Of a DNA stretch of 64,000 bases, positions 1-64,000 are shown piece after piece (position 1 is the first letter of the stretch; the number at the start of each line of letters is the position of its first letter). Source of the DNA: Spirochaetota bacterium (GTDB lineage: Bacteria > Spirochaetota > UBA12135 > COTS27 > JAFLEE01); NCBI GenBank assembly GCA_017302015.1, contig JAFLEE010000017.1:1-64000 (forward strand), written 5' to 3'. The notes under the pieces are model-generated. The model searched no databases. It was not told the origin of the DNA and saw nothing but the letters and a program-made list of their open reading frames with translations. Both the position numbers and the translations under genes were made by a program.

Positions 1-27
1 GGGTGAGGCTCATAGCCCCATTTTTTT
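1..27 (+). terminator. possible end of upstream terminator
   Basis: The first bases contain a short hairpin (GGCT, loop CAT, AGCC, with extra flanking G/C pairing) followed by a run of seven T from position 21. This looks like the tail of an intrinsic terminator for a plus-strand gene lying left of the window. The stem is short, so this is tentative. Confidence 0.3.
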
Positions 28-62
28 CCATTTCCACGATTGGCTCCTAAAAGAGCCGACCG

Positions 63-128
63 TTTCGTCCGGATTTTTAGTTGAGGCAATGGGGGGCTTT
101 CGTCCGGAATTCTGGTGATGCAATGCGG
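63..128. repeat. imperfect direct repeat upstream of arsR
   Basis: Two copies of a roughly 31-base unit start at 63 and 98. Both begin TTTCGTCCGGA and both contain a GCAATG element about 22 bases later. They lie just upstream of the -35 box of the first arsR promoter. They could be an upstream regulator site or a small duplication; nothing else identifies them. Confidence 0.45.
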
Positions 129-132
129 AAAT

Positions 133-168
133 TTGACAAGAACAGAATACTTGGCTAATATACCAAGT
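133..168 (+). promoter_or_regulatory. arsR promoter with overlapping ArsR operator
   Basis: A near-consensus sigma-70 promoter is visible: TTGACA at 133-138, a 17-base spacer and TAATAT at 156-161. A perfect inverted repeat, ACTTGG (149-154) and CCAAGT (163-168), has the -10 box in its 8-base loop, the expected layout for an autoregulating ArsR operator. The predicted transcription start (about 168) is only some six bases before the ATG at 174, so the message is probably leaderless. Confidence 0.85.
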
Positions 169-173
169 AACCA

Positions 174-500
174 ATGAACGAAAAACAAAAAGCGCGTCTT
201 CTGGCCCGTGCGGAAATCCTCAAGGCCCTCGCCCATCCGACCCGGCTTTGCATCGTCGAGGAACTCGAAAAAGGCGAGCGGGGCGTGGGCGAACTCACCG
301 ACCTCATCGGCGATGACATGTCCACCGTGTCCAAGCATTTGACGGTGCTGAAAAACGCGGGCCTCGTCTCCGATGAGAAGCGCGGCACCGCCGTGATCTA
401 CCGCCTCCGCGTGCCCTGCGTCATGAACTTCATGGGGTGCGTCGAGGCCGTACTGACCCATCGCCTCAACGAGCAAATCGCCTTGGTGACCGGGTCTTGA
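174..500 (+). CDS. arsR: ArsR-family metalloregulator
   Basis: This is a 108-residue winged-helix repressor. The family hallmark ILKALAHPTRLCIVEEL lies at about residues 15-31, and the recognition helix around STVSKHLTVLKNAGLV. Cys26 is followed by a C-terminal PCVMNFMGC pair (Cys82, Cys89), a pattern common in arsenite- or metal-sensing ArsR proteins. It is the first gene of a plus-strand operon continuing into a permease 18 bases downstream. The promoter carries its own palindromic operator over the -10 box. There is no Shine-Dalgarno sequence and almost no 5' leader. The DNA-binding family is clear; arsenite as inducer is inferred from the arsM/acr3/arsC genes nearby. Confidence 0.9.
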   Translation: MNEKQKARLLARAEILKALAHPTRLCIVEELEKGERGVGELTDLIGDDMSTVSKHLTVLKNAGLVSDEKRGTAVIYRLRVPCVMNFMGCVEAVLTHRLNEQIALVTGS

Positions 501-518
501 TTTTTTTTGGAGTTGAAC

Positions 519-1568
519 TTGGCAAAAATACCAAATACGAAAACGTTGCTCGGGTCGAAGCTGGGTCCGAGCGTGGCGGTGGTCGCTTCCTTCGGTGTCT
601 GGGGCGTGGTTTATTATTTCCTCGAACCGTTGTCACGTTGGGCCACCGGGAGTATCCCCGGGCTTGGGGAGTGGCCGCGCCTGCGGAATGCGGCGGCCTT
701 CTTCATCTATGAGGCGCCCAAGGTCTTGATGCTCCTCGTGCTGATCGTCTTTGTCGTCGGGGTCGTGCGCAGTTTTTTTTCCCCGCAACGCACACGGCGT
801 CTTCTTTCCGGGAAGAAGGAGGCCACCGGGAACGCGCTGGCTTCGCTCCTGGGCGTGGTCACCCCGTTCTGTTCCTGCTCCGCCGTGCCCCTTTTCATCG
901 GGTTCCTCACGGCGGGGGTGCCCCTGGGGGTGACGTTTTCGTTCCTGATCGCCGCGCCCATGGTGAACGAGGTCGCCCTGGTGCTTCTCTTCGGGCTCTT
1001 CGGGTGGAAGGTCGCCGCGCTCTATCTGGGCACGGGCCTGGGGATCGCCATGCTCGCCGGCTTCGTCTTGGGAAAACTCGGATTGGAGAGGCAGGTGGAG
1101 GACTGGGTTTGGAAGATCCGGGCCCAAGAGGGAAGCGCGGATGAGATCCTCCCTTGGAATGGTCGCCTTCGCGCGGGCGTGGCGGCCGTGGGTGAGATCA
1201 CGGGGAAGGTTTGGCCCTGGGTGCTCCTCGGGATCGCAGTGGGCGCGTTCATCCACGGCTATGTCCCCGAAAATTTCCTGGCAAGTCTCATGGGTAAATC
1301 GGCCTGGTATTCGGTGCCCGTGGCCGTGCTCCTTGGCATCCCCATGTATTCCAACGCGGCCGGCATCATCCCGGTGGTGCATGCGCTCATCGAAAAGGGC
1401 GCGTCCTTGGGGACCGTCTTGGCTTTCATGATGTCGGTGATCGCGCTATCGCTTCCCGAACTGATCCTCTTGCGCAAGGTGCTGAAGCCGAAACTGATCG
1501 GATTCTTTGTCGGGGTGGTGGCCACGGGGATCCTCCTCATCGGATATCTTTTCAATCTAGTTTTATAG
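519..1568 (+). CDS. ArsP/DUF318-type permease
   Basis: This is a roughly 349-residue integral membrane protein with about eight to ten hydrophobic segments. It carries the family signature TPFCSCSAVPLFIGF followed by a conserved APMVNEVAL stretch, typical of the DUF318/UPF0718 permeases that include the methylarsenite exporter ArsP. The start is taken as TTG at 519 because GGAG at 509-512 is correctly spaced for it. In-frame TTG codons at 507 and 513 are too close to that site. It follows arsR directly and precedes a small CxxC thioredoxin, a gene order often seen for this permease. Export of an organoarsenical or another soft-metal/thiol compound is likely, but the substrate cannot be read from sequence. 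Confidence 0.8.
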   Translation: MAKIPNTKTLLGSKLGPSVAVVASFGVWGVVYYFLEPLSRWATGSIPGLGEWPRLRNAAAFFIYEAPKVLMLLVLIVFVVGVVRSFFSPQRTRRLLSGKKEATGNALASLLGVVTPFCSCSAVPLFIGFLTAGVPLGVTFSFLIAAPMVNEVALVLLFGLFGWKVAALYLGTGLGIAMLAGFVLGKLGLERQVEDWVWKIRAQEGSADEILPWNGRLRAGVAAVGEITGKVWPWVLLGIAVGAFIHGYVPENFLASLMGKSAWYSVPVAVLLGIPMYSNAAGIIPVVHALIEKGASLGTVLAFMMSVIALSLPELILLRKVLKPKLIGFFVGVVATGILLIGYLFNLVL

Positions 1569-1641
1569 GGGTGCTTTCGGGGATGGACGAACATCAAATC
1601 AGCATCGATTCCCCCATCGGGAAGATGCCAGGAGACAGTCG

Positions 1642-1875
1642 ATGAAAAAACTGCAGGTGCTCGGCAGCGGTTGCGCCAAATGCAAAACCCTCGCCGATTT
1701 GACGGCGAAGGCCGCGGTGGATTTGGGGTTGGCCTACGAAATCCAAAAGGTGACCGACCTGATTGAAATCAGCCAATTCGGGGTGATGGCCACGCCGGCC
1801 CTCGCCGTGGACGGGGAAGTCAAGGTGGTGGGACGGGTTCCCACCCTCGAAGAAATCAAGAAGATGATCTCGTAA
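1642..1875 (+). CDS. small redox-active thioredoxin-fold protein
   Basis: This 77-residue protein has the active site GSGCAKCKTL at about residues 8-17 and the cis-proline region MATPALAVDG. It matches the short glutaredoxin-like proteins of the TM0996/MTH895 family (redox-active disulfide protein 2). It has no signal peptide, so it should act in the cytoplasm, probably passing electrons to or from thiol sites of neighbouring proteins. It sits in the arsR-led operon, 73 bases after the permease gene. These proteins are often encoded next to DUF318 permeases. The natural partner is unknown. Confidence 0.85.
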   Translation: MKKLQVLGSGCAKCKTLADLTAKAAVDLGLAYEIQKVTDLIEISQFGVMATPALAVDGEVKVVGRVPTLEEIKKMIS

Positions 1876-1955
1876 CCAAACGCGTTTTCCATTTTATTTG
1901 CAGGGCGTTCCGCGGGGCTCCGGCCCAAATCCACGCGTGACGCCAGGAGGATCCG

Positions 1956-2345
1956 ATGACGACAGAGTCCAAAGCGTGCGGCTGCGCGGCCGCCCCGAAA
2001 CTGGTGTTTCCATGCTCCGGCGCCGCGGATGTGGGGGAGATCGCCGACCGGGCCGGGCGAAAACTCACCCGGGAGGGACACGGAAAGATGTTCTGCCTCG
2101 CCGGCGTCGGCGGGGCCATCCCCAATATTCTCACTTCGACCCGGGCGGCAGACACGATCCTCGCCATCGACGGGTGCCCCACCAATTGCGTGAAGGCGAC
2201 CCTCGAGAAGGCCGGGATCACCCATTTCCAGCATCTCCAATTGGCCGACCTCGATCTGCCTAAGGGCAAAAGTCCGGCGACCGAAGAGGCCATCGGGAAA
2301 GTCGCCGCCGCCGGAGCCGCGCTTCTTTCCAAGCCCTGCTGCTAG
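1956..2345 (+). CDS. DGC-domain putative metal-binding protein
   Basis: The protein has 129 residues with many cysteines: an N-terminal CGC, a PCSGAADVG motif, MFCLAGVGG, the diagnostic DGCPTNC segment and a terminal CC. This pattern fits the DGC-domain family (putative zinc-binding protein), often encoded near ars, thioredoxin and CcdA genes. The ribosome site AGGAGG lies before the ATG at 1956. The biochemical role of the family is not established; a metal- or thiol-carrier role is inferred from cysteine content and neighbours. Its stop is six bases before the next start, so the two are co-translated. Confidence 0.75.
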   Translation: MTTESKACGCAAAPKLVFPCSGAADVGEIADRAGRKLTREGHGKMFCLAGVGGAIPNILTSTRAADTILAIDGCPTNCVKATLEKAGITHFQHLQLADLDLPKGKSPATEEAIGKVAAAGAALLSKPCC

Positions 2346-2351
2346 AGGCCC

Positions 2352-3092
2352 ATGGAGTCCATCATCCAAGACCTCTTCCTTTATGCCGACCGGTCGGTGA
2401 GGGGCGCTCCGGGCGCCGCGCTCTTTGCCTCATTCCTCTGGGGGATCTTCAGCATTCTTCTGAGCCCCTGCCATCTTTCGAGCGTGCCCTTGGTGGTGGC
2501 CGTGGTCAGCGGTCGGCGGGATTTGCCCCTGGGGAAGGCCTTGGCGCTGGCCTCGGTCTTCGCCCTCGGGATCCTCGTCACCCTGGGTTTGGTGAGCGTC
2601 TTGGCGTTCGCCGCGGGGTTCGCCGCCCTCCAGGCGATGGGTCCTTGGGGCACCATGGCCATCGGCCTCCTCTTCCTGCTCGCCGCCCTGACGATGTGGG
2701 GGGTGCCGCTATTACCGTTCTTGGACCGATTCGCGGGGATGGCTTCCCCGGGAATAGGCCGCCGTGGCATGGCCGGGGTCTTCTTCCTCGGACTCGTGTT
2801 CGGCCTATCGCTGGGGCCCTGTACGATGGGCTTCATGATGCCGGTGCTCGGCGCAGCGGGGGCACTGGCCCCGACGCGGCCGGGGTTCGCGGGCGGGATG
2901 CTCGCTCTCTTCGCCCTCGGGCATTGCGGTTTCATCGCCGCGGCGGGAGGATCCTTCCACCTGGTGTCGAGGCTCCTTCGATGGAATGAGTCGACCCGTG
3001 CCATGGACCGGATCAAAAGGATCTTGGCGATCCTACTCGCCGCCATTGGTTTCGCCCTGCTCTATGGGGGGATCCGCGATTTGGGTCGGTAG
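2352..3092 (+). CDS. CcdA/DsbD-type thiol transporter
   Basis: This 246-residue polytopic membrane protein carries the paired cysteine motifs of the CcdA/DsbD transmembrane family: LLSPCHLSSVPLVV near residue 38 and LSLGPCTMGFMMPVL near residue 158. About six hydrophobic helices are visible. Family members take electrons from cytoplasmic thioredoxin and hand them to extracytoplasmic thiol proteins. The next gene encodes a thioredoxin lipoprotein with a CxxC site, the natural acceptor. A second CcdA/thioredoxin-lipoprotein pair lies on the other strand at 8.9-9.9 kb. Confidence 0.85.
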   Translation: MESIIQDLFLYADRSVRGAPGAALFASFLWGIFSILLSPCHLSSVPLVVAVVSGRRDLPLGKALALASVFALGILVTLGLVSVLAFAAGFAALQAMGPWGTMAIGLLFLLAALTMWGVPLLPFLDRFAGMASPGIGRRGMAGVFFLGLVFGLSLGPCTMGFMMPVLGAAGALAPTRPGFAGGMLALFALGHCGFIAAAGGSFHLVSRLLRWNESTRAMDRIKRILAILLAAIGFALLYGGIRDLGR

Positions 3093-3182
3093 AATCCCTG
3101 AGCAACGGATAACGAACCTTTCGTGCGGTGGCCAAAAACGCTGCCTAATCCCTTTCGCATCCAAAACCAATAGGAGTCCCCC

Positions 3183-3569
3183 ATGAGTCGAACGTTCCTT
3201 TTCCAGATTCTCTTCCTCTCGATGGTCCTCTCGTGCAGCGCTGAAACCCCGAAGGCCCCTCCCGCCTCCACGGGGAAGCCCACGGAAAAAGAAAGGGTGA
3301 CCTTCGTGGAATTGGGTTCGGTGAATTGCATGCCCTGCCGCATGATGCAGCCCGTGATGAAGGCCGTGGCGGAGCAGTACGCGGGCAAGGTCAAGGTAGT
3401 CTTCCACGACGTATGGACGGACGCCGGCCGGCCCTTCGGGAAGACCTACGCCATCCGCGCGATCCCGACCCAGGTCTTTTTGGATGCGGAAGGGAAGGAA
3501 TTCTTTCGGCACGAGGGTTTCTTCCCCAAAGAGGAGATCGACAAGGTCCTGGCGCCGAAACTGAAATGA
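3183..3569 (+). CDS. thioredoxin-like lipoprotein (CxxC)
   Basis: This 128-residue protein starts with a lipoprotein signal ending in LSMVLSC, so it should be anchored outside the cytoplasmic membrane. The thioredoxin fold has the dithiol site VNCMPCRMM at about residues 49-57 and the cis-proline segment AIRAIPTQVFLD. TAGGAG before the ATG at 3183 supports the start. It follows the CcdA-like gene by 90 bases and is probably its periplasmic redox partner. In this cluster it may keep arsenic- or metal-handling thiols reduced, which is inference. Confidence 0.85.
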   Translation: MSRTFLFQILFLSMVLSCSAETPKAPPASTGKPTEKERVTFVELGSVNCMPCRMMQPVMKAVAEQYAGKVKVVFHDVWTDAGRPFGKTYAIRAIPTQVFLDAEGKEFFRHEGFFPKEEIDKVLAPKLK

Positions 3570-3626
3570 ACGCCGCCGCCGATTCCGCATGGCGGCCGAG
3601 GGACGGATCGCGGGCGCGCGGTTCGT

Positions 3627-3661
3627 TTGACGGATCGCGATCTAAATCGTATATTTACGAT
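3627..3661 (+). promoter_or_regulatory. second arsR promoter and operator
   Basis: TTGACG at 3627-3632 and TATATT at 3650-3655 are separated by 17 bases. A perfect inverted repeat ATCGTA (3646-3651) and TACGAT (3656-3661) overlaps the -10 box. The expected transcription start (about 3662) practically coincides with the ATG at 3664, so this message is also leaderless. The arm sequence differs from the first arsR operator, so the two repressors should not cross-bind. Confidence 0.85.
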
Positions 3662-3663
3662 CA

Positions 3664-4056
3664 ATGAAACCGACGGTAAATACGAGGGCGCGTTGGGCGC
3701 CTTCCCTCGCGAGACGGGCGCAGGTCCTCAAGGCCCTCGCCCATCCCGCCCGCCTCTCCATCCTCGAGCGTTTGGCCAAGAGCCGATCGTGCTGCTGCGG
3801 TGACCTGGTGGCGGGGCTCCCCTTGGCGCAGGCCACGGTGTCCCAGCATTTGGCAGCGCTCAAGCGGGCCGGGCTCATCCAGGGGACGATCGCCGGTCCT
3901 TCGGTGTGCTATTGCATCCGGGCGGAGGCCTTCCGCCGGGCCCTCAAGGATCTCGAGGAGTACTTCGCCCTCCTCGGGGGGAAAGCAACCGCCATTGAGG
4001 CGGCTTGCTGCCCCCCCCATCCCACCCGCCGATCTTCCAAAGGAAAACGCCCATGA
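3664..4056 (+). CDS. arsR: ArsR-family regulator of arsM-acr3-arsC
   Basis: The 130-residue winged-helix protein has VLKALAHPARLSILERL at residues 21-37 and the recognition helix AQATVSQHLAALKRAGLI. It is rich in cysteine: a CCC run at 43-45, Cys82 and Cys84 (VCYC), and a C-terminal CC at 115-116. Arsenite coordination by such pairs is plausible and differs from the first ArsR. The gene overlaps arsM by four bases (ATGA), so the two are translationally coupled. It carries its own palindromic operator and an apparently leaderless start. Control of the arsM-acr3-arsC operon follows from position. Confidence 0.9.
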   Translation: MKPTVNTRARWAPSLARRAQVLKALAHPARLSILERLAKSRSCCCGDLVAGLPLAQATVSQHLAALKRAGLIQGTIAGPSVCYCIRAEAFRRALKDLEEYFALLGGKATAIEAACCPPHPTRRSSKGKRP

Positions 4057-4868
4057 ATGAACCGAACCCCGAAACCATCCGCGGAAAAGTCCAGGAAGTC
4101 TGCGCCAAGGCGGCTGGCGGGGGCCAAGGATCGTCTTGCTGCGGTTCGACCTCGTGTTGCGGGTCCAACGGGAGCGAGGCGGATGCCATCGCCCAGCGCC
4201 TCGGGTACCCGCAAGCCGAATTGGCGGCCCTTCCGCAAGGGGCCAACTTGGGTTTGGGATGCGGGAACCCGCTGGCCATCGCCTCGCTGAAGCCGGGGGA
4301 AACGGTGCTCGACCTCGGCAGCGGCGCCGGCATCGATTGCTTCCTCGCCGCGGCGCGCGTGGGGCCCTCGGGGAAGGTCATCGGGGTGGATATGACCCCC
4401 GCGATGATCGCGAAAGCGCGGGCCAACGCGGAAAAAACGGGCGCGGCGGGGGTCGAGTTCCGCTTGGGCGAGATCGAACGCCTTCCCGTCGCCGACGATT
4501 CGATCGATGTCGTCATCTCCAATTGCGTCGTGAATCTGAGCCCCGAGAAGCCCCGCGTCATCGCGGATCTCTTCCGCGTGCTGAAACCGGGCGGACGAAT
4601 CGCCCTCAGCGACGTCGTCGCGCTTCGCCCCGAGCCGGCGGACCTTCGCGCCGACCTCGAACTCCACGCGGCGTGCGTCTCGGGCGCCATGGAAATCGGG
4701 GCCTGGACGCGCCTATTGGGCGAGCGCGGGTTCCTGGAGGTCGCCGTGCGCGTACAGGAAGGTTCCCGCGAAATGATCGACGGCTGGGCGGACGGCCGCG
4801 ATCTTGGCGGGCATTTCGCCTCCGCAAGCATCGAGGCGGTGAAGCCGGAGGGGGCGACGCGTGGGTGA
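4053..4868 (+). CDS. arsM: arsenite S-adenosylmethionine methyltransferase
   Basis: This is a 271-residue class I methyltransferase. The SAM site is [16 protein letters not shown] with the acidic loop [10 protein letters not shown]. ArsM-type cysteines are visible in [11 protein letters not shown] before the SAM domain and in [14 protein letters not shown]. An N-terminal Cys-rich tract ([10 protein letters not shown]) precedes them. The start at 4053 has an AAAGGA site and overlaps the arsR stop. ArsM converts As(III) to methylated, partly volatile arsenicals in the cytoplasm. It stands between an arsenite-type repressor and an Acr3 pump, which agrees with this role. Its stop overlaps the acr3 start region by eight bases. 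Confidence 0.93.
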
Positions 4869-5919
4869 GACGGTCGCCCCCATGCACCTGTCCTTCCTCG
4901 ACCGGTTCCTCACCCTCTGGATCTTCCTGGCCCTGGGCCTCGGGTTGGCACTCGGCCACTATGTTCCATCTTTCGGCCGGTGGATCCACGCGATGTCGAT
5001 GGGCACGACTTCGATCCCCATCGCCATCGGGCTCATCCTCATGATGTATCCGCCCCTGGCGAAGGTGCGCTATGAAGAGTTGCCGCGGGTGTTCCGTAAC
5101 GGGAAGGTCCTCGCCCTTTCCCTCGCCATGAATTGGATCATCGGCCCCCTGCTCATGTTCGCCCTCGCGATCCTCTTCTTGAGGGACCGCCCCGAGTTCA
5201 TGCAGGGGCTCATCCTCGTGGGCCTCGCCCGTTGCATCGCCATGGTCATCGTGTGGAACGATCTGGCCAAGGGCGACCCCGAATATGGCGCGGGCTTGGT
5301 GGCCCTCAATGCGGTGTTCCAGGTGCTCTTTTTCGCGGTTTACGCCTGGTTCTTTCTGCTGATCGCGCCTCCCTGGTTCGGCGTCGCCGGGGTCGCGGTC
5401 GACATCACCCTGGGGAAGATCGCCTTTTCAGTCTTCCTCTATCTCGGCATCCCTTTTTTGGCGGGCATGCTCACCCGCTTCGCCCTCGTCAGGGCAAGGG
5501 GAAAAGAGTGGTACCAGACCCGTTTCGTTCCGAAAATAAGCCCCCTGACCCTCGTCGCCCTGCTGTTCACCATCGTGGTACTCTTTTCCATCCAGGGGGA
5601 GCAGATCCTCTCCCGCCCTTGGGATGTGCTGCGAATCGCCTTCCCCCTGCTCCTCTATTTCGCCATCATGTTCCTCATCTCGTTCTATTTGTCCAAACGG
5701 GCCGGGGCGAATTACGCGGTGAGCGCGAGCCTCTCCTTCACGGGCGCCGGCAATAATTTCGAATTGGCGATCGCCGTCGCCCTGGCGACGTTCGGCCTCG
5801 GCCATGGCGCCGCCTTCGCGGCGGTCATCGGGCCCCTCGTGGAGGTGCCGGCCCTGATCGCCCTAGTCGGCGTGGCCCTTCGATTGAAAAAACGGTGGTG
5901 GCCGGAGCCCGCCGCCTGA
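4861..5919 (+). CDS. acr3: Acr3-type arsenite efflux permease
   Basis: This 352-residue membrane protein has about ten helices and the Acr3 signatures [18 protein letters not shown] and [16 protein letters not shown]; the latter holds the conserved cysteine needed for As(III) transport. The GTG at 4861 lets it overlap the arsM stop; ATG at 4882 (MHLSFLDRF) is an alternative start. Acr3 pumps arsenite out using the proton-motive force. It is followed by arsC, giving the classic reduce-and-export pair. Confidence 0.93.
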
Positions 5920-5969
5920 GGTGGCCGCGGCCTCGGTTCGGGGGGCGAATGCATGGGAGAATTTACACC

Positions 5970-6443
5970 ATGACGAAATCCAAGATCCTCTTCCTCTGCA
6001 CCGGGAATTCCTGCCGCAGCCAGATGGCCGAGGCTTGGTGCCGCGCGCTACGGTCCGACCGCTTCGACGCCTTCAGCGCGGGCACCTCCGCCAAGGGCCT
6101 CAACCCGCACGCGGTGCGGGTGATGGGCGAATCGGGTGTCGATATCACGGGCCAGCGGTCCAAGACGGTCCACGAACTCCTCACCGAGGGCCTCGTCTTC
6201 GATCTGGTGGTCACGGTCTGCGCCAACGCCGACGCCCATTGCCCCAATTTTCCCGGCGGGAGGACGCGGGTGGTGCATGTCGGCTTCGATGATCCCCCGG
6301 AATTGGCGCGGGATGCGGCCACGGAGGAGGAGGCACTCGGGCATTACCGTCGCGTGCGTGACGAGATCAGGGCCTTTGTCGAAGGCTTGCCGAAATCCCT
6401 GGGACGGCACGGAACACGTTCGGTATCCGCGGAGTCTCGATAG
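5970..6443 (+). CDS. arsC: arsenate reductase, LMW-phosphatase type
   Basis: This 157-residue protein opens with the P-loop FLCTGNSCRSQMAEAW (Cys10, Cys15, Arg16). A redox pair follows at Cys84 and Cys91 in TVCANADAHCPNFP. This is the arrangement of thioredoxin-coupled ArsC: Cys10 attacks arsenate and the disulfide passes through the later cysteines to thioredoxin. GGGAGA before the ATG at 5970 supports this start rather than upstream in-frame codons. It completes the arsR-arsM-acr3-arsC operon. Its 3' end abuts the broken end of an antisense pseudogene. Confidence 0.95.
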   Translation: MTKSKILFLCTGNSCRSQMAEAWCRALRSDRFDAFSAGTSAKGLNPHAVRVMGESGVDITGQRSKTVHELLTEGLVFDLVVTVCANADAHCPNFPGGRTRVVHVGFDDPPELARDAATEEEALGHYRRVRDEIRAFVEGLPKSLGRHGTRSVSAESR

Positions 6444-6444
6444 G

Positions 6445-6879
6445 AGCGGTTCCAATCGTTATGGCGAGGCCCACGGGGTCCGAGCCGAGGATGAGTAACG
6501 CGGTTTCAGTGGTGCGGTGGGGAGTGCGTCCGCGGATGGCCGCGGACGTCTCGGCCGGGAGCATGGCGTCGAGTTGCCGCACGAGATCCTTTCGCTTGAT
6601 GGCGCCGGAGTAGGTCGCGACGGGTTTGCCGTTTTCATAGAAGAGAACGGTGGGGGAAGACGTCATGCCAATGGATCTGGCGAGGTCCCGGTTTTCCTAC
6701 CGGAAGACTTTTAGGAAAGGGATCTCGCGGCCGTAGAGTTCGGACAGCGGCTCGAATTTCCCCGCCAAGGCCTCGCGCGGCGGGAATTCCGTGGAATAGA
6801 AATCCACGATGGCCCGCGGGGCGTAGAGGACCTTCATCTACCAATTGCCCGCGCCGATTTCACGGTTCCATTCACCCAT
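6445..6879 (-). pseudogene. remnant of thioredoxin-thioredoxin reductase fusion
   Basis: Reading the minus strand from the ATG at 6879, which overlaps the radical SAM stop, gives a decayed copy of the fusion encoded intact at 12434-13729. Matching segments include IVDFYSTEFPPREALA against VVDFYSDECPPCEALA, SSPTVLFYENGKP, and the Rossmann start LLILGSDPVGLA. In-frame TAG codons occur at 6838-6840 and 6697-6699. Both cysteines of the CxxC site are replaced (Phe and Arg), and nearly all of the reductase domain is missing beyond about 6448, where homology stops next to the arsC end. It was the last gene of the minus-strand arsR operon. A downstream ATG could still give a short thioredoxin-fold fragment, but without catalytic cysteines. 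Confidence 0.85.
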
Positions 6880-8233
6880 GGGCCGCCTCCTCGCGAAAAT
6901 AGAGCCCGGCGCCCAGCGACAAAAGTCTCGGAACCGGCCGACAATCGGGCGCCAGGAACTTGCCATGGCGGTTTTTCGCCACGGAGGCGCAGCCGCCCCC
7001 GCATGCCAGACGCGAGGCGCACGCCCCGCATTCCCGGATGGAAGTGATGTCGCGGGAGACCCACTGGGAGACGAGGGTTTGGTCTAGGTTGACGAACGGA
7101 TGGTAGGTGCCCAGGATCTCATCGCGCTTCCCCACGGTCGCCGTGCACGCGAAGATCCGCCCCATCGAGTCGAAGGCCCATTCCGATTTGGCGCCGGGGC
7201 AGGCGTCGAAGAGGGGGTCGGGCAATTTCCCCTCCTGTTTGAGGAACTTCACCACGGAGAACGCCGGGCGGTGGAACTCGAGGATCTCGGGGTGCTCCCG
7301 GGCCATGCGGTAGATCGCTTCGTAGAGGGCCGCGCGTTCGAACAGGTCGGAGGGCGCGGCCTGGCAATGGTGGAGTTCGTAATTGCGCCCCAATTGGGTC
7401 TTGAAGCGGGGGTGGCCGGTCCAGCCCCGTTCCTTGGCCAGGCGGGCCAATCCCACGAGTTCGCCGAGGTTCGTCTTGTCGACGACCATGCGCAGGTTGA
7501 TGGGGTGGTCGTCGGCCAACGCCGAATCAATGCCTTGGACGATGGCCGAGAAGGTCGGCCCTTTCCCCTTCAAATGGCGGCGGGAATCGTGGACCGCCTC
7601 CGTCCCGTCGAGGGTGACTTGGATCTCCCGGATGTTCCCCTTCCGCAGGATATCGCGGTACTCGGCCAAATGGAAGCCATTGGTGACGATCGCGACCGGT
7701 AGACCGCGGCGCTCGGCCTGTTCCAGGAAGCGCTCGATATAGGCCCGGTGCGCCGCGCCCGGCAGCAGCGGTTCGCCGCCGAAAAGGGTGAGGTACTTGG
7801 GCCGCCCGGCGAAGGTTTCAACGACATAGTCGAAGAAGGCGTCCATGCGCGCCGCCGAGAGGTCGGGGGTCGCCGGATCGTACTCGTCCTGGAAGCAATA
7901 GGAGCAGGAGAAATTGCAGGCATACCAGGGGACGAAGAAGATCTGGATCTCTTCCTTCTCGCGCGCATCGAGAAAATCGAGGTAGCGCGCGCGGAAGAAC
8001 GCCTCTTCTTCCGCGGGATCGACCCAATAGCCCCGCTCCTGGAACTCGGGATCCTCGGGCGCCGTCCCCGCGAGGAGGGGCGCGGCCTTTTCGGGGGTCA
8101 AAAGATCGGCCTCCCCGCGCAGGAGGTTCACCAGGAGGAAACGATCGCTATCCTCGATCTTCGAGAGGAGGTTGTGCTTCGACCAATGGCGTTCCATCCG
8201 AGTTCCCCTTCCGCGCACCTGGGCCGCGTTCAT
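6872..8233 (-). CDS. radical SAM/SPASM-type maturase
   Basis: This 453-residue protein has the radical SAM cluster motif ACNFSCSYCF (Cys106, 110, 113), LFGGEPLLPG and a SPASM-like C-terminal cysteine set (CPGAKSEW, FACTATVG, CGACASRLACGGGC, APDC) that should hold auxiliary Fe-S clusters. The N-terminal 100 residues resemble the leader regions of peptide-modifying SPASM enzymes. It overlaps the preceding methyltransferase by four bases (ATGA). ATG at 8197 is an alternative start. The substrate is unknown. Candidates are an arsenical, given the cluster, or the nearby Cys-rich peptide at 10401. It is not a typical ArsS or ArsL on the motifs visible. Confidence 0.8.
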   Translation of the reverse strand: MNAAQVRGRGTRMERHWSKHNLLSKIEDSDRFLLVNLLRGEADLLTPEKAAPLLAGTAPEDPEFQERGYWVDPAEEEAFFRARYLDFLDAREKEEIQIFFVPWYACNFSCSYCFQDEYDPATPDLSAARMDAFFDYVVETFAGRPKYLTLFGGEPLLPGAAHRAYIERFLEQAERRGLPVAIVTNGFHLAEYRDILRKGNIREIQVTLDGTEAVHDSRRHLKGKGPTFSAIVQGIDSALADDHPINLRMVVDKTNLGELVGLARLAKERGWTGHPRFKTQLGRNYELHHCQAAPSDLFERAALYEAIYRMAREHPEILEFHRPAFSVVKFLKQEGKLPDPLFDACPGAKSEWAFDSMGRIFACTATVGKRDEILGTYHPFVNLDQTLVSQWVSRDITSIRECGACASRLACGGGCASVAKNRHGKFLAPDCRPVPRLLSLGAGLYFREEAAHG

Positions 8234-8883
8234 CCCTTGCAGCAGCAGGCCTTCTTCGGCTTCTCGCCCTGGATCGTGAAACTGCAGACCTTGATCTTCC
8301 CCTTCTCATAGGGCGCGCTCTCCTCGAGGATTCGCACGTTCTGGAATCCGCACGCCGCGAGCGTCTCGAGGTAGGCCTGGCGGGTGACCGCGCCGGCCCA
8401 GCATTCCGCCACCGCCGCCGGATCGTTCGCGTACTCGGGCGCCACGGGTCCCGTGGCGTAGATGTCGCTGACGACGAAGCGCCCCCCGTCGACCATCACG
8501 CGGTGGATCTCCGACCAGACCGCCATTTTGTCGCCGGCATGGTTAAGCGTGCAATTGGAGATGACCAGGTTCACGTGGTGGTGGGGGAGGGGGATGCGCT
8601 CCAGCGGGGATTCCAGGAACTTCACGTGGGTGACCCCAAGCCTTTGGGCGGTCTCCCGGGCCTTCTGGAGCATGCCCGGGGCCACATCTTGGCCGTAGGC
8701 GAAGCCCGTCTTCCCCACCGCTTCCGCCATGCGCAGCACGTCGGTGCCGCGGCCGCTGCCGAGGTCGAGGCAGATCTCGCCGGGTTGGGGCTTGGCGTAA
8801 TCAATAGCGCCCCCGCAGGAGAGGCAGCAGGAGGATTCGGCCAGCGCGCTATAGCGGGTCTCGATGGGTTTCGTGTCGATCAT
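8230..8883 (-). CDS. ArsM-like SAM methyltransferase
   Basis: This 217-residue class I methyltransferase has the SAM motif CLDLGSGRGTDVLRMA and the ArsM-like segment LVISNCTLNHAG. Cysteine clusters stand at the N-terminus (SSCCLSCGGAIDY) and the C-terminus (KKACCCKG). It lacks the GCGNP cysteine seen in the canonical arsM of this window, so it is a divergent paralogue. AGGAG before the ATG at 8883 fixes the start. It is translationally coupled to the radical SAM gene downstream. A two-step modification by this pair is likely; whether the substrate is arsenic, a peptide or another thiol compound is not shown. Confidence 0.75.
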   Translation of the reverse strand: MIDTKPIETRYSALAESSCCLSCGGAIDYAKPQPGEICLDLGSGRGTDVLRMAEAVGKTGFAYGQDVAPGMLQKARETAQRLGVTHVKFLESPLERIPLPHHHVNLVISNCTLNHAGDKMAVWSEIHRVMVDGGRFVVSDIYATGPVAPEYANDPAAVAECWAGAVTRQAYLETLAACGFQNVRILEESAPYEKGKIKVCSFTIQGEKPKKACCCKG

Positions 8884-8909
8884 GGGGTTCTCCTGCATTG
8901 GATCGCGGA

Positions 8910-9560
8910 TTAGAGCGTGAAAGAACTGAAGGAAATCATCCCCTTGAAGACGATGAAGGCCCCGAGGGCGACGAGAAGAAGGCCGCTGGCCACCTGGATG
9001 GCCATGGGATGCCGTGAGAGGATGCCGAGTCGGCCGCGGAAAAACTGGGAAGCGTATCCCGCGATGAGCAGGGGGATGGCGAATCCCGCGGAATAGACGA
9101 GGAGGTAGAGGAGACCGTTCCCCACCGTGCCTTTCGAGGCGACCAGGGTCAGCACGCTCCCGAGGATGGGCCCGACGCAGGGGATCCAGATGAGGCCGAG
9201 CAAAAGGCCCAATAGGAGGCCGTTCATCCTTCCCCCCGAACGACCCGACAGCCTTGAAAAGAACCCCATCGATTTGAAAGGATTGACCCCGAACGCGAGG
9301 AGGATGCCCAGGACCATGATGAGGCCTCCGGCGATCTTCTCGATCTGGTACATCCTGGACCCGATGACCGAGCCGAAAAGCGAGGAGAGGACGCCCATGG
9401 CCATGAACGTCAGCGCTAAGCCCGCGACCACGAGCAGCGGGCGCATCTTGTGGTCGTCTTTCCCCCCGGCCACCACGATGGGGATCACCGGGAGGACGCA
9501 GGGGGAGAGGACGCTGAGGAACCCCGCGCCGAAGACCAGGGCCGCGTTCATGGATTCCAT
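8910..9560 (-). CDS. ccdA: CcdA-type cytochrome c biogenesis/thiol transporter
   Basis: This 216-residue membrane protein has about six helices and the two CcdA cysteine motifs, SVLSPCVLPVIPIVV near residue 20 and LIWIPCVGPILGSVL near residue 125. The length is typical of CcdA proper. The start at 9560 lies five bases after the stop of the thioredoxin lipoprotein gene, with AGGA in the overlap region. It should carry reducing equivalents across the membrane to that lipoprotein. It is the second CcdA-like gene in the arsenic island, so thiol traffic to the cell envelope is a repeated theme here. Confidence 0.88.
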   Translation of the reverse strand: MESMNAALVFGAGFLSVLSPCVLPVIPIVVAGGKDDHKMRPLLVVAGLALTFMAMGVLSSLFGSVIGSRMYQIEKIAGGLIMVLGILLAFGVNPFKSMGFFSRLSGRSGGRMNGLLLGLLLGLIWIPCVGPILGSVLTLVASKGTVGNGLLYLLVYSAGFAIPLLIAGYASQFFRGRLGILSRHPMAIQVASGLLLVALGAFIVFKGMISFSSFTL

Positions 9561-9565
9561 GGGGC

Positions 9566-9955
9566 CTATTTCCTCAATTGGGCCAGGATCGCCTCGCCAT
9601 CCTGGACGCCGGGGAAGAAGCGGTGGAGTTCGCGGCCGTCTTTGTCGGCGATGATGAGCATGGGAAGCCCGCGGATGCCCCATTGCTCGAATTGGGCCAG
9701 ATCTTCGGGCACCAGGGTGCTCACGATTTTCACCTGGGCGAGGCCCTTGAGGGGCTCTTGGATGCCGTCGAGGATGGCTTGCTGGTTCTGGCAGGGGCGG
9801 CCGTTGGGGTTTTTGAAAAAGAACAGGGTTTTTAGCCCGGTCGGCGCCGCTTTCGCCGTTTGGGCGGCGGGGGGCTTGGCGGCGGTTTCCGCGCTGCAGG
9901 CGGTGACGAGTCCGAGGGCGCAGGCAAGGAGGACGGCGGAGAGGCTGGATTTCAT
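9566..9955 (-). CDS. thioredoxin-like lipoprotein with single active cysteine
   Basis: This 129-residue protein has a lipoprotein signal ending in LGLVTAC and a thioredoxin-like fold (cis-proline segment IRGLPMLIIAD). The active-site region reads KNPNGRPCQNQ: the first cysteine of the usual CxxC is glycine, so only the second remains, and the lipobox cysteine is the only other one. That makes it monothiol. AGGAG precedes the ATG. It lies between arsR and ccdA and is expected to be periplasmic. It may act by mixed disulfides or bind a metal; its chemistry is open. Confidence 0.8.
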   Translation of the reverse strand: MKSSLSAVLLACALGLVTACSAETAAKPPAAQTAKAAPTGLKTLFFFKNPNGRPCQNQQAILDGIQEPLKGLAQVKIVSTLVPEDLAQFEQWGIRGLPMLIIADKDGRELHRFFPGVQDGEAILAQLRK

Positions 9956-9964
9956 GGGAGGCTC

Positions 9965-9980
9965 CTATATTTGTATATTC
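9965..9980 (-). promoter_or_regulatory. probable second operator for the third ArsR
   Basis: CTATATTTGTATATTC matches the palindromic site at 10292-10307 in 12 of 16 positions, with an identical right half (GTATATTC). It lies just upstream of the thioredoxin lipoprotein start on the minus strand. It suggests that the third ArsR also represses the genes directly downstream from an internal promoter. Confidence 0.5.
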
Positions 9981-10010
9981 GACTATCGATATATAGATGG
10001 GCCAAAAAAA

Positions 10011-10277
10011 TCAGGCCCCGAGCGCCCGCATAACCTTGCGGGCTTCGTCGCTGCACACCGAATACACCATTTGATTCCCCTCGCGCCGTGCGCAGAGGAC
10101 CCCGGCGGCCTTGAGGATGGACAGGTGCTGGGAGACCGTCGGCTGGGGCACCCCGGTGCAGTCGACCATGGTGGCCACGTTCTGCTGGCCTTTCAGTAGG
10201 CCGTCGACGATGCAGAAGCGCACCGGGTGGCCGAGGGCTTTGAGGAGGGAAGATTTGGCCACGTGATCTTTCTTCAT
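10011..10277 (-). CDS. arsR: ArsR-family regulator of the minus-strand arm
   Basis: This compact 88-residue winged-helix repressor has SLLKALGHPVRFCIVDGLL and the recognition helix PQPTVSQHLSILKAAGVL. Cysteines at 22, 40, 62 and 75 are candidates for metalloid binding. The start is set at ATG 10277; longer upstream reading would run through the promoter. It heads a minus-strand unit of thioredoxin lipoprotein, ccdA, methyltransferase, radical SAM and the decayed fusion gene. A strong promoter with an overlapping palindrome precedes it, and there is no Shine-Dalgarno sequence in the short leader. The inducer is inferred to be an arsenical. Confidence 0.9.
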   Translation of the reverse strand: MKKDHVAKSSLLKALGHPVRFCIVDGLLKGQQNVATMVDCTGVPQPTVSQHLSILKAAGVLCARREGNQMVYSVCSDEARKVMRALGA

Positions 10278-10291
10278 GGTTCGCGTTCGAT

Positions 10292-10327
10292 GAATATAAG
10301 TATATTCGAATAGAAATATATTGTCAA
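10292..10327 (-). promoter_or_regulatory. third arsR promoter and operator
   Basis: On the minus strand, TTGACA (10322-10327) and TATACT (10299-10304) are separated by 17 bases, close to consensus. The perfect inverted repeat GAATATA-AG-TATATTC (10292-10307) covers the -10 box. The arm sequence is unlike those of the other arsR genes here. Confidence 0.85.
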
Positions 10328-10352
10328 GCCCCGATTTCGCACCGACGGGATC

Positions 10353-10381
10353 TTGGCGCCCGACTGGCCGGGATCTATACT
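10353..10381 (+). promoter_or_regulatory. promoter of the Cys-rich peptide gene
   Basis: TTGGCG at 10353-10358 and TATACT at 10376-10381, 17 bases apart, fit a plus-strand sigma-70 promoter diverging from the third arsR. It ends just before the strong AAGGAGG ribosome site at 10390-10396. Confidence 0.6.
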
Positions 10382-10400
10382 TCATCCCAAAGGAGGCCCC

Positions 10401-10502
10401 ATGCGATCACTCGTCAAGAAGAGCGCGAAGAAGACTTCGTGCTGCGGCGAAGCCCAATGCTGCGCCAAGATCTCGTCCACCGCCGACGGCTGCCACGACT
10501 AG
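10401..10502 (+). CDS. 33-residue cysteine-rich peptide
   Basis: A short frame from ATG 10401 to TAG 10500 encodes 33 residues: a basic N-terminus (RSLVKKSAKK) and a Cys-rich C-terminus (TSCCGEAQCCAK, then DGCHD) with five cysteines. A near-perfect AAAGGAGG site seven bases upstream and a plausible promoter argue that it is translated. The CCG motif recalls the N-terminal tract of the arsM product. It diverges from the third arsR and lies near a radical SAM/SPASM plus methyltransferase pair. It could be a metalloid-binding peptide or the precursor of a modified peptide. No function is assigned. Confidence 0.65.
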   Translation: MRSLVKKSAKKTSCCGEAQCCAKISSTADGCHD

Positions 10503-10528
10503 GGACCGGCGAACGGGTCGCCTCGCCG

Positions 10529-10579
10529 AAGGCTATCGCCCGTTGCGCCCCGAGGGCGGGACACAACGGGCGATGCCTT
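10529..10579. repeat. long stem-loop at convergent gene ends
   Basis: An inverted repeat has 11 perfectly paired bases (ATCGCCCGTTG and CAACGGGCGAT), then after one bulged base five more (AAGGC and GCCTT). The 18-base loop can itself pair. It covers the stop codon of the minus-strand NifX-like gene and follows the peptide gene by 26 bases. There is no U tract, so it may be a bidirectional transcript-end structure or a dispersed palindromic element. Confidence 0.6.
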
Positions 10580-10943
10580 GGCAGGAGGCGGGATGCGCCC
10601 CCGGGGATCCGCCCCCGAAATGCGCCGCCTCCACGTTGTGATACCGCCGGATGGCCTCGCCCACGGTCGTCGCGTCTACCTGGAATGCCTTGATGCCGGC
10701 GTCCTCGAGGCGTCTCAAGGCTAGGTCGGCCAATTTCCGACAAACCACCGCATCGCATCCGCACGCTTTGAGGGCCTCGACGGGTTGGCAGCTTCCTTGC
10801 GGGTGTCGGATGTCCACGTTTTCCAAGAAACCCAACTGAAGGCTCTCGTTGTCATAGACCGCGAAATACCTGGCGGTGCCGAGGAATGGATCCAAGCGAG
10901 AAACAAGCCCTTCCCGATTCTGGGTGGGAATACAAATTTTCAT
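10533..10943 (-). CDS. NifX/NifB-type cofactor-binding domain protein
   Basis: This roughly 136-residue protein begins MKICIPTQNREGLVSRLDPFLG and contains the dinitrogenase iron-molybdenum cofactor-like fold (FAVYDNES, CGCDAVVCRKLADLALRRLEDAGIKAF in parts). Single-domain members occur in many anaerobes that lack nitrogenase and are thought to bind Fe-S or Fe-Mo-type clusters. The ATG at 10943 follows a GGGGGA site and overlaps the DUF134 stop by four bases. The last residues are encoded in a strong stem-loop. No nif or mrp genes lie in the window, so the partner is unknown. Confidence 0.75.
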   Translation of the reverse strand: MKICIPTQNREGLVSRLDPFLGTARYFAVYDNESLQLGFLENVDIRHPQGSCQPVEALKACGCDAVVCRKLADLALRRLEDAGIKAFQVDATTVGEAIRRYHNVEAAHFGGGSPGAHPASCQGIARCVPPSGRNGR

Positions 10944-11452
10944 GTTTTTCCCCCGCGGCAAGCGCCGCCGACTCGACCCCGTTTAGGCTCCCGACAACAA
11001 GCCTGCTTGGGGCCCGGACCGCGGTCCCCGGGCGATGGGGCGTTTTGGCTCGTTTGGCGCCGGAACGCGGTCGAGCGGCAGGAGGGGCAATTCCGCGGTC
11101 GACCGGTGCCAAAGGGCTCTTTCCATACATGTCCACAATCCAGGCACCTGAACTCTCGGATATCCTGGGTGACCGGGCCGCCTTCGATGAGCAGGTGCTT
11201 GCCGTGGATCAGGAAGTCGGCGACCTTCAGATGGGCGGCGCAGATGATGTTCCCGAACGTCTGGCGGGAAACGCCCATGCGCGCGGCGGCGTCTTCCTGG
11301 TAGAGGCCTTCCAAATCGGCGAGTCGAATGGCCTCGAATTCATCGAGGCTCAGGGTGATTTCCTCGAGTTCGGTGGAGGGGATGCCACGGGGTTTGAAAC
11401 TAGTGGCCAGGGGGTCGCCCCCGACGCGGCGCATTTTGCAGGGTCGGCTCAT
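10940..11452 (-). CDS. DUF134 HTH protein with zinc-ribbon extension
   Basis: This 170-residue protein starts with the DUF134/UPF0251 pattern MSRPCKMRRV and a sigma-70 region-4-like helix-turn-helix (LSLDEFEAIRLADLEGLY, EDAAARMGVSRQTFGNII). After the HTH it carries a zinc-ribbon-like tail with CLDCGH and CPSC, then a Cys-containing basic tail. It is probably a DNA-binding regulator, possibly metal- or redox-responsive. It lies between two NifX-like genes in one minus-strand operon and overlaps the downstream one by four bases, an arrangement typical for DUF134 genes in anaerobes. Confidence 0.78.
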   Translation of the reverse strand: MSRPCKMRRVGGDPLATSFKPRGIPSTELEEITLSLDEFEAIRLADLEGLYQEDAAARMGVSRQTFGNIICAAHLKVADFLIHGKHLLIEGGPVTQDIREFRCLDCGHVWKEPFGTGRPRNCPSCRSTAFRRQTSQNAPSPGDRGPGPKQACCREPKRGRVGGACRGGKT

Positions 11453-11461
11453 CGGGGGAGT

Positions 11462-11851
11462 TCACCCATGGGCGTGTGCGCCCCCTGCGCAGGTATCTTC
11501 GAGGGAAAACGCGGGGAGTTTTCCCCGAAAATAATCGAGGACGGCCTCTCCGACCAAGGCGGCTTCCCCGCCGTTGAATACCCGGATGCCGGCGTCGATG
11601 AATCCCGTAAGCGGACGTCGACCGATGCCGCCTGCGATGAGGATTTGGACTCCCTGATCGGCCAAGAGTTTGACGGACGCGAGGCAACCGCCCTGCTCGT
11701 GGGGCGGATTCACCAGGGTTTGCACCGAGACGATATTCCCGTCGGTGGATTGGACGATCGTGTAGAGTTCGCAGTGGCCGAAGTGGCGGCCGAGTTCTGA
11801 GTCCAGTCCTCCGGGGTGGCGGGAGGGGACGGCGATACGGATCGTTTCCAT
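11462..11851 (-). CDS. NifX/NifB-type cofactor-binding domain protein
   Basis: This 129-residue paralogue of the product at 10533-10943 begins METIRIAVPSRHPGGLDSEL and has GRHFGHCELYTIV, GGCLASVKLLADQGV and AGGIGRRPLTGF, which fit the NifX/NifB-like domain. A Cys/His-rich end (DTCAGGAHAHG) could bind metal. GAGGAG seven bases before the ATG at 11851 sets the start. It is the first gene of the NifX-DUF134-NifX unit and is preceded by a recognisable promoter. Confidence 0.78.
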   Translation of the reverse strand: METIRIAVPSRHPGGLDSELGRHFGHCELYTIVQSTDGNIVSVQTLVNPPHEQGGCLASVKLLADQGVQILIAGGIGRRPLTGFIDAGIRVFNGGEAALVGEAVLDYFRGKLPAFSLEDTCAGGAHAHG

Positions 11852-11896
11852 CGAAAACTCCTCGGGCAAGGCCCGTGTTTGTTATTGGCATATGCT

Positions 11897-11925
11897 ACTA
11901 TGATTTATCGGCCGTGGCCGGTCAA
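11897..11925 (-). promoter_or_regulatory. promoter of the NifX-DUF134-NifX operon
   Basis: On the minus strand TTGACC (11920-11925) and CATAGT (11897-11902) are 17 bases apart. An 8-base palindrome GCATATGC at 11888-11895 sits near the predicted start of transcription and may be a regulator half-site pair. Confidence 0.55.
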
Positions 11926-12433
11926 ATGACGCCCGCGCAGGCCCGATTTTCCATCGACCAGTCTATTGGCGCCCAGTCGGGGCGGCTTATGGCCGCGGGG
12001 CGAAGCGACGGCACCCGCCCCAACTCGGGCGCGCTCGCCGAAGTGGTGCTCATCTCCTTGGCCACCGGGTTCCTCCACGCCTCCGCCCAGACTATAGCAA
12101 AAGCCTCATCCTATCCACCCTGCTCGCCCAATCCATATCGATCCCGCGAGGGTAGCCGATGGGTCCGTTCATCCGCGTCCTCTCCCGCGGCGATCCGCCC
12201 ATAGACTCATGGAGGCGGATTCAATGGATCGGATCAATGGCCTTCCGGGCGTCGGTTTCGTATGATGCGATCCTTAAGTATGGATGTTTGTGGTTATCGG
12301 TTAATGTATTTTGGTTAATGAACGGTATCCCGATTATCTCTAATCGTCGCGATTCCCGGTTGAATGTCGACGAATAGGTTGGCACGGAGATTGATAGTTA
12401 GTAATAGAACCATACGGTGGTCGGGAGCGAAAC
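11926..12433 (+). other. 582-base intergenic region with orphan frame
   Basis: The gap between the NifX operon and the thioredoxin reductase fusion (11852-12433) holds no recognised gene. From ATG 11926 a plus-strand frame runs to about 12204 and has coding-like GC-rich third positions to about 12090, but no ribosome site or known family; it may be a gene remnant. From 12230 the DNA becomes AT-rich and contains two GGTTAATG copies at 12298 and 12313, possible control sites for the gene at 12434. A weak promoter candidate, TTGGCA at 12379, lies further on. Confidence 0.35.
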
Positions 12434-13729
12434 TTGGACGAGAATCACGCCTATCTCGAGATCGAAAGCGACGCTTGGGAGAAGGAAGTTCTACACTCCG
12501 ATCTCCCCGTGGTCGTGGATTTTTACTCGGATGAATGTCCCCCGTGCGAGGCCCTAGCCCCGAAATATGCCTCGTTGGCGGATCAGTGGCACCGCGACGT
12601 GAAGTTCGTGAAGGTGTTCCGCCAAAAGAACCGGGCTTTGGCCGAGAGCCTCGGCGTGCGCGGTTCGCCCACCGTGCTCTTTTTCCACGGGGGGCAAGAA
12701 CGCGGTGCGCGCCTGACGGGAGGCATCCGCCGCGCCGACCTCGTGCACCAATTCGAATCCTTCGTCGGCCCCGAGCGCGCCCAAGAGATCCGTGACGGGG
12801 TCCGACCGATCCACTCGAGTTGCGACGTGTTGATTCTGGGGGCCGGGCCGGCGGGATTGACGGCCGGGATGTACACCGCGCAAGCGAAGTTGAAGACCGT
12901 CATCGTCGACGGGGCCCTGGCCGGCGGGAACGTCGCGATCACCCACCAGGTCGCCAATTATCCCGGGTTTTCCAAGCCGGTGCCCGGCTGGCAATTGGCC
13001 GACCACATGGCCAGCCACGCCAAGGGCGCCGGGGCGGTCCTGCGGGAGGCGGTGGACGTGACCTCCTTCGATCCCGAAGCGAAAGCCGTGGTGATCGACG
13101 GATACGAAACGATCCAGGCGCGCTACGTCATCCTGGCGACGGGGAACTCGCCGCGTCCCTTGGGCATCCCGGGGGAGAAAACGCTCAAGGGCAAGGGCGT
13201 TTCCTATTGCGCGACCTGCGACGGGAAGTACTTCGAGGGCAAGGAGATCGTGGTCATCGGTGGCGGGAACTCGGCGCTGGAGGAATCGCTCTTCCTCGCC
13301 ACCTTCGTCAAGAAACTCACCCTGGTGCACCGGCGCGACGCCTTCCGGGCCGACCCGGGGATCCAGGAGAAGGTCGTGAAGGTGCCGGTCATCGAGCCCC
13401 TGATGAGCCACCAACCCGCCGCCTTCCGGCGCCTGGAGGATGGGCGCATGCAGGTCGATCTCATCGGCGTCGGAACGGGCGCGCCGCGCTCGCTGGTCAC
13501 CGATGGCATCTTCGTCTTCGCGGGGATGGTGACGAACCCCCCCCCCGGCACCGAGCGCCTCGCCCGGGACGAATCGGGCGCGGTGATCGGGGACGAGGAG
13601 ATGCGCACGAACCTCCCCGGGATTTTCGTGGCCGGGGACGTGCGCGCCAAGCGCTATCGCCAGATCACCACCGCCGTCAGCGACGGCACCGCGGCGGCCA
13701 TGGCGGTGACCAAGGCCCATTACGGGTGA
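12434..13729 (+). CDS. thioredoxin-thioredoxin reductase fusion
   Basis: The 431-residue protein joins a thioredoxin domain (residues 1-115, active site DECPPCEAL with Cys35/Cys38) to a TrxB-type flavoprotein. The latter has the FAD site ILGAGPAGLTAG at about 134, the redox motif YCATCDGKYF with Cys259/Cys262, the nucleotide loop VIGGGNSALEE, and VHRRDAFRA, which favours NADPH. The TTG start at 12434 follows GGGAG. It should be a self-contained cytoplasmic thiol reductase able to feed ArsC, the small thioredoxin and the CcdA proteins nearby. An inactivated copy lies at 6445-6879. Confidence 0.92.
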   Translation: MDENHAYLEIESDAWEKEVLHSDLPVVVDFYSDECPPCEALAPKYASLADQWHRDVKFVKVFRQKNRALAESLGVRGSPTVLFFHGGQERGARLTGGIRRADLVHQFESFVGPERAQEIRDGVRPIHSSCDVLILGAGPAGLTAGMYTAQAKLKTVIVDGALAGGNVAITHQVANYPGFSKPVPGWQLADHMASHAKGAGAVLREAVDVTSFDPEAKAVVIDGYETIQARYVILATGNSPRPLGIPGEKTLKGKGVSYCATCDGKYFEGKEIVVIGGGNSALEESLFLATFVKKLTLVHRRDAFRADPGIQEKVVKVPVIEPLMSHQPAAFRRLEDGRMQVDLIGVGTGAPRSLVTDGIFVFAGMVTNPPPGTERLARDESGAVIGDEEMRTNLPGIFVAGDVRAKRYRQITTAVSDGTAAAMAVTKAHYG

Positions 13730-13815
13730 GCACGGTGGACCTCCCCCAATTCCACGTCGACCACGGCCGCCTCGCCTCGTCGAGTCCCAGGTCCTGGCTC
13801 CGGCGCCTCGGCTTC

Positions 13816-15657
13816 CTAATCTAAAGTCACCACCGAAAGGCTATAAGGCGCCAGTGAAATAACGCCGGACCCGACCGTGGTGGTCCGCGGATCGGTATCG
13901 AGGGGGTATTCCATCCGCAGGTGGAGATTCGTCTGGCTGTATTGGGAAGCGCGCCAAGCACCGGCATACGGCTGACCATCGACGCTCACCTGGAGGGTGC
14001 CCGCCACCGGGCATTTGTTGACGGCCCACAACCGCCGCTTGCCATCCTTGCCCAGAAGGGCCCTGGCCTGCAAGGCGGGCAGGCCGGGCGCCAATTCCGG
14101 CGATGCGCTTCGCGCCAAGTAAAGGTCGGCGTCCAGACACGCCTCCAGAAGCATTTCATAAAAAACACCGTAACTTCGCTTCTGCAAATGGCCGCCCTTG
14201 CCCGCGTAGGCCAGGCCCATGAACCCGCCCACGAAAATATGCAGGCTGGCCATTTGCACCGGACCCTCTTCCGCGGCATCAAGAATGGCGTAAAACATGT
14301 CGGCCGTGGCTAAGGTCGTCGCCATATTGAATTGCAGAGAACCGGGCACGACGACCCCCCACTCTGAAAGCAGCAGGGGCTTCCTGCCGAATATTTCGCG
14401 GTAGGCGCCCAATTGTCCGACTTCAATCCGATAAGCCGCCAGAAGGGTGCGCAACATCATCGGATCGATGGCGCCGGCGAAATCCTTCTCGCCCAGGAAC
14501 ACATAGGGGTGCATCACCACCGCATCAAAGTAAGATTCTTTTGCTAGGGCCTTCGCCCACTCATCTTTAGGGTGATCGATATTCACCGCCAATAGCACCT
14601 GCGGATCGACGGCTTTAAGCGCCCGGCAGATCGCCTTGGTTTTGGCGATATAGGCCGCCAAGTCGGGCATCGCCGAGCCGCGCTGATGGGCATCGGAATT
14701 CTCATTCCCCAATTCGATCCAAGGCACCCGGATCCCCGATGCCTTGAGCCGACGCAGGCGTTCGGCCGACTGCTCCGGCGAATCCTGGATGATATTGAAG
14801 ACTTGGATCGAAGTGATCCCGTGCTGTTTGCAAAGGGTGGCGTATGCCGGGAACCCGAAATCCCGGGTGGGCGATGCATTCCATCCACGGGGCGGGAAGG
14901 GTTCGTCCGCGGGGGGGAATTTGAAACGGTCCGTGGTGAAATCATACCAATTCGCCACCGTGCCCCCCGGGAAGCGGATGAGCGGGACGCGCCAACGCGC
15001 GATGAGCGCCTGCACCTCGGGATGGGAATAACTGAGATGGCCATCGCTGGCGAAATGGGAGTTCACCCCGAGCAGGTTGGGATCAAACGGCCGGCGCTCG
15101 GCGCTGGCGATGGAAATGCTCGCTTCGATCTTCGTCGGCACCGTGTAGGGGAACGCCTGGGATGGCGCCGGCGGTTCGAAGGCCAGGGATAAGTTGCACA
15201 CTCGGAGCGTGCCTTTGCAGCACTGCACCGCAACTTCCAACGTCATTTCCCGAGTGGGTTTATCGGGCTCGATGCGATATTTGAGGGCATAGGGCGTCCA
15301 TCCCGCGAGCGAGCCGCCCGATGATAAGTTATTGGCTTGGTAGACCCCGGGGTTGTCGACTTGGTAGATCTTGAATTTCGGGGCATGGTAGGGCGCCGAG
15401 CCGCAGACGATGTTTTCCATCCCGATGTCCCCGACCAGGTAGAAAGGACGGTTCCCGAGGGCGTCGGTCGGGATCTTCAATTGGGCTTTGATGTAATTGC
15501 TGCCATCCCCGGCGATGGTGAGCACCCCATTTTCGATTTTCGCGCCGGGGTCGATTTTCCAGCCGGGTTGTCTGAAATCCACGATGGGAAGGTCGGCGGC
15601 CCATGCCGTACAGAACATGAGCAAGAGGATCCCTATGGGCGCGTTTTGTCTCGGCAT
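13816..15657 (-). CDS. GH51-like secreted glycoside hydrolase
   Basis: This 613-residue protein has a signal peptide ending near residue 20 (MFCTAWA), a beta-rich N-terminal domain to about residue 180, then a TIM barrel. Clan-A features of arabinofuranosidase-type enzymes are visible: IRFPGGTVANWYDF near 228-241, acid/base Glu319 in WIELGNENS and nucleophile Glu432 in LLLSEWGVV. A C-terminal beta domain follows. GGAG before the ATG at 15657 supports the start. The substrate is probably a plant or algal polysaccharide; the exact specificity is not readable. It is encoded next to a PHP metallohydrolase and an AraC regulator on the same strand. Confidence 0.72.
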   Translation of the reverse strand: MPRQNAPIGILLLMFCTAWAADLPIVDFRQPGWKIDPGAKIENGVLTIAGDGSNYIKAQLKIPTDALGNRPFYLVGDIGMENIVCGSAPYHAPKFKIYQVDNPGVYQANNLSSGGSLAGWTPYALKYRIEPDKPTREMTLEVAVQCCKGTLRVCNLSLAFEPPAPSQAFPYTVPTKIEASISIASAERRPFDPNLLGVNSHFASDGHLSYSHPEVQALIARWRVPLIRFPGGTVANWYDFTTDRFKFPPADEPFPPRGWNASPTRDFGFPAYATLCKQHGITSIQVFNIIQDSPEQSAERLRRLKASGIRVPWIELGNENSDAHQRGSAMPDLAAYIAKTKAICRALKAVDPQVLLAVNIDHPKDEWAKALAKESYFDAVVMHPYVFLGEKDFAGAIDPMMLRTLLAAYRIEVGQLGAYREIFGRKPLLLSEWGVVVPGSLQFNMATTLATADMFYAILDAAEEGPVQMASLHIFVGGFMGLAYAGKGGHLQKRSYGVFYEMLLEACLDADLYLARSASPELAPGLPALQARALLGKDGKRRLWAVNKCPVAGTLQVSVDGQPYAGAWRASQYSQTNLHLRMEYPLDTDPRTTTVGSGVISLAPYSLSVVTLD

Positions 15658-15717
15658 GGAGGCTCCAATTTCGGGTTTAGTTGGGTTGCATCCCACGGTC
15701 TGGCCTAGCAGGTTGCG

Positions 15718-17550
15718 TCAAAACGAAGGGGCCCCATCCCCGACCCAAATGGGGCTGGACCAGGCGCGATGCCCATCCTCTTGGGTGATTCGCACCCCAT
15801 AATAGCCGCGCCCGGCGTGGGAACGCTTCATCTCGATATATTCATTCTTCGGGTTTTCTTTCAGGATCGGCGCGCCATTAAAAAGGATCTCGACTTCTTT
15901 GATCGCCGCTTCGCCGATCGCCCGCATGGTGAGTTCATTCGGTGTCGCGGGGGAGCATTCCCCGCCCATTGGGGCGCCGTTCACACTGAAATCAAGCAGG
16001 ATCCTGGCGCCGGTCGTCCCGTAGCATTGTCGGGCATAGAGCCCGTCGAAAATCGCTTCACGGGTGAGCGCCGGTGAGAGCACGCAGGCGAGTCCCCCGC
16101 CCTCGTGGGTCCGGTTGCCCTGGCCGGGGCGACCGATGTGGCAATCGGTGCCGGCGATGACCCCGAGTTTCTGGCCAGATGCCCATGCGATGTCGACCGA
16201 ACCCCCATTGCCCGTTTCCGAACTTCCCCAGCCGCTGTAAATCTCCACCAGGCGCTGGGCCGGGCCCTTGGCTTTCTCCCAATCCGCTTGGGATAGGAAT
16301 TTAGGATGGTGGGGAATGGCGAGGTAGGGGAAGCCTTCCTTTTCCAAGCGATCATAGAGACCTCTCGGGGTTTGGCAACCGTCATGGTCGGAAGGGAGAC
16401 AAACGCCTCGGGAACCCCGAAAGTAGATGTTGATGTGGGGGTTCCCCGTCCACTCGTAACCTAACAAAGTGACGAACCGCGCTGGCCGCTGGTGTCGTTC
16501 GGCCGCATCCATGGCCATCATCCAACGCGCGGTGGAAGGATGCACGATGCTCGGAAGCCGCTCTTCAAAGTGATCCGACAAGGCAGCGAAATCGAGCCCC
16601 AGGGAATCCCGCGAGAATTCGTACGCCTCATCGGCAGTGCGGATCCCGTCGGAGAGTTCCGTATGGGCGTGGATCTCGCCGAAAAATACGTGATTTTTCC
16701 CGCTCCAAGGGCCCTCGACCCAGGGATTGCTGCGTCCACCGAGTCCATTTTTCGCATTCCGGGCGATCGCGAAACGGTAACCGGGCTTCTCCTGAATCTC
16801 CACGGTGGGCGGCCGCGCCTCGTTCACCTCGTTTTGAACGAGATCCATGAGGACGGCCTTTGGCGCCTTCGTCGCCTCTGGGGATCGACCCGGGGCCATG
16901 ACGCGGTAACCCCGAGCCACCCCGGCCGTCACGACTATTTTGGGATGGGGAAGGACGGGGGCGTAGACCCCGTCTCCTTTTTGATCGATCGCCACGTTGA
17001 AATGGTAGGTGCCGCTGAAATCGATGGGGAGGGCCCCCAGCCCGATCGGGTCACCGATGACGAGATCCACCCGCCCGCCGGGAGCGAGGGGCCGATCGAG
17101 GATGACGAGATCGATGGCGGTATGCACCGAACCGCAGCAGGTGATCGTGCCCTCGACGCGGCTTTCCCCGGTCGCGGTCGCGCTGATTTGGCTCGAGATG
17201 TAGCCGGGGTAGGTTTGGGGGGATTTGCGGAGGAAAAAGGTGGTGTTGTCCCGTTCTTGGGCGATCCCTCCCCAGAATTGAGGGAGGAGCACCGTGAGGT
17301 GGCCCCCCACCGCGATCTCGGCCTCCATGTGGATCAGGATCCGCAGCGTGTGGCGCTCGCCCGATGCGATTTCCCCAGGTTCGGCGTGGGCCACGGCAGG
17401 AAAGCCGGTTTGGGCCAGGAGTCGTCGCCAAAGATCACGCAGGGCTCCCCGTTCCCAAACACGCTCATGTTCCGCAGACCCCAGGGAACTGGTGACCATG
17501 GCCGGCATCATCCCGAAATGGGTGAACGCCGTCCGCTTTCCTTCGACCAT
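15718..17550 (-). CDS. CehA/McbA-like PHP-domain metallohydrolase
   Basis: This 610-residue protein has a beta-rich N-terminal half and a C-terminal PHP-type hydrolase domain. The metal-site motifs are FFGEIHAHTELSDG, FAALSDHFEE, IPHHPKF and GTDCHIGRPG. The pattern fits the CehA/McbA and DUF3604-related metallohydrolases. No signal peptide is apparent. Related proteins are phosphoesterases or hydrolases of unknown natural substrate. It is transcribed with the AraC gene upstream and the GH51-like gene downstream, so a role in glycan use is possible but unproven. Confidence 0.72.
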   Translation of the reverse strand: MVEGKRTAFTHFGMMPAMVTSSLGSAEHERVWERGALRDLWRRLLAQTGFPAVAHAEPGEIASGERHTLRILIHMEAEIAVGGHLTVLLPQFWGGIAQERDNTTFFLRKSPQTYPGYISSQISATATGESRVEGTITCCGSVHTAIDLVILDRPLAPGGRVDLVIGDPIGLGALPIDFSGTYHFNVAIDQKGDGVYAPVLPHPKIVVTAGVARGYRVMAPGRSPEATKAPKAVLMDLVQNEVNEARPPTVEIQEKPGYRFAIARNAKNGLGGRSNPWVEGPWSGKNHVFFGEIHAHTELSDGIRTADEAYEFSRDSLGLDFAALSDHFEERLPSIVHPSTARWMMAMDAAERHQRPARFVTLLGYEWTGNPHINIYFRGSRGVCLPSDHDGCQTPRGLYDRLEKEGFPYLAIPHHPKFLSQADWEKAKGPAQRLVEIYSGWGSSETGNGGSVDIAWASGQKLGVIAGTDCHIGRPGQGNRTHEGGGLACVLSPALTREAIFDGLYARQCYGTTGARILLDFSVNGAPMGGECSPATPNELTMRAIGEAAIKEVEILFNGAPILKENPKNEYIEMKRSHAGRGYYGVRITQEDGHRAWSSPIWVGDGAPSF

Positions 17551-17632
17551 CTTCCGCCCCCGTTCAAGTCGGCCGCGCCCCGCGGGCCGCCCTGGTTGAT
17601 GGTTGAGTTATAGCCCTTCGGGGGATCTCCGT

Positions 17633-18511
17633 CTATGGTTTTTTTGCGGCCAATGGGGTAAAAAATGCGGTTGGCCCTTCCCGCGGCGTGAAATGGCTCC
17701 GAAATTCACCCGGGGAAACGCCGAATTGCCGCTTGAAGACTTTTGAAAAATGCGACCGGTCTTCGAAGCCGGTTTGCGCGGCGACGGCCCCCAACGTCTC
17801 TCCTCCCGCGGTGAGGAGCCCCTTGGCTTTTTCGAGCCTCGATAGGGTCAGGTAATTCTTGGGGCTCATCCCGAATCGCTGTTTGAACCGCATGGCGAAA
17901 TAGGCCCGGGTCCAGCCGTGGGGCGTGGGGAGGGTTTCCAAGACCTTCTCCTCCCCCAAACGTCGGTTGAGGTCGTTCAAATAGTCTTCGTAGCCCGATA
18001 GTTGGTGGAGACGGTCGAGCAAACGTTCGAGCAATCCGGGGAACTCGCCGAGCGCCGAGTAGACCAAGCCCTTGATGCGCAGCGAGGCCCCGGCGGTGAA
18101 ACGCGGGCAGGGGTTCGGCGCGGGGCAGGAGAGCACCTCGACGCCTCGGAGGAGGTCGAGGCCCTGGTAGGTCAAGTGGAAACGCGCATAGCGCTTCAAG
18201 AGACCGCGGGGGCTCTTGATCTCGATCGCGGAGGGGCCGAGGAGGTACATCCGGCCCGCATGGAGCCGATGGGTCGCCCCGTTGAGGCGGACTTCCCCGC
18301 GTCCTTCGAGGATGATGTGGATCTTGGCGATCGGGTCGTAGGATTGAAGCCGCTCTTCCCGGGCGCAGCGCACTTCACCGAATTGGTCGAGCCTGAGGAT
18401 CGCCTCGTTCAGGGCCCGATCGTGGAAACCCAGCAGCGGGGTGAGCGAAACCTCGGGGTGATCCCTCAATCTGGGATCCGGGAGGGAATTTAATGAGAAT
18501 ACCCGCTTCAT
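17633..18511 (-). CDS. AraC-family transcriptional regulator
   Basis: This 292-residue protein has an N-terminal cupin-like sensor region (HIILEGRGEVRLNGATHRLH) and two C-terminal helix-turn-helix units (RAYFAMRFKQRFGMSPKNYL and TGFEDRSHFSKVFKRQFGVSP). It is encoded just upstream, same strand, of the metallohydrolase and the GH51-like enzyme, so it probably activates them in response to a sugar. The effector is unknown. Confidence 0.88.
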   Translation of the reverse strand: MKRVFSLNSLPDPRLRDHPEVSLTPLLGFHDRALNEAILRLDQFGEVRCAREERLQSYDPIAKIHIILEGRGEVRLNGATHRLHAGRMYLLGPSAIEIKSPRGLLKRYARFHLTYQGLDLLRGVEVLSCPAPNPCPRFTAGASLRIKGLVYSALGEFPGLLERLLDRLHQLSGYEDYLNDLNRRLGEEKVLETLPTPHGWTRAYFAMRFKQRFGMSPKNYLTLSRLEKAKGLLTAGGETLGAVAAQTGFEDRSHFSKVFKRQFGVSPGEFRSHFTPREGPTAFFTPLAAKKP

Positions 18512-18638
18512 GTTCCGTGGCCCCGAACCATCGATTCAGGGTCCCGGGTGAACGATACCCTTCGGCGGTCGGTTCTTCAACCCGGAGGCGGAATCGATGA
18601 AATGGCATTCTCAGTGGCGAAATATGGGTGACACGCGC

Positions 18639-19067
18639 TTAACGACTCGCGGGCGCGACCGCTTCCGGCTTCGCCTTCCCGAATACCAGCACCGTTTCCC
18701 CGGGAAGTTTCTGGATCCGTTGGATCCGCGCGTCGTTCTTCCCCCAATCGACGGCCCAGGTGAAGGAAACCTTGTCCCCCGGAGCGATGTTCGAAAGCGA
18801 GACTCCGCGGGCGAGGTCGAACGGCATGGTCATGGCGTTCATGCCGACGCGTTCGCCGAAGGAATCGACGAAGTCGTGGATGGCCTCGTGGCGGATCATG
18901 ACCGGCTGGCCGCTGCGCTCGGGAAGCGCCGACACGATGCCGCGCATCTCATAGGATCGTGCGGGGACCTTCGGAGCCTTGTCCGCATGCGTCGGGCGGT
19001 TGCAGGAGAACACCGTTAGGGCCGAGAGCGCCAAGACCGCGGTTCGGAGGATTTTTTGGGGGGGCAT
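18639..19067 (-). CDS. CusF-like copper-binding lipoprotein
   Basis: This 142-residue protein has a lipoprotein signal ending in ALTVFSC near residue 22. It contains a CusF-type domain: YEMRGIVSALP, MIRHEAIHDFV, the Met-rich loop GMNAMTMPFDL, and IAPGDKVSFTW. CusF-type proteins bind Cu(I)/Ag(I) in the periplasm through Met/His/Trp residues. The ATG at 19067 follows AGGAT. It is the last gene of a minus-strand series that starts with a Spy-like protein and an ECF sigma factor, so envelope copper stress is the likely setting. Confidence 0.8.
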   Translation of the reverse strand: MPPQKILRTAVLALSALTVFSCNRPTHADKAPKVPARSYEMRGIVSALPERSGQPVMIRHEAIHDFVDSFGERVGMNAMTMPFDLARGVSLSNIAPGDKVSFTWAVDWGKNDARIQRIQKLPGETVLVFGKAKPEAVAPASR

Positions 19068-19155
19068 GGGATATCCTGGGCGGGCGGCTCGCACCGGGCG
19101 CAAGCGGCCCTCAGTCAAGGCAAGTATACCGCGTGTCGGCGGCGGATTCCATCGA

Positions 19156-19554
19156 TCAGCGGCGGTGCATCCCCCCCATCCCTGGGGCCATTTTCCGAAT
19201 CAAAGAAACCTCCATCTGGCCGTTGGACAATGGGCGTCCCGCGGCGAAAAGGTGGTCGCCCTCCCTGATCTCCGAGGGGGAACCCCATCCTTCGATCCGC
19301 GTCGAGGCCGAGAGGATCAACTCCTTTTCCCAGCGGCCACGGTCGAGAACGAGGAGGCGCGATCCCTGGGCGGATTGGACTTGGCCCCGGGCGCTGTAGG
19401 CGCGGAACTCGGGGGAGCAGCCCCGGCCCTCCACGGCCCCGCAGCCCCCGGCGAGGACCCCGCGGCGTTCCCCGACCCGGTAGCCGGCGTAGAAGAGCGC
19501 AATGCCGAAGCCTGTGAGCGCAAAGAGAACGGAGACGATTTTGACGATCTTCAT
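19156..19554 (-). CDS. membrane-anchored protein of unknown function
   Basis: This 132-residue protein has one N-terminal hydrophobic segment (MKIVKIVSVLFALTGFGIAL) and a soluble region that looks like a small beta-barrel (RGQVQSAQGSRLLVLD, IREGDHLFAAGRPL). It ends in a Met/His/Arg-rich tail (KMAPGMGGMHRR) that may bind metal. The ATG overlaps the stop of the preceding gene by four bases. It is unrecognised; operon position suggests a part in the metal or envelope-stress response led by the ECF sigma factor. Confidence 0.6.
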   Translation of the reverse strand: MKIVKIVSVLFALTGFGIALFYAGYRVGERRGVLAGGCGAVEGRGCSPEFRAYSARGQVQSAQGSRLLVLDRGRWEKELILSASTRIEGWGSPSEIREGDHLFAAGRPLSNGQMEVSLIRKMAPGMGGMHRR

Positions 19555-19940
19555 CGGGAGGGCTCCATGGCCCATCGGGGGCCGCTGCGGAGGAAAAAGA
19601 TGGCGGCGAGGGCCAGGATGCCCAGCGATACCGGGGGAAGGAAGGGCGCCCATTCTTCCACGAGATAGGAAGGAAGATCCGCCCCCAGGGAGCCGGAGAA
19701 TGCGAACAGGGAACGGAGTGCTTCCCATTCCAGGCCGCGGACCATCGAGGCGGCGAGGCCGATGAAGTACATCGAAGCCGCGAAGATCCAAAGGGCGAAA
19801 TGGCGACGGAGGTGAAGATGGAAACGCGCGAGGACCATCTCGAGGCCGATCCGGAAGTGCCCCCCGCTTGAGATCTTCGGTGGCGGGAAGAGTATCTGCG
19901 ATACGGATTTCGCAGGGCCCTGGTTCTTGGTTGATTTCAA
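19551..19940 (-). CDS. small two-helix membrane protein
   Basis: The core has two membrane segments (FALWIFAASMYFIGLAASMV and FLPPVSLGILALAAIFFL). A TTG at 19940 overlaps the sigma-factor stop by four bases and gives 129 residues; ATG 19838 (MVLARFHLHLRRH) gives 95 residues with a His/Arg-rich start. It lies directly after an ECF sigma gene, where anti-sigma factors are usual, but no zinc-finger anti-sigma motif is visible. Function unknown. Confidence 0.55.
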   Translation of the reverse strand: MKSTKNQGPAKSVSQILFPPPKISSGGHFRIGLEMVLARFHLHLRRHFALWIFAASMYFIGLAASMVRGLEWEALRSLFAFSGSLGADLPSYLVEEWAPFLPPVSLGILALAAIFFLRSGPRWAMEPSR

Positions 19941-20479
19941 GTTGGGTTCCCCCCTTCGCAATGTTCTCGGTAGAGCGTCTCGAGCGCTTTTCGGCTCCGA
20001 TGGAGGCGAACCCTCAGGTGGCCAGGCGTGAGATCGAGCACCTGGGCGCATTCCGCGTCGGTGAGGCCGCCCAGGTACTTCATCTCGAGGAGATCGCCCA
20101 GTGCGGGTTCCATCCGCTTCCATTGCCTTTCCAGGCACTCGGTGGCCTCGCGGGCGATCAGCCGATCTAAAAAAGAGGGCGCGCTTTCGTCGGGGAGGGA
20201 TTCGATCGCGGAAGGCGTTCGGTCTGCCTCGTCTTCGGTGGGGCGGAGGAAGCGGAAGCGTTCCCGGTGGCGGTCGACCAGCAGGCGCCGCGCCGTGGTG
20301 AAGAGCCACGCTCGCTCCTTGCCTTCATCGATTTCTCCGATGTTCCGAACCAAGCGAAGCATGCTCTCGGAAAGGAGATCCCGCGCCTCGTCGCCATCCG
20401 GGAGACGCCTCGTCAAATAGCCCAAAAGCGGCCCGCTCTGGTCGCGCCACGCCCGATAGAGACGGCCGGTATCGGACAT
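19937..20479 (-). CDS. ECF-type RNA polymerase sigma factor
   Basis: This 180-residue protein has region 2 (LLSESMLRLVRNIGEIDEGKERAWLFTTARRLLVDRHR in parts) and region 4 (MEPALGDLLEMKYLGGL, DAECAQVLDLTPGHLRVRLH). It directly follows a Spy-like Cys-rich protein and precedes two membrane proteins and a CusF-like lipoprotein on the same strand. This gene order resembles ECF systems tuned to envelope metal stress. The sensor is not identified; the Spy-like protein is a candidate. Confidence 0.88.
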   Translation of the reverse strand: MSDTGRLYRAWRDQSGPLLGYLTRRLPDGDEARDLLSESMLRLVRNIGEIDEGKERAWLFTTARRLLVDRHRERFRFLRPTEDEADRTPSAIESLPDESAPSFLDRLIAREATECLERQWKRMEPALGDLLEMKYLGGLTDAECAQVLDLTPGHLRVRLHRSRKALETLYREHCEGGNPT

Positions 20480-20497
20480 AGCGCGGCTGATGCGGGA

Positions 20498-21025
20498 TCA
20501 GCGGTTGGGGCAAGCCGAGGGGCCTCGACCGCAATCATTCGTGGCCCCGCCCTGGGCGCGGGGGCAGGGTTTGGCCGGGTTCATCCCCGCGAGCCAGGCG
20601 CTCCGTTGGGCCGGGGTGAGGATCTTGGCGATGGCGTCTTGGTGGGCGAGGGCTTGTTCACGGCATTCGGCGCGAAGTTTCTGGAAGGCATCGAGGTTTT
20701 TTCGGTATTCCGCCCACGCCTTGTCACCGCTGGGGTTGGCGGGCACCAGGGCCGCGCGGGCGGTGGAGACTTTTTGGCATTGGGACGCGCGCTTGGTGTC
20801 CCGAGCCTTTTCCAATGCCTCGACCTTCGCGCGTTGTTCCGCGCTGAGGGTGCTCTGTACCGAGTCGGGGAGAGTCGTCGCGCGGCATTGGCCGCCGACG
20901 CGCTGATTCATCCCGCATCCCCCTCCTTGACCGGGGCCCCTGCCCATGCCGCATCCCGCGGAGAGAAACGGAGCGGCGAGGAGGGAGGTCATCAGGATGG
21001 GGAGGACAAACTTCATGCGCTTCAT
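20498..21025 (-). CDS. Spy/CpxP-like Cys-rich periplasmic protein
   Basis: This 175-residue protein has a signal ending in FLSAGC, probably a lipobox. A helical region follows with two LTxxQ-like motifs (TLSAEQRAKVEALEKA and ILTPAQRSAWLAGM), the hallmark of Spy/CpxP and heavy-metal-sensor proteins. Unusually many cysteines flank it (CGMGRG, GGCGMNQ, CPRAQGG, NDCGRG, SACPNR). AGGAG before the ATG supports the start. It lies 18 bases upstream of an ECF sigma gene. A periplasmic metal-binding or folding-stress sensor is likely. Confidence 0.75.
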   Translation of the reverse strand: MKRMKFVLPILMTSLLAAPFLSAGCGMGRGPGQGGGCGMNQRVGGQCRATTLPDSVQSTLSAEQRAKVEALEKARDTKRASQCQKVSTARAALVPANPSGDKAWAEYRKNLDAFQKLRAECREQALAHQDAIAKILTPAQRSAWLAGMNPAKPCPRAQGGATNDCGRGPSACPNR

Positions 21026-21130
21026 GGGGAGAACTCCTGTATTTTGCCATTGTTGGCCTGGCGATATGAGGGAGACGGGGAGGGGGGAGGGATTGTTACA
21101 AAAAAATGGCGTCTGCCCTCCGGGGCCTTC

Positions 21131-22201
21131 CTAAAAACGGAGTTCGACCGAGGCCCAGCCGCTTTGGTTCGTGGCGGCTACTAGGGAGTCGTTGGATTCA
21201 TCCCGGTAGCTTTGGTAAGCGGCGGAGAGGAAGACATTTCGCCCCAATTTATAGCGGAGCCGCACCTCCCCCTTGAGGACGCCTTCCCGTACCCGCGTCA
21301 GGGGGGAAATCGCGGCCATGGCGCCATTATGCGCCGGGCGGGCATCGTAGGTCCGATCGAGCCATGATATCGAGGCGCTGGCGAGGAGGCGCTTCCACAG
21401 GAGGGTCTCGAGACCCGCCCCGGCTTCATGCGAGAGGTGCCCATCGTAGTCGGGGACAAAGAGCCCGGTGGTCTCGAAACCCGACCGTGTCGAGACGCTT
21501 CGGCGGAATTCATAGGTCGCGGTGAACCTCAGATTGGCGAGGGGATGGAAATCAAGGTGCGCTTTCGATCGCAGGTCGAAATACGTCACGGGCGTGCCCG
21601 TGTCGGCGTAACTAGAGGAGATCACGGATTTCTCCAGATAGAGGCCGCCTCGAACGCCCGCGGACGCTTCGAGGGTGAGGGCCGTCGTCGGGTCCCAGGA
21701 GATCATCGGGGCGAACGAACAATCCGCGGTATCCAGGTCATTGGTCGGATTCGGGTAGAGAGCCCCGGCGATTTTGAAGGGAAGGTAGAAGCTCGCCTGG
21801 GGGCCGTCGAGACGAAGGAGCCAAGGAGAGCCGAGCACGATCCCCGTGAGGTAAGGATTGTCCGGATACCAGTTCAGGTTGGCGCCGAAACCCGCGGAAC
21901 CGAATCGATCCTCGGAAATGCGCCGATGTTCCCAGTTGAGGCCGACAGCCACCGCCGTGGCCGCCGTCTCCCGCAGGTAAGCCTCGACACCCAGGCTCAG
22001 CTCAAGGAGATGGCGCTCGGACTCGGCGGCCTGGGGATCGATTTTCCACCGGAACTCCCCGAGGAGTTGGTGATCCGCGAGCGCGGAGTAGTCCTGGTAG
22101 ATGTTGTTCCCGTAGCGGTAGCCGAGAGAACCGCTCACGGTGGCGAGGGTGAACGCAGGGACCATCACGAAGGCGAAGACGATGGGGAAAAGCCGTTTCA
22201 T
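21131..22201 (-). CDS. outer-membrane beta-barrel protein
   Basis: This 356-residue protein starts with a signal peptide (MKRLFPIVFAFVMVPAFTLA). Many alternating hydrophobic strands follow, such as HLLELSLGVEAYL, GLNWEHRRI and KGEVRLRYKLGRNVFLSAAY, and it ends in VELRF. The terminal aromatic residue is the usual signal for outer-membrane insertion. No specific transporter family is recognised. It follows, on the same strand, two genes of unknown function and an ECF sigma operon. Confidence 0.7.
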   Translation of the reverse strand: MKRLFPIVFAFVMVPAFTLATVSGSLGYRYGNNIYQDYSALADHQLLGEFRWKIDPQAAESERHLLELSLGVEAYLRETAATAVAVGLNWEHRRISEDRFGSAGFGANLNWYPDNPYLTGIVLGSPWLLRLDGPQASFYLPFKIAGALYPNPTNDLDTADCSFAPMISWDPTTALTLEASAGVRGGLYLEKSVISSSYADTGTPVTYFDLRSKAHLDFHPLANLRFTATYEFRRSVSTRSGFETTGLFVPDYDGHLSHEAGAGLETLLWKRLLASASISWLDRTYDARPAHNGAMAAISPLTRVREGVLKGEVRLRYKLGRNVFLSAAYQSYRDESNDSLVAATNQSGWASVELRF

Positions 22202-22227
22202 GGAGTGCTCCTGGATAAAGGGAAGAG

Positions 22228-22932
22228 TCAACGAAAATCATCCACCGCTTGGAGGAGGCGCTTGTGGGACAGGGGGCCCGACAGGGTCAGAAGAATGCGG
22301 GCGGCGCGGTCGGGATCCATTTGGTGGGTTTCGGCATGGGTGTAGAAGGCGTCGAGCCACCCCAGGGCCGGCCTGCGTTCGCTCGAGGCCGAAAGATGGG
22401 CGACGCTCTCCAGGGCCAGGCCTTTGGAGACCCCGAAACTCACGCTCAGCAGGTATGCGTCGCAGCTGGCGAAGAAGGTCCCGACCTCTTTCGGATAGCG
22501 CTGGAGGTAGGTTTGCTGGAGGGCGAGGAAATGCGGGAACGGGATCGAACCGGCCGCGAAATCGGCCAGGTAGCCGTAGACGGGGCGCTGCTCGAGGAGC
22601 GAGGACGCCCCGGCGTTGGTCGCCGCTTGCTCGCGGAAGAGCCGGGTATAATCGACGATGGCGTCGATTATGCGGCGCAATAGGGGAGGCGGGATGCGTT
22701 TCGATCGACCTTCCTCCAGTTTGAGCAGGATGGCTTGGCAGGCGAGGTCGAGGCCGGGACTTTTTTCAGCGCCAAGGGAGGGCGAATTGGATAAATAGGC
22801 GCGGAGGTCGTCGCAAGGACGGGGAGCGTCCACCGCCGCCAGCGACCAGGGAAAAAATAGAAAAAGGGAAAGGCGCAGCGCTTTCCCGGTAAAAAAGGCA
22901 GGGGCGCCAAGCGCCCCTTTGCCAGGGATCAT
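22228..22932 (-). CDS. secreted or membrane protein of unknown function
   Basis: The frame from ATG 22932 encodes 234 residues with a hydrophobic N-terminus (ALRLSLFLFFPWSLAAVDA) and a mostly helical body. No family is recognised. Its first codons are made of a strong intrinsic-terminator-like hairpin that follows the upstream gene, so either the start is further in (no good codon keeps the signal peptide) or the hairpin only attenuates. The stop is 27 bases from the barrel gene start. Confidence 0.5.
   Translation of the reverse strand: MIPGKGALGAPAFFTGKALRLSLFLFFPWSLAAVDAPRPCDDLRAYLSNSPSLGAEKSPGLDLACQAILLKLEEGRSKRIPPPLLRRIIDAIVDYTRLFREQAATNAGASSLLEQRPVYGYLADFAAGSIPFPHFLALQQTYLQRYPKEVGTFFASCDAYLLSVSFGVSKGLALESVAHLSASSERRPALGWLDAFYTHAETHQMDPDRAARILLTLSGPLSHKRLLQAVDDFR
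22891..22923 (-). terminator. intrinsic terminator or attenuator
   Basis: On the minus strand the RNA folds GGCA-(AA)-GGGGCGC-UUG-GCGCCCC-UGCC and is followed at once by UUUUUU. This 11-pair GC-rich stem with a U tract is a textbook terminator for the gene ending at 22939. It overlaps the beginning of the next reading frame. Confidence 0.75.
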
Positions 22933-22938
22933 GCCGAA

Positions 22939-23604
22939 TTACCTTTTCCCGCCGGGCGTGGCCCCCGTGGACCCGCCCGAGGAGGCGCCGCCGCTGCCTT
23001 TATGGCCGCTGTCCACGCAACCGGTGCGGGATTGCTGGCGGGTCTGGGTTTGGGCCTGGGTTTTTCCGTCGGCGTTCTCCTTCGATCGCTCGCGCGCGCG
23101 GGCTTGTTCCGCGCTTTCGCGACTCGAGCGGGCTTGTTCCTGCACCATAGCGCGGGTGCGGGTTTTGAGGGCATCGGAGCTCGATCCCGCCGCGCCTCTG
23201 ATGGTTTCGCGGGTGGCGTTGGCGCCTGCCTGCATCAGCATGCTTCGGGCGTCTTTCTTGGCCCAGCCCTCGCGCACGGCCTCGCGGTACTGGTTGCGGA
23301 CCTCTTCGGACAATGCCGCCGCGGTCTCGGGGGACCCGCCGTTTTTAAGGCAGGTGGCCACGGCCTCAGCGACGAGCGCGGTCTCTTCGGCGTTGGCACC
23401 GGCCTTCACCTCGGTGCGTAGGCATTCCATGAGGCGTGTTTTCTCGCCCTCTTTGACCTGTACGCGCGAGCGCACCTGGTTCATGACTTGCCCGAGTTCG
23501 CCCTCGCCGATATTGCTTTGGGCGATGATGAGACCCGGGAAGGAAGCGAGGAGCGCGCCGGCGAGGAGCGCTCGAATGGGGATCAGCGTCAAAGTGTGTT
23601 TCAT
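22939..23604 (-). CDS. secreted helical low-complexity protein
   Basis: This 221-residue protein has a signal peptide ending near LIIAQS, then a helical region with regularly spaced cysteines (MECLRTEV, ATCLKNGG). The C-terminal third is a Gln/Arg/Ser-rich coiled segment (RSSRESAEQARARERSKE) with a Gly/Ser tail. No family is recognised. It lies 95 bases after an ECF sigma gene on the same strand and is the best candidate for a target of that sigma factor. Confidence 0.65.
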   Translation of the reverse strand: MKHTLTLIPIRALLAGALLASFPGLIIAQSNIGEGELGQVMNQVRSRVQVKEGEKTRLMECLRTEVKAGANAEETALVAEAVATCLKNGGSPETAAALSEEVRNQYREAVREGWAKKDARSMLMQAGANATRETIRGAAGSSSDALKTRTRAMVQEQARSSRESAEQARARERSKENADGKTQAQTQTRQQSRTGCVDSGHKGSGGASSGGSTGATPGGKR

Positions 23605-23698
23605 GGCACACCTCCTTTGGGAGAAACGTTTTCGGCGCCTCGTGCGCCCGGTCTCTCTCGGCGGCCTTCCTGGTCGCTTGTTTCTTTATACCGCGTCG

Positions 23699-24253
23699 TC
23701 ATGGGGAAGTTTCAAGTTTCCGGCGAAGGGCCTCCTTCGCGCGGAAGAGGTGGGTTTTAACGGTGCCGAGGGGGAGGCCGAGTTCCCTCGAGATGGCCTC
23801 GTAACTCGCGCGCTCATAATAACAGAGTAGCAGGATGCGCCGCTGGCTTTCGGGAAGGGCGCCCATGGCCCGGTGCAGCCTTTCTTGGCGACTCGCCTCG
23901 TCGTGGGCGTCGCCCGAGTCGGTGTCCCGAACATCGGGGATCTTCTCCGCATCCCCATGGCCGAAACCGAAGAGCCCCCTCAAGCGAATTTTCAAGCGAC
24001 GCGTGCGGATGCAATTGAGGGTGATCGTGCAGAGCCAGTTTTTGAAGGATCGACCGGCCTGGTATCGGGCGATCGCTCGGAAGGCACGCAGGAAGACCTC
24101 TTGGAAGAGGTCATCCGCATCCTCGCCGCGGATGCCGCTCCTGAGGATGAGGGTATAGACGTAGCCGCGATACGCTTGGACGACGGGGGTGAAGGCATCC
24201 CCGTGCCCCGCTTTCGCGCGCGCGATGGCTTCCTCTTCCTGATGGGGGTCCAT
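23699..24253 (-). CDS. ECF-type RNA polymerase sigma factor
   Basis: From ATG 24253 the protein has 184 residues: region 2 (VQAYRGYVYTLILRSGI, EDADDLFQEVFLRAFRAI, SFKNWLCTITLNCIR) and region 4 (LPESQRRILLLCYYERASYE, ELGLPLGTVKTHLFRAKEAL). A TTG at 24289 would overlap the upstream stop by four bases and is an alternative start. It is encoded just after a membrane-anchored CBM48 protein that may control it. Confidence 0.88.
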   Translation of the reverse strand: MDPHQEEEAIARAKAGHGDAFTPVVQAYRGYVYTLILRSGIRGEDADDLFQEVFLRAFRAIARYQAGRSFKNWLCTITLNCIRTRRLKIRLRGLFGFGHGDAEKIPDVRDTDSGDAHDEASRQERLHRAMGALPESQRRILLLCYYERASYEAISRELGLPLGTVKTHLFRAKEALRRKLETSP

Positions 24254-24285
24254 CCCCGGCGGGGATCTGGGGTCGGGCGGGATGC

Positions 24286-24768
24286 TCAAATTTTGATCAC
24301 CGAATTGATATGGCCGTACCCGTCGTCGACCCGCATGGTTGCGTTGGGGTCTGGGACCATCTCTTTCCCGTCGAGGAGGAACAAATAGCGGTAACGCCCG
24401 TGGGGCGGGATCTTCACGCGGACTTCCCACTCGCCGAGGCTCCCCATGGATTTCATGGGCACCGGTTTCCATTGGGTGAAATCGCCCATGAGGGCGACCT
24501 GGCCCATGCCCGGCGCTTGCAGGCTGAAACGGATTTCGGTCAAGGCGGCCGACTCCGAGGGACGCGAGGCTCTCCCGAACCAAATTCCGGCGCCGAAGGC
24601 CAAGAACACCAGGCACGCGGTAGTTGCGGCGAGGAGCCAGGGGGCCCTTGGTGCGAAAAGGTTTTTTCGGCCCTCCAAGCCACGCAGGCGTCGCAGGGTG
24701 CTTTGCACCAGGGCGGGCCGGGGCTCGAATTCGTGGGAGAGGAGGGCTTCCAGGTCTTCTGGCTTCAT
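24286..24768 (-). CDS. membrane-anchored CBM48/AMPK-type glycogen-binding protein
   Basis: This 160-residue protein has a cytoplasmic N-terminus of about 40 residues, one membrane segment (PWLLAATTACLVFLAFGAGI) and an external early-set domain with VALMGDFTQWKPVPM, GEWEVRVKIPPHGRYRYLFL and DGKEMVPDPNAT. This is the isoamylase N-terminal/AMPK glycogen-binding fold. AAAGGGG before ATG 24768 sets the start. In this position, ahead of an ECF sigma gene, it is probably the anti-sigma or sensor partner, which is inference from order and topology. Confidence 0.78.
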   Translation of the reverse strand: MKPEDLEALLSHEFEPRPALVQSTLRRLRGLEGRKNLFAPRAPWLLAATTACLVFLAFGAGIWFGRASRPSESAALTEIRFSLQAPGMGQVALMGDFTQWKPVPMKSMGSLGEWEVRVKIPPHGRYRYLFLLDGKEMVPDPNATMRVDDGYGHINSVIKI

Positions 24769-25057
24769 GGGGTCCCCTTTGCCCCATTTACCAGCGGGGA
24801 AAGGAAAAGTTTCATCCAATTCCAAAATCTTTAAAAAAGCGACAAAACGGGTCTATAATAAATGGAGAGTCGTCTGAGGCCGGTAAAATTTCTTGATTTT
24901 CCCATCCCGTTCGGCCCTCGTGGTCTCGACGTGGGCCGATAGGCCGGAATACCGATCGAACAAGGCCTCTCGGCCGAATCCGTCGCATGCGGGCCGATCC
25001 GGACGCGCCCCCAAAAAAAGAAAAAAATCAGACATCAGGGTTCCCCTTTGGCTAAAA
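24769..25057. other. divergent intergenic region
   Basis: This stretch separates the minus-strand CBM48/ECF unit from the plus-strand ArsR/Hdr operon. It contains AT-rich tracts near 24830-24870 that may hold the minus-strand promoter, and a GC-rich middle without a convincing gene. A 60-codon minus frame inside it lacks a ribosome site and family features. Confidence 0.4.
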
Positions 25058-25100
25058 GTTTAGTATAATCTAAACATGATCTGTTTAGGAAAGGCTAAAC
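25058..25100 (+). promoter_or_regulatory. tandem ArsR operators over -10 box and ribosome site
   Basis: Two perfect palindromes with identical arms, GTTTAG-N6-CTAAAC, lie at 25058-25075 and 25083-25100, 25 bases apart centre to centre. The loop of the first is TATAAT, a consensus -10 box (25064-25069). The loop of the second is GAAAGG, which with the preceding G forms the ribosome site for the ATG at 25102. A bound repressor would block both promoter opening and the early transcribed region. Confidence 0.88.
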
Positions 25101-25101
25101 A

Positions 25102-25485
25102 ATGAGCCCGGCGCCCGGTGCCCGCGGCCAAGGCCTCGTCGTCCCCCGCGAGGCGGTGGCCATTTCCCGCATCCTGGGGGCCCTGCGCCACCCCATTCGG
25201 CTCATGATGGTGTGCGAACTGCTCGACGGCGAGCGCTGCGCCGGCGACCTGACGGAACGTTACGGCACCACCAAGGGGAATATCTCGCAGCACTTGACGG
25301 CCCTCATCGGCCAGAAAATCGTGCTGCGCGAACGCCGGGCCAATCGCAATTATTACCACATCGCCGACAGCCGCATCGAGTCGGTCATCCGGCTCCTCAA
25401 GAAGCAGTACTGCCCCAGTGGGCCGACGCTTCCCGCTTCGGCGGCCCCCAAGTCCCGCCTTCGGGCCCCCAAAACGCGCCTTTAA
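25102..25485 (+). CDS. persulfide-sensor-type ArsR regulator
   Basis: This 127-residue winged-helix repressor has ILGALRHPIRLMMVCELL and the recognition segment TTKGNISQHLTALIGQKIV. Cysteines are at 38, 46 and 104. The 66-residue spacing of Cys38 and Cys104 equals that of the reactive pairs in the sulfide/persulfide sensors SqrR (41/107), BigR (42/108) and sHdrR (50/116), and the sequence contexts also correspond. It heads a sulfur-relay/Hdr operon and has two tandem operators. A role as persulfide-responsive repressor of this operon is strongly suggested. Confidence 0.82.
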   Translation: MSPAPGARGQGLVVPREAVAISRILGALRHPIRLMMVCELLDGERCAGDLTERYGTTKGNISQHLTALIGQKIVLRERRANRNYYHIADSRIESVIRLLKKQYCPSGPTLPASAAPKSRLRAPKTRL

Positions 25486-25500
25486 AACTAGGAGTGAAAC

Positions 25501-25749
25501 ATGGCCAACCTGAATGAAGTGAAACCCGCCCACAGCGTCGACGCCCGCGCGATGGCCTGCCCCGGCCCGCTCCTCGAGGCGAAGAAGGCCATCGGCAGCG
25601 TGCCGGTGGGCCAAGTGCTCGAGATCATGTCCGGCGACAAGGGTAGCCGGGAAGATATCCCTGCCTGGTGCAAAAAGATCGGGCACGAGTACCTGGGCGT
25701 GCTCGAGCGCGACGGCTACGATAGCCTGTTCGTCACGCGCAAGAAATAG
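25501..25749 (+). CDS. tusA: TusA-family sulfur carrier
   Basis: This 82-residue protein has the TusA signature MACPGPLLEAKKAI with the persulfide-carrying Cys20, and the fold pattern VGQVLEIMSGDKGSREDIPAWCKKIGHEYL. The second cysteine, Cys57, is common in TusA relatives of sulfur-metabolising organisms. TAGGAG precedes the ATG, 15 bases after the ArsR stop. It should carry sulfane sulfur in the cytoplasm between the DsrE-like protein of this operon and the Hdr-like complex. Confidence 0.9.
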   Translation: MANLNEVKPAHSVDARAMACPGPLLEAKKAIGSVPVGQVLEIMSGDKGSREDIPAWCKKIGHEYLGVLERDGYDSLFVTRKK

Positions 25750-25852
25750 GGATCCGATCTCCCCGGGCGCGCGGCATGCCGCGCCTAGGGAGTCGGCTTC
25801 GGGAGTCGGCGGGCACTGCCCCCGCGCCCGCGGAGGCAGCAAGGAGTAAGGG

Positions 25853-26263
25853 ATGGAACACGCGACGTCGTTGGGGGACAAGCCCCCGAAAATACTCATC
25901 ATCACCACCATCGCTTCCAGTTATACCGGGGCGAATACGGTGGGGCAGGCGCGGGCCCAGTATGCGCCCAACACCTACATCCTGCGGGTGCCCGATCCGG
26001 TCATGTTCCCGGAAGATTTCTACCTGCGCTGCTTCGACAAGGGCTTCGCGGGCATCATCATCATGTCGAGCGGGAGCGATTGCCCCTATGAGGGCGCCTA
26101 CGGCCGGCTGTCGGCCCGCGTGGGACGCACCTACCTGAAGATGAAGGAGAAGGGGATCCCCACGACCCGTCTCAAACTCACCACCGTGTGCACGGTGTGC
26201 AAACACGCCTTCCTCAAGGAGATCGACGACATGCAGAACCACCTGAAGGAGAAGGCGGCATGA
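25853..26263 (+). CDS. MvhD/FlpD-like iron-sulfur subunit
   Basis: This 136-residue protein matches the hydrogenase iron-sulfur (MvhD/FlpD) fold: YILRVPDPVMFPEDFYLRCF, the loop GFAGIIIMSSGSDCPYEGAYG, VGRTYLKMKEKGI and the pair TVCTVCKHAF. Four cysteines (60, 77, 113, 116) could hold a [2Fe-2S] cluster. In QmoB this domain is fused to an HdrA-like flavoprotein; here it is a separate gene, overlapping hdrA by four bases. AAGGAG precedes the ATG. It probably passes electrons to or from the adjacent HdrA subunits. Confidence 0.8.
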   Translation: MEHATSLGDKPPKILIITTIASSYTGANTVGQARAQYAPNTYILRVPDPVMFPEDFYLRCFDKGFAGIIIMSSGSDCPYEGAYGRLSARVGRTYLKMKEKGIPTTRLKLTTVCTVCKHAFLKEIDDMQNHLKEKAA

Positions 26264-27561
26264 AAGCGCACACCCTCGTCATCGGGGCCGGTATCGCCGG
26301 GCTCCAGGCCGCCCTCGATCTGGCGGAACAGGGCCGCCAGGTCGTCCTGGTCGAGAAGAACCCCAGCATCGGCGGGCGCATGATCAGCCTTTCCAAGGTC
26401 TATCCGACCCTCGACTGCGCCAGCTGCATCACGACCCCGCGCATGGCCTCCGTGGCGCACCATCCCCTCATCCACACCCTGACCTACACCGAGGTACTGG
26501 GCGTCGCGAAGAACGAGGACGGCACTTTCCGCGCCCATCTGCGCAAGAAGCCCCGCTACATCGAGGAAGACAAGTGCATCGGATGCAAGCGGTGCGAGGA
26601 AGTCTGCCCGGTCTACATTCGGGATGATTTCGAGCACCAACTCGGGGCCAAGAAGGCGATTTCCATCCCGTTCACCAACGCCATCCCCCAATTCCCGGTC
26701 CTCGAACCGCAGTCGTGCACCTGGTGCGGCGCCTGCGCGAACGCTTGCCCGGTGGATTGCATCGATTTCACCCAGGAATCCCGGGACCTCTTCGTCGAGG
26801 TCGATGCGGTGCTCCTGGCCACGGGCTTTCAGCTCACGCCCATCGATGCCAAGGCCCAATACGGCGGCGGGAAACTCCGGAACGTGATCAGCTCCCTCCA
26901 GGGCGAGCGCCTCCTCGCGCCCCACGGGCCCTACGGCCGGGTGCTGCGGCCCTCCGACGGGAAGGTGCCCGACTCGATCGCGTTCGTGCAATGCGCCGGG
27001 AGCCGGGATGCGAGCCTCGGCGTTCCCTATTGCAGCCGCGTCTGCTGCATGTACGCCATCAAGCAGGCCATGCTCCTTTCCGGTTCGCTCCCCACCGCCG
27101 ACATCACGATCTACTATATGGATATCCGGGCTTTCGGAAAGGGCTACGAGGCCTTCTACCAGAACGCGAAGGCCATGGGCATCAACTTCGTCAAGGCCAA
27201 GGTCGGCCGCATCCGCGAGATCGAGGACGGCAACCTCGCCCTGCGCATCGAGCGCCAGGAAGGCACGGCCCAACCTGAAGAGGCCCAGCACGACCTCGTG
27301 ATCCTCTCCCTCGGGCTCACGCCCCAGTGGAACCCCGGGCAATTGGCTTGGGAGGTGAAGACGGCCTCGGACGGGTTCGTCGCGACCCCCGGGGCCCCGT
27401 TGGACCCCGCCGCGACCACGCAAGACGGGGTGTTCGCCTGCGGCACCGCCACCGGGCCCAAGGATATCGTCGACAGCATCATGGAAGCGGGGAACGCCGC
27501 GACCGAGGTGGGGAAGCGCCTGGAGATTAGGGCCCCGATGGTTCCCGGAGGTGCGTCATGA
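26260..27561 (+). CDS. HdrA/QmoA-like flavoprotein with inserted ferredoxin clusters
   Basis: This 433-residue protein has a FAD-binding start (VIGAGIAGLQAALDLAE, EKNPSIGGRM), the HdrA Cys pair DCASC (53/56), and an inserted two-cluster ferredoxin (CIGCKRCEEVCP at 106-117 and CTWCGACANACP at 153-164). The HdrA-type FVQCAGSRD and YCSRVCCMYAIKQA motifs follow. It lacks the long N-terminal domain of full HdrA. The ATGA overlaps on both sides show tight coupling with the MvhD-like and second HdrA genes. It is a cytoplasmic electron-transfer flavoprotein of the Hdr/Qmo family. Confidence 0.88.
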   Translation: MKAHTLVIGAGIAGLQAALDLAEQGRQVVLVEKNPSIGGRMISLSKVYPTLDCASCITTPRMASVAHHPLIHTLTYTEVLGVAKNEDGTFRAHLRKKPRYIEEDKCIGCKRCEEVCPVYIRDDFEHQLGAKKAISIPFTNAIPQFPVLEPQSCTWCGACANACPVDCIDFTQESRDLFVEVDAVLLATGFQLTPIDAKAQYGGGKLRNVISSLQGERLLAPHGPYGRVLRPSDGKVPDSIAFVQCAGSRDASLGVPYCSRVCCMYAIKQAMLLSGSLPTADITIYYMDIRAFGKGYEAFYQNAKAMGINFVKAKVGRIREIEDGNLALRIERQEGTAQPEEAQHDLVILSLGLTPQWNPGQLAWEVKTASDGFVATPGAPLDPAATTQDGVFACGTATGPKDIVDSIMEAGNAATEVGKRLEIRAPMVPGGAS

Positions 27562-29294
27562 GCGGCGCGATGGACGAAGCCAAGGTCGGCGTCTACGTCT
27601 GCCATTGCGGCGGGAACATCAGCGATGTGGTGGACGTGAAGGCGGTGGCCGCCGAACTGGGCAAGCATCCCCAGGTGGCGATCTCCAAGGAGTTCGCCTT
27701 CATGTGCTCCGACGCCGGGCAGAAGCTCGTCATCGAGGACATCAAGAGCGGCAAGATCAACCGGGTGGTGGTGGCGGCCTGCAGCCCCGCGCTCCATGAA
27801 CTCACGTTCCGCAAGGCCCTCCAGAGGGCCGACTTGAACCCCTACCTCTACGAGCACGTGAACATCCGGGAGCAGGTGAGTTGGGTGCACAAGGGCGACC
27901 ACGATGCGGCCACGCGAAAGGCGACGAGCCTCACCCGGGCCGGCGTGGAGAAGATCCTGCGCCAGGACCGCCTGGAATCCATCCATGTCGGCGCCGCCAA
28001 GCGGGTGCTCATCGTCGGCGGGGGCCCCGCCGGGCTCAAGGCCGCCCTCGATTCGGCCGCCCGGGGCCTCAAGGTCACCCTGGTGGAAAAATCCGGCCGC
28101 CTCGGCGGCCACCTCCACGAGTTCGACACCGTCTACCCCGGGGGCCAATCGGCCTCGGAGCTCCTCGGAAAACTCCTGTCGGCGGTGTCGGCGAATCCGG
28201 CCATCACCGTCGTGCTGGGGGCCGAGGTCAAGACGTGGGACGGGTTCGTGGGCAATTTCAAGGCCGTCCTCTCCACCGGCGATGCGGTGAACGCGGGGGC
28301 GGTCATCATGGCCACCGGGTACCGCCATACGGCCCCGAGCGCCGGAGAATACCGATTCGGGAAGGACGACCGGGTCATCACGCTTCCCGCGCTCATCGAG
28401 CAGATGAAAGCGGCGCCGCGCGGGCCACTGACCCGGGGCGGTCGGGCCGTGCGATCGGTGGCCTTCATCCACTGCGTGGGCAGCCGGCAGATCGAGGGCG
28501 TCCATGCGCCGCAGGAGGACGGGAAGGTCAATGATTATTGCAGCCGGGTTTGCTGCACCGCGGCCCTCCACACGATCAACGCCCTCAAGGAGCGCCAGAG
28601 CGACCTCGCGATCTACGATCTCTACCGAGATATCCGCACCTACGGGCGCGGGCACGAGGCGATCTACGAGCAGGCCTCGAAAAACGGCGTGCTCTTTTTC
28701 CGGTTCACGGAGGAGGCCCAGCCCGAGATCCGCGAAAGCAGCGTGGTGGTGAAGGATGTGCTCACCTGGAACCAGGAGGTCGAACTTCCCGCCGACCTCG
28801 TGGTGCTGGTCACCGGGGTCAAGCCCGGCGAGGTGGCGGAACTCACCGCGATGATGAAACTCCCCACGGGGAGCGACCGCTTCCTGCAGGAGGCCCACCC
28901 CAAACTGCGCCCCGTGGAGGTCGCCAATAACGGCTTCTTCCTGGCCGGCGCCTGCCAGGCGCCCATGGACCTCGTGGAGAGCGCGGCGGCCGCGGGGGCC
29001 GCGGCCTCGAAGGTGGCGGCCGTGCTCTCGAAGGATTTCATCACCCTCGACCCCTACGTGGCCCGGGTGGACGCAGAGAAGTGCACCGGGTGCGAGGCGT
29101 GCCTGCCCGAATGCGCCTATACGGGCGCCCTCTTCATGAACGGTTCGAAGAAGGCCGAGGTGAACGCGGCGCTGTGCAAGGGCTGCGGCGCCTGCGTGGC
29201 GGTGTGCGAACCGCGCGCCCTGGACCTCGCGGGTTGGTCCCTGGACCAGATGGAAGCGATGGTGGACGCGATGGCGTCGGAGGTGGCCCCGTGA
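27558..29294 (+). CDS. hdrA: HdrA-type flavoprotein
   Basis: This 578-residue protein has the full HdrA order: N-terminal domain (GVYVCHCGGNISDVVDV, VAACSPALHELTFRKAL), FAD domain (RVLIVGGGPAGLKAALD), the cluster motif FIHCVGSRQ with YCSRVCCTAALH, and a C-terminal ferredoxin with CTGCEACLPEC and CKGCGACVAVCEP. QmoB-type proteins carry a C-terminal MvhD domain; this one does not, but the domain is encoded separately two genes upstream. It overlaps its neighbours at both ends (ATGA and GTGA). No HdrB with CCG domains is in the operon, so heterodisulfide reduction in the classical sense is unlikely. Confidence 0.9.
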   Translation: MSGAMDEAKVGVYVCHCGGNISDVVDVKAVAAELGKHPQVAISKEFAFMCSDAGQKLVIEDIKSGKINRVVVAACSPALHELTFRKALQRADLNPYLYEHVNIREQVSWVHKGDHDAATRKATSLTRAGVEKILRQDRLESIHVGAAKRVLIVGGGPAGLKAALDSAARGLKVTLVEKSGRLGGHLHEFDTVYPGGQSASELLGKLLSAVSANPAITVVLGAEVKTWDGFVGNFKAVLSTGDAVNAGAVIMATGYRHTAPSAGEYRFGKDDRVITLPALIEQMKAAPRGPLTRGGRAVRSVAFIHCVGSRQIEGVHAPQEDGKVNDYCSRVCCTAALHTINALKERQSDLAIYDLYRDIRTYGRGHEAIYEQASKNGVLFFRFTEEAQPEIRESSVVVKDVLTWNQEVELPADLVVLVTGVKPGEVAELTAMMKLPTGSDRFLQEAHPKLRPVEVANNGFFLAGACQAPMDLVESAAAAGAAASKVAAVLSKDFITLDPYVARVDAEKCTGCEACLPECAYTGALFMNGSKKAEVNAALCKGCGACVAVCEPRALDLAGWSLDQMEAMVDAMASEVAP

Positions 29295-29566
29295 GTCTCA
29301 GCGAATCGACGAAGGCGAAATTGAAGATCGCCAAGGAACGCCACGGCGTCTCCCCGGAGCTCCTGGCCCGGGTCAAGGAAACCAACCGGATCCACCGGGC
29401 GATCCTCGAGGCCGTCGCGACGGAGGCCAAGAGCGTGCCCGACATCGCCGCGGCGACGTCGCTACCCAGCGAGGTGGTGTTCTGGAACGTGAACGCCCTG
29501 CGCAAATACAACAAGCTCGTCGACGTGAAGAAATCGGGCGATTTCTGGCTCTACCAGAAGAAGTGA
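29291..29566 (+). CDS. small winged-helix-like protein
   Basis: This 91-residue cytoplasmic protein starts at a GTG that overlaps the hdrA stop (GTGA). It is helical, with a possible winged-helix segment (SVPDIAAATSLPSEVVFWNV, ALRKYNKLVDVKKSGDFWLY). Small proteins of this kind are known to sit inside hdr/qmo-type operons, but their role is not established. It could be a regulator or an accessory subunit. It has no cysteines. Confidence 0.6.
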   Translation: MSLSESTKAKLKIAKERHGVSPELLARVKETNRIHRAILEAVATEAKSVPDIAAATSLPSEVVFWNVNALRKYNKLVDVKKSGDFWLYQKK

Positions 29567-29572
29567 GGCGCC

Positions 29573-30718
29573 ATGGCCATCCAAATCGAACCCAATGTGC
29601 TCAAAGACCTGAAGGCCTACGGCGCGGGCGACGTGAGCGCCTGCTTCCATTGCGGCAATTGCACGGCCGTTTGCCCCTTGTCCGAAAACGGGGGATCGTT
29701 CCCGAGGCGTATGATCCGCTTGGGGCAGATCGGCGCGAAGCGGGAACTCTTGGCTTCGGCGGAACCCTGGTTGTGCTACGGCTGCGGCGAGTGCGCCCAG
29801 ACCTGCCCGCGGGAGGCGGAACCGGCGGAATACATGGCCAGCCTCCGGCGCTACCAGATCGCGCACCTCGATCCCACGGGCTTGGGGCGCCTGTGGTTCA
29901 AGGTCCCCGCGTTCGCCCTGATCCTGAGCCTCGCGCTCCTGGGCGTCCTCGGCGCGTTCCTCCTCACCGTGAAGGGGAGTCGCCTCTTTCCCCAGTGGCT
30001 CTTCGGGAATACCGTGGCCTATGAAACGATCCATACCGTCGGCATGGTGGTGGGGGGAGTCCTCCTCGCGCTCCTCCTCGGGAGCTTCGCGACGCTTGTG
30101 CGGAAATCGGGCCTCGTGCCCCTCCTCAAGGGCCGAAATCTCCTGGGCGCTTTGGCCTGGCTCGGGGGCGAACTCGTGACCATGAAGCGACACGGCGAGT
30201 GCGAGGCCCAATCGGCCATCCCCGTTCCCCGCCGGAAGAATCCCCGCGTGGTGCATTGGGCCATCATGTGGGGCTTCATCGCCCTGGGCGTCGCCACGGC
30301 CCTGGATTTCCTCTTCATCTACTTCATGGGCTGGACGATCGTGTGGCCGGCGCGGGTCCTCGGCACGGTCGGGGGGCTCGTGATGCTGCTGGGCGTCAGC
30401 GGGGCGATCCTGCGCCGCCTCACCGACCCGAAGGCGGGCACCCGGCGCACACGATTCGCCGATGCCTGGGTCCTCTTCTTTCTTTGGGTGCTGGCCGTCA
30501 CCGGATTCTGGCTCGAGATCGTCGTCACCTTGCGTACGAGCGGTCTCGTGCATGATTGGGTGCTCGTCATCCACGCGGCCATGGCCATGGAACTCGTGCT
30601 CCTCTTCGGCATGACCAAGATGGCCCACGTCCTCTACCGGCCCTTCATGCTGCTGAAGCACCGCCTGGAGCAGACCGCACCGATGGCCGAGACCGCCGCC
30701 TCCCCGTCCGTCCCCTGA
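29573..30718 (+). CDS. QmoC-like ferredoxin/cytochrome b membrane subunit
   Basis: This 381-residue protein has an N-terminal HdrC-type dicluster ferredoxin (CFHCGNCTAVCPL and CYGCGECAQTCPREAEPAEY). Six membrane helices follow from about residue 110 to 360, with histidines in ETIHTVG, VVHWAIM, VIHAAMA and KMAHVLY that could ligate b-type haems, as in NarI/DsrM/HdrE-type subunits. This HdrC-HdrE fusion is the QmoC plan. It should connect the cytoplasmic HdrA pair to the quinone pool. It lies six bases after the small winged-helix gene. Confidence 0.88.
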   Translation: MAIQIEPNVLKDLKAYGAGDVSACFHCGNCTAVCPLSENGGSFPRRMIRLGQIGAKRELLASAEPWLCYGCGECAQTCPREAEPAEYMASLRRYQIAHLDPTGLGRLWFKVPAFALILSLALLGVLGAFLLTVKGSRLFPQWLFGNTVAYETIHTVGMVVGGVLLALLLGSFATLVRKSGLVPLLKGRNLLGALAWLGGELVTMKRHGECEAQSAIPVPRRKNPRVVHWAIMWGFIALGVATALDFLFIYFMGWTIVWPARVLGTVGGLVMLLGVSGAILRRLTDPKAGTRRTRFADAWVLFFLWVLAVTGFWLEIVVTLRTSGLVHDWVLVIHAAMAMELVLLFGMTKMAHVLYRPFMLLKHRLEQTAPMAETAASPSVP

Positions 30719-30765
30719 TCGCCCCTCCCATCGTTCCCCCAACCCGAAAACAAAAGGAGCCCGCC

Positions 30766-31308
30766 ATGACCCTCGAAGAAAAAGTCGCCGCCCTCGAATC
30801 CCAGGTCGAACAACTCAAGAATAACGCGCCGGAGGACAAATTGTCCATGGTCGTCTTCACGGGAGATCTCGACCACCTCCTCGCCGCCCTCGTCATCGCC
30901 ACCGGGAGTTCCGCGATGTTCGAGAAGACCCAACTCTTCTTCACCTTCTGGGCCACCGCGGCGCTGCGCGATCCCAAGAAGGCCGCCCCGCCGAAGAACC
31001 TCATCTCCCGCATGTTCGGGATGATGCTGCCCAAGGGGACCCCGGCCCTGAAATTGGGGCAAATGAACATGGGGGGGATGGGCACGGCCATGATGAAGGG
31101 CCTCATGAAGAAGAAGAACATCCTCTCCCTCGAGGCGCTGCTTAAGCGCGCCGCCGATGCGGGGGTCCAGATCTCCGTGTGCGAGATGAGCATGGACCTC
31201 ATGGGCATGACGAAGGAGGAGATGATCGACTATCCCGGGCTCAAGCTCGCCGGGGTCGCTTCGTTCCTCCAGGACGCAGGCACGAGCAAGACGACCCTCT
31301 TCATTTGA
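30766..31308 (+). CDS. DsrE2/DsrE3-like sulfur-transfer protein
   Basis: This 180-residue protein has a short coiled N-terminus (LEEKVAALESQVEQL), then a DsrE/DsrF-type fold (LSMVVFTGDLDHLLAALVIA, LFFTFWATAAL), a Met-rich region (MNMGGMGTAMMKGLM) and the conserved ISVCEMSMDLMGM with the only cysteine, Cys139. This matches the DsrE2/DsrE3 group that exchanges persulfide sulfur with TusA. AAAAGGAG precedes the ATG. It closes the TusA-Hdr operon and is the probable sulfur donor or acceptor of TusA. Confidence 0.85.
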   Translation: MTLEEKVAALESQVEQLKNNAPEDKLSMVVFTGDLDHLLAALVIATGSSAMFEKTQLFFTFWATAALRDPKKAAPPKNLISRMFGMMLPKGTPALKLGQMNMGGMGTAMMKGLMKKKNILSLEALLKRAADAGVQISVCEMSMDLMGMTKEEMIDYPGLKLAGVASFLQDAGTSKTTLFI

Positions 31309-31455
31309 GGCCTCTCCACGAACCCTTCGACGGGGGGGGAGCCGTCGCGCATCGAAGGGGGCGCTGCCGGGCCCCTTTCCCGCCCCAACGGGGGTTCGGC
31401 CCAACGCCCTTCGGCGCGCGAAGCCGCGCGCCTCATCGAGACGGGGTTCGCGCGG

Positions 31456-32070
31456 ATGCTCTCCGCCTTTTCCGCGACGCAGGAGCGGATCGAACGCATG
31501 GCCGTCGGGGTGGGCGCCGCGGCGTGCGGCGCGGAAGGCGCGGAGGCGGTCCTCCGGGATCTCGAGCGACAAGCGCGGGAGGGCCGGCGCTTCATCGACG
31601 AGAATGTCCAGTTGTCGCGGGAGGCCATGGAGGTTCTCGCCGGCATGGAGAAGGCCCTGGGGATCCTCCAGGACCTCGCGAAGAACACCACCGTGCTCGC
31701 GCTCAACGCCTCCATCGAGGCCGCCCGCGCGGGGGCCCACGGGGTGGGCTTCAAGGTCGTCGCCCGGGAGATCAAGGCCATCGCCGACCACGCGAAAGGG
31801 GGGGCGGCGCGCATCGAAGCCGCAGTGAAGACGGCCACGAAGCAGGTGGCCGACGCGAACCTGAGGTCGCAATCCGCCCGCCGGTCTTTCGTCGGCATCC
31901 AAGAGGGTTCCGAGCGCGCCGTGGGCGCCATGGAGGACCTCCGCGCCAAGGTCGAGGCGGAAAAAAAGAATGCCATCGCGCTCATCCTCGACCTGACGGA
32001 TCTGGAGGAGTCGAACCGCGAACTCGGCGACATCGTCGCCAGCGGCGTGGATGCCGCCCGCGTCCCTTAG
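31456..32070 (+). CDS. cytoplasmic chemoreceptor-like signalling domain
   Basis: The 204-residue protein carries the conserved hairpin of methyl-accepting chemotaxis proteins (TTVLALNASIEAARAG followed by FKVVAREIKAIADHA) in a long coiled coil. It has no membrane segment and no sensor domain, and is far shorter than usual receptors. The frame is open back to the DsrE-like stop but has no start codon before 31456. It may signal to CheA from the cytoplasm or be a fragment. No other che genes lie in the window. Confidence 0.65.
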   Translation: MLSAFSATQERIERMAVGVGAAACGAEGAEAVLRDLERQAREGRRFIDENVQLSREAMEVLAGMEKALGILQDLAKNTTVLALNASIEAARAGAHGVGFKVVAREIKAIADHAKGGAARIEAAVKTATKQVADANLRSQSARRSFVGIQEGSERAVGAMEDLRAKVEAEKKNAIALILDLTDLEESNRELGDIVASGVDAARVP

Positions 32071-32131
32071 AAATCGGGGCTCCCGCGTCTTGGCCCGCTC
32101 GTCCCGCCATGCCAAGATGGGGCCACGGCCC

Positions 32132-32836
32132 ATGAACTCCGCCCTCCTCCCGGTCCCGAAAATCGAAGACGATTTCTACGATTGGCACGCCCGCCACGCG
32201 GAAAAATGCGTTCGGGTGGCCGAGCGGAAGGACTGGCAACTCGTCTGCCTCGGCGACTCCATCACCCATATGTTCGAACTGGCCGAGCAGGGCGGGCCCC
32301 GGGGGAAGCGGATTTGGGACGCCCGCTTGGCGCCCCGCCGCGCCCTCAACCTCGGCTTCGGCTGGGACCGCATCCAGAACGTGCTCTGGCGCCTGGACCA
32401 TGGCGAATGGGAAGGGCTCTCGCCGAAGCTCGCCATGGTGCTCATCGGCACCAATAACCTGACCGGCACCGATCGGGCTCGGGCCAATACCCCGGGGGAA
32501 ATCGCGGAGGGCATCCTCGCCATCGGCGAAAAGATCCGGGGCCTCAGCCCATCGACGGAGGTCCTCGTCCTGGGGATTTTTCCGCGCGACACGCCGGGAA
32601 GCGCCCTGCGGAAATCCATCCTCGAAACGAACGCCCTGCTGGCCGCCCGTGTTCCCGAGCGTTCGGGCTTCCACTACCTCGACCTCGCCGACGCGTTCCT
32701 GGAGGCGGACGGTACGATCCCCCCGCGACTACTGAACGACGGAACCCACCCCACCGAAGCGGGCTATCGGGCCTGGGCGGAGCATTTGGAGCCTTATTGG
32801 GGGCGTTTCGGGATCGCGGGCGAGGGGGTCGGATGA
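32132..32836 (+). CDS. SGNH/GDSL-type hydrolase
   Basis: This 234-residue protein has the catalytic-Ser block VCLGDSITHMF, the glycine block LNLGFGWDRIQN, the Asn block VLIGTNNLTG and the Asp/His block DGTHPTEAGYRAW. It resembles the platelet-activating-factor acetylhydrolase branch of SGNH esterases. No signal peptide is seen. The start is uncertain (ATG 32132 or 32117). Its stop overlaps the diguanylate cyclase start. It probably removes acetyl groups from sugars; the substrate is unknown. Confidence 0.8.
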   Translation: MNSALLPVPKIEDDFYDWHARHAEKCVRVAERKDWQLVCLGDSITHMFELAEQGGPRGKRIWDARLAPRRALNLGFGWDRIQNVLWRLDHGEWEGLSPKLAMVLIGTNNLTGTDRARANTPGEIAEGILAIGEKIRGLSPSTEVLVLGIFPRDTPGSALRKSILETNALLAARVPERSGFHYLDLADAFLEADGTIPPRLLNDGTHPTEAGYRAWAEHLEPYWGRFGIAGEGVG

Positions 32837-33762
32837 ATCGGCGCGGGGGCGGTTCTCTTAAGGAGCTCTCAGGTTGGCTCTCGGGGCGCTCCCTCCCACT
32901 GCTCTATCTCCTCTTCTGCCTGTCGGTCCTCCTCATCGGTGAAATCGACTTGCTCACCGGCGACGAGGTGGTCCTCTCGGCGCTCTACCTGCTCCCCGTG
33001 GCCGTGATGGCCTGGCTCCTGGGCGGCAAGCACGCCTTTGCGGCGAGCTTGGCGAGCATCGCGGCGATGTTCCTCGTGGATGTGCGCATGGAGCACACGG
33101 GGTTCCATGCCTCCCAGGCGATCAATGCGGGCATCCGCCTCACGATCTTTTTTTTCGTCAGTTTCCTGGTGGCGCGCGTGCGGACCCAACATCTCCAGCT
33201 GCGCGACCTCGCGGTGCGCGACGCCCTCACCGGCCTCGCGAACCTGCGGGGCGCCCTGCAGGCTTTGGATCTGGAGTACGACCGCTCCCGGCGCAGCGGC
33301 CGCCCACTCACCGCGATCTCCCTGGACGCCGACCGCTTCAAGGAAGTCAACGACACCCGGGGCCACGCCGCCGGCGACGAGGTGCTTCGGCGCATCGGGA
33401 AGGCCCTCGCGGCGACCTTGCGGCGCACCGATACGGCCGCCCGCATGGGGGGGGACGAGTTCCTGGTGCTGCTCCCCGAGACCGACGCCCGGTCCGCGGG
33501 AGTCTTCGCCGAGAAAATGCGCGGTCGCCTCCTCGCCTCGATGAAGGAAGGGGGGTTCCCGGTGACCTTCAGCATCGGCGGGACGACCTTCCTCCGCCCG
33601 CCGGGATCCATCGACGAGATCCTCAAGACCGTCGACCGCGCGATGTACCGGGTCAAGCGGGGCGGGCGCAACGGAGTCCGCATGGAACGATTTCCCGCGC
33701 CGAGTGCTCCCGGCCGTCCACGCCGTTCCCCCGCGGGGAAACGGAGGGCGGCCCATCGCTGA
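32833..33762 (+). CDS. membrane diguanylate cyclase (GGDEF)
   Basis: This 309-residue protein has four or five N-terminal membrane helices (residues 20-115) and a C-terminal GGDEF domain starting at RDALTGLANLRGALQAL, with the intact active site RMGGDEFLVLLPE. An inhibitory RxxD site (RRTD) stands five residues before it. It should make cyclic di-GMP and be feedback-inhibited. It overlaps the SGNH hydrolase gene by four bases. A basic, Pro-rich tail follows the domain. Confidence 0.9.
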   Translation: MNRRGGGSLKELSGWLSGRSLPLLYLLFCLSVLLIGEIDLLTGDEVVLSALYLLPVAVMAWLLGGKHAFAASLASIAAMFLVDVRMEHTGFHASQAINAGIRLTIFFFVSFLVARVRTQHLQLRDLAVRDALTGLANLRGALQALDLEYDRSRRSGRPLTAISLDADRFKEVNDTRGHAAGDEVLRRIGKALAATLRRTDTAARMGGDEFLVLLPETDARSAGVFAEKMRGRLLASMKEGGFPVTFSIGGTTFLRPPGSIDEILKTVDRAMYRVKRGGRNGVRMERFPAPSAPGRPRRSPAGKRRAAHR

Positions 33763-33774
33763 GGCGGGCCGCCG

Positions 33775-34545
33775 CTAGCGCTTCACCACCCGACCCGAAC
33801 CCGTGCCGACCACGCTTAGGGTCGGGTTCCCGGAATAATAGACCGAACCGCTACCGAGGAGGGAGGCCTTGAGCGACCGGGACAAATCGACGGTCGCGTT
33901 TCCCGAGCCGACGAGGGAAAGGTCCCCATCCCCCGAGGTAAGTCCCCCCGCCTCGAGGTTGCCGGACCCGGTGAGCGTGGCGCGGAGGGTGTTCGCCCTT
34001 CCGGAGAGGGTGAGGGTGCCCGAGCCCGAGAGGTCCCCCGTGACCGTGGTCGCGGAAAAGCCGCTGGCCAGGAGGTTTCCGGAACCGGTGAGAGAAGCCG
34101 ACACGGCGGACCCGCCGCCCCGGGAGGTGAGGCTCCCGGACCCGGCGAGGATCAGGCAGAGTTCGTTCGAGGCGATGCCCGTGAGGTCCAGGTTCCCGGA
34201 GCCGGTGAGCGTCGCAATGGTCAATTTTTTCATGGTGACGGTGGCCCGCATGGGGAGGGTCGACGCCAGGGAGGATCCCGTTCGGGTCCGGATCACCAGC
34301 GTGCCACTCACCACGGTGGTTTCGATGTAGCCCAGGAGGTTCTCCTCCATTTCCAGGGTGCAGGAATCTTCCGGCCCCACCTGGACCGTGACTTCCATGG
34401 CCCCCGCGTTCTCCAGGGCGGTCATGCCGGAGACGCTGCGGACCTCCCGGACCACGTTTCCGTTCCCGGCCACGGGACCGAAGGGGAAATAGCAGGCGGT
34501 GAGGGACAGGAGGGGGATCAAGCAGCCGAGCAGCTGGCGTAACAT
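33775..34545 (-). CDS. DUF2807-like repeat lipoprotein
   Basis: The 256-residue protein has a lipoprotein signal ending in LLSLTAC and then the DUF2807 (head-GIN) pattern of right-handed beta-helix-like repeats. GSGNL/GSGSL-type units recur about every 20 residues (TLTGSGNLDL, LAGSGSLTS, LTGSGNLLAS, LSGSGTLTLS, LTGSGNLEAG, LVGSGNATV, LLGSGSVYY). ATG 34545 has GGAG upstream. These proteins are surface or periplasmic and of unknown function. It converges with the GGDEF gene. Confidence 0.8.
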   Translation of the reverse strand: MLRQLLGCLIPLLSLTACYFPFGPVAGNGNVVREVRSVSGMTALENAGAMEVTVQVGPEDSCTLEMEENLLGYIETTVVSGTLVIRTRTGSSLASTLPMRATVTMKKLTIATLTGSGNLDLTGIASNELCLILAGSGSLTSRGGGSAVSASLTGSGNLLASGFSATTVTGDLSGSGTLTLSGRANTLRATLTGSGNLEAGGLTSGDGDLSLVGSGNATVDLSRSLKASLLGSGSVYYSGNPTLSVVGTGSGRVVKR

Positions 34546-34764
34546 GGGGCACTCCATGGAGGGATTCCCCTCCATGCACTGGAACACCGGGGGCCGGGAA
34601 ATGTGTCACCGGTCCGGGTGCATGGGCACCATGGCCCCCTTTCCGGTCCTCGGCCGTCCGGCTAGGGCCTTGTGGAAGTGTGCACCGGTCCTGGCGGGTT
34701 TTCATGGAACGATTGAGGGCGCCCCCGGCCCCATCACCGAAACGGCGCTTTAGGGGAGGCTCAC

Positions 34765-35709
34765 GTGCTGGTGACCGCGTACTGTCTTTCCCATGGCCAT
34801 TGGACGGTCATTCCCCACCACCTCGAGGAGAATTTCAAGGACATGGCGGACTGCGGCTTCCACGCCGTGGCCCTCTCGTTCAGCGAGAGCGAGATGGCCT
34901 ATTCGAGGCGGGCCTTCGAGATCCAGGTCGCCTTGGCGAGAAAATGCGGCCTCCGGGTGTTCGTCATCCCCAGCCGACTCGGTGGACGGTTCGCCGGTTC
35001 TCCCCTCGCGCCGGGCCTCTGGATCTCCGCCCACCCCGAGGCCCAGGTCCCCGGCCACGTCGGCTTCGCCGGGCCCCTCGCCTGCGTGGAGAACGGGGGT
35101 TTCCGCGCTTGGATCCGCGAGTTCATGGGCACGCTGCTGCGCGATTATCCTTTGGACGGGATCATCTGGGATGAGCCCAAATACGAGAACTTGGTCTCCA
35201 CGCACCCCGACACGGTGGCGAAGTACGGGCCACATCCCACTCCCGAACAGATGGAAGACGGGTTCGTCGATTTCCTCTCCGATCTCACGGCCCATTGCCT
35301 CTCGATCCGACCCGGTTTGACGATCACCCTGTTCAACCAGAAGACCTCGTCGCCGCGGTTCACCCGGGCCAGCGCTGCCGTGCCGGGGATCCGCTACGCT
35401 GGCTATGACGGGAACCTCTGCCGGCAAAGCTTCTTCCACGAAGAGCCCCGGTGGGCCAAGTACCGCCTCGAATCGGTCTGGGAGAGGACGGTCGAGGAAT
35501 GCGCCGACGCCAAACGCGGGACCTTCGCCCTGGTGGAGAACATGCTCATGCCGCGGGTGGCGATCCCGGAATACCGCGCCAACCTCGAGGCCTACCTGAA
35601 GGAATACCATCCCGACCATCTCGCCCTCTATTATTACGCCCACAATAACGAGGATCCCGAGGCCGTCCATCAAGTGACCCGAGATTTGATGAAGAAATAC
35701 TTGCCGTAG
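34765..35709 (+). CDS. TIM-barrel protein, putative glycosidase-like
   Basis: This 314-residue protein starts at GTG 34765 after GGGGAGG. The pattern HHLEENFKDMADCGFHAVALSF and LRVFVIPSRLGG, with the acidic segment YPLDGIIWDEPKYENL, looks like a (beta/alpha)8 barrel related to putative glycoside hydrolases. There is no signal peptide. Family and substrate are not recognised. The Asp/Glu pair in GIIWDEPKYE is the best catalytic candidate. Confidence 0.55.
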   Translation: MLVTAYCLSHGHWTVIPHHLEENFKDMADCGFHAVALSFSESEMAYSRRAFEIQVALARKCGLRVFVIPSRLGGRFAGSPLAPGLWISAHPEAQVPGHVGFAGPLACVENGGFRAWIREFMGTLLRDYPLDGIIWDEPKYENLVSTHPDTVAKYGPHPTPEQMEDGFVDFLSDLTAHCLSIRPGLTITLFNQKTSSPRFTRASAAVPGIRYAGYDGNLCRQSFFHEEPRWAKYRLESVWERTVEECADAKRGTFALVENMLMPRVAIPEYRANLEAYLKEYHPDHLALYYYAHNNEDPEAVHQVTRDLMKKYLP

Positions 35710-35939
35710 TCGCCCAGGCGGCGATGTCGCCGTCCCGCAATCTTCCCGGAATCTCCCCCCGGGCCATGGGTCCAAAATAGGGTTCCCGGTCGCTATTCCC
35801 GATCTTGGGAGGGCGATTCCATGCCAGTTCGGCCTCCTTATGGAGGCTTTTCCAAGCAGAATCTTCTATTTATTTGCCGTCTTCGGCGGGCGAAAAGGAT
35901 AATACCCCGGTGACAGATTCCAAGGGGGGCGGTGTTCCA

Positions 35940-36452
35940 ATGAGTGAGGCGATGGAAAACGACAAGGCGGGCGAGCTTTTCGACCGGCTCTACCGGGAAT
36001 GGGGGCCGATGGTGCTTCGCCGCTGCCGCTTTCTCATGCGCGACGAGGACCTGGCGGTGGACGCCATGCAGGAGACTTTTGTGCAGGTACTACGGCGGAT
36101 GGAGACCCTGGATCTGGAGCGGCCCTCGAGCCTGCTCTACCGCATCGCCACCAATACCTGCCTCAACCTGATCCGGGGCCGCGGGCGCTGCCGGGAAGAC
36201 TTCGCCGGGGACGACCTCGACGCCATCGCAGCCGTGGACGAGAACGAGGAGCGCGCCCTGGCCGGGGATCTGCTGGGCCGCATCTTCCATCGGGAGGAGG
36301 CCTCGACACGGGTCATGGCGGTCCTCCATTTCGTGGACGATTGGACTTTGGAAGCCATCGCCGAAGAGACGGGCCTCTCCGTCTCGGGCGTGCGCAAGCG
36401 GCTTCGCGGACTCAAGGAGCGGGCCAAGGGCCTGCGGGGAGCATGGGCATGA
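35940..36452 (+). CDS. ECF-type RNA polymerase sigma factor
   Basis: This 170-residue protein has region 2 (LFDRLYREWGPMVLRRCRFL, EDLAVDAMQETFVQVLRRM, SLLYRIATNTCLNLIRGR) and region 4 (VMAVLHFVDDWTLEAIAEE, GLSVSGVRKRLRGLKERA). ATG 35940 follows a G-rich site. GTG 35910 is an alternative start. It overlaps the DUF4384-like gene by four bases (ATGA) and starts a three-gene operon with the caspase-barrel protein. Confidence 0.88.
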   Translation: MSEAMENDKAGELFDRLYREWGPMVLRRCRFLMRDEDLAVDAMQETFVQVLRRMETLDLERPSSLLYRIATNTCLNLIRGRGRCREDFAGDDLDAIAAVDENEERALAGDLLGRIFHREEASTRVMAVLHFVDDWTLEAIAEETGLSVSGVRKRLRGLKERAKGLRGAWA

Positions 36453-37228
36453 AACCGACGCAATTCGACCTGGAACGCCTGGCGCGGGGCGAGAACCCGA
36501 CGCGGCCCATCGACGGGGCCGACCACCGCGAAGCGGTGGCTGGACTCAAGCGCTCCGACGCGGAGATCCTCGGGCGGTATCCCGTGGAGGCGATGCGGGA
36601 GACCGTCCTGAAGCGGCTCTCCGCCGCCAAGATCGAGGACGGCGCCCGCCGCGCGAGGCTTCGGCGCCTTCGGGTCGGGCTGTTCGCGGCCCCGCTGCTC
36701 GCCGCCGCGGCGTTCGTGCTGGCCTTCGTCGTCGTTCCTTCCCGCAAGCCGACGATCGCCGCCCTCCACGACGAGGGCTCCGGCGAAATCCGGGTGAAGG
36801 GGCTCACCTCCCACCTGGTGGTCTATCGGCGCACGCCCTCGGGGGTGGAACGGCTCCTGCCCGGCGGCCAGGCGTCGCCCGGGGAGCAACTCCAGGTCGC
36901 CTTCGTGCGCGAAAGCAACGACCGCTACGGCATCATCCTCAGCATCGACGGGCGCGGGGTCACCACCTGGCATTTCCCCGAGGCGCCCTCCACCTTGGCG
37001 ACCTTCACCACGGGCTTGGGCGAGGTGCTGCTGCCGAAATCCTATGTCCTCGACGATGCGCCGTCCTTCGAGCGCTTCTTCTTCCTCACCTCCTCTCGCC
37101 CCTTCGACGCCGCGGCGGTCCACGCCGCCGTGGAGAACTTGGCCCGCCTCCAGGGCGGAGCGGTCTCCCGCGAGCCGGCCCTGCCCCCCGGGGTCCAGAT
37201 GTCCAGTTTCCTCGTGAGGAAACCATGA
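36449..37228 (+). CDS. DUF4384-like membrane protein, possible anti-sigma
   Basis: This 259-residue protein has a cytoplasmic N-terminus of about 75 residues, one membrane segment (VGLFAAPLLAAAAFVLAFVV) and an external domain with GEQLQVAFVRESNDRYGIIL and SIDGRGVTTWHFPE, which recalls DUF4384 domains. Topology and position after an ECF sigma gene suggest an anti-sigma or signalling partner. It overlaps the next frame by four bases if that gene starts at 37225. Confidence 0.6.
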   Translation: MKPTQFDLERLARGENPTRPIDGADHREAVAGLKRSDAEILGRYPVEAMRETVLKRLSAAKIEDGARRARLRRLRVGLFAAPLLAAAAFVLAFVVVPSRKPTIAALHDEGSGEIRVKGLTSHLVVYRRTPSGVERLLPGGQASPGEQLQVAFVRESNDRYGIILSIDGRGVTTWHFPEAPSTLATFTTGLGEVLLPKSYVLDDAPSFERFFFLTSSRPFDAAAVHAAVENLARLQGGAVSREPALPPGVQMSSFLVRKP

Positions 37229-37326
37229 AATCCCGAGAATCCGCCGCCCGGAAGAATGAAGGGGCCCCGAAACGGGGCCCCGATCGCGAACGCATGCGGC
37301 CCAGAGCGCGAAACGAGGAGACGACC

Positions 37327-40110
37327 ATGGATTCGAACACAAGACTCGCGCAGGCGACGAGATCCCCCTTCCTCCCCAGGCTCTCCCTCTTCGCTTCCTT
37401 GCTGGTGGTCCTCTCGTCGCTGCTCTCCGGGGAACCGGCCCCCACGCGCCGGTATGCCCTGGTCATCGGGGAGAACGACGGCGGCCCCAAAAGGGTCAAA
37501 TTGCGCTACGCGGTCTCGGACGCGCGCACCGTGGCCGGCGTGCTCACGAGCCTCGGCGGCGTGCGAGCGGAAGACCTGGTGCTGCTTGCCGATCCCGACC
37601 GGGAATCGGTGGAGCGCGCCTTCGTCGCGCTCGGGGAACGCATCCGCGCGGAGGCGGGCACCGACGGGCGCAGCGAGACGATCTTCTATTACTCCGGGCA
37701 TTCCGACGACGAGGGCCTCTGCCTCGGCCGGGAGAAGATCGGCTACGGCGACCTGCGCGCCCAGATCCGCCAACTCCCCAGCGGGGTGAAGGTCGCGGTG
37801 CTCGATTCCTGCGCCTCGGGGGTCTTCACCCGCACGAAGGGCGGCAAGCAGCAGGCCCCGTTCCTCGTGGACAACGCCTCGCGCATGGAGGGCCACGCCT
37901 TTCTCACCTCCTCCTCGGTGGACGAGGCGGCCCAGGAATCCGACCGCATCGGCGGCTCGTTCTTCACCCATTACCTCGTCACGGGCCTCCGCGGCGCGGC
38001 CGACGCCAACCGCGACGGCAAGGTGACCCTCAACGAGTCCTACGACTACGCGTTCCGCGAGACCCTGGCGGGCACCGAGCAGAGCCGCGGCGGCCCCCAG
38101 CATCCCGGCTACGATATCCAACTCTCGGGCACGGGCGACCTCGTGCTCACCGACACGCGCAGCACTTCGTGCACCCTCGCTTTCCCCGCCGAACTCGCCG
38201 GCCGCGTCACCGTGCGCGGCGCCGACGGCAATCTGGTGGCCGAGTTCCGCAAGGCGGCGGGCCGGGCCACCTCCCTCGGGATGGAGCCCGGTTCCTACCG
38301 GATCCTCGTCGATGGGCCCCAGGGTCCGAAGATGACCATCCTGATCCTCGCCAAGGGCGAGAGCGCCGCGCTGGATCCGGCGACGCTCGTTTCGGTGAAC
38401 CGGGAGCAAACCGTCTCCCGGGGGGGCAAGAGCGCCGAAAGCTTCCTGGACCCCGACAGGATGGCGAGCATGAGCAATATGGCCGGGCTGTCGGAGGGGA
38501 CGGAAGCGGAGAAGGACCCCCTGGCGATGGCCGGCGTGCGTGAAAACCCGGCGGACCCCGGGAAAGAAAAGATCAAGCCCTTCGAGGCCGCCAGCATCAG
38601 TTTCCGCGACGCCTTTGCTAAGGCGAGCGCCGAGATGCGGGCGAACCTCGCACGGGCGACGGCTGAAATGCGGGCCAATATCTCCAATGCCTCCGCAGAG
38701 ATCCGCTTGAACCGCGCCCCGACGCCGTCCCTGGCGAAAAAGCCGCCCATCGCGCGCCCTAAAGAGAAGGAAATCTCGCCGGCGAGGGACCCAGAAGTTG
38801 GTACGGGAATGGACCTTTCCACTCCGCCCAAGGCGGCCGCGCCTTCCCGCGCGGAAAAAAAGCCGGCGCCCGTTCGAGCGCATGCCGACTTGGCCATCGA
38901 GCCCTTCAGTTTCGGCATCGTGCCGGGCGTCCAATTCCCCCTGCGCGGGGCCGGCGGCGTTCGCACGGTCATCGGGTTGAACCTGATCGCCGGGGCCACG
39001 GAAGCGGTCGCCGGGTACTACTCGTCCCCCGTTTTCAGCGTGGTGACCGGCCGGGCCGACGGCTTCGTCAGTTCGGGCGCGTTCACCAAGATCGGCGCCG
39101 GAGCGGGCCTCCTCGCCTCGGGCGGCGCGAGCGTGGTGGCCGGGGACTACGACGGCTTGGCCTGCGCCGGGGGCGTCACGATCCTCACCGGAAGCGGCAA
39201 GGGGCTCTTCACCAGCGGCGGGGCGACAATCCTAAAATCCCTGGACGGCCTTTTAGCGTCGGGGGGGGTGAACATCGTCTACGGCGCCGGCAACGGCTTG
39301 GCCGCGGCGGGCGGGGCCAATATCGTCTCGGGCGATTTCAACGGCCTCATCGCCGCGGGCGGCGTCAACATCGTGGCCGGCGCCCTCAACGGGCTCGCCA
39401 CCGCCGGGGGGGTGAATATCTCGGGAAGTTTCCGCGGCATGGAGACGGCGGTCGTGAACATCACGGGCCGGGGGGCGGGGGCCCAGGTCGGGGTCGTCAA
39501 CATCGCGGGGGACCTCTCCGGTTGCCAGATCGGCGTGATCAACGTGGCCAAGAGCATGAAGGGCGTGGGCATCGGCCTCCTCAATTTCATCGGCAACGGG
39601 ATCCAAAGCCCCGAAATCGCCTATAACGAGCAGAATATGGTGGATCTGGCCTTCAAACTCGGGAGCCCCTACTTCTACACCTTCCTCTCCCTCGGGGTGA
39701 GCGGGGCGGTGAAGGACCGGATCACCGGGACCGAAAATGGCGCGGCCGTCCACACCACCGAGTGGTTCGTCGACCGCGTGGCCCCCGGCGCGGGCTTCGG
39801 GTTCCACATCCCCGGGAAGCGGCTCTTCGTGGATCTCGTCACTTCCGGCGCCGCCGTGATGCCCGACCTCAGCGCCGCCAGTTGGAACGCGTCCCAGAAT
39901 TTCTGGGCGCGGCAGGAGGTGCTCGTCGGCTTCTCCTTCTTCCGCCACCTCTCGCTCGTGGCGGGGGTGAGTTATAACCTGCTCCTCGACCGCAACGACC
40001 CCTTCTTGGTGGCGCACCCCATGGGCGCTTCCTCGCCGGACCTCGCGTTCAAATGGTCGACCCCCCAGGCCAAGCAATGGTTGGGTTTTAAGGCGGGCGT
40101 GAGGTTCTAA
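37327..40110 (+). CDS. caspase-like protease fused to surface-repeat barrel
   Basis: The 927-residue protein has an N-terminal signal-like segment, a peptidase C14 (caspase-like) domain with His125 in FYYSGHSDDEGL and Cys162 in VAVLDSCASGVF, and a Pro/Lys/Ala-rich linker with helical repeats (SAEMRANLARATAEMRANI). The C-terminal half is made of Gly/Asn repeats such as GLAAAGGANIVSGDFNGLIA and VGVVNIAGDLSGCQIGVINV. These match the LA_2272-type surface repeat and end in a barrel-like region terminating in GVRF. GAGGAG supports ATG 37327; 37225 is possible. The domain fusion suggests an outer-membrane or surface-exposed protease. It is the last gene of an ECF operon. Confidence 0.8.
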   Translation: MDSNTRLAQATRSPFLPRLSLFASLLVVLSSLLSGEPAPTRRYALVIGENDGGPKRVKLRYAVSDARTVAGVLTSLGGVRAEDLVLLADPDRESVERAFVALGERIRAEAGTDGRSETIFYYSGHSDDEGLCLGREKIGYGDLRAQIRQLPSGVKVAVLDSCASGVFTRTKGGKQQAPFLVDNASRMEGHAFLTSSSVDEAAQESDRIGGSFFTHYLVTGLRGAADANRDGKVTLNESYDYAFRETLAGTEQSRGGPQHPGYDIQLSGTGDLVLTDTRSTSCTLAFPAELAGRVTVRGADGNLVAEFRKAAGRATSLGMEPGSYRILVDGPQGPKMTILILAKGESAALDPATLVSVNREQTVSRGGKSAESFLDPDRMASMSNMAGLSEGTEAEKDPLAMAGVRENPADPGKEKIKPFEAASISFRDAFAKASAEMRANLARATAEMRANISNASAEIRLNRAPTPSLAKKPPIARPKEKEISPARDPEVGTGMDLSTPPKAAAPSRAEKKPAPVRAHADLAIEPFSFGIVPGVQFPLRGAGGVRTVIGLNLIAGATEAVAGYYSSPVFSVVTGRADGFVSSGAFTKIGAGAGLLASGGASVVAGDYDGLACAGGVTILTGSGKGLFTSGGATILKSLDGLLASGGVNIVYGAGNGLAAAGGANIVSGDFNGLIAAGGVNIVAGALNGLATAGGVNISGSFRGMETAVVNITGRGAGAQVGVVNIAGDLSGCQIGVINVAKSMKGVGIGLLNFIGNGIQSPEIAYNEQNMVDLAFKLGSPYFYTFLSLGVSGAVKDRITGTENGAAVHTTEWFVDRVAPGAGFGFHIPGKRLFVDLVTSGAAVMPDLSAASWNASQNFWARQEVLVGFSFFRHLSLVAGVSYNLLLDRNDPFLVAHPMGASSPDLAFKWSTPQAKQWLGFKAGVRF

Positions 40111-40201
40111 CCCCGCCCCTCAAGGGGCGCCACGAGGCCGCGCGCGACCCGGGCGCGCGGCCGGGAGTACGAATCGGGATCCCCCAGCATCGGAGTCCAC
40201 C

Positions 40202-40690
40202 ATGGATAAACTGTCGGCCCTCATTGCGCTCGCCCTGTTCCTGGCCTCGTGCCGGGCCACCTACTCGACGGAACCCGGGTATACGAACAGACCGACCCTC
40301 GCCGCGGGGACGACCACGATCGTCTTCGCCGCACCGCTCTCGGCGAACCAGGCGGGGTGCGGCCAATACACCCGCGTGGGCGGGGCGGGGCCCGCGCCCT
40401 ATTCCAATTACGTGCGCCTCGCCCATTCCAATTTCCACGAGACGTCGGACGTCACCTGGCATTCCTATTACAAGACGAACGACTCGTCGAGGGTGTTTTC
40501 CGTGGATTACCACGTCGACATGGCGAACCCCGGCCTGATCGTCCCCGCCGAGGGATTCTGCGACCTCGATCCCCGTTATTGGGCGTCGTTCGCCGTCGAA
40601 GTCACCAACGCATGCCAGTGCGATGGCGCGCCCCGCACGGCGATCGTGAACTACCCGGTGGTGTCGAACGTCCTCGTCATCCGGAATTAG
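40202..40690 (+). CDS. lipoprotein of unknown function
   Basis: This 162-residue protein has a lipoprotein signal ending in ALFLASC. A beta-rich domain follows with cysteines in QAGCGQYTRV, GFCDLD and ACQCDG. No family is recognised. It follows the caspase-barrel gene by 91 bases and is followed by a terminator. Confidence 0.6.
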   Translation: MDKLSALIALALFLASCRATYSTEPGYTNRPTLAAGTTTIVFAAPLSANQAGCGQYTRVGGAGPAPYSNYVRLAHSNFHETSDVTWHSYYKTNDSSRVFSVDYHVDMANPGLIVPAEGFCDLDPRYWASFAVEVTNACQCDGAPRTAIVNYPVVSNVLVIRN

Positions 40691-40777
40691 GCGTTTGCGG
40701 TTCTGAAGGGATCCTAAGACGGGCGAAATTCCGCACAAGGCCGCAAGGAACATCAACTCGGGGTGTCCCAAAACGGT

Positions 40778-40800
40778 CGGGATCCTTCGGGACCCGTTTT
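40778..40800 (+). terminator. intrinsic terminator
   Basis: CGGG(A)TCC and GGACCCG pair around a TTCG tetraloop, with one bulged A, and are followed by TTTT. It lies 88 bases after the lipoprotein stop at 40690 and probably ends the ECF-caspase-lipoprotein transcript. Confidence 0.65.
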
Positions 40801-40898
40801 CCGGAAGATTTGCAAAGCCCTCGATTCGCATCGTAAGATTTTTCGAAAGAGCCGTTCGCCCTTTTAACACAAATCCCGGGTCCTCTTGGAGAATCTCG

Positions 40899-41237
40899 AT
40901 GAAGCGTATGGCATGCCTGTTGTTTGCGGCGTTCATGGTGACAGGTTGCACAGGTAGCCTCTTCACGGACCCGACCGAACCGAATTTTCTGGTGCGAATG
41001 AAGAGCACCTATCCCGCCACAGTCTACAACGTGAAGATCGGAACGGTCGATTTCGGGACCGTACTCCAGAACAGCACCTCTGATTATAAGCAAATCGAAG
41101 CCGGGTCCCATAAGATCACCGGAAATACTAGCGCCGGACAACAATTGACCGGCACGCTATCCGTATCCGGGAAAGGAACCCATAAGTTCACCGTGAACCT
41201 ATCCTCCGCCGGGGAACTCTCCGTTTCCGAAGATTGA
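40899..41237 (+). CDS. small lipoprotein of unknown function
   Basis: This 112-residue protein has the signal MKRMACLLFAAFMVTGC and a small beta-sandwich-like domain (YPATVYNVKIGTVDFGTVLQ, LTGTLSVSGKGTHKFTVNL). The base composition is lower in GC than its neighbours, which may mark recent acquisition. No family was recognised. It is preceded by TTGGAG. Confidence 0.6.
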   Translation: MKRMACLLFAAFMVTGCTGSLFTDPTEPNFLVRMKSTYPATVYNVKIGTVDFGTVLQNSTSDYKQIEAGSHKITGNTSAGQQLTGTLSVSGKGTHKFTVNLSSAGELSVSED

Positions 41238-41260
41238 CGGGACCTGATCAAGTTCTAATC

Positions 41261-41275
41261 TACTCTACTCTACTC
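41261..41275. repeat. short TACTC tandem repeat
   Basis: Three copies of TACTC follow one another (41261-41275), with related TCTA/TCCTATTCC sequence around them, in the low-GC gap after the small lipoprotein gene. It is a simple-sequence repeat without a visible function. Confidence 0.6.
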
Positions 41276-41343
41276 TGTCCTATTCCTTCGTATCGCGTCG
41301 TGTCCGTGAGACAGGCGGTTGAAGCCCAACCCGCCCATATGAT

Positions 41344-44300
41344 TCAAGGCTTCCCCAGTTCGTAGACGACAAAGCGCGCCTTCCCGTCCTTCACCGTTTC
41401 GGCGGTGAACGAGACGGAACCGCCCCCCTTCTTGAGGGGAAGCTCCTCGACCCGTTTGCCGGAAAGATCGCAACCCCATAGTTTGAGGTCGGCGGCGGCC
41501 TCGGTTTTGATGGAGATGTCCATGCTCCCGGCGGCGACCACGCGCTGGGGCGATCCCCAATCCTCCACCAGGTTCTTCGAGCGGGAGCGGTACTTGAGTT
41601 TTTGGCTCGAAACGTCGGTGAGGTGGAGGAAGAGGAGGCGGCGGCTCTTCGCGATGGCCGCGCCGTCCATGGAGGCGAGGTAGAGGACCCCGTACCCGTC
41701 GAGGCTCTTGGCGGCGAGGGCCGAGCCGCTGAGCGCGCCCTTATCGGGGAGCACGAGGGCTTCGAAGCGCGGGGAGGCGACCTTCATGGTGCCGCCGGCG
41801 GCGTCGATCTCCACTTCGCCGGTTTCGCTGCGGGTGCGCAGGGTCGCGGGATCGAAGGCGCCGGCGCCCAGGAGGCCCTCGGCGGCCAGGTTCGTCGCGT
41901 TCATCTCGGAAAGGCGGTAGGTCTTGGCCCCGGGGAGCGAGGGAAGGGCATTGGACTGTGGCGTGAGGGCGGCCTTGATTCCGGGGATCTTGGGCTTGTA
42001 TTCGGCCCAAGCGCTGCCGATGCGCGTCACCCAGCCGAGTTGCCAATAGGCATTGGGGAAGCCGGGCGCCCAACCGTCGCCCGAGGCCCCGTCGCCTTTG
42101 GCGTAATAGTTCTGGTCGACCACGAACGGCAGCGCCCCGGGGGCGGATTTCACGTCGCCGCGCAGGAACACGAGGGAGACCATGCGCTCGCCCAGCAGGT
42201 GGATGGGGTCGACGACGATGTCGAAGCCCGACATGGTGGCGTCGTCGACGAGGTTCTTGCGGTTGTGCGAGAGGGCGAAGCGGAAGAGGCCGTCCCAGTC
42301 CTGCAGGCAGGCGAAGGTGGCGGCCATGGCCGTGCCCTCGGCGCGGTAGGGGTTGGGGTAGACGTACTGGTACTCGGTGACCGTAAACGGCTTGCCGAGC
42401 ACGCGGGTGCCGCCCTGGACCCCGGGCATGCTGCAGAGGCTCTTGAGCGGTTGGCGGTTGTGGAAACCGTAGGGCATGCGCCAGGCGCCTTCGGGGAATT
42501 GGGGGTGGTCCCAGTAACCGTGGGTGTCGACGAACTCGAGGTCTTTGCGCAGGCCGATCCAGCGCGGGCTGTCGATCATATTGGCGTCGGTGGTCGGGGT
42601 TTGGATGCCGATGCTCTTCAGGTAGGCCACCATCTCTTTCACGGCGGCGGTATGGGTCTCCACCAGGAACCAGGCGAAGCGCTTGGCCCGCTCGCCGCCC
42701 TTGCCCTCTTCCAGGCCCTTCGCCGAGAGCCAGGCGGCGAATTTTTCGAGGGTCACGCGGCGGCCCGTCTCGCACTTATCCCAGCAGGCGTCCAGGTTGT
42801 CCTCGTTCACGAGGGAGAGGGTCATGAGCACGGGATCCTTGCCCAGGGCGAGGCCCGTGTTCGGGTTCACGTGATCCACGAAGAACCACTTCGCCCATTT
42901 CTTCCAGTCTTCGCGCGCGGGCCCGAGGAGCACCAGCGCCTTGTAGGAGGACATGTCCACGGCCTCGTTGACGCCCGGGAGGTCGCCTTTGCGGCAGGGG
43001 CGGCTGACGAAGACATCGGTGGTGATGTAGACGCCGCGCGACTTGAGGGCGTGGATGAGGTAATCGAGTTTGGCGAGTTCGCTTTCCCGCACCCGCTGTT
43101 CGCCGGGAGGGCCGGCCGGGTCCATCATCTCGCGCTCGTAATGGTGGATCCGCAGGGCGTTATGGCCGAGGCTCGCCACGTATTCGGCGAATGCGTCCGC
43201 TTCGGCCTTCTCCAAATAATTGGCGGAGAAGCAGGTATTGCCGCCGTTGAAGCGCACCCGCACGCCGGGGCGCTTGGCGAACTCGAATTTGCCGTTCTTG
43301 ATCACGAGTGGGCCGTACTGGCCCGCCGGGACCCCCGTCTCCTTCTGGAGGAAGGAGAGGTCGAGGATGCTGCCCTTCTCGGTGGCCCGGGCGTGGGTGA
43401 TGGGGGCCCAGGCGGGCCCCGCCGCCACGTAGACCGGCGTGTTCACCGAGGAGAAATCCACGGTGTCTGTGGAGAGGGAAGCGCCGACGACCATCCACAC
43501 GCCCTTGCCCGTGGGGGCGAAGGTGACGGAGGCCACCGGCTTGTCCACGGCGAACCGGGAGAGGTAGAGACCGACGAAGGAACTGGCGTTGGTCGCGTTC
43601 CACGCCACCAGGCCGTTGCGGAGGTCCACGGGGCTCCACCAATTGCCGACGTCGATCCCGCTGGCGATGCTGCGTTCGGCCGAACTGCCGTCGCTGTACT
43701 TGAGCTTGAGGACGCCGAGGACCGCCTTGGACTCCGGGGTCCAAGCCGAGGCGTGGAGCAGGTAGAGCCAGGCGGCGGGCTTGCCGTCCCCCGCGAGGGT
43801 CGCCTCCTTGAGGAAATACGGGCGGGAGGGGCCGGCGAAGGCGAGGATGGATTTGCCCTGGTTGGCGGCCGGATCGGCGACGGTGAACTTGATGCCGCCG
43901 AGGATCAGGTTGCCGGGCTTCAGCGCGCGCAGGTCGTTCTCGGCGCCCTGGTCGGTCCAGCCGCCCTTCTGGTCGCCGGATTCCTGGTCGGCGAGGCCCA
44001 TATTGGCCGCGGCCCTGAGATCGAGCGGGCGCGAATCGAGGCCTTCGGAGGCGAGGGTGAAGGCGATGGCGGCCTTCTGCACCTCCCCGGCGTCGGGCTT
44101 GAAGGAGAGGCGGACGGAGAACGGGCCCTCGCCCCATTCCCGGTTGTCCTGGACGAGCACCTTGAGGTCGCCGGTGATGGTGAGCTTGCCCGTGGGAACG
44201 GGGATGCTCAGCGTCTTGCATTCCTTATTGACGATCCCGATCTTCCCCTTCTCGTAGGCTTCGGGGAGCGCCACGGCCTCGCCGTCGAGGAAACATTTCT

Positions 44301-44700
44301 TGCCCTTGAACGCGGCCAGGGGTAGGGAGAGGGCGATGGAGATGGAATTGACTTTCACCGGTGCGTCGCGGTCGAGCGCCATCGCGAACTCGGCCTTGCC
44401 GTCGCCCACGCGCTTCATCGTCTGGACGAACCGGAAGGCCCCGCTCTTGGGGTGGGTGAAGGTGCCCTGGAGTTCCCAAGTTCCGGCGCCTTTCTTCGGG
44501 TAGCCGGCATTTGCCTTGATGGTGGTGGGGGATTGGCTGGCGGAGGACCAGCCGTCGCCGAAGACGGTGAGGGCGAACTCCATGCCGTGGATTTCGAACA
44601 TCCCCGAATCTTTCACCCGAATGCCATCGAGGACCTGGGCGTTCAGGGCCGCGAGGGGGATCAAAAAGAGCAGGGCGGCGCGGGCGAAGCATTTCGGCAT
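41344..44700 (-). CDS. large secreted GH5-like (clan A) glycoside hydrolase
   Basis: This 1118-residue protein has a signal peptide (AALLFLIPLAALNA), a beta-rich N-terminal half and a TIM barrel. The barrel has GHNALRIHHYEREM, the acid/base candidate Glu near residue 633 in MTLSLVNEDNLD and the nucleophile candidate near 775 in FTVTEYQYVYPN. C-terminal beta domains follow. The motifs point to clan A (GH5/GH2-like) hydrolases. AGGAGAG before ATG 44700 sets the start. The XylR-like regulator gene diverges from it, so it is probably sugar-induced. Substrate unknown. Confidence 0.7.
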   Translation of the reverse strand: MPKCFARAALLFLIPLAALNAQVLDGIRVKDSGMFEIHGMEFALTVFGDGWSSASQSPTTIKANAGYPKKGAGTWELQGTFTHPKSGAFRFVQTMKRVGDGKAEFAMALDRDAPVKVNSISIALSLPLAAFKGKKCFLDGEAVALPEAYEKGKIGIVNKECKTLSIPVPTGKLTITGDLKVLVQDNREWGEGPFSVRLSFKPDAGEVQKAAIAFTLASEGLDSRPLDLRAAANMGLADQESGDQKGGWTDQGAENDLRALKPGNLILGGIKFTVADPAANQGKSILAFAGPSRPYFLKEATLAGDGKPAAWLYLLHASAWTPESKAVLGVLKLKYSDGSSAERSIASGIDVGNWWSPVDLRNGLVAWNATNASSFVGLYLSRFAVDKPVASVTFAPTGKGVWMVVGASLSTDTVDFSSVNTPVYVAAGPAWAPITHARATEKGSILDLSFLQKETGVPAGQYGPLVIKNGKFEFAKRPGVRVRFNGGNTCFSANYLEKAEADAFAEYVASLGHNALRIHHYEREMMDPAGPPGEQRVRESELAKLDYLIHALKSRGVYITTDVFVSRPCRKGDLPGVNEAVDMSSYKALVLLGPAREDWKKWAKWFFVDHVNPNTGLALGKDPVLMTLSLVNEDNLDACWDKCETGRRVTLEKFAAWLSAKGLEEGKGGERAKRFAWFLVETHTAAVKEMVAYLKSIGIQTPTTDANMIDSPRWIGLRKDLEFVDTHGYWDHPQFPEGAWRMPYGFHNRQPLKSLCSMPGVQGGTRVLGKPFTVTEYQYVYPNPYRAEGTAMAATFACLQDWDGLFRFALSHNRKNLVDDATMSGFDIVVDPIHLLGERMVSLVFLRGDVKSAPGALPFVVDQNYYAKGDGASGDGWAPGFPNAYWQLGWVTRIGSAWAEYKPKIPGIKAALTPQSNALPSLPGAKTYRLSEMNATNLAAEGLLGAGAFDPATLRTRSETGEVEIDAAGGTMKVASPRFEALVLPDKGALSGSALAAKSLDGYGVLYLASMDGAAIAKSRRLLFLHLTDVSSQKLKYRSRSKNLVEDWGSPQRVVAAGSMDISIKTEAAADLKLWGCDLSGKRVEELPLKKGGGSVSFTAETVKDGKARFVVYELGKP

Positions 44701-44845
44701 GGGGTCTCTCCTGTCCGGGCCTTGGCGGCGGTTTCCCGGGGGCCGTTTCGGCTCCCCGTGCGGGACTAAAGGAATGATACTCCGAGCCTCCCCGGTCCGC
44801 CATCCGGAATCGGTCTTTGGGCGATGTAAAAAATCGGTCATTCTT

Positions 44846-44874
44846 TTGTCGCCCGATCGGTTTCGGGATAGAAT
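44846..44874 (+). promoter_or_regulatory. leaderless promoter of the XylR-like regulator
   Basis: TTGTCG (44846-44851) and TAGAAT (44869-44874) are 17 bases apart. The ATG at 44884 lies only ten bases after the -10 box, and no ribosome site precedes it, so the mRNA is probably leaderless. Confidence 0.6.
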
Positions 44875-44883
44875 CGGCACACC

Positions 44884-46143
44884 ATGCCCCTGCTCGACGG
44901 GCCGCCGGCCCGGCTTCTCTATTTCAATCCACGGGTCGGTACCCGTGCCGATGCCATGGTGGTCGCCTACCTGCATGAACTGCGCAGCGGGGTGGTGGAC
45001 GAGGCGGCCCGCTTGGGCTACGCCCTGCGGAGCCTGGGGCGGCCCGGGCGCCTTGGGTCCGGCGCCTTCGCGCGCGTGGACGGGGCCATCGGCATCGTCT
45101 ACCCGGGCGACCCGTGGCACGGCGCCTGGCGGCGGCTGCACCGCCGCATCCCCTGCGTCGATCTCATGGTCGGCGACGGGAACGCCCTAGAGAATTACAT
45201 CGGCGTGGACGACGCGGCGGGGATGGGCCTGCTGGTGGACCACCTCGTCGCGCGCGGCCACCGCCGCATCGCGTTCTTCGGGTTGAGCGGCCAGGCCTTC
45301 ACCCGGGAACGCGCCCGCGGGGTGGTCTCGGCCCTGCGCCGCCACCGGCTTCCCGTGAAGCCGGCCTGGATCCAAGGCGCGGAGCTGCCTCGGACCGCCC
45401 GCTTGATCCGCCCCAGGGTGCCCGAGCATTTGGTTCTCTCCTATGAACGCATCGTGCTCGCGATGCTTTCCCGCTGGTGGGACGGCCTGGGCCCCGACAA
45501 GCCCACCGCCCTCTGCTGCGAGACCGACCGCGTGGCGGCCCTGGCCTACCGCTTCGCCGCGTCCCGGGGATTGCGCCTTCCCGAAGATCTGGCGCTGACC
45601 GGCTACGACGATAACGCCGTGGTGGTGGGGGACAGCGGCTATAATATCCTCACCACGATCCGCCAGGACCGTCGGCGCTTGGCCGCCCTGGCGGTGCGCA
45701 TGGTCCACGAGATCCGCATGGGGCAGCGGCCCGCCCACGGCCAGCGCATCTCCCTCGCCCCCGAACTCGTCGTCCGCCGCACCACGTCGCCCGGGGCGCC
45801 CGCGGTCGCGGCGAAGCGGGAGGCCTTCCTCGCCGACTGCGAACGGCTCCTGGCACGCCACCTCGACGAGAAGGAGATTTCCCGGCGCCTCGCGGGGCAT
45901 TTCGCCCTGGAGACGCCCTATTTCCTCGCCAAGTACCGGCGCCTCGCCGGGGCCGACTTCACGCACCGGGTCGCCTCGCTGCGTCTGGATCGCGCCGCCT
46001 TCGAATTAAGTCAGACCCGCCGCAGCGTCACCGAGATCTTCCACGCGTGCGGATGGCGGACCCACCAGGCCTTTTGCCGGGCGTGGAAGGCGAAATATGG
46101 GGTGACGCCCCAGGCGTGGCGGGAGCGGCAGGCCGCGCGATGA
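44884..46143 (+). CDS. XylR-like regulator (sugar-binding plus AraC HTH)
   Basis: The 419-residue protein has a periplasmic-binding-protein/LacI-type sensor (IGVDDAAGMGLLVDHLVARG, GHRRIAFFGLSG, DLALTGYDDN) and a C-terminal AraC helix-turn-helix (FHACGWRTHQAFCRAWKAKY). The first residues go straight into the sensor without a LacI HTH. This is the layout of XylR-type activators. It is divergent from the large GH5-like gene and converges on an SGNH esterase gene. Its ligand is probably a monosaccharide. Confidence 0.85.
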   Translation: MPLLDGPPARLLYFNPRVGTRADAMVVAYLHELRSGVVDEAARLGYALRSLGRPGRLGSGAFARVDGAIGIVYPGDPWHGAWRRLHRRIPCVDLMVGDGNALENYIGVDDAAGMGLLVDHLVARGHRRIAFFGLSGQAFTRERARGVVSALRRHRLPVKPAWIQGAELPRTARLIRPRVPEHLVLSYERIVLAMLSRWWDGLGPDKPTALCCETDRVAALAYRFAASRGLRLPEDLALTGYDDNAVVVGDSGYNILTTIRQDRRRLAALAVRMVHEIRMGQRPAHGQRISLAPELVVRRTTSPGAPAVAAKREAFLADCERLLARHLDEKEISRRLAGHFALETPYFLAKYRRLAGADFTHRVASLRLDRAAFELSQTRRSVTEIFHACGWRTHQAFCRAWKAKYGVTPQAWRERQAAR

Positions 46144-46161
46144 AGGCGGATCGCGGCGCGG

Positions 46162-47946
46162 TCAGAGCCCCAGCGCCCGAACGACCTCTTCCATGAAGAG
46201 CCGATGCCCGCGGGCATCGGGGTGGTTGAATCCGTTGGCGAGATAGCAGGGGAAGGGGATGCCCTCCTTCCAAAGGTGTTCCCAGCGGCCCGCCATATCG
46301 GCGAGGCCGACCCCCTCGTCGGTTCGTCCGATTTCACGGAGCGCGGCCACGTACTCCCGGGTATCAGGGTCGCGGTAGGAACCCTTGCGTTCCCAATTGC
46401 GCTGCGGCGTGAGGAGCAGGACCTCCGCGCCGATGGCGCGCAAGGGGAGGATGATCTTCTCGCGGTAATGGGCCAGGGCCGCCGCTTTGGAGAGCCACTG
46501 GTCGTTGACGAACTCGATGACCACCAGATCGGGCTTGGCGTCGAGGATGCGCTGGAAGCGGGTCTCGGTTTTGCGGGAGTGCTGCTCGGCGGGGGGAAGA
46601 TCGAAGAGCCATTGGCGCGAGGCGGAGCCGCCGACGGCCATGGTCTGAACCGACACCGCGGGATATTTCGCCTTCAGGTAGGCCGCCAAGAGGTCCCCGT
46701 GGCGCTGCCCCGGTTCCAAGTCGCCGCCTTCGGTGACGCTATCGCCCCAGCAGACGATGGTGGCGCTCTGGCCCGATTTGATCTTCGCGGTGGTCTTGGG
46801 CAGGCGCTGGGGGCCGGTGGTGAGGGAAGGGGCCTTGGCCGCATCCTCCAGGATCGGCAGCACGTCGAAGACCGTGCCGTCGCTATGGTAATCGATGAAG
46901 ATCCTGGCGAGGAGGGTATCCCCCGGTTGGAGTTCGGGGAAGGGCGGAATGAGGAGGGTGGAGGTTCCGGCGCGGATGCGCTCGCTCCCGTCGGCGGCCT
47001 TCACCAGGGCGTCGAGGCGCCGGGAGCTGAGGCGGTAGGAGAGGAGTACCTCGTCCTTCGGGCCGAGGGACGAATTGGAGGCGAGTCCCAAGCCCCCCCA
47101 CACCGGGTCGAGGAGCACATCGGCGCCCACGGCGAAGCTGCGTTCACCCGAGCGGATGACGAGGCTCGCGGGATCGAAGGATCCGGGGGCCAGGTGCGCC
47201 ATGCCGCGGAGTTTCGTCTTGGAGGAATAGGCCCTGGGCGGCGCGGGATTGATGAACGTCTTTTCGTTGGAGAAATACCGCGCCTGGGCGGGGGCCACGC
47301 CACCCGCGGCCAAGACCCGTTTGCGCCAAAGGTCGGCCTCGGCGGTCGACCACGCCGCCTTGCCCATCGCCGTCGTGGCGGCCGCATCCCGCCCGGGTTC
47401 GGGCATCCCCGCGGCGCCCTCGCCCACGGCATTGGCTTGGGAGACCCGGATGTCATCGAATGACAGCTTCCCCGAGGCCAATTCGAGGCCCAGCACCAGG
47501 TCCAATTTCGAGGCATTCGCCGGGATCGCCACCGTGAACGCGGCATCCGTCCAATCCCAAGTTCCGGTCTTCAAGGGGGCTTGGGGGTAGTCTTTTTTCC
47601 CGTCGTCGGTCGTGATGATGAGCATGAACTTGGCGCCCTGATAACTCTTGGGCGGTATGCTCACGTTCTCGCCCCTGATGCGGGCCCGAAGCGTTACTTT
47701 TTTCCCGCGCATCGCATCCACGGGGAGAGCGGCGGAGGTATTTTTGATCTGGGTCGGATCGCTCTGGGCGATACTGAGGGCTTTGCCCGAGGGCCCATCT
47801 TCCAACACGTAAGTCTTGGCCAGGAAGGCGGATTCGGTTCCCCCGTTGAAATCCGCGGCGAAAAAGGTCCCCGAGGGAAGCGGAACTTCGGCCCCGACGG
47901 CGATCATCGACGCGAGGAGGAGGGGAAGCGGGTTTGAAATACGCAT
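46162..47946 (-). CDS. secreted SGNH hydrolase with beta-sandwich N-domain
   Basis: This 594-residue protein has a signal peptide (LPLLLASMIAVGAEV), an N-terminal jelly-roll/CBM-like domain (FFAADFNGGTESAFLA, WDWTDAAFTVAIP, LSFDDIRVSQ), a second beta region, and an SGNH esterase from about residue 400. Blocks: TIVCWGDSVTEGGD, AVGGSASRQWLF, VIEFVNDQWL and GFNHPDARGHRLF. It is probably a polysaccharide deacetylase-type esterase. Confidence 0.78.
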   Translation of the reverse strand: MRISNPLPLLLASMIAVGAEVPLPSGTFFAADFNGGTESAFLAKTYVLEDGPSGKALSIAQSDPTQIKNTSAALPVDAMRGKKVTLRARIRGENVSIPPKSYQGAKFMLIITTDDGKKDYPQAPLKTGTWDWTDAAFTVAIPANASKLDLVLGLELASGKLSFDDIRVSQANAVGEGAAGMPEPGRDAAATTAMGKAAWSTAEADLWRKRVLAAGGVAPAQARYFSNEKTFINPAPPRAYSSKTKLRGMAHLAPGSFDPASLVIRSGERSFAVGADVLLDPVWGGLGLASNSSLGPKDEVLLSYRLSSRRLDALVKAADGSERIRAGTSTLLIPPFPELQPGDTLLARIFIDYHSDGTVFDVLPILEDAAKAPSLTTGPQRLPKTTAKIKSGQSATIVCWGDSVTEGGDLEPGQRHGDLLAAYLKAKYPAVSVQTMAVGGSASRQWLFDLPPAEQHSRKTETRFQRILDAKPDLVVIEFVNDQWLSKAAALAHYREKIILPLRAIGAEVLLLTPQRNWERKGSYRDPDTREYVAALREIGRTDEGVGLADMAGRWEHLWKEGIPFPCYLANGFNHPDARGHRLFMEEVVRALGL

Positions 47947-48168
47947 GGGGGCTCCGGGGGTGGGGAATCGTCGCTCGAGGGCAACATGGGCGGTTTCGCG
48001 GGTTCAAGCGTAGGGCAGGTTGGGAAGGGGGTCAAGGATCGCGTGGCGCGCTCCACTTTCTTTGGGGTTTTTCGACGGAAGGGATCCACCCGGGCGGCGA
48101 ATCTGGGCGCAAAAACTGAACCTTTTCCCCCCATCGGACAATCACAAGCATACCTATATGGAGGAATC

Positions 48169-48558
48169 ATGAAGATTCTAAACGCGTGCTGGATGGTTCT
48201 AGCGGTGGGCGCCCTGACGCTCGGCCAAGTCGCCCGGGCCGAAGAGGCCCCGGATGCGAAGAAGGGCGGGCACGGCCCCACGGTGGACCAGATTCTCGAG
48301 AAGATGACGACGGAACTGAAGCTCAGCGACGAGCAGAAGCCCAAGGTGAAGGCGGTGTTGGAGGAGGGCCAGAAGGCCCGCGCGGCGCTCAAGGAAACTG
48401 CCAAGGAAGAGCGCGCCGAGAAGGCCAAGGCGCTTTTCGCCGAGCAGGATAAGAAGATGAAGGCGCTCCTCACCGCGGAGCAGTTGCCCAAGTACGAGGC
48501 GATGCAGGAAGAGATGAAGAAGAAAATGGCGGAGAAGAGGAAGAAGGGAGGGTCCTAA
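48169..48558 (+). CDS. Spy/LTxxQ-like periplasmic protein
   Basis: This 129-residue protein has a signal peptide ending near VARAEE and an almost entirely helical, Lys/Glu-rich body with MTTELKLSDEQKPKVKAVLE and LLTAEQLPKYEAMQEEMK, the paired LTxxQ-type motifs of the Spy/CpxP fold. GGAGGA at 48160-48165 sets the ATG at 48169. Unlike the Spy-like protein at 20498 it has only one cysteine, inside the signal. It may be a periplasmic chaperone. Confidence 0.78.
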   Translation: MKILNACWMVLAVGALTLGQVARAEEAPDAKKGGHGPTVDQILEKMTTELKLSDEQKPKVKAVLEEGQKARAALKETAKEERAEKAKALFAEQDKKMKALLTAEQLPKYEAMQEEMKKKMAEKRKKGGS

Positions 48559-48570
48559 GCCGCGGGCCCG

Positions 48571-49302
48571 TCAGGGCACGAGCTCGGCCATCATCGAGTC
48601 GAGGAGGTCGGCCACCGCTCGGTGGGCTTCCCGGTCGGGGTGGTTGAGCCCGTTCTCGAGCCGGTCGGTGGGGTCCATCCCCCCCTTTTCCCACGATTCC
48701 CAGAGGGCGTAGACGTCGGCCACCGCCGCGCCGCGCGCAGCCGCGAGTTCGCGCAGCACCCCGGCGTAGCGGGCGAGCACCCCGCCGGTCTGGAGCGGAA
48801 CGAGTTTTTCGACATAACCGAGTTGTCGGTGGTCGGGGTGGACCCGGGGATTGTCGCGGGAGGCGATGAAATTGGGGGTCAGCACGATGAGGTCCGATCC
48901 CGCCTCCCCGAGGATCCGCCCCATGAGTTCATCCATCGTCTTCCGGTAGGCTTCCAAGCCACGGAGCCCGGCGCCGGCATCGTTGAGCGCGAAGCCGAGG
49001 AGGGTGAGGTCGGGGTGGTGGGGGAGGAGTTGGTCCGCGAATCGCGCCAGGCCGGCCGGCGCCGATTGGCCCCCGACGCCGAGATTGAGCACCGAAAAGG
49101 TGCAGCGCGGGTAGCGGCGGGCGAGGCGTTTCCACCATTGGTGGTGGTAGACGGCCTCGAAATCCATCACCCCGTTGGCGAAGCATCCTTGGGTGACGCT
49201 ATCGCCGAGGGCGGCGATGAGCACGGGCGGGGCGGCGTTGTTCTCGGTTTTCTCCCGGATGCGCCGGGCGAAACGGGCCAGGGGGCCGGCCACCGGATTC
49301 AT
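48571..49302 (-). CDS. SGNH/GDSL-type hydrolase
   Basis: This 243-residue protein has the blocks IAALGDSVTQGCF, LNLGVGGQSAPAG, LLGFALNDAGAG and NGLNHPDREAHRAV. No signal peptide is seen. ATG 49302 overlaps the stop of the upstream SGNH gene by four bases. It is probably a cytoplasmic acetyl-esterase working on products of the secreted enzymes next to it. Confidence 0.8.
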   Translation of the reverse strand: MNPVAGPLARFARRIREKTENNAAPPVLIAALGDSVTQGCFANGVMDFEAVYHHQWWKRLARRYPRCTFSVLNLGVGGQSAPAGLARFADQLLPHHPDLTLLGFALNDAGAGLRGLEAYRKTMDELMGRILGEAGSDLIVLTPNFIASRDNPRVHPDHRQLGYVEKLVPLQTGGVLARYAGVLRELAAARGAAVADVYALWESWEKGGMDPTDRLENGLNHPDREAHRAVADLLDSMMAELVP

Positions 49303-51014
49303 TCGGCGGCCACGTCGTCGATGAAGAACGTCGCCAGCCCATCCCGCGGGGCCCAGATCATCGCGCGCAGGCTCTTGATCCCCGCGGGGATTTCCACCGC
49401 GCCCTCGAGCCGGGCCCAGGCGCCCAAGGGCGTCGGGCCGCGCTTCACGGGCAGCACTTTGATCGGGCCGCTGCCGTCGGCCGTTTCATAGGCCGCGGCG
49501 AAGAGGCCGAAATCTCCGGCGCTGTGGGAGACCGTGAAGCACTGGGCGCGCAGGCGCACCGACTCGCCGGCCTTCACCGGCCACGCGGGGGAGAACGCCC
49601 GGCGATGGTCCTTGGCCGCCGCCTTCAGGTCGAAACGGATGGATTTCTTCCCACTGGCCGCCTTCTCCTCGCTGATGGAAAGCTCCTGAGAATCTGCGGT
49701 CCACTCGCCCAGGCCCGCCTCGAAATCCCAAAGGCGCGCCGCGCTTTTGACGGGCGCTTTCGGGGCGACGGGCGCCGCCGCGGGCGCCTCGGGCCAGGCG
49801 GGCATGGGCCCCTGGAAGCCGGCTTGGCGCACCAGGAACTCGCAGAGGGTCTCGGCGACGAGGCGATGGCCCTTCTCGTTCGGATGGGCCATGTCGGCGA
49901 AATAGCCCTCGATGGCGTCGCGGCCGAGGGCCTTGAGCGCCCGGTTCATGTCGACCACGGGGAGTTTGCGCTCCCGGCCGATCTCGCGGATGACCTCGGC
50001 GTAGTCGTCCATCATGGTGAAGCGCGCGCCGCAGCCGGGCCCGGTGGCGATGAGGAGGAAGGCGGTTCGGCCCCGGGTGAAGCGCGCCACGCGGTCGAGG
50101 TAATCGTTCACCGACTGCTTATAGTATTCGCGGGTGTAGGCGCCGCTCTTGTCGTTATAGCCGATCCAAAGCGTCATGAGATCGGGGGTCGGGCCGACGA
50201 AGTCGCGGGGAACCCACGCGCGCTGGTCGGTGGAGCGGGCGCCCCCGACGGCCCGGCTATAGGCGACGAGGCTCGTGTTCCCGGTCCATCGGCGCAGCAG
50301 GTCCTCGGAGAGCACCGCGTAGCGCGAGCGCTCCCGGTCGACGAGGCTCGTGCCCGCGGTAATGGAATCGCCCATGCATTGGATGCGCAGGGGCTTCTTC
50401 TCCTTCAGCAGCGCGAGGATCTCCTTGAAATCCCGGGAAGGGGGCACGGGGGCTGGCGGGTCCAGTTTCTCCTCCAATTGGATGCGGTCGATGGAGAAGG
50501 AATGGGGCGGGATGTTCTGGTTATTGTGGAAGATCGTCCACCGGGTTCCGACGCGGATGGCGTTGATGGCGCTCGGGGGCATGCCGCCGGCCCCGCCGAT
50601 GGCGCCGGTCTGGCCTTCGGGGGCGAACTCGGCCCAGGTGGCCGTCACCTGATGCCATTGGGTGTCTTTAAGGGGGAAATAGAACGCGTAGGAATAGGCG
50701 CCGACGACGGCGAGGCAGGAGAAGTTCTCGGACCCGTCGCCCTTCACCCAAAACGATAGGCCCGCGGTGGCGTCCCAAGCGGCCGAACCGGGCACCCAAC
50801 TCCTCGAGAGCGTTCGGGTGGCTTCGCCGGGGAGGGTGACCTGGATGGCGCCGGGGCCGAACTTGGCTTCGGCGGCATTGGTGAGCTTCGCCGGGGCCCG
50901 CGTGGGGGCCCAAAGTTTCGCGTCGTCGCACTCGTCGAGGACGACGGGGGCCGCGGCGAGGAAGCCGAGGAGCGGGAGGAGGAATAGGCCGGAACTCGAT
51001 CGGGTGGGGACCAT
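49299..51014 (-). CDS. secreted SGNH hydrolase with two CBM-like domains
   Basis: This 571-residue protein has a signal peptide (LFLLPLLGFLAAAPVV), an N-terminal jelly-roll domain (GLSFWVKGDGSENFSCLAV), an SGNH domain (IQCMGDSITAGTSL, AVGGARSTDQRAWV, LWIGYNDKSGAYT, MAHPNEKGHRLV) and a C-terminal jelly-roll domain (RLWDFEAGLGEWTADSQEL, FFIDDVAAE). It starts an overlapping pair with the SGNH gene at 48571. The layout fits a secreted polysaccharide esterase with binding domains. Confidence 0.8.
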   Translation of the reverse strand: MVPTRSSSGLFLLPLLGFLAAAPVVLDECDDAKLWAPTRAPAKLTNAAEAKFGPGAIQVTLPGEATRTLSRSWVPGSAAWDATAGLSFWVKGDGSENFSCLAVVGAYSYAFYFPLKDTQWHQVTATWAEFAPEGQTGAIGGAGGMPPSAINAIRVGTRWTIFHNNQNIPPHSFSIDRIQLEEKLDPPAPVPPSRDFKEILALLKEKKPLRIQCMGDSITAGTSLVDRERSRYAVLSEDLLRRWTGNTSLVAYSRAVGGARSTDQRAWVPRDFVGPTPDLMTLWIGYNDKSGAYTREYYKQSVNDYLDRVARFTRGRTAFLLIATGPGCGARFTMMDDYAEVIREIGRERKLPVVDMNRALKALGRDAIEGYFADMAHPNEKGHRLVAETLCEFLVRQAGFQGPMPAWPEAPAAAPVAPKAPVKSAARLWDFEAGLGEWTADSQELSISEEKAASGKKSIRFDLKAAAKDHRRAFSPAWPVKAGESVRLRAQCFTVSHSAGDFGLFAAAYETADGSGPIKVLPVKRGPTPLGAWARLEGAVEIPAGIKSLRAMIWAPRDGLATFFIDDVAAE

Positions 51015-51073
51015 GGGGACCTCGCGGATGGGGTCCCCCATTCTAATCTGGAACGGGCCTTCCCGGCCCCGCT

Positions 51074-52156
51074 CTATTTCGAGATCTTCGCCGCGAGTCG
51101 CGAGGCCATCATGGCGAAGCCCTTGTCGTTGGGGTGGACGGCCACCGCATCAAAGAGGGCGGGGTCGTGGTCGATGAGGTCGGGGCCCTCCACGATGGCG
51201 AGTTTCGGATCGGCGGCGGCCGCGACGGTCTCGCGCAGGACCTTGCGGTATTCCTCGAGGTCGTTGGTAGCGGTTTTCGGCTTCCATGAACCGGGGACCC
51301 AGAGCGGGGTGACGACCCACACGGGCGTCGAGGGTTGGTCGGCGCGCAGGCTCTTCACTAAGCCCTCGACGTTCTGTCGGAAGGAGGCGAGCGGGCGCCC
51401 CCCCTGCCAATCGTTGACGCCGATGAGCACGGTGACCACATCGGCCTTCACGGAGGCGACGAGGGTCCCGTCTTTGGGCGCGCAACCGCGGCCGCCGAGG
51501 CCCAGATTGAGGAGTTGCCAGCCCTTCTCTTGGGCCAGGAGGAAGGCGTAGGTGCCGCCGACGGCGCTGGCGGTGAAGCCGTGGGTGATGCTGTCGCCGT
51601 AGGCCGCGAGGCGCACCGCGGGGCGGGGCGTCGGGGGGGCGAACTTGGCCCCCTCGTCCACGATCGCGCCGCAGACGTCGACGCTATCGCCATAGGGGAG
51701 CACCAGTTCATAGTCGTGCATGCCCGCCCCGGCCTGGGGCAATTTCACTTCCACCCGTTCGGGGGCCCGGACGGTCTTGCTTTCCGCGGTCGTGAAGGTC
51801 CATCCCCCCTGGCTCTTCCCGTCCACCAGGATGAGCCCCTTCGGATTCCGCGCGGAAGTCGAGATGTGCTTCTCATTATAGTAGAGAACGATGCGCACGT
51901 TCGCGCCGTCGGTGCGTAGGCGCACCCGCGTACCGGGGTTGTCCCACTGGTAGCCCTTCCCCGCCATGTCGACGAGCCGGTCGAAGCGGGCCAATTTCTT
52001 CCACGGCTCCACCGGAGAATCGACCCAGGAGAGGCGCACGTAATCGGAATAGGATAAGCGCGCGTCATCGGCGGGAACCGTAAGATCCCCCGGGAATAGC
52101 GGCCCCATGAGGGCGCCGAGAAAAAGGAATCGGGGAAGGAGTTTGATGGGATGCAT
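51074..52156 (-). CDS. secreted SGNH hydrolase
   Basis: This 360-residue protein has an N-terminal signal (LPRFLFLGALMGPLFPGD), a beta-rich domain of about 150 residues (WDNPGTRVRLRTDGANVRIV), then SGNH blocks RLAAYGDSITHGFTA, NLGLGGRGCAP, VLIGVNDWQGG and VHPNDKGFAMM. It is the fourth secreted or cytosolic SGNH gene in this 6-kb stretch. It diverges from the GH1 gene. It is probably an acetylxylan-type or related esterase. Confidence 0.8.
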   Translation of the reverse strand: MHPIKLLPRFLFLGALMGPLFPGDLTVPADDARLSYSDYVRLSWVDSPVEPWKKLARFDRLVDMAGKGYQWDNPGTRVRLRTDGANVRIVLYYNEKHISTSARNPKGLILVDGKSQGGWTFTTAESKTVRAPERVEVKLPQAGAGMHDYELVLPYGDSVDVCGAIVDEGAKFAPPTPRPAVRLAAYGDSITHGFTASAVGGTYAFLLAQEKGWQLLNLGLGGRGCAPKDGTLVASVKADVVTVLIGVNDWQGGRPLASFRQNVEGLVKSLRADQPSTPVWVVTPLWVPGSWKPKTATNDLEEYRKVLRETVAAAADPKLAIVEGPDLIDHDPALFDAVAVHPNDKGFAMMASRLAAKISK

Positions 52157-52432
52157 GGGTGTCCTGATGGGGCCCCGCTTTCGGCCCCGTGACGTGGCGT
52201 TTCTGCCCTAAGTCTTCCAGGCCCGCGGGGGCGCGGAGACCTAAGCGACGTTTAAGGATGGACCCGGGTGCGGGGCCGATACATGGGGGATTTCGATCCT
52301 CGGGGGAAGGCGCCCCCGCGCGCCGGGATCGTCCATGCCCGAAAGGCCTTTACGGGAGCCCCTCGACGCCGACGCGGCCCTTTTGACATGAACCCCGGCC
52401 CGTTGGAAAATCCCCTCCACGAAGGAGTTCCC

Positions 52433-53809
52433 GTGAATCACTATGAATTCCCCCAGGGTTTCGCCTGGGGCGTCGCCACCGCCAGTTACCAAATCGAGGG
52501 CGCCGTGCACGAAGACGGACGGAAAGATTCGGTGTGGGACGCCTTCAGCCGCCGGGGCGGCACGCGCACCGGGGAATCGGGGGCCATCGCCTGCGACCAT
52601 TACCACCGCTATGAAAGCGACGTGGCCCTCATGGCTTCCCTGGGCGTGAGGCATTACCGCATGTCCATCGCCTGGCCCCGCGTGATCCCCGACGGCCGGG
52701 GCGCGGTGAACGAGAAGGGCCTCGCCTTCTACGAGCGCCTCGTCGATTGCCTCCTGAAAAACGGCATCACCCCCTATGTCACGCTTTTCCATTGGGACCA
52801 TCCCCAGGCCCTCGAGGAGCGCTACGGCGGCTGGCGGAGCCGCGAGATCGTGGGCGACTACGCCGATTATGTCACTACCGTGGTAAAGCGCCTGGGCGAC
52901 CGGGTGACCGATTGGTTCACCCACAACGAGGTGATGTGCTTCACCACCTCCTCCTACGGCCCCGACTACCCGCGGGAGGGCTGCCATGCCCCGGGGGTGA
53001 AGGCGACGATGAAGGAAGTGAACACCATCGTCCACCACGCCATGCTCGCCCACGGCAAGGGCGTCCAGGCCATCCGCGCCGCCACGCCCAAGCCCTGCCG
53101 CGTGGCCCTCGTCGACAATTCGGGGGCCCCGATCCCGATCACCGAGACCGCCGCCGACATCGAGGCGGCCAAGAAGGCCTTCCAGGTCTTCGGCCTCAAC
53201 GGCCAGGTGCTGTGGCCGGCCATCCACGGCGCGTTCAGCCCCCTGTGGCTCAAGCGCGCCGAGGCCAAGGGGGAAGTTCCCGACGTGAAGCCGGGCGATC
53301 TGGAACTCATCAAGCAGCCCCTCGACCGCCTCGGGTTCAACGTCTACTCGGGGGGCTACGTGCGCGCGGCCGACAACGCCGAGGGCTTCGAGGCCATCCC
53401 CCATGTGGAGACCCAACCGCGCATGAACATCCCCTGGCTCCAGATCATGCCCGAGGCCATCTATTGGGTGCCGCGCCTGGCGAAGGATTCCCTCGGCTTC
53501 GCGGGCGAGACCCTCATCACCGAGAACGGCGCCGCGGCCCTGGACCATCTCACCCCGCGCCGCGAGGTGCTCGACACCGACCGGGTCATGTTCCTCAAGC
53601 AGTATTTCCGCCAACTCCACCGCCTCGTGGCCGACGGCTACCCCATGAAGGGCTATTTCCTCTGGTCGTTCATGGATAATTTCGAATGGTCCTGGGGCTA
53701 CGCCAAGCGCTTCGGCATCGTCTTCACGAACTATGAGACCCAGGAGCGCATCCCCAAGCAGAGCGCGAAATGGTACGCCGAGGTGATCAAGCATAACCGG
53801 GTGGTGTGA
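52433..53809 (+). CDS. GH1 beta-glucosidase
   Basis: This 458-residue protein shows the GH1 N-terminal signature FAWGVATASYQIEGA, acid/base Glu166 in DWFTHNEVMCF and nucleophile Glu364 in ETLITENGAA, plus the C-terminal GYFLWSFMDNFEWSWGYAKR. The usual NEP is NEV here, a small variation at the acid/base site. GTG 52433 with GAAGGAG is the start. It is cytoplasmic, cleaving beta-glucosides or related disaccharides. It diverges from an SGNH esterase gene. Confidence 0.93.
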   Translation: MNHYEFPQGFAWGVATASYQIEGAVHEDGRKDSVWDAFSRRGGTRTGESGAIACDHYHRYESDVALMASLGVRHYRMSIAWPRVIPDGRGAVNEKGLAFYERLVDCLLKNGITPYVTLFHWDHPQALEERYGGWRSREIVGDYADYVTTVVKRLGDRVTDWFTHNEVMCFTTSSYGPDYPREGCHAPGVKATMKEVNTIVHHAMLAHGKGVQAIRAATPKPCRVALVDNSGAPIPITETAADIEAAKKAFQVFGLNGQVLWPAIHGAFSPLWLKRAEAKGEVPDVKPGDLELIKQPLDRLGFNVYSGGYVRAADNAEGFEAIPHVETQPRMNIPWLQIMPEAIYWVPRLAKDSLGFAGETLITENGAAALDHLTPRREVLDTDRVMFLKQYFRQLHRLVADGYPMKGYFLWSFMDNFEWSWGYAKRFGIVFTNYETQERIPKQSAKWYAEVIKHNRVV

Positions 53810-53863
53810 GATCGGCGCCATGCGCGCCGCGCCCAGCGATGCGGCGGCGGGGGTTACGGCGGG

Positions 53864-55087
53864 TTAGAAGCGCAGCAAGAGGGCGGTGACGTCGTCCTCG
53901 AAGCGCGCCTTACCGGAAAAGGATTCGAGTTCGGCGCTCAGTTCTGAGAGCGGCGCGGCCGGTTTCGCCAGGAGGCGCCGGCGGACGAAATCCTTCAGGC
54001 GCCCCTCGCCGAAGGCCTCGTGACGGGCGTTCTCCTCCTCGGTGATGCCGTCGGTATAGAAGAGGGCGAGGTCGCCGCTGTCCATGGCGAGCGTGGTCTG
54101 GGTGTAGGCGCTCTTCTCGCTGAACCCGATGCACACGCCGCCCTGCTCCCATTCCTCGAAACTCCCGGTGCGGGCCCTCCAGATGAGGGGCGCGGGGTGG
54201 CCGGCCTTGGAGAGCGAGAGTTTGCGCGCCGCGGGATCCCATTGGATGAACCAGGCGGTGGCGAAGAGGTCGTCGAGGAGCGAAACACAATGGGCGTTGA
54301 GCCGGGTCGCCAATTCAGCCGGGGCGATTTCGGGCGCGGAGGCCCAGGTGGCGAAGGCGCTCTTGAGGACGCCGGTGGCGATGGCGCCCACCACCCCGTG
54401 GCCGCAGACGTCGGCGATGAGGGCCGCGGTGGTCCCGTCGCGCCGGCGCACCGCATCGATGAGGTCGCCGCCGACCTCGTCGCAGGGCCGGAAGAGCGTC
54501 TCGGCCGAGGCCCCGGTGAAGCGCCCGTCGAGGTCGCTGGGGATGAAGAATTGCTGGAGCTTGCGCGCCTGGGCCATGCCGCTGCGCAATTCCTTCAGTT
54601 CGCCGGTGGTCTCGTGGAGGACGCCGCTGGAGAAGGTGAGTTTGGAGGCCAGGTTGCGGAAGCGGAGGAAGGTCTCGGTGAGGCAATTGCGGTAGAACAC
54701 CGCGGCCCGCCGGGCGTCCGCGGCGAGGAAATCCTCGAACTCGCCGCGGTGGAGTTCGAGCACCACGGCCGCGCTCTCGGCGCTCACGTCGGCGGAACGG
54801 GGGAGTTTGTCGATGAGGCTGAACTCGCCGAAGAAGGCCCCGGGCCCCATCTGGTCGAGCACCACCTCGGTGGCCCCGCCCTCGCGTTTGGTCACCTTCA
54901 CCGTGCCCTCTTGCACGAGGTACATCACGTCGCCGAGTTCTCCCTCGCGGATGAGGAGCGCCCCGGCCGCGTGGGCCTGGGACCTGAGATGGGGCACCAG
55001 GGCCTCCAGGTCGGCTTGGTCGAAGCCCTTGAACGCCGGGACCGCGGCGAGCATGGCGCTCACCCGGGGGGATGGAAGCGTTTTCAA
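53864..55087 (-). CDS. SpoIIE-type phosphatase with cyclic-nucleotide-binding domain
   Basis: This 407-residue protein has an N-terminal cNMP-binding fold (LLIREGELGDVMYLVQEGTV, GPGAFFGEFSLIDKLPRSAD), a coiled link and a PP2C/SpoIIE phosphatase domain (FFIPSDLDG, CDEVGGDLIDAV, ALIADVCGHGVVGAIATG, KAGHPAPLIWRA, LALFYTDGITE). The metal-binding aspartates are present. It probably controls a partner-switch pathway in response to a second messenger. No anti-sigma or STAS gene lies beside it. Confidence 0.9.
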   Translation of the reverse strand: MKTLPSPRVSAMLAAVPAFKGFDQADLEALVPHLRSQAHAAGALLIREGELGDVMYLVQEGTVKVTKREGGATEVVLDQMGPGAFFGEFSLIDKLPRSADVSAESAAVVLELHRGEFEDFLAADARRAAVFYRNCLTETFLRFRNLASKLTFSSGVLHETTGELKELRSGMAQARKLQQFFIPSDLDGRFTGASAETLFRPCDEVGGDLIDAVRRRDGTTAALIADVCGHGVVGAIATGVLKSAFATWASAPEIAPAELATRLNAHCVSLLDDLFATAWFIQWDPAARKLSLSKAGHPAPLIWRARTGSFEEWEQGGVCIGFSEKSAYTQTTLAMDSGDLALFYTDGITEEENARHEAFGEGRLKDFVRRRLLAKPAAPLSELSAELESFSGKARFEDDVTALLLRF

Positions 55088-55250
55088 AATAGCCCCGTAA
55101 GCGAGGAGTCACGGGAGGGTTGGGGGCGTTTCCGCATCGTCATGGTGGGATATTGTATCCCAAGTCGGTGGAATCGTGGGTCCTATCCAGGTTCGATTGA
55201 CGTGGTCTTTTCTCGAGCGGGCAAGCCGTCGGTGGGAGGAGGGGTCCGCT

Positions 55251-57335
55251 TCAGGGAACGGGCCGCGACCAGACCTGCACCGTCTGTAGGGTCCCCGATC
55301 GAAACGGATTGCGGGTGGAACCGGAACCCTCCGCGTTTCCCGCTCCGATGGCGATCGGGTAGATTTGGAACGCCCCCCCCGCATCGAGCGGAAGGAAATC
55401 GGGGCTCTCCAGTGCGGCCTCGTCCTTCCCATCCACCCAGATTTCCGCCCGCTTGCCGTGGGCATCGTAGGTAAAGGATACCCGGCAGGTTTTTCCGATG
55501 GGCAGGGACCGCGGGACGATGAGGCGCAGGGGCGCTTCTCCCCTGCCGGCGACTTGGGCCTGCAACCGCCCCTCGTGGATGAGGAGCCTCACCCCCTCGT
55601 TATAGCTGCCCATGCTCACGAGGCCTTCCCACGGGGCGTTCGTTTCCGGGGAGCGGTCCAGGGTGAAGGCGGCTTCGAAACGGATCCCAGACCGGCATTC
55701 CGACCAGAAGTAGGCATTTTTAGGGATCAAGACCGAGCCTTTCGCCCCAAGGCGAAGGCCGCGCGGAGCGAGTTCAGCGTCCGTGAGGGCGGCGAGCGAG
55801 CGAAGCGCACCGCCCGTGACGAATCCCCCGCCCGGCTCCGGTTGGCTGCCCTCGAAGGCGCAGACATAATCAGGGAGGGCGCCCGGACCCTCCCAAATCC
55901 GATTCACGGGAACGGGGCCGACTTCGAGGGCGGCGCCGAAAATCCAGCGGGACGGTGGGGTCCCTTGGTTGCTCAGGCCGAGGCGAACGTCGCTCCAAGG
56001 GGCAAGGGCCAATTCGCCGGGGGAAAGGTGGTGTTCCCAGGCATGGGCCACGCCGGAGACGGCCCTCAGGGGCACCCTTTGGCTCCAGGGATCCCGCACG
56101 GTGGGCCGCCACTCGAGCGTGAGCGTGGCCCCCGCGGCCATCCCCGGAAGGATCGCTTCCACGCGATTCCCCGTTTTCCGCCAGGCCGGAGCCTCCCCGC
56201 GCCTGAACCAGGCTTCGGGAGCGGGGAGTTTTGCGTCGGGATCCTTGAAGAGGGGGAGGCTTCGGGCGAAGACCGCATCGTATCGTTCCGCTGCGTCCGG
56301 CTGAACGCTGAGATTCCAGAAAGTCGCCATATAGCCGCCGACGCCCCTCCCTTTGCCGTAGCGCGTGAAACTGCGCAGGGCCTTCTCGTGGAACCAGGTG
56401 GCGATCCAGACGTCCTTGAACCCCAGGGCTTGGAAATAATCCACGGACGGGAAGGCATCGGCGTCCGCGCCGCTGCCCCCGAAATAATGCCAGTCAATGA
56501 GGACGACCTTGTCGCGGAAATGGAGCTGGTCCACGCCCTCCAGGAGGCTGGCATCCCCCGTCCAGCTCGGATCCCCGTTCATGTCCTTGTAGCCGAGGAA
56601 ACGGGGATCGCCGCGGAAGCCCGCTACGAGACCGGGCTTGGCCAGGCGTTCGGAGAGGAAGCAATCGCCCCAGGCCATGGGCGTCACCCCGCGGTCGAGG
56701 AGGAGGCGGACGCTACGGTCCCACTCCCGCGCCCACAGCTTCGCCGGAGTGAGCCCCTCCGCCCGGGCCGCCTGGACGAGGGCTTCCTTGTCCAACTCGT
56801 CCCAACCCATATGGAAGTACTTGGGACGACGGCTCCCGTAGAGGGAGAGCAGTTCATCCAGGAGCGGGCCGACGACGCCTTGGTAGAGGTCGCGCCCGTC
56901 CGCGCAGCGGTAGCGGGGGTTCCAAATGTCGTTGAAGCCTCCCATGCCGCCCTTGACCTTGGCGGTAAAGGCGATCCCCGGATTTTTCTCGATGAGGTCG
57001 CCCATCGTCATGCGCTGTTTCCCGAAGAGTTTCGCCTCGAGCACGAGTTCGAGGCCGAGGGTTTCCGTGGCGTGGTGCACGAGTTCCCGCAGATCCCGGG
57101 GAGACGCCCCGTTGCTGGATCCGGCGCCCATGTCGAGGCGGTAGGCCCCCGAGCCGGCGCCGAACTTCAGAACGATGAGCGTGTAGCCCATGGTTTTGGC
57201 GCGGGCGAACTCGGCCTGGTACCAGGCAAGCCAATCCGGCCGTTTCCGGTCGAATTGGAAATGGAGGGCGTAGACGGGTTCGGCGGGCGCGGCGGACCAG
57301 AGGAGGAACGCGGCGAGGAACCATCGGATGGCCAT
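55251..57335 (-). CDS. GH20-like secreted protein with LamG-type domain
   Basis: This 694-residue protein has a signal peptide (WFLAAFLLWSAAPAEP). A TIM barrel follows with TMGYTLIVLKFGAGSG and a GH20-type acid pair in YFHMGWDELDKEAL (near residue 178), then HFRDKVVLIDWHYFGGSG. The C-terminal 200 residues look like a concanavalin/LamG domain (GLVSMGSYNEGVRLLIHEGR, VSFTYDAHGKRAEIWVDG). GH20 enzymes are beta-hexosaminidases; here the barrel is distant, so activity is not certain. It precedes the sulfatase gene region on the same strand. Confidence 0.62.
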   Translation of the reverse strand: MAIRWFLAAFLLWSAAPAEPVYALHFQFDRKRPDWLAWYQAEFARAKTMGYTLIVLKFGAGSGAYRLDMGAGSSNGASPRDLRELVHHATETLGLELVLEAKLFGKQRMTMGDLIEKNPGIAFTAKVKGGMGGFNDIWNPRYRCADGRDLYQGVVGPLLDELLSLYGSRRPKYFHMGWDELDKEALVQAARAEGLTPAKLWAREWDRSVRLLLDRGVTPMAWGDCFLSERLAKPGLVAGFRGDPRFLGYKDMNGDPSWTGDASLLEGVDQLHFRDKVVLIDWHYFGGSGADADAFPSVDYFQALGFKDVWIATWFHEKALRSFTRYGKGRGVGGYMATFWNLSVQPDAAERYDAVFARSLPLFKDPDAKLPAPEAWFRRGEAPAWRKTGNRVEAILPGMAAGATLTLEWRPTVRDPWSQRVPLRAVSGVAHAWEHHLSPGELALAPWSDVRLGLSNQGTPPSRWIFGAALEVGPVPVNRIWEGPGALPDYVCAFEGSQPEPGGGFVTGGALRSLAALTDAELAPRGLRLGAKGSVLIPKNAYFWSECRSGIRFEAAFTLDRSPETNAPWEGLVSMGSYNEGVRLLIHEGRLQAQVAGRGEAPLRLIVPRSLPIGKTCRVSFTYDAHGKRAEIWVDGKDEAALESPDFLPLDAGGAFQIYPIAIGAGNAEGSGSTRNPFRSGTLQTVQVWSRPVP

Positions 57336-57378
57336 GGGAACTCCCGGATCAGGGACCGCGTGTCGGCGGCCCATGGTC

Positions 57379-58809
57379 CTATCGGCTCGCGGTCGGAACA
57401 AGGGGTGCGTGGGGTCTGCCGGGGACGAGCGCTCCGGAGGAGACGAAGCCCTCCGGGCGTCCCGCCAATTCCTCCGCGAGGCGACCGCGCCAGGCGGCCA
57501 AGGCCGCGCGGTGCGACTCCAGGCCGGCGAGGTCCGTCAATTCACGGGGGTCGGCGGCGAGGTCGAAGAATTGTTCCCGGCCATCCGCGCTATGCCAGAG
57601 GTACTTCCATCGCCCGTCGGTGAGGTAATGCATGCCGCTCACGTCCGCGTAGGTGGCCGCGTGTTCTCCGTGCAAGCACTCCCGCCAGGGACGGCTGCCC
57701 CCCGGGATCCCCGAGCCCGCGGTCCGCAGGTCTCCTCCGTCGACGCCCCTGGGAACCTCGACCCCCGCGAGGGCGAGGAAGGTCGGTAGGACGTCTTGGA
57801 GGGCCACCGGCGCATCCGACACCGCGCCCCGTTCGATGCCAGGCCCGCTCAAGAGAAGGGGGATGCGCGCGGAACCCTCGTAGCCCATGCATTTGCGGAA
57901 GAGGCCATGGTCCCCCAGCATCTCCCCGTGGTCGGAGGTGAACAGGATCACGGGGGGATCCTTCTCCATGGAAAGCCGCTGGAGGAGGAGGCCGACTTGG
58001 TCGTCCACATGGTTGATCAGGCCGTAATAGCCCGCGAGGCAGGCTTGGAGGGACTCGCCCGCGAGGTTCACGCGGGCACTGCTGACGTCCTGCCCCGGCC
58101 CGGGCAGACTCGCCCAGGATCCGAGGGCGGGAGGGCGGAGCGCCCTCGCATGGTATCGGTCGTAATAGAATTGCGGCGGAACTAGGGGCGGGTGGGGCGC
58201 GACGAATCCGAGGGAGATGAAATAGGGCGCCGAGGGATCGCGTTCGTCGAGGTATTGGATCGCCTTGTTCACCGCCCAATTGGTCTGGTGGAAACGCTCG
58301 TCGAACGGCCACGGCCGTGCCGTCCATGCGTTGGGCCCCATGCCATGGTCGAGGTAATGGGGCCATCCGTGGAAGGATTTTCGCGTCGAAAGGAAGCGGA
58401 TCTCCCGGTGGAACTCGGAATAGACGTCGGAGAAGGGGGCGTGCCAGAGGGTTTCGAAACCGTAACGGCGGTGCTCGGGATAGGTGTGCATGTCGCGGCC
58501 GATCGAGGCCGTCTGGTAGCCGGCGCGCCGCAGGAGGTCTGGCAGGGTGGGCCAGGGTTCGAGGGGATGGCCTTCCTCGTACCCCACCATACCGTGCCGA
58601 TGGGGTTTCAAACCCGTCAAAAGCGTCCGGCGTGCCGCGATGCAGCTGGGGCATTCCGAGTAGGCGCGACGGAAGCGGGTCCCGCCGGCGGCCAGGGCGT
58701 CGAGATGGGGGGTGAGGAGGTCGGGGTGCCCGTCGATGCCCAGGGCGTCGCCACGTTGCTGGTCGGTCATGATGAGCAGGAGGTTGGGGCGGGGCGCGGG
58801 GGAGGCCAT
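57379..58809 (-). CDS. type I sulfatase
   Basis: This 476-residue protein has the sulfatase start NLLLIMTDQQRGDALG with the metal-binding Asp, and the active-site sequence CPSCIAARRTLLTG. Cys56-Ile-Ala-Ala-Arg60 fits the C-x-(P/A)-x-R rule for conversion to formylglycine. ILFTSDHGEMLGDHGLF is also typical. No clear signal peptide is present. It diverges from an AraC regulator and lies beside the GH20-like gene, so removal of sulfate from a glycan is likely. No dedicated formylglycine-generating enzyme was recognised in the window. Confidence 0.9.
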   Translation of the reverse strand: MASPAPRPNLLLIMTDQQRGDALGIDGHPDLLTPHLDALAAGGTRFRRAYSECPSCIAARRTLLTGLKPHRHGMVGYEEGHPLEPWPTLPDLLRRAGYQTASIGRDMHTYPEHRRYGFETLWHAPFSDVYSEFHREIRFLSTRKSFHGWPHYLDHGMGPNAWTARPWPFDERFHQTNWAVNKAIQYLDERDPSAPYFISLGFVAPHPPLVPPQFYYDRYHARALRPPALGSWASLPGPGQDVSSARVNLAGESLQACLAGYYGLINHVDDQVGLLLQRLSMEKDPPVILFTSDHGEMLGDHGLFRKCMGYEGSARIPLLLSGPGIERGAVSDAPVALQDVLPTFLALAGVEVPRGVDGGDLRTAGSGIPGGSRPWRECLHGEHAATYADVSGMHYLTDGRWKYLWHSADGREQFFDLAADPRELTDLAGLESHRAALAAWRGRLAEELAGRPEGFVSSGALVPGRPHAPLVPTASR

Positions 58810-58881
58810 GTTGGATGGATCTTAATCCACCCCGCATGCCATACTTCAGAATGGTTGCGTACCAGATTCAGGAAAAATGAG

Positions 58882-59874
58882 GTGGGCCTCGACCCGCTTT
58901 TCCATCGATTCCGCGTCACCGATCGGGGCGATAGCGAACGCCTCTTCCCCCATTACTTCCTGCGGGAGACCGCGGGGAACGAGAAGTGGATCCGCCTGCG
59001 GCCGCCGTTTTCCCTCTACCCCGTCTATTACCCCCTGCGCCCGGCGGACGCCGCGCGCCACCGCTATCACCGCCGGGATTTCTACCAGGTCGTGTTCGTG
59101 GTCGGGGGCTCGGGTTCCCTGGCGATGCGCCGCGAACCCAAGCACCGCGCGCTGTCGACCGGCGAAGTCTTGTTTCTGGAACCCCTCCTCGATGCCCATT
59201 TTCTCCCGGGCGCCCGGGGGCTCCGCATGGCCTCCTATTCCTTCCGCCCCTCGGCGCTGGGTTATCCCGACGAGATCTTGCGCGAGCGCCGCCTCGCCGA
59301 AGCCTACCCGCTTCTCCAGGCGTTCGCGCCGCGGGAGACCGGTCCCGTGGCGTTCCGTCCGTCCCCCAGCGGTTTTTCAACCCTACTCTTCCACGCATTC
59401 CACGGTTTGGAGGAGTTCCACCGCGACCCATTCGGGGCGGTTCCCCCCCTGATCCTGAGGTTACTCCTCGAATGGCTGGCCCCCCGGCTGCCAGGGAACC
59501 CTTCCCCAAAAAATCGGGATTCGGCGGTGGCGGGAGCCCGGATCTATTTGAACGAGCATTTCCGGGAACGGCAGAGCCTCGCCTCCCTCAGCGCGCGGTT
59601 TCGACTCTCCCCCACTTATTTCTCGCGGCGCTTCAACGAAGAAACCGGCGTGGGCCTCCAGGCATTCCTCAATCGCCTGCGCGTGGCAGAGGCGCGGAGG
59701 CTGCTCGTCGAGACCCGGCTGCCGATCCATCGCATCGCCGGTGAGGTGGGCTACGGGAGCGTGGGCCATTTCAACGCGGTGTTCCGAGACCTCATGGGCC
59801 GGACGCCGGGAGCTTGCCGCGCCGGGCGGGGAGGGCGCGGGGCCGCCCGGCCTCACCAATCGATGGGCGCGTAA
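58882..59874 (+). CDS. AraC-family transcriptional regulator
   Basis: This 330-residue protein has an N-terminal cupin-like sensor ([36 protein letters not shown]) and a C-terminal pair of helix-turn-helix motifs ([20 protein letters not shown] and [19 protein letters not shown]). GTG 58882 with AGGA upstream is the start. It diverges from the sulfatase gene and probably activates it and the GH20-like gene. Its last 22 bases overlap the convergent SDR gene. Confidence 0.88.
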
Positions 59875-61397
59875 TCCTTCAAGAACTTCCCCACCCAGTG
59901 CTTCCCGGTGAGGATCCCGTCGAAGAAGGGGTCGACGATGCGCGCCGCGCCGTCGACGATATCGAGGGGGGGCTGGAAATCGTGGTGGGCCTGCTTCTCG
60001 GCGACCATGGCCGCGGGGTCCTCGTCCGTCACCCAGCCCGTGTCCACGGCGTTCATGTGGATGCCGTCCTTCGCCAGGTCGCTGCCCGAGGTGTGGGTGA
60101 GCATGTTGAGGGCGGCCTTGGCCATGTTGGTGTGGGGATGGCGGTCGGGCTTGGTGAAGCGGAAGAATTTCCCCTCGATGGCGGTGACGTTGACGATGTG
60201 TTTGTCGCCGGTGGGGTCGCGGCGCATGAGGGGGGCGAGGCCGCCGCAGAGCACGAAGGGGGCCACGGCGTTGACGAGCTGCACCTCGAGCATCTCGTGG
60301 GTGCTGACTTCCCCGAGGCGCAGCCGCCAGCTATTCGTGGCGCGCAGGTCGACCTGCTGGAGGTCGGCGTCGAGTTTCCCCTCCGGGAAGACCTCGTGGA
60401 TCGCCTCCGGCGGGAGGGCGGGCTCGAAGGAGTAGGGGATCTGGGAGAGCCGGGCCGAATCGCGCAGCCCGAGCCCGGGCGCGGACGCCTGCCAGGAAAC
60501 GGGGAGCTCGGAGGACGGCGCGGGGCTCCGCAAACCCAGCCGGCCCAGGAGTTCGTGGTGCCCGGATAGGATCTGGCGGATCTCCCCGGGTTGTTCCCCG
60601 TAGGGCAGCGTTTCCCCCGCCATCAGGTGGCGGTAGAACCCCGGGGGCCGGCGCACCGTCTGGGCGGCGTTGTTAATGAGGAGATCGAGGCGGCCCAAGC
60701 GCTCGCCCATGAGGCGGCAGAAGATCTCGACGCTCGGCGTATGGCGCAGGTCGAGGCCGTAGACCTCGAGGCGTTCCCCCCACTCCTGGAACCCCGGCTC
60801 CCGGGCGAAGCGGGCCGCGGCGTCCACCGGGAAGCGGGTGGTGACGACGACCCGCGCCCCCTGCTCGAGCAGCATGCGCGCCACGTGGAAGCCGATCTTC
60901 ACCCGGCCCCCGGTGAGGAGCGCGGTGCGGCCGTGGAGGGGGACCTTCACGAAGCGCTTGCGGTAATTGAGGTCGCCGCAGGCTTCGCAGAGTTGGTCGT
61001 AGAAAAAATGCAGGCGCGTGAACTTGGCCTTGCAGATATAGCAGTCTCGGGGCGAGGAGAGGACGCGCTCCCGGCCGGGCCGGGCCTCCCGGAAATCCAA
61101 TTCCTTCGGTGCCGTGAAGACGGGGCCGCTGCGCGCATCGCGGATCCCGGTCTTCTGCCGCTCGGCGCGGTCGCGCTCCAGGGCCATGGCGCGCTTCGCC
61201 TTGCGGATCGCCTTATTGCGCTCGTCCGAGTCTGCTTTGGAGGGCCGCGAGACGCGGCCCGCGGCCTTCATGAGGGCGAGGCGCGCCTCTTGCGGGAGGG
61301 CGGCCCAGAGGCCCGGCTGGGCGAGGAGGGATTCGAGGGTGGCCGTGGCGCGGGCGACTTCCTCGAGGATCGGGGCGGGGGGATTTTCGTTTGGCAT
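59853..61397 (-). CDS. SDR oxidoreductase with zinc-knuckle N-domain
   Basis: This 514-residue protein has an N-terminal helical region of about 110 residues, a Cys4 knuckle ([10 protein letters not shown] and [12 protein letters not shown]) and a long short-chain dehydrogenase domain ([50 protein letters not shown]). The SDR core has the nucleotide loop TGGRVKIG and NNAA. The usual Ser-Tyr-Lys triad is not clear: a Lys ([11 protein letters not shown]) is present but no classic YxxxK. This extended SDR type is of unknown substrate. It converges with the AraC gene. Confidence 0.75.
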
Positions 61398-61619
61398 CGG
61401 GCGCCCCGATTGTACCTTCCTCATTAGCTTCGCGGGAACTCCGTGTGCGGTGACCGGGCGGCTTACGGAAGCGCTGCTTCGGGAATCAAAAAGAACGTTC
61501 CGCCCCCATTCCAACGGATCAGGAGAAGTCTGTTCCCGCCGGGGAGAACATCCCCCGACAAAAGGGGCTTATAATCTGGGTGGCCGCGCGAAACGAAAAG
61601 GCGGCGATCGGAGCCCTCC

Positions 61620-64000
61620 ATGAACCCCACACGAAAAGTCGCCGCATGCTCCCGGATCACCGGTCCTCGCCCGGCTTCCGTCCACGTCGCCGTATTCGCC
61701 GCGTGTACGGCCCTCCTAGCCCTGCTTCCCGCCCAGACGCCCCGGCTTGCCTATCTGGTCGAGGCCCTCGGCAGCGCGAAGACCGCGCTCCTCATCGAAG
61801 GGGGGGCCGAGGGTTCCGCCTGGGCGCTGGGACTCCGGGTGACGGATAAGGAATGGGCCCGGTGGAATCTTCCGGCCTTCCCCGCCTCGCCCGCGTGCAC
61901 CGGTTTGGCGTTCCAGGCCCGTCTCGCCACTGTCCCCGCTGCCGACGGGCAAACCAAACTTTCCCGATCGCCGAGCGCCTTCCAGGTGCGCATGGTGGAG
62001 GCCGATGGGTCGGAATGGCAGGGGGAAAAACTCGACGCGCTCGAGGCCGGGTGGAAGAAGTTCTCCGTCTCGCCGGATCGATTCCAATATTTCCGCGGGA
62101 GCGATCGGCGAAAGGGCACGGCTTTTAAATGGAGCCAGGCGGTGCAGGTGCAATTCGTCCTCATCGGCGCCGCCCCCGGGGAGGGGGTGGATATCGATTC
62201 GGTCCGCTTGGGTCCTTCCGCCCCCGCGTGGACCTTCGACTCCGGCGAACATCGGTCCGTCACCAGCGCGGCCGAGGCCCAGAGGGCGCGAACGTCGATG
62301 ATGTATGGTTCGCTCATGGCCGAGAAGGAACGACTGGACGGCTGCGCCCGTTGGGCCCAGGAAGCGGGCGCCGGGCTCAAGGCGCTCCTGGATTCCCAAG
62401 CTCCCCAAGAAACCCTGGATGCCATCACGACCAAGCTGAGCGGCGCCACCCGGGGGAAACTCCCCGCCTATCTCGAGAATCCCCCCGGGGGCGTGGGCGC
62501 CTACGAACCCCGGGTATTACCCCTAAGCGGCGCGGAGGTGAAGCGCCTCGCGCCCTTGATGCTCGATCTGGGCGACGCTTCCGGCTGGAAAAGTTCCACC
62601 CTCTATTTAGCCAAGCCCCAGGGGAGCCCGGCCCGACTCGAAGAAGACGGCAGGGAGGGAATCGGGATGGACTTCCGATTCACCGACGCCTCCAAGCAGG
62701 TGATCTTCCTGGAGGGTCCGACCTTCGCTCCCGTGAACGTGTCCGGTTACCGCGCCGTCGAGGTTCTGGCCAAGCTCGATGCGGCGCCGCTGAACGAGGC
62801 GAGCCCCCTTTGCCTACGCCTCCTCTCCGGCGAGAACCCGTCGGATTTCGCCGATTACAAGGCGGAGGCGCCCCTGCCCGCGGGGCGTTGGACGAATTTC
62901 CGCTTCGTACTGGGAAAGCCGTTCCAGGGCGGCGGCAGCTATCAAGCGCGCCAATTGAGTTCGTTCCGTTTCCGCTTCCAAAATAAAGAAGAGACCCCCG
63001 CCCGGTTCCGCTTCCTCGTCGCCCAAATCCGCTTCCTCCCGCCCGATTCCGCCCAGGCGGCCACCGAGCGCGCGCTCTCGGCGGCCTATGCCCAAGTGGC
63101 CGAGAGCAAGCTCGCCGCCTGGTCGGCCCTCGACGGGCTGCGCCAGATGCGAGAGAGGGTTCGAAGCAACGCGGTCTTCGGGGCGTGGCTCTCCCGGGCG
63201 CAGCGCGCCGCGGCGCGGAGGCCCATGGCGTACCCCGCGCTTCCCTCCCTCCCCGGACTCACCCTCTCGGCGCGCCTCGACGCCTCGGGATCGGGCGAAG
63301 TGTTCGTGCGGTACGCCGAAGCGGGCGCGAGCGCAGAAGGCGGCGAGGTCGAAGTATTGGATCACCGCGGCATGGCCGCGGCCAAGTCGGCGCTGGCCCC
63401 CGATGCCGCCGACCGGAAGGCCTTAAGCGCCCGCCTCATCGTGGCGAACGTGCACCCCTGGTCGCCGGCCTATCCCTATCTCTACCGGTTGCGCGTCCGC
63501 TTGCGCGGGGGCGCGGTGCCCCTCCTCGAGCGCGAACTGGGTTTCCGGAACATCACCGTGGGATCTTCGCCCCTCTCTCCCACCCTCCGCCACGCTTGGG
63601 GCGAGGCCGATTGGGAAGGGTCGATGCTCCTCAACGGGCAGCCCTATTTTCCGTATGGCGCCTATTACGGCCTCCCCAAGGGGAAGAACCTGGGGGACGT
63701 AGCTCCGCTCCTGCGCGAACTCTGGGTCGACGCCCTGCGCGAATACGGATTCAGTTTCAAGCCCGAGCGGATCGCCTTCGGGGACCGCGAGGGCATCGGC
63801 GCCTATGCCAGCATCGCGCCGCCCTACAAGAATATCGCCGATTGGGACAGCTTAAACCAGGTGTTCGCCGACTGGTCGAAACGCCTGGAGGCCCTGGGGC
63901 CCGAATTGGGGCGCCCATCGGTGCTCAATTGGCAGGTGGGCAACGAGGTGGAACTCGACATGTGGGGGGCGAGCCTCGCCGATTCCTGCCCCGAGGCGCC
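61620..64000 (+). CDS. large clan-A glycosidase-like protein, truncated by window end
   Basis: The frame opens at ATG 61620 after GGAG and stays open to the end of the window (793 residues seen). It has a signal-like N-terminus (VAVFAACTALLALLPAQT), two beta-sandwich CBM-like regions (DLGDASGWKSSTLYLAKPQG, VNVSGYRAVEVLAKLD), a linker with helical repeats, and the start of a TIM barrel with LNGQPYFPYGAYYGLP and the acid/base-like LNWQVGNEVELDMW. It resembles GH2/GH5-type enzymes. The C-terminus is outside the window. Confidence 0.75.
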   Translation, partial: MNPTRKVAACSRITGPRPASVHVAVFAACTALLALLPAQTPRLAYLVEALGSAKTALLIEGGAEGSAWALGLRVTDKEWARWNLPAFPASPACTGLAFQARLATVPAADGQTKLSRSPSAFQVRMVEADGSEWQGEKLDALEAGWKKFSVSPDRFQYFRGSDRRKGTAFKWSQAVQVQFVLIGAAPGEGVDIDSVRLGPSAPAWTFDSGEHRSVTSAAEAQRARTSMMYGSLMAEKERLDGCARWAQEAGAGLKALLDSQAPQETLDAITTKLSGATRGKLPAYLENPPGGVGAYEPRVLPLSGAEVKRLAPLMLDLGDASGWKSSTLYLAKPQGSPARLEEDGREGIGMDFRFTDASKQVIFLEGPTFAPVNVSGYRAVEVLAKLDAAPLNEASPLCLRLLSGENPSDFADYKAEAPLPAGRWTNFRFVLGKPFQGGGSYQARQLSSFRFRFQNKEETPARFRFLVAQIRFLPPDSAQAATERALSAAYAQVAESKLAAWSALDGLRQMRERVRSNAVFGAWLSRAQRAAARRPMAYPALPSLPGLTLSARLDASGSGEVFVRYAEAGASAEGGEVEVLDHRGMAAAKSALAPDAADRKALSARLIVANVHPWSPAYPYLYRLRVRLRGGAVPLLERELGFRNITVGSSPLSPTLRHAWGEADWEGSMLLNGQPYFPYGAYYGLPKGKNLGDVAPLLRELWVDALREYGFSFKPERIAFGDREGIGAYASIAPPYKNIADWDSLNQVFADWSKRLEALGPELGRPSVLNWQVGNEVELDMWGASLADSCPEA

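Follow-up and report, generated by a model that had tools for sequence, protein, structure and literature searches.

The closest described relatives of the radical SAM protein considered here are the maturases of the CteB/SCIFF and ranthipeptide systems (PapB, CefB, TIGR04463), which share with it a radical SAM core, SPASM cysteines, a small Cys-rich precursor encoded beside the maturase, and, as predicted from its modelled topology, an RRE-like N-terminus. A second line of precedent joins radical SAM enzymes to ArsM-type methyltransferases. In the arsinothricin cluster ArsQML, ArsL, proposed to have a single cluster, transfers a group derived from SAM onto free As(III) (PMC8552651), and the arsenosugar pair ArsM/ArsS, to the extent that it is mentioned in the same paper, likewise combines ArsM with a radical SAM enzyme. 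None of these ArsM plus radical SAM precedents (ArsL, ArsS) includes a peptide or a SPASM maturase. In the arsenic methyltransferase CmArsM, arsenite is bound by C72, C174, and C224 (PMC3877260).

The locus described here lies in a 64,000-nucleotide stretch of contig JAFLEE010000017.1 from a Spirochaetota bacterium, hereafter the window (Table 1), and encodes a precursor peptide, a radical SAM/SPASM maturase, a short ArsM-like methyltransferase, and a thioredoxin-thioredoxin reductase fusion (Trx-TrxR) that together very likely make up a new RiPP-type cassette, as judged from sequence comparison. It differs from the CteB-like systems in the sequence of the peptide core and in its methyltransferase and Trx-TrxR partners. 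It differs from ArsQML, which has no precursor peptide, in having a peptide substrate gene and a radical SAM enzyme of the SPASM peptide-maturase type, and from the arsenosugar pair, described without a peptide, in a methyltransferase that scores far under the corresponding family cut-off.

Table 1. Coordinates of the cassette and neighbouring features in the window.
Feature	Position	Strand	Basis or remarks
Arsenic-type island: ArsR, ArsP_1 permease, small thioredoxin, DGC-domain protein, CcdA-like, thioredoxin, second ArsR, ArsM, Acr3, ArsC	174-6443	+	
Decayed thioredoxin module directly 3' of the radical SAM gene	6370-6879	-	FPPR in place of CPPC; frame broken by two stops
Radical SAM/SPASM peptide maturase, RRE-like N-terminus	6872-8197	-	Pfam Radical_SAM; CteB (5WGG) by profile and fold; AF2 pLDDT 90.9
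Short ArsM-like methyltransferase	8230-8898	-	Three ArsM arsenite-site cysteines (C28, C116, C166)
CcdA/DsbD-type membrane electron carrier	8910-9563	-	PF02683
Probably exported thioredoxin-like protein with NPNGRPC; weak resemblance to TsoC	9566-9955	-	Sub-threshold matches only
Putative ArsR operator (copy 2) in the arsR-thioredoxin gene interval	9973-9996		Shared palindrome
ArsR/SmtB regulator heading the minus-strand operon	10011-10277	-	NF033788, 71.5 bits (cut-off 55)
Putative ArsR operator (copy 1) in the arsR-peptide gene interval	10300-10323		Shared palindrome
Upstream signals of the peptide gene: putative promoter TTGGCG-17-TATACT, ribosome site AAGGAGG	10353-10396	+	
Precursor peptide gene, 33 aa	10401-10502	+	ORF with ribosome site and promoter; C-terminus conserved family-wide
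Conserved C-terminal core AQCCAKISSTADGCHD	10452-10499	+	63 distinct cores with AQCC.K......GCH[DN], exact C-terminus
Hairpin 3' of the peptide stop codon, where a convergent NifX-like ORF ends	10535-10574		Inverted repeat, 18-nt arms, 89% complementary
Trx (CPPC)-TrxR fusion, fourth cassette member	12434-13729	+	Pfam Thioredoxin and Pyr_redox_2; same gene in cassettes elsewhere

The 33-residue product of the peptide gene, MRSLVKKSAKKTSCCGEAQCCAKISSTADGCHD, belongs to a group of peptides with three to five cysteines, one His, and a Lys-rich start. Its ribosome site (10390-10396) lies 4 nt upstream of the ATG and is preceded by a sigma-70-like promoter (10353-10381) that matches the consensus at 9 of 12 positions; a stronger promoter facing the opposite way, toward arsR, matches at 11 of 12 (TTGACA-17-TATACT). 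Two promoters were thus found in this intergenic region against 0.2 expected, and an Rfam search of the region returned no match. The hairpin beyond the stop codon is possibly a terminator, though a clear T-run is absent. The earlier note on this DNA, which had reported a Cys-rich 33-residue ORF divergent from arsR with its own promoter and ribosome site, described the gene accurately. It was also right that the minus-strand operon leaving the same intergenic region encodes a radical SAM protein and a methyltransferase; ArsR and the thioredoxin-like and CcdA/DsbD-like proteins are encoded there as well. The Trx-TrxR fusion, the fourth partner, was absent from that account.

Conservation and linkage mark this ORF as a real gene of a conserved family. 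Two separate searches of 100 relatives, one using the radical SAM protein as query and the other the peptide, led to the same places, with the peptide homologues on the same strand as, and directly upstream of, the radical SAM homologues. The peptide accompanied the radical SAM gene in 16 of 17 genomes that had one, the gene in the seventeenth being cut at a contig end; all 16 motif-positive genomes contained the radical SAM gene, and the motif was found in none of the 83 radical SAM-negative genomes. Alignment of 16 peptides, that of the window included, shows that all have A-Q-C-C-x-K and end in G-C-H-D. When 393 genomes of the window's phylum were searched at the DNA level for C-C-x-K-x6-G-C-H-[D/N]-stop, the pattern matched exactly once in each of 37, the reversed pattern used as a control matched nowhere in the same 393, and chance matches were expected at about 4e-5 per genome by our own estimate. 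Where motif loci outside the window were read, the methyltransferase gene was adjacent in 29 of 29 and the radical SAM gene in 28, the single exception being cut by a contig end.

The same association holds on a wider scale. An alignment of the radical SAM protein scanned against 84,980 species genomes yielded 80 loci, 58 of them, all from metagenome bins, with radical SAM identity of at least 34%. A peptide core is present in 50 of these 58, and one further core, at L080, is truncated by the contig start. Five of the remaining seven loci start inside or at the radical SAM gene, and two (L108 and L114) have the radical SAM gene and no recognisable core. The other 22 loci (L128-L149), at 30% identity or less, have no peptide, methyltransferase, or Trx-TrxR. 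Across 63 distinct versions, the C-terminal 16 residues, AQCC[A/S/T]K-x-[S/T]-x4-GCHD, are nearly invariant: with fixed spacing, A, Q, C, C, K, G, C, and H are invariant and D occurs in 62. A family member from Bacteroidia reads MKSLVKKQEAQKSVVIAQCCAKTSKSVVGCHD. The main proposal of the earlier note, which groups the peptide with the radical SAM protein and the methyltransferase, thus withstands the refutation that the note itself set: beside related radical SAM genes the peptide is conserved in some 80 other genome bins. NCBIfam offered no family at E 0.1 for four of the peptides, and Pfam gave only a sub-threshold BTK match for five. No description of the peptide family or the cassette was found in searches with the motif, with ArsM plus peptide maturase, and with the neighbour domains, a result that is not proof of novelty because the literature covered, 5.4 million papers, was open-licence only.

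Clustering of neighbouring genes points to three families that occur in most loci, the radical SAM protein (62 loci), the Trx-TrxR fusion (58), and the methyltransferase (52), with the next family at 11. The usual order is methyltransferase, peptide, radical SAM, Trx-TrxR, and in some loci Trx-TrxR comes first; CPPC is present in 39 of 42 thioredoxin domains checked. The cassette is distributed over at least five phyla, with bins assigned to Bacteroidota, Spirochaetota, Ignavibacteriota, Myxococcota, and Bacillota, and the titles of the 58 loci read Bacteroidota, Spirochaetota, Ignavibacteria, Myxococcota, 'Deltaproteobacteria', and Bacillota. A cut Marinamargulisbacteria locus, L123, shows radical SAM and Trx-TrxR genes only. 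The radical SAM tree requires 10 changes of phylum label against a minimum of 5, which hints at transfer but falls short of proof. A plasmid search with the radical SAM protein gave only distant relatives, below 60% identity. Secondary neighbours in the 58 loci are DUF1847 (12), DUF6132 (10), DUF302 (8), and DUF5714 (6), and neither a peptidase nor an ABC exporter is conserved among the recurring neighbours. The DUF1847 gene adjoins the cassette in, for example, L075, L092, L097, L098, L103, and L106. In two Bacillota bins the maturase and DUF5714 form one protein: a fusion detected by Pfam at L115 (3670-5823), and a 726-aa radical SAM frame at L120 (7992-10172) that contains DUF5714 by tblastn position. 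Together with its separate occurrence in four other loci, fusion of DUF5714 to the maturase suggests a role in the same pathway.

The maturase is most similar to CteB (5WGG) among PDB entries by both sequence profile and fold (TM 0.65-0.67 for the latter), followed by anSME and SuiB, the CteB and SuiB matches being full-length. Its CxxxCxxC cysteines (C106, C110, and C113) are invariant in the alignment of homologues, as are the SPASM-type cysteines C345, C363, C402, C405, C411, C415, and C431. The AF2 model places three strands and then helices at the N-terminus (beta3-alpha3), a topology consistent with an RRE. The earlier description of a SPASM-type enzyme with a peptide-maturase-like N-terminus agrees with the profile and fold matches, and the N-terminus is a putative RRE by its modelled topology. 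Scores against the NCBIfam equivalogs (CteB, PapB, CefB, TIGR04463) all fall far below their cut-offs, at best 112.7 of 600 bits for the window's protein and 144 of 600 for a homologue. A longer protein starting at 8233 is possible; the ATG at 8197 is likelier, since that is where the alignment with homologues begins and GGAAGGGG lies ahead of it. The locus has a ribosomal peptide gene conserved beside a peptide-modifying enzyme, and the two very probably form a precursor-maturase cassette.

Its methyltransferase partner shares with ArsM and AS3MT the fold and the three arsenite-site cysteines, and differs in being shorter (about 200-222 aa), with neither the N-terminal Cys stretch nor the C-terminal domain. 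In an alignment of 27 sequences (26 cassette methyltransferases and the window's own ArsM), every one, distant methyltransferases included, has C28, C116, and C166, which align with C72, C174, and C224 of CmArsM. A fold search gave ArsM or AS3MT structures for all 13 best matches, to be set against the fact that ArsM-like folds also include enzymes without a known substrate, which counts against an arsenic reading. The protein scores 170.4 bits against the ArsM family NF008823, under the cut-off of 263 (homologues, 184 and 220). Identity with the arsinothricin or arsenosugar enzymes was rejected, as the methyltransferase falls below the cut-offs of NF040538 (86 of 500 bits) and NF038099 (52 of 400) and the radical SAM protein is of the SPASM/CteB type. 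The end of the gene (8230-8260, minus strand) encodes a Cys-rich tail, KKACCCKG; similar short tails occur in some homologues and are absent in many.

In the window, the cassette is, as read from its gene order, rearranged, with Trx-TrxR on the other strand and the cassette behind the ArsR gene and joined to the arsenic island. The decayed module matches 41 of 41 cassette Trx-TrxR proteins (tblastn, best E about 5e-42), and this similarity identifies it as what is left of the Trx-TrxR gene that the cassette first had. Its position 3' of the radical SAM gene implies that the ancestor here probably had the common gene order. The interval from the peptide gene to Trx-TrxR (10533-11869, minus strand) encodes a DUF134 protein along with two NifX-type, dinitrogenase-cofactor-like proteins; in 4 of the 58 other loci DUF134 likewise lies close to the cassette. 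The AT-rich, near-identical palindromes flanking arsR are the only two copies in the genome and are probable ArsR operators. The window's ArsR, CcdA-like, and NPNGRPC thioredoxin-like genes weakly resemble Tso-type thiol/selenoprotein loci, and differ in that their NCBIfam scores are far under cut-off and they stand outside the conserved cassette; a Tso-type identity (TsoB/TsoC/TsoR) for the system was dropped on both grounds.

Evidence on the substrate of the methyltransferase is divided. In the window, ArsR, ArsP_1, ArsM, Acr3, and ArsC are all encoded within about 10 kb of the cassette, and at L082 an ArsR-Trx-CcdA-ArsP_1 run lies beside it. Against this, 57 of 58 other named loci have no ArsR, ArsP, Acr3, or ArsC gene within about 8 kb. 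Acr3 is present in 24 of 37 cassette genomes (13 lack it) against 103 of 356 others (65% versus 29%, raw p=2e-5), an enrichment that disappears upon stratification by family (CMH p=0.36); lineage explains it, and Acr3 co-occurrence was set aside as support for an arsenic link. When the invariant arsenite site, the ArsR gene and arsenic island, and L082 are weighed against the sparsity of ars neighbours and the stratified test, arsenic is the leading but unproven substrate. That As(III) or a comparable species is the substrate of the methyltransferase is moderately probable, and the chance that the peptide is a ligand or carrier for that substrate may be put at about even. The 'metalloid-binding' label given to the peptide in the earlier note has only indirect support: the arsenite-site cysteines and the arsenic genes of the window speak for it, and the rarity of ars genes elsewhere and the loss of the Acr3 link within families speak against.

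In the proposed mechanism, the RRE/SPASM maturase would, by analogy with its family, bind the basic leader of the peptide and modify the core, most likely through Cys-thioether chemistry as in CteB-like enzymes. ArsM enzymes need thiol reductants such as Trx-TrxR. The cassette's Trx-TrxR would hold the thiols of both peptide and methyltransferase in the reduced state. At its Cys/Cys/Cys-His site the peptide would then carry, or present to the methyltransferase, trivalent arsenic or a soft, thiophilic species like it; the three-thiolate site of the enzyme would handle this species while the peptide cysteines exchange it. The product probably stays inside the cell, because no peptidase or exporter is conserved, and it is plausible that it is an intracellular thiol peptide whose partner is an ArsM-type enzyme, the two acting together on trivalent arsenic or a related substrate. 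The model as a whole, a RiPP-type cassette with an intracellular peptide carrying As(III) or a like species to the methyltransferase, could as readily prove wrong as right.

The strongest competitor, a possible though less probable reading, retains the RiPP and omits arsenic: a thioether-type cross-linked peptide would be methylated on, for example, Cys or the conserved His and serve as an intracellular redox cofactor or carrier maintained by Trx-TrxR. In general plan only, the short C-terminal core is similar to redox-cofactor precursors such as PqqA and MftA, and the cassette is self-contained, mostly remote from ars genes, and has Trx-TrxR as a fixed partner. This reading leaves the invariance of the three arsenite-site cysteines, even in distant methyltransferases, unexplained, and gives no account of the window's arsenic island or the ArsR/ArsP run at L082. 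A more elaborate arsenic scheme, in which the peptide cysteines bind arsenic, the ArsM-type enzyme methylates it there, and the radical SAM enzyme covalently fixes the arsenic or the surrounding thiols to give an encoded arsenic peptide or cofactor, is doubtful.

An unmodified thiol peptide, a metallothionein- or ArsD-like buffer merely co-regulated with the neighbouring enzymes, could draw on the three to five cysteines, His, and Lys-rich start for a plausible soft-metal site. This simple buffer, the alternative raised in the earlier note, is unlikely because of the tight linkage to the maturase: the radical SAM gene is nearly always adjacent, the spacing of the core is invariant and its C-terminal end exact, and radical SAM homologues outside the cassette are without the peptide. 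More unlikely still is a secreted, modified peptide with an antimicrobial or signalling function. The fold match of the maturase recalls the many CteB-like systems that make ranthipeptides or sactipeptides, but no peptidase or ABC exporter is conserved among the recurring neighbours, and the core is nearly invariant over phyla, unlike most bacteriocins. A chance ORF without function, conceivable only in that short ORFs are common and many appear in the window's ORF list, is refuted by conservation and linkage.

On the preferred reading, an encoded thiol peptide is processed by its maturase and has an ArsM-type enzyme and its own thioredoxin reductase to serve it, and the RiPPs would gain a class that spans several phyla, mostly in uncultured bacteria. 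If the arsenic step is true, it would link ribosomal peptides to arsenic biochemistry and provide a defined route to peptide-bound arsenic; if it is false, the invariant ArsM-type site still points to another thiophilic substrate.
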